Position numbers and translations under genes: made by a program. A stretch of DNA of 7,606 nt from Candidatus Heimdallarchaeota archaeon (GTDB lineage: Archaea > Asgardarchaeota > Heimdallarchaeia > Heimdallarchaeales > Kariarchaeaceae): positions 1 through 7,606 of the forward strand of contig JAAFKL010000416.1 of NCBI GenBank assembly GCA_021399405.1. The letters are read 5' to 3'. Below the pieces are notes generated by a model. It was not told the origin of the DNA and searched no databases. It worked only from the letters and a program-made list of their open reading frames with translations. Positions 1 through 7,606 of the stretch are shown piece by piece (positions within the stretch are counted from its first letter, which is position 1; each line of letters begins with the position of its first letter).

Positions 1-1
1 A

Positions 2-94
2 GTTGATATTACTGAATGTCTGGAAACGTTATCAAGTAATGACATTGACAATTGTATTTTTTTATTAGGTGAATCAATCTTCGAGGTTACATAA
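2..94 (+). CDS. 3' end of an unidentified protein gene (partial)
   Basis: The second forward frame is open from the window edge and ends at a TAA, giving a C-terminal tail of 30 residues (begins VDITECLETL, ends GESIFEVT). The composition is that of a soluble, mildly acidic protein. No family can be recognised from so short a tail. It lies on the same strand as the following integrase-like gene, with 26 bases between stop and next ATG. However, a TATA-like element overlaps its stop, so the two may be transcribed separately. It could be a chance open frame, but the amino-acid mix looks coding. Confidence 0.45.
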   Translation, partial: VDITECLETLSSNDIDNCIFLLGESIFEVT

Positions 95-100
95 TTAAAT
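91..100 (+). promoter_or_regulatory. TATA-like element for the integrase-like gene
   Basis: The run ATAATTAAAT is centred about 25 bases upstream of the ATG at 121, and no Shine-Dalgarno lies between them. This spacing is what an archaeal leaderless transcript would show. It overlaps the stop codon of the preceding partial gene. The surrounding DNA is AT-rich, so chance occurrence is possible. Confidence 0.35.
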
Positions 101-120
101 AATTCCTGGTTCTGTATTTC

Positions 121-693
121 ATGTACCCTAACAAAATTGAGCAGCAAATTGTCTTTGAAGTCATGGCCTCATCCGGTGCATCAATTGAGGATCTGATTAA
201 ATGTGCATTGCAGGATTATGATGACACAAAAGGTATGCTTAGAATTTCAACCGTAAAGGGGAGACGTAAGGTCGTTCTTACAAAACGTGCTAGTAAAATA
301 ATGAATGAATATCTGGGAAATTATAGAACCCGATTATTAGGCACTACTAAATCAGATTTGTTATTTTTAAGTAGTCGCGGTGGAGAAATCAGACAACGAA
401 CACTTCAATCAGCCTTATCAAAAATAGCGTTTAATTTGGGTTATGACCCAATAACTCCTAGTACTATTATCAACTCAGTTGTTAGTTATTTATTACAAAA
501 TAATATTAATACAAAAACTATTATTAATTTGTTGGATATCCCTCCTAATAACTTACTCACGTTAATCAATTTATTACCTGAGCCTAAAAATGAAGAGGAG
601 ATGGAGCAAATTAATTTGTTAATAGTTGAATTCGATATAGTTTCTCCAGATTTTGGTAAAATCCAAGACCAACTTGATGATTCATGGATTTAA
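121..693 (+). CDS. Tyrosine recombinase-like protein, catalytic residues lost
   Basis: The 190-residue protein follows the layout of a XerC/XerD or phage-integrase catalytic domain. It has an SGASIEDL segment (18-25) where the family has TGLRxSEL, a beta-hairpin VKGRRKVVL (45-53), LLFLSSRGG (80-88), TPSTIINS (112-119) where TPHxLRHS is expected, and LLDIPPNN (137-144) where LLGHSS is expected. On this alignment the first catalytic Arg is Ser21, the HxxR box is Ser114/Ile117, the His/Trp is Ile140 and the tyrosine nucleophile falls at Ile149. Only the hairpin lysine remains. The N-terminal DNA-binding core domain of full integrases is absent, and an acidic tail (155-190) is added. The frame is intact and has a promoter-like element, so this may be a domesticated DNA-binding protein or a young pseudogene. 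Strand cleavage looks impossible. Family assignment rests on motif layout only. Confidence 0.6.
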   Translation: MYPNKIEQQIVFEVMASSGASIEDLIKCALQDYDDTKGMLRISTVKGRRKVVLTKRASKIMNEYLGNYRTRLLGTTKSDLLFLSSRGGEIRQRTLQSALSKIAFNLGYDPITPSTIINSVVSYLLQNNINTKTIINLLDIPPNNLLTLINLLPEPKNEEEMEQINLLIVEFDIVSPDFGKIQDQLDDSWI

Positions 694-1080
694 TATTGAG
701 CTGTCTACCATTAAAAGTATTTTCAAGAATTTATCTTAGGCACAGGAATCTAATTGGTAAAAATCAATCTAGATTATGTCTCATAAATCTGAAAACTCAA
801 TCTGCCTTCAAATCTATATTTGGAGTTGCAAACAACTTGATGTTTGGATAATTAAATCATACAACAAATGACAATGCGTTCTCTAAATCTTCAGATCTTC
901 TATTTAATCCTAATATTGGGTCACTATCTCTTTCTGAGTCTTCCTTCAACGTGAGTAAAGTTGGATTTATTTCACAATAAATATTATTTAATTTTTATTT
1001 GTAATTCTTCATATTCAATGTTAAGCTAACAATAGAAGTTTTATAATACCTAAATTTAACTTATTTCAGATTTAAATACC
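694..1080. other. Gene-poor spacer with a possible decayed minus-strand frame
   Basis: No convincing gene lies in these 387 bases. On the plus strand a 55-codon frame (684-851) overlaps the end of the integrase-like gene; its hydrophobic and Ser/Asn-rich product looks like non-coding read-through. On the minus strand one frame, read from about 990 down to 690, has a coding-like composition rich in Glu, Asp, Arg and Leu (for example DPILGLNRRSEDLENALSFV). It is broken by stops at about 857-859 and further downstream, and it has no ATG, as a decayed gene would. The right end holds the promoter of the aldolase gene. No RNA gene or extended repeat was seen. Confidence 0.4.
1039..1048 (+). promoter_or_regulatory. 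TATA-like element upstream of the aldolase unit
   Basis: The run TTTTATAATA lies 33 bases before the ATG at 1081, followed by other A/T-rich runs (TAAATTTA at 1051-1058 and TTTAAATA at 1071-1078). Any of the first two could serve a short-leader or leaderless transcript starting at 1081. The last is placed about 30 bases before an alternative in-frame ATG at 1108. No Shine-Dalgarno is visible before either ATG. Confidence 0.4.
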
Positions 1081-2070
1081 ATGCCTACTAAAAAGAAGCT
1101 ACAAGAAATGTCATCACAAACAGAAATTCATGATAGAAATCCTGGAATGCCGTTGGAGCTTGATTGGTTAAATGAAGTTCGTGTTAATAAAAGCGCAGTA
1201 GAGAGAAGAGCTCAAACTATCGGAAAAAGAAGATCCATTAAAAAAGAATGGCAAGCAGCTTGGTTATTGAAAGCAGTTTCATGTATCGATTTGACAACAT
1301 TAGCAGGTGATGATACACCAGGAAGGGTAAAACGATTATGTGCAAAAGCAAGGCAACCAGTTCGAAAAGATATTCTTAATTCATTTGAAATCAATAATTT
1401 GACTACTGGGGCCGTATGTGTATATCACAATAGGGTTGAAGAAGCAGTTTCCTTTTTGAAAGGAACTGGGATTCCTGTCGCTGCTGTATCTACTGGTTTT
1501 CCTGCTGGGCAGATCTCTTTGGAAGAAAAGATTAGGCAAATAAAACAATCTGTTTTAGCTGGAGCTCAAGAAATTGATATTGTCATTTCACGAGATCATG
1601 TATTGAAGGGGGATTGGGAATCCTTGTATTCTGAAGTTTCTGCCTTTCGGGAAGCTTGTAGTTCTTCACATATGAAAACAATACTTGCAACTGGTGAACT
1701 TGCTACTTTTAGGCAGGTTGCTAAATCCAGTTTAGTTTGTATGATGGCTGGAGCTGATTTTATCAAGACAAGTACTGGAAAAGAAACTGTAAATGCAACT
1801 TTGGAAGTTAGTTTAACTATGATACGTCAAATTAGAGAATATTATGATCGTACAGGCTATAAAATTGGTTTTAAACCAGCAGGGGGGATCAGTAAAGCTA
1901 AACAAACTCTAGCATGGCTTGCTTTAATGAAGGATGAATTAGGTAATGAATGGCTAGAACCAAATCTTTTCAGATTTGGAGCCAGTAGCTTATTAATGGA
2001 TATTGAAAGACAATTAGAACATAATCTGAGTAATCAATACTCTGCCGCTTATCGGCATCCAATGGCTTAG
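1081..2070 (+). CDS. deoC: Deoxyribose-phosphate aldolase, human DERA-like
   Basis: This cytosolic class I aldolase reversibly splits 2-deoxy-D-ribose-5-phosphate into glyceraldehyde-3-phosphate and acetaldehyde. The 329-residue protein has the Schiff-base lysine Lys229 in FIKTSTGKETVNAT, the second lysine Lys265 in FKPAGGI, the acid/base aspartate Asp166 in EIDIVI, and Cys113 in TGAVCVY. Its length and its N-terminal region (KKEWQAAWLLKAV at 54-66, IDLTTLAGDDT at 69-79) match from memory the long eukaryotic/DERA type rather than the roughly 220-260-residue bacterial DeoC. The C-terminus (AAYRHPMA) also resembles human DERA. The start is uncertain: the ATG at 1108 would begin nearer to where human DERA begins and has a TATA-like run about 30 bases upstream. 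The stop is 9 bases before the ALDH16-like gene, so the two are very probably co-transcribed and acetaldehyde is the likely shared metabolite. Confidence 0.95.
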   Translation: MPTKKKLQEMSSQTEIHDRNPGMPLELDWLNEVRVNKSAVERRAQTIGKRRSIKKEWQAAWLLKAVSCIDLTTLAGDDTPGRVKRLCAKARQPVRKDILNSFEINNLTTGAVCVYHNRVEEAVSFLKGTGIPVAAVSTGFPAGQISLEEKIRQIKQSVLAGAQEIDIVISRDHVLKGDWESLYSEVSAFREACSSSHMKTILATGELATFRQVAKSSLVCMMAGADFIKTSTGKETVNATLEVSLTMIRQIREYYDRTGYKIGFKPAGGISKAKQTLAWLALMKDELGNEWLEPNLFRFGASSLLMDIERQLEHNLSNQYSAAYRHPMA

Positions 2071-2074
2071 GTGA
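2069..2074 (+). promoter_or_regulatory. Ribosome binding site overlapping the aldolase stop
   Basis: AGGTGA sits five bases before the ATG of the dehydrogenase gene and overlaps the TAG stop of the aldolase gene. It is a good Shine-Dalgarno match and supports the start at 2080. The arrangement suggests translational coupling within one transcript, in contrast to the first gene of the unit, which has no such site. Confidence 0.7.
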
Positions 2075-2079
2075 ATTAA

Positions 2080-4476
2080 ATGAAAGTAAATGAAATATTT
2101 GAAAATATTGAGTATGGACCCGCACCAGAAACAAGTAAATTTGCTGAAGAATGGTTTGACAGTCATAATCGAAAATTCAAGCTCTATATCAATGGACAAT
2201 GGGTTGAACCTAAATCCAATAAATACTATGAAACTATTAATCCAGCAAACAAAGAAGTGATTGCACAATGTGCTGAAGCAAATAAAGAAGATGTTGACGA
2301 TGCCATCCGTGCCGCCAAAATAGCACAAGTGAAGTGGAAGAAATTAGGAGGCCATGGGAGAGCGAGGTACATTTATGCAATGGCACGTCAAATCCAGAAA
2401 AATTCTCGATTATTCGCAGTAGTTGAAACTATGGATAATGGGAAACCAATCCGTGAATCGAGAGATATTGATGTTCCATTAGCAGCAAGGCATCTTTATC
2501 ATCATGCAGGATGGGCACAATTAATGGATAAGGAATTTAAGGATTATGAGCCGTTAGGTGTTGTTGGAGGAATCGTACCCTGGAACTTTCCGTTGTTAAT
2601 TTTTATTTGGAAAATAGCACCAGCACTTGCCATGGGAAATACATTTGTAATTAAACCTGCAAAATTAACATCCCTATCGGTATTATTGTTTGCTGAAATA
2701 TGCCATAACATTGGATTACCACCTGGAGTTCTAAATATTACAACAGGATCTGGAAGTAAAACAGGTCAATTCATTACAAAACATCCAGATATTAGTAAAA
2801 TTACATTCACAGGATCAACAAGCGTTGGTCGAATACTTAGAAAAACTATCGCTGGAAGCGGTAAGAAAATCACATTGGAACTGGGTGGAAAATCCCCATA
2901 TATCGTCTTTGATGATGCGGATATGGATAGCGCAATTGAAGGCCTTGTAGATGCAATATGGTTCAATCAAGGGCAGGTATGTTGTGCAGGATCTCGACTT
3001 CTGGTACAAGAAAATATTGCAGAGAGATTTATCGAGAAATTAAAAATTAGAATGAAGCATTTGAGAATTGGAGACCCAATGGACAAAGCAATTGACATTG
3101 GTGCTGTCGTAGATAAAAATCAATATGATACTATAGACAGTTTTGTGAAAATCGGTGTTAAGGAAGGGGGTTCTAAATGGCAACCTGACTTGGCATGTCC
3201 CGATGATGGTTACTATTATTTACCAACGCTTTTTACAGATGTATCACCTGCAGACACTGTTGTTATAGAAGAAATATTCGGACCTGTTTTGGTAAGTATG
3301 AGTTTTCGTACACCAGCAGAAGCAATCGCATTAGCAAATAATAGTAGGTATGGGCTAGCAGCAAGTGTATGGACTGAAAATATTAATTTGGCCCTAGATG
3401 TTGCACCAGCATTGAAAGCAGGTGTTATATGGATTAATTGTACCAATATGTTTGATGGAGCAGCAGGATTTGGTGGATATCGAGAATCAGGATTTGGGAG
3501 AGAAGGAGGTATTGAAGGACTTTGGGACTTTATAAAACCTAAATGGGAGAAACAATTCAAAAGTGAACCAATATCACCTGTAAAACAGATTATTACAGAA
3601 AATTCCTCAAGTAGCAAAGACAGTATGTCCTTCATTGATAAAACCGCAAAAATGTACATTGGAGGGAATCAAGCGCGTCCTGATGGTGGTTATAGTATTA
3701 TTATCAATAATCCTTCTGGTAAAATTGTTGGAGAAGTTGGTCGAGGAAATAGAAAGGATATTAGAAATGCTGTAGAAGCTGCTCATGGATGTAAAAAATG
3801 GGAATCAACAACAGGACACAATCGAGCTCAAGTATTGTATTATATAGCAGAAAACTTAGACTTCAGGAAGAAAGAATTTGCAAAACGCATCCAAGAGATA
3901 ACTGGTGCCACCGAAAAGATTGCAAATAAGGAAGTAGATTTGTCCATTGATAGATTATATTATTATGCTTCACAAGCAGACAAATACGATGGAAGAGTAC
4001 ATCGAGTTCCACAACGAAATGTAACAATTGCTATGCCAGAACCGGTTGGCATTATGGGAATCGTATGCCCTGAGAACTATCCGTTGTTAGGATTTATATC
4101 CACGGTTATGCCCGCAGTTGCTATGGGAAACAGGGTAGTAGTTATCCCTTCAGAAAGGTATCCTCTTAGCGCAACAGATTTCTATCAGATTCTTGAAACA
4201 AGTGATTTACCTGGTGGAGCAATTAATATTGTAACAGGTCAACAAGAGGAGTTAATAGAAGTCTTATCAAATCATAATGATGTTGACGGTATTTGGTATT
4301 TTGGTTCGACGGATCTATCAGAAATGATTGAAATCAATGCATCAGAAAACATGAAACGTACGTGGTTAAATTTTGGAAAGTATCGTGATTGGTTTAATGA
4401 ACAACATGGTTACGGAGAAGAATTTTTACGCAAAGCTACAGAAGTCAAAAATATTTGGATTCCATATGGAGAATAG
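2080..4476 (+). CDS. ALDH16-like two-domain aldehyde dehydrogenase
   Basis: The 798-residue protein matches the ALDH16 layout from end to end. Residues about 1-490 form a complete aldehyde dehydrogenase: PWNFP with Asn169, IKPA with Lys192, GSTSVG (245-250), LELGG with the general base Glu267, GQVCCAG with the nucleophile Cys301, and EEIFGPV (397-403). A Ser-rich linker (about 505-518) leads to a second, shorter domain (about 524-798). That domain keeps the cofactor-fold outline (CPENYP, WYFGSTD) but has no ELGG glutamate and no catalytic-cysteine region, as in the ALDH16 family. The closing IWIPYGE resembles the end of human ALDH16A1. Unlike the mammalian protein, whose first domain lacks the cysteine, this one should be active. 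Being downstream of the aldolase, it probably oxidises acetaldehyde to acetate with NAD(P); true substrate and cofactor are inferred. Confidence 0.93.
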   Translation: MKVNEIFENIEYGPAPETSKFAEEWFDSHNRKFKLYINGQWVEPKSNKYYETINPANKEVIAQCAEANKEDVDDAIRAAKIAQVKWKKLGGHGRARYIYAMARQIQKNSRLFAVVETMDNGKPIRESRDIDVPLAARHLYHHAGWAQLMDKEFKDYEPLGVVGGIVPWNFPLLIFIWKIAPALAMGNTFVIKPAKLTSLSVLLFAEICHNIGLPPGVLNITTGSGSKTGQFITKHPDISKITFTGSTSVGRILRKTIAGSGKKITLELGGKSPYIVFDDADMDSAIEGLVDAIWFNQGQVCCAGSRLLVQENIAERFIEKLKIRMKHLRIGDPMDKAIDIGAVVDKNQYDTIDSFVKIGVKEGGSKWQPDLACPDDGYYYLPTLFTDVSPADTVVIEEIFGPVLVSMSFRTPAEAIALANNSRYGLAASVWTENINLALDVAPALKAGVIWINCTNMFDGAAGFGGYRESGFGREGGIEGLWDFIKPKWEKQFKSEPISPVKQIITENSSSSKDSMSFIDKTAKMYIGGNQARPDGGYSIIINNPSGKIVGEVGRGNRKDIRNAVEAAHGCKKWESTTGHNRAQVLYYIAENLDFRKKEFAKRIQEITGATEKIANKEVDLSIDRLYYYASQADKYDGRVHRVPQRNVTIAMPEPVGIMGIVCPENYPLLGFISTVMPAVAMGNRVVVIPSERYPLSATDFYQILETSDLPGGAINIVTGQQEELIEVLSNHNDVDGIWYFGSTDLSEMIEINASENMKRTWLNFGKYRDWFNEQHGYGEEFLRKATEVKNIWIPYGE

Positions 4477-4495
4477 AATATTTCTAATTAACTCA

Positions 4496-4822
4496 TTAAT
4501 TAATTTCAGCTTCAATTGCATTTGGAATAATAAATAATAGTGTATCCATAATACCTTGATAAAATTCGATTTCATTTAACTTCATAGTAACAGAAACCTC
4601 TTGAAATTCATCTTGTGTTGCAACTCTATAATAAACACGCCTCATATCGAACAAATTCGGAACCCTAACAATAATACCTTTCTCTCTGAGTCGACGTAAT
4701 GCATATTTAATATCTTTTTTCTCAAAATGAGGTAATGCTGTATTAATTTGGTTCGGGGTCAAAGATTCTTGATGTTTGAAAAGTTCAAGGATCTCATTGG
4801 TTGGTTTTGGGAGTTTTAGCAT
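4496..4822 (-). CDS. Small winged-helix DNA-binding protein
   Basis: The 108-residue protein has the pattern of a single winged helix-turn-helix domain: helix 1 at about 7-17 (PTNEILELFKH), helix 2 at about 22-30 (TPNQINTAL), a basic recognition helix at about 34-48 (EKKDIKYALRRLREKG), and a beta wing at about 50-67 (IIVRVPNLFDMRRVYYRV). A C-terminal helix (about 81-100) may mediate dimerisation. The specific family (MarR-like, ArsR-like or other) cannot be assigned by eye. The gene is convergent with the dehydrogenase gene (19 bases between stops) and divergent from RuBisCO, sharing a 316-base upstream region with repeats. A role as local regulator of RuBisCO, itself or the deoxyribose unit is inferred from position only. 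The start is supported by a Shine-Dalgarno. Confidence 0.8.
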   Translation of the reverse strand: MLKLPKPTNEILELFKHQESLTPNQINTALPHFEKKDIKYALRRLREKGIIVRVPNLFDMRRVYYRVATQDEFQEVSVTMKLNEIEFYQGIMDTLLFIIPNAIEAEIN

Positions 4823-4826
4823 TTTA

Positions 4827-4832
4827 TCACCT
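4827..4832 (-). promoter_or_regulatory. Ribosome binding site of the winged-helix gene
   Basis: On the minus strand AGGTGA lies four bases before the ATG at 4822, supporting that start. Further upstream on the same strand the A/T-rich run at 4846-4858 (TATTATTATTATA) is a candidate TATA element. Confidence 0.55.
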
Positions 4833-4998
4833 AAACGAGAGTTGGTATAATAATAATATTCGATTTTTAATAATAAATATTTCTGCTAAATTTAATTTTC
4901 TATATTTTTGATAACATTATTATTTACACAGATTGAACCCCTCAATAACTCACATCTACTATACTAGACAGTCTGCGGAGAAATTTAGTGAAAATAAC

Positions 4999-5033
4999 TA
5001 TCTAATTGTTAGAAAATTATGGTTATCTAATTG
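4999..5033 (+). repeat. Direct repeat TATCTAATTG, two copies
   Basis: Identical 10-base copies lie at 4999-5008 and 5024-5033, start-to-start distance 25 bases, about 105-140 bases before the RuBisCO ATG. The first copy is flanked by TAAC and GTTA, giving it partial dyad symmetry. It may be a regulator binding site, but in AT-rich DNA a chance pair is possible. Confidence 0.5.
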
Positions 5034-5065
5034 ACAAAAGTAATCGCCTGAATAAATGTAGTTAC

Positions 5066-5095
5066 AGTCAGTAAAGGGTACAAAAAAAACTGACT
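5066..5095 (+). repeat. Inverted repeat AGTCAGT/ACTGACT
   Basis: The 7-base arms at 5066-5072 and 5089-5095 are perfect reverse complements separated by 16 bases. The right arm ends about 12 bases before the RuBisCO TATA-like element. It could be an operator or a weak hairpin; there is no T-run after it to suggest a terminator. Confidence 0.5.
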
Positions 5096-5106
5096 AGGAT
5101 AATAAT

Positions 5107-5118
5107 ATATTATAATAT
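5107..5118 (+). promoter_or_regulatory. TATA-like element of the RuBisCO gene
   Basis: The run TATTATAATAT and its flanks are centred about 27 bases upstream of the ATG at 5139, and no Shine-Dalgarno is present before the start. This is the geometry of an archaeal promoter giving a leaderless mRNA, and it supports the chosen start codon. Confidence 0.55.
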
Positions 5119-5138
5119 CAGATCAAACTCGAAATATT

Positions 5139-6452
5139 ATGTCGTATCAAGACAAGGAATTTTTTCAGCCTGATTTTAATCCGGATCCAGATGACAATGT
5201 AATTGTCACTTTTGACGTCCATACTACCCCTGATAAAATGGACCGTGTATACAGAGAAATCCCAGCTGAATCAAGCATTGGGACCTGGCAGAAAGTTGCT
5301 GGGATGACCGATGATATTCTAAAGAAGCTATCAGCCAAAACTTTTCATGTTGACAAAATTAACGATAGTTACTCAAAAATAAAAGTAGCTTATCCACTTG
5401 AACTATTTGAACCGAATAATGTGCCACAAATGTTATCATTATTTGCTGGGAATGTATTTGGCATGAATACAGTCCCAAATTTAAGAGTTGAAAGTGTCGA
5501 GCTTCCTAATGAGCTCATCAACAGCTTTCCTGGACCCGAATTTGGACCACAAGGAATATATAAAATTATTGGAATCAATGAAGGGCCAATTCTTGGTACA
5601 ATTGTAAAACCGAAACTAGGATCTCCACCCGCAGTACATGCAAAAACTACATATGACAGTTGGAAAGGCTCTGATGAAGAAGGTGGAATAACATGGGTCA
5701 AAGATGATGAACCGCAAACAAATCAAGATTTCTGTCCATTTGAAGACAGAATAAGTAGAGTACTTGAGTATGCGGATCAAATTAAATCAGAACAAGGTAG
5801 ACAAGTAATTTATGCTTGTAATATTACAGGTCCAATTGATACTATGCTTAAGAGGGCAGAATATGTAGTAGATCATGGCGGAAAATGTTTAATGATTGAC
5901 GTTATCACAACTGGTTTTTCTGCTGTTCAATATATTCGAGAACAAAATTTTGGATTACCCATTCATGCACATAGAGCAATGCATGGAGCAATTACGAAGC
6001 ATCATCAGCATGGAATTCACATGGAAGTTTTAGCAGCAATGTTTCGACTTGTTGGTGTGGATGGAATCCACACAGGAACAATATTCGGTAAGATGGGATA
6101 TGGTAAACTAGAAGAGGATAGGGATGAAGTGATGAGAAGTAACAATGTGCTACTAAGTACCGATTTTGGGAAATTAAAACAGGTTATTCCTATTGCATCT
6201 GGTGGTGTTGGAGTAAAGAATGTTGGCAAAATCATCAACGCTTTGAAACCTCATGTAGTCATCACTGCAGGAGGAGGAGTACATGGCCACCCAGATGGAT
6301 CTGCTGCTGGTGCAACCTCAATGATGCAAGCTAAAGAAGCAGCACTACAAGGGGTTATTGAAGAAGATGACTTGGTAAAGTGGGCACACGAAAACGATAA
6401 GAAAGAATTATCTCTTGCATTAGGTAATGTTGGAGAAGGATATTCGAGATAA
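5139..6452 (+). CDS. rbcL: RuBisCO large subunit, archaeal form III-like
   Basis: The 437-residue enzyme should carboxylate ribulose-1,5-bisphosphate to two 3-phosphoglycerates. In archaea, form III usually works in AMP-ribose salvage rather than a Calvin cycle. By alignment from memory to spinach numbering, the catalytic set is complete: Glu44 (E60) in AESSIGTW, Asn105 (N123) in GNVFG, Lys157 and Lys159 (K175, K177) in TIVKPKLG, the carbamylated Lys188 with Asp190 and Glu191 (K201, D203, E204) in VKDDE, His278/Arg279/His282 in HAHRAMH, His311 (H327) in IHTGT, Ser354 in ASGG, and Gly378-Gly380. AESSIGTW and SFPGPEFG point to form III rather than the form IV RuBisCO-like proteins. Two oddities are about five extra residues (SDEEG, 178-182) before the carbamylated lysine and a lengthened loop 6 with two Gly-Lys motifs (317-323). 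No small-subunit or activase gene is nearby. Confidence 0.94.
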   Translation: MSYQDKEFFQPDFNPDPDDNVIVTFDVHTTPDKMDRVYREIPAESSIGTWQKVAGMTDDILKKLSAKTFHVDKINDSYSKIKVAYPLELFEPNNVPQMLSLFAGNVFGMNTVPNLRVESVELPNELINSFPGPEFGPQGIYKIIGINEGPILGTIVKPKLGSPPAVHAKTTYDSWKGSDEEGGITWVKDDEPQTNQDFCPFEDRISRVLEYADQIKSEQGRQVIYACNITGPIDTMLKRAEYVVDHGGKCLMIDVITTGFSAVQYIREQNFGLPIHAHRAMHGAITKHHQHGIHMEVLAAMFRLVGVDGIHTGTIFGKMGYGKLEEDRDEVMRSNNVLLSTDFGKLKQVIPIASGGVGVKNVGKIINALKPHVVITAGGGVHGHPDGSAAGATSMMQAKEAALQGVIEEDDLVKWAHENDKKELSLALGNVGEGYSR

Positions 6453-7154
6453 TTAGACACTACCTATATAGAAACTTTCAATCGGAGGATCTATAAAATC
6501 AAAGAATTTTGACAATCCAACATAAGAATCATACAACGATCGTCTTTTTAAAAATTTAAATTCCACCAATCCCGGTGTAATACGAGGAATAGGCAATTCA
6601 TCATAATTTGAGTTTGGTAGTAATTTACCTTCTTTGTAGGGTAAATATCCTGGTCCCTCTAATTTGGTGATATCATTAGTATTTCTCACTTCCTCCCTTG
6701 CTTGGATTTCAAAGAAACGAGCAGGAGAATCAGAAGAACCATTAATCAAAATTGTTTCATATACTGGTGAAACAATTGTATACTCATATGGTTGTAGTGT
6801 AAAATAAATAAAATCAGTTATCTGACCTGGTGTTTCCCACCTTTGTAAAATTACTCTGCAAGATCGATCAAGTGATTGAATAATTCTTCCGAATTTGAAG
6901 CCTCTTTTTTTATCTGGGCTGGATTGACCTAGCCAAATTTCGTTCAGTTTATTTTTATCTGAAGGAGGAAGAATTAACATATTGAATCGTGAATTAGGAT
7001 GAAGATGTCTATGTTCTGGTAACACTAAATTATCATAGATGACACCATTATCTGGACTTAATGGACGGGGGTCACGAATAAAATCTCCACGAAGAAATAT
7101 CGGAGTACCATCAGTATGCCAATCTAGAGGTAGACCAAGAGGTAATTTCTCCAT
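6453..7154 (-). CDS. Cupin glucose-6-phosphate isomerase-like protein lacking metal ligands
   Basis: The 233-residue protein seems related to archaeal cupin-type phosphoglucose isomerase (cPGI). RFNMLILPP (56-64) fits the strand before the metal site, and SPVYETILINGSSDSP (129-144) lines up with the family pattern PPxYxHxTINxGDEP. The tail (PNSNY, then YDSYVGLSKFFDF) resembles C-termini that I associate with such proteins. The metal-binding GHxH appears as GQSS (76-79) and the later histidine as Thr, so metal-dependent isomerisation is doubtful. A HRHLH cluster (48-52) lies elsewhere and is not the usual site. The ATG at 7154 is chosen; an in-frame TTG at 7202 would add 16 hydrophobic residues and seems less likely. 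Its stop abuts the RuBisCO stop with no base between. A sugar-phosphate binding, regulatory or other cupin role is possible. Family assignment is moderate. Confidence 0.55.
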   Translation of the reverse strand: MEKLPLGLPLDWHTDGTPIFLRGDFIRDPRPLSPDNGVIYDNLVLPEHRHLHPNSRFNMLILPPSDKNKLNEIWLGQSSPDKKRGFKFGRIIQSLDRSCRVILQRWETPGQITDFIYFTLQPYEYTIVSPVYETILINGSSDSPARFFEIQAREEVRNTNDITKLEGPGYLPYKEGKLLPNSNYDELPIPRITPGLVEFKFLKRRSLYDSYVGLSKFFDFIDPPIESFYIGSV

Positions 7155-7348
7155 AAATAAATAAATTTTATTCAATAAAAAAACAGTAGATATGATTTGC
7201 AAGATTAAAGTAGAAATTTTAAGATAAAAGATTAATTGATCTCATGATTCTGCCATGTCTCAAAAAAGTTAACTTTCCAAAATTGATATAATTTCACTTA
7301 TAATCCACTGTTGGAATAGAGTTTATATTAGATGAATGTGTTGATAAA

Positions 7349-7606
7349 GTGAGACTAGGTCGATTTCCTAAACTAGATATGGTTATAAAGAATACACCGA
7401 AGGCTGGATCTCGTAAGAGAAAAGGAAGTCCACATACAGTCAATAAGAAAGTAGCGATTTTCTATTCCTGTATCCGTCGTAACGAACTGCTAGTCAGATT
7501 ATCAAATCTTGATGGATGTTCGAGAATGATCTTGCGATGGTTAAAAAGTATGAAAATCCCATCTTGGTCGGGTCTGCTAACTCGAATAAACCAAGTGGAA
7601 GGAAGC
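7349..7606 (+). CDS. 5' part of a basic protein, possibly from a mobile element (partial)
   Basis: One forward frame is open from after the TAA at 7301-7303 to the window end. Starts could be the GTG at 7349 or the ATG at 7379; a TATA-like run (TTTATATTA, 7322-7330) lies 20-50 bases upstream. From the ATG 76 residues are visible. They begin with a basic stretch (NTPKAGSRKRKGS) and continue with helical segments (NELLVRLSNLDG, then MILRWLKSMKIPSW) that could form a helix-turn-helix. The DNA has more CpG and more C/G-ending codons than the neighbouring genes, suggesting a different origin. The layout is reminiscent of the DNA-binding N-terminus of a transposase, but I cannot name a family. It is divergent from the isomerase-like gene; the DNA between holds only promoter-like A/T runs. 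Confidence 0.55.
   Translation, partial: MRLGRFPKLDMVIKNTPKAGSRKRKGSPHTVNKKVAIFYSCIRRNELLVRLSNLDGCSRMILRWLKSMKIPSWSGLLTRINQVEGS

What the first reader, a model, noticed from the sequence alone, without database searches (positions are those of the whole stretch)
1081..4476. Two-gene deoxyribose unit: human-like DERA plus ALDH16 in an apparent archaeon
The sequence shows a long DERA-type aldolase and a full-length ALDH16-type dehydrogenase 9 bases apart with a coupled ribosome binding site. The aldolase product acetaldehyde is a natural substrate for an aldehyde dehydrogenase. As I recall, ALDH16 has been described from bacteria, protists and animals but not archaea. The pair could bear on the origin of both eukaryotic genes, or be a bacterial acquisition.
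Basis: partly seen in the sequence, partly recalled or inferred. Interest (0 to 1): 0.72.

Follow-up and report, generated by a model that had tools for sequence, protein, structure and literature searches.

The report
Paired deoxyribose aldolase and aldehyde dehydrogenase
An Asgard archaeon carries two neighbouring genes that probably break down the sugar of DNA and burn off the toxic acetaldehyde it releases; the same two genes travel together in many bacteria, which suggests a job for a little-understood enzyme family whose human member is inactive.

Summary
A 329-aa DERA (1081-2070) and a full-length 798-aa ALDH16 (2080-4476) lie nine bases apart, catalytic residues intact. The nearest named relatives are Heimdallarchaeota MAGs, so the window is very probably Asgard. 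The pair is not an archaeal peculiarity: ALDH16 follows DERA in 78 of 80 named bacterial loci; DERA precedes ALDH16 in 26 of 27 Pseudomonadota, 20 of 20 Bacteroidota and 11 of 27 Chloroflexota ALDH16 loci. In 294 genomes of three phyla 117 have both genes, 171 neither, 6 only one. The likeliest reading is a two-step unit: deoxyribose-5-phosphate to glyceraldehyde-3-phosphate plus acetaldehyde, then acetaldehyde to acetate, probably acquired by Heimdallarchaeia from bacteria. Vertebrate DERA groups with Chloroflexota rows, not with the Asgard group (AU p 0.080: disfavoured, not rejected), so an Asgard origin of the eukaryotic gene gets little support; eukaryotic ALDH16 was not tested. Most useful is the near-obligate DERA-ALDH16 partnership, which I did not find described in the held library; it makes the ancestral role of ALDH16 testable.

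The parts
1041..1048 (+). TTATAATA, possible archaeal TATA box 33 nt before the DERA start
   Evidence: read by eye; not tested; no sigma-70-type site between 900 and the DERA start
1081..2070 (+). DERA (deoxyribose-5-phosphate aldolase), 329 aa; D166, K229 and K265 in the catalytic motifs
   Evidence: TIGR00126 143.7 bits over the 117.3 cut-off; PF01791; motif positions; D166, K229, K265 invariant in the 16-row alignment
2069..2074 (+). AGGTGA, ribosome-binding-site-like, overlapping the DERA stop codon, 5 nt before the ALDH16 start
   Evidence: read by eye
2080..4476 (+). ALDH16, 798 aa: catalytic ALDH half (N169, E267, C301 present) plus a C-terminal second ALDH-like half
   Evidence: full-length match to 6mvr, 912.8 bits; two Aldedh stretches; motif positions; N169, E267, C301 invariant in 18 rows
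4496..4822 (-). 108-aa protein, possibly a winged-helix regulator, between ALDH16 and RuBisCO
   Evidence: only sub-threshold Pfam matches (Penicillinase_R E 0.002, HxlR E 0.014) and no useful solved-structure match; part of the setting, not of the unit
5139..6452 (+). form III-like RuBisCO large subunit, 437 aa, active-site motifs present
   Evidence: TIGR03326 411.8 bits, below its 497.45 cut-off; best solved structure 2cwx; motifs; neighbour, not in one operon with the pair

Best explanation
A two-gene deoxyribose-breakdown unit of a Heimdallarchaeia archaeon. DERA cleaves 2-deoxyribose-5-phosphate (from salvaged DNA nucleosides) to glyceraldehyde-3-phosphate and acetaldehyde. The co-translated ALDH16 oxidises the acetaldehyde to acetate with NAD(P)+, which pulls the reversible aldolase reaction forward and removes a toxic aldehyde. 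The unit is the same one that many bacteria carry; an ancestor of these Heimdallarchaeia probably acquired it from bacteria as a pair. Shown here: gene identities, catalytic residues, adjacency, the near-obligate partnership in several bacterial phyla, and one Asgard DERA group within a bacterial radiation. Inferred: co-translation, substrate, cofactor, direction of flux, and the direction of transfer.
For: DERA and ALDH16 identity and intact residues. Linkage from DERA: ALDH16 downstream on the same strand within 1 kb in 78 of 80 named loci; the two misses are short contigs with about 930 and 31 bases downstream. Linkage from ALDH16: DERA upstream in 26 of 27 Pseudomonadota (the miss has 163 bases of upstream contig), 20 of 20 Bacteroidota, 11 of 27 Chloroflexota; 8 more of these Chloroflexota have the two 1.5-5.2 kb apart on one strand of one contig. 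Co-occurrence: of 294 genomes in three phyla, 117 both, 3 DERA only, 3 ALDH16 only, 171 neither. Of the 28 largest flank gene families printed, no other sense-strand family of known class reaches beyond Alphaproteobacteria (the set is mostly Alphaproteobacteria). E. coli-type deoA/deoB/deoD are near in only 4/3/3 of 80. DERA yields acetaldehyde and glyceraldehyde-3-phosphate (PMC4247479, passages). One Asgard DERA group among bacterial branches.
Against: No activity is shown. The best curated ALDH models are for other aldehydes (betaine aldehyde, aminobutyraldehyde), and none of the 25 shown is over its cut-off, so substrate specificity rests on context alone. No nucleoside phosphorylase, phosphopentomutase or deoxyribokinase was recognised in the window. 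In Chloroflexota 16 of 27 ALDH16 loci show no DERA within the flank. Branches at the base of the DERA ingroup are unresolved, the Asgard grouping has only 82/84 support and the bootstrap had not settled; the ALDH16 tree does not separate the rows taken as Asgard cleanly from eight others, one named Verrucomicrobia (71/86).
Confidence: 0.72

Rival explanations
1. ALDH16 acts on the other aldolase product or on a different aldehyde: it oxidises glyceraldehyde-3-phosphate to 3-phosphoglycerate (a GAPN-like step feeding the same pool as the neighbouring RuBisCO), or is a general aldehyde scavenger.
For: ALDH substrate ranges are broad (general knowledge); the neighbouring form III-like RuBisCO would make 3-phosphoglycerate; the archaeal GAPDH model NF040869 matches, though far below its cut-off (297.5 against 780 bits).
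Against: The partnership with DERA is seen without RuBisCO in the fetched flanks (RuBisCO in 0 of 80 named loci); glyceraldehyde-3-phosphate is handled by central metabolism anyway (general knowledge); the archaeal GAPN model scores much worse than the betaine-aldehyde model (297.5 against 551.7 bits).
Confidence: 0.15
2. The pair was passed from (proto-)Asgard archaea to eukaryotes, so it bears on the origin of human DERA and ALDH16A1.
For: Vertebrates have relatives of both (DERA; ALDH16A1: PMC10650815); the AU test does not reject Asgard and vertebrate DERA as one clade (p 0.080).
Against: Vertebrate DERA is grouped with Chloroflexota L121/L135 (99/94) and with these plus L002 and the unnamed P0049 (96/92), the constrained tree is 45.6 log units worse, and the best bacterial identity is 67% against 57% for the window. 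Only vertebrates were sampled; eukaryotic ALDH16 was not.
Confidence: 0.06
3. The contig is bacterial (a binning or assembly error), and the archaeal label is wrong.
For: The pair is common in bacteria; no whole genome is held for the window.
Against: Nearest named proteins are Heimdallarchaeota, and Kariarchaeaceae come next, from several records, one on an 80,615-base and one (ALDH16 P0127) on a 172,515-base longest contig; a form III-like RuBisCO lies next door. Weak: no sigma-70-like site lies between 900 and the DERA start (three matches inside DERA, fewer than the 5.1 expected by chance).
Confidence: 0.05
4. The two genes were acquired separately, or brought side by side in the archaea independently, rather than as a unit.
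For: The two trees are not fully congruent: P0131 and P0135 fall in the same starred clade as Asgard ALDH16, while the DERAs with the same longest-contig lengths (P0075, P0008) fall outside the Asgard DERA group.
Against: Same order and strand in bacteria; two DERA/ALDH16 protein pairs, all four named Kariarchaeaceae, share longest-contig lengths (P0009/P0123 9,643; P0099/P0147 21,157), which suggests the genes share a contig there too (inference).
Confidence: 0.12

Closest known systems
Deoxyribose-5-phosphate aldolase DeoC/DERA, long form (vertebrate DERA; E. coli deoC as the short form)
   Same: Class I aldolase with the Schiff-base lysine motif, over the TIGR00126 cut-off; 57% identical to vertebrate DERA P0242
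   Different: 70 residues longer than E. coli DeoC (259 aa); paired with ALDH16, not with deoA-deoB-deoD as in the E. coli deo operon
ALDH16 (Loktanella LsALDH16, PDB 6mvr; human ALDH16A1)
   Same: Same two-part length and a 912.8-bit full-length match to 6mvr; catalytic Cys, Glu and Asn present
   Different: In an archaeon and next to DERA; human ALDH16A1 lacks the catalytic residues and is described as a pseudoenzyme (PMC10650815, passages read)
SPU (sugar phosphate utilizing) bacterial microcompartment loci
   Same: Also pair a DeoC-type aldolase with an aldehyde dehydrogenase for deoxyribose-phosphate degradation (PMC4207490, passages read)
   Different: [quoted passage not shown] no shell-protein domain was found in the window and its ALDH is an ALDH16
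Archaeal form III RuBisCO / AMP pathway
   Same: The next long gene in the window is a form III-like RuBisCO; Asgard RuBisCOs of type III or IV have been read as nucleoside salvage enzymes (PMC6646929, passages read)
   Different: Would handle the ribose branch, the DERA-ALDH16 pair the deoxyribose branch; not in one operon

Membership tests
DERA (DeoC) | Score over the curated equivalog cut-off | tested here: met
   TIGR00126 143.7 against 117.3 bits
DERA (DeoC) | Catalytic Lys (Schiff base), Asp and second Lys (E. coli K167, D102, K201; numbering recalled) | tested here: met
   K229, D166, K265 in DFIKTSTGK, EIDIVIS, GFKPAGGI; motifs aligned to 5eky; invariant in 16 rows
DERA (DeoC) | Cleavage of deoxyribose-5-phosphate | not testable with these tools
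   needs an assay
ALDH16 | Catalytic ALDH domain plus C-terminal second ALDH-like part, about 770-800 aa, homologous over full length | tested here: met
   residues 1-797 align to 2-766 of 6mvr; two Aldedh stretches
ALDH16 | Catalytic Cys, Glu and Asn present (active, non-human type) | tested here: met
   C301 aligns with the residue changed in 6mvu; E267 and N169 in LELGGK and PWNFP
ALDH16 | Dimer with trans-hierarchical similarity to ALDH tetramers | not testable with these tools
   described for LsALDH16 in PMC8160307 (passages)
Form III RuBisCO | Score over the curated cut-off | tested here: not met
   TIGR03326 411.8 against 497.45 bits; hence 'form III-like'
Form III RuBisCO | Active-site residues (carbamylated Lys, loop-6 Lys and others; assignments recalled) | tested here: met
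   WVKDDE at 186, IHTGTIFGKMG at 310, HAHRAMH at 276, ASGGV at 353
SPU bacterial microcompartment | Shell-protein genes in the locus | tested here: not met
   no BMC domain among the seven window proteins scanned; only 7.6 kb seen

The most novel reading that the evidence does not exclude
ALDH16 as a family evolved as the dedicated partner of long-form DERA. The two enzymes form a complex that channels acetaldehyde, with the C-terminal pseudo-half as the docking or oligomerising part. Human ALDH16A1, a pseudoenzyme linked to gout, would then be the relic of a nucleoside-breakdown partner that may still bind or regulate DERA.
Probability: 0.15. Interest if true: 0.75.

Novelty: new variant of a known kind. 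Interest (0 to 1): 0.5.

Why it matters
Human ALDH16A1 is listed with unknown substrate, is inactive, and is linked to gout (PMC10650815, passages). The near-obligate partnership of ALDH16 with DERA in several bacterial phyla, shared by the window's archaeon, names a likely ancestral substrate, acetaldehyde from deoxyribose-5-phosphate, and a partner protein; both can be tested directly. For the archaeal question it shows a bacterial-type deoxyribose unit close to a RuBisCO gene in a probable Heimdallarchaeia genome, and it warns against reading a human-like DERA in an Asgard genome as an ancestor of ours.

Tried and rejected
The viral-contig scan with the window DERA found nothing. Contig-length matches between searches are used as a hint only. 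The four loci of the G007 draw come from three genomes, two of them with the same match from one genome.

Considered and dropped: the pair as an extension of the classical deo operon (E. coli-type deoA, deoB, deoD near in only 4, 3 and 3 of 80 loci; other types of nucleoside enzymes were not sought); the RuBisCO as part of the same operon (662 bases away with an opposite-strand ORF between); a bacterial sigma-70 promoter (none between 900 and the start). A plasmid search with the RuBisCO gave only matches under 60% identity and was not used further.

Results against my reading: the AU test did not reject Asgard plus vertebrate DERA (p 0.080), and the careful DERA tree's bootstrap had not settled. 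The 'Asgard' row sets were named after seeing the FastTree trees and include unnamed proteins: six rows bear Asgard names, plus the window and eight unnamed rows (the label 'Asgard17' holds 15 rows); three rows bear Asgard names, plus the window and nine others. P0049, put with the Chloroflexota rows, is unnamed. E-value limits for counting presence (1e-100 for DERA; for ALDH16 1e-230 in Chloroflexota, 1e-150 in SAR324, and in Gemmatimonadota a cut in the gap between 1.4e-245 and 1.1e-204, which drops 11 of 83 genomes with weaker ALDH matches) were partly chosen after seeing the scores. Fisher p-values ignore relatedness. Of the six single-gene genomes, three have the lone gene near a contig end or beside a cut-off partner (G189, G616, G338); the other three (G180, G621, G635) were not explained. 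In one search my ORF filter recovered ALDH16 in 63 and DERA in 47 of 72 loci, and only the 28 largest families were printed; three of these others hold a locus that is not labelled Alphaproteobacteria (one 9-locus antisense family, and families of 7 and 4 loci with one locus of unlabelled class each).

Literature: one search listed three papers, passages of all three read; six and two, of which PMC4207490 was opened for passages; one search showed 10 of 83 papers and none of the ten holds ALDH16A1, 19 and 50 also gave no paper on an Asgard DERA. The main ALDH16 structure paper is not held.
Full report
WHAT IS THERE. Protein 1 is DERA: TIGR00126 143.7 bits, over its cut-off of 117.3, PF01791, and D166, K229 and K265 in the three catalytic motifs. 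Protein 2 is a full-length ALDH16: residues 1-797 align to the solved structure 6mvr with 912.8 bits, more than twice the score of any other ALDH listed apart from its own mutant 6mvu (that 6mvr is Loktanella ALDH16 is recalled). Its catalytic Cys (C301, aligned with the residue changed in 6mvu), Glu (E267) and Asn (N169) are present and invariant in an 18-row alignment, unlike human ALDH16A1, which lacks the catalytic triad (PMC10650815, passages).

WHOSE GENOME. No whole genome is held for the window. The best named DERAs are Heimdallarchaeota archaeon (P0003, 90%) and Heimdallarchaeota archaeon LC_2 (P0004, 91%); Kariarchaeaceae follow at 71-72%, with some bacteria at about 70%. For ALDH16 the best named neighbours are Kariarchaeaceae (P0123, 72%) and Heimdallarchaeota (P0127, 72%). 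Two DERA/ALDH16 protein pairs, all four named Kariarchaeaceae, have equal longest-contig lengths (9,643; 21,157), which suggests, but does not prove, that the genes share a contig there too. The next long gene in the window is a form III-like RuBisCO (411.8 bits against a cut-off of 497.45) with its active-site motifs. I take the window as Heimdallarchaeia with high confidence; the family was not determined.

THE PAIR IS A WIDESPREAD BACTERIAL UNIT. ALDH16 lies downstream on the same strand within 1 kb in 78 of 80; the two exceptions are short contigs. Presence of the near type (E 1e-100) varies: 71 of 121 Gemmatimonadota, 20 of 52 SAR324, 29 of 121 Chloroflexota, 3 of 112 and 3 of 119 in the last two draws. 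Starting from ALDH16 (27 of 299 Pseudomonadota, 27 of 121 Chloroflexota and 20 of 296 Bacteroidota genomes), DERA lies upstream in 26 of 27, 11 of 27 and 20 of 20; 16 of the 20 Bacteroidota have the more distant DERA. Eight further Chloroflexota have the two genes 1.5-5.2 kb apart on one strand and contig; in the other eight they are on different contigs or far apart. Even where apart they occur together: of 294 genomes in three phyla, 117 have both, 3 DERA only, 3 ALDH16 only, 171 neither (Chloroflexota 27/2/0/92, Gemmatimonadota 71/0/1/49, SAR324 phylum 19/1/2/30; thresholds partly post hoc, relatedness not corrected). Among 932 ORFs around 72 named loci longer than 10 kb, the 28 largest families were printed; DERA and ALDH16 are the only two spread over several classes, one 9-locus antisense family touches two other classes, and the rest are Alphaproteobacterial bar two with one locus of unlabelled class (the set is mostly Alphaproteobacteria, so this is weak for other phyla). 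E. coli-type deoA, deoB and deoD are near in 4, 3 and 3 of 80.

MECHANISM. [quoted passage not shown] A catalytically intact aldehyde dehydrogenase that is a near-obligate partner of DERA most likely oxidises that acetaldehyde to acetate. This would make the reversible aldol step run forward and remove a toxic product. Shown: the partnership and the residues. Inferred: substrate, cofactor and direction. The known analogue is the SPU microcompartment locus, which pairs a DeoC-type aldolase with another AldDH (PMC4207490, passages); no shell domain was found in the window. The neighbouring RuBisCO could serve the ribose branch of nucleoside breakdown, as proposed for Asgard RuBisCOs (PMC6646929, passages), but it is separated by 662 bases and an opposite-strand ORF and is not part of the unit.

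ORIGIN. In a FastTree of 141 DERAs all eight Asgard-named rows fall in one 17-row group (99), inside a large bacterial radiation. A careful mixture-model tree of 85 rows keeps that group (82/84; bootstrap not settled) and places four vertebrate rows with Chloroflexota L121 and L135 (99/94), then L002 and the unnamed P0049 (96/92). Forcing Asgard and vertebrate rows together costs 45.6 log-likelihood units, but the AU p is 0.080, so this is disfavoured and not rejected. By identity the vertebrate protein is nearer to Chloroflexota L073 (67%) than to the window (57%). The ALDH16 tree places the window in a starred 21-row clade (100/99) of 13 rows that I took as Asgard (three bear Asgard names) and eight others, one named Verrucomicrobia; the split between the two sets has only 71/86. 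The simplest account is an old transfer of the pair from bacteria into an ancestor of the Heimdallarchaeota and Kariarchaeaceae genomes named here, perhaps with later exchange. Eukaryotic ALDH16 was not sampled and eukaryotic DERA only from vertebrates.

NOVELTY. In the held library I found no paper that ties ALDH16 to archaea (passages of the three listed papers read), to deoxyribose (two papers listed, by title unrelated, not opened) or to DERA (six listed, 10 of 83 shown). The main ALDH16 structure paper is not held and subscription journals are missing, so priority cannot be claimed. Asgard proteins of both families are already in public databases under generic names. What is new here is the strength and breadth of the DERA-ALDH16 partnership and its presence in Heimdallarchaeia.

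Noticed in passing
L251-L266 (Bacteroidota genomes): ALDH16 is split into two adjacent genes in 16 of 20 ALDH16-positive Bacteroidota genomes: a 489-524-aa ALDH and a 287-295-aa C-terminal half, with DERA upstream; it is fused in 27 of 27 Pseudomonadota and 27 of 27 Chloroflexota loci. The second half can evidently be its own protein.
   Followed up: partly
window 121-693 (+): A 190-aa tyrosine-recombinase-like protein (PF00589, 43.2 bits) that by eye lacks the usual HxxR motif and the N-terminal part (motif recalled); perhaps a degenerate XerC/D relative.
   Followed up: no
window 5139-6452 (+): Form III-like RuBisCO with its active-site motifs but below the TIGR03326 cut-off, so possibly a divergent Asgard type.
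   Followed up: partly
window 6453-7202 (-): A 234-249-aa protein without any Pfam or NCBIfam match, convergent with the RuBisCO gene.
   Followed up: no
Chloroflexota genomes G145, G177, G182, G186, G191, G195, G219, G235: DERA and ALDH16 lie 1.5-5.2 kb apart on one strand of one contig; what lies between them was not looked at. It may be the pair opened by insertions.
   Followed up: no
DERA tree: Vertebrate DERA groups with Chloroflexota DERA (99/94 with L121 and L135): a possible lead on the bacterial source of the animal gene.
   Followed up: partly
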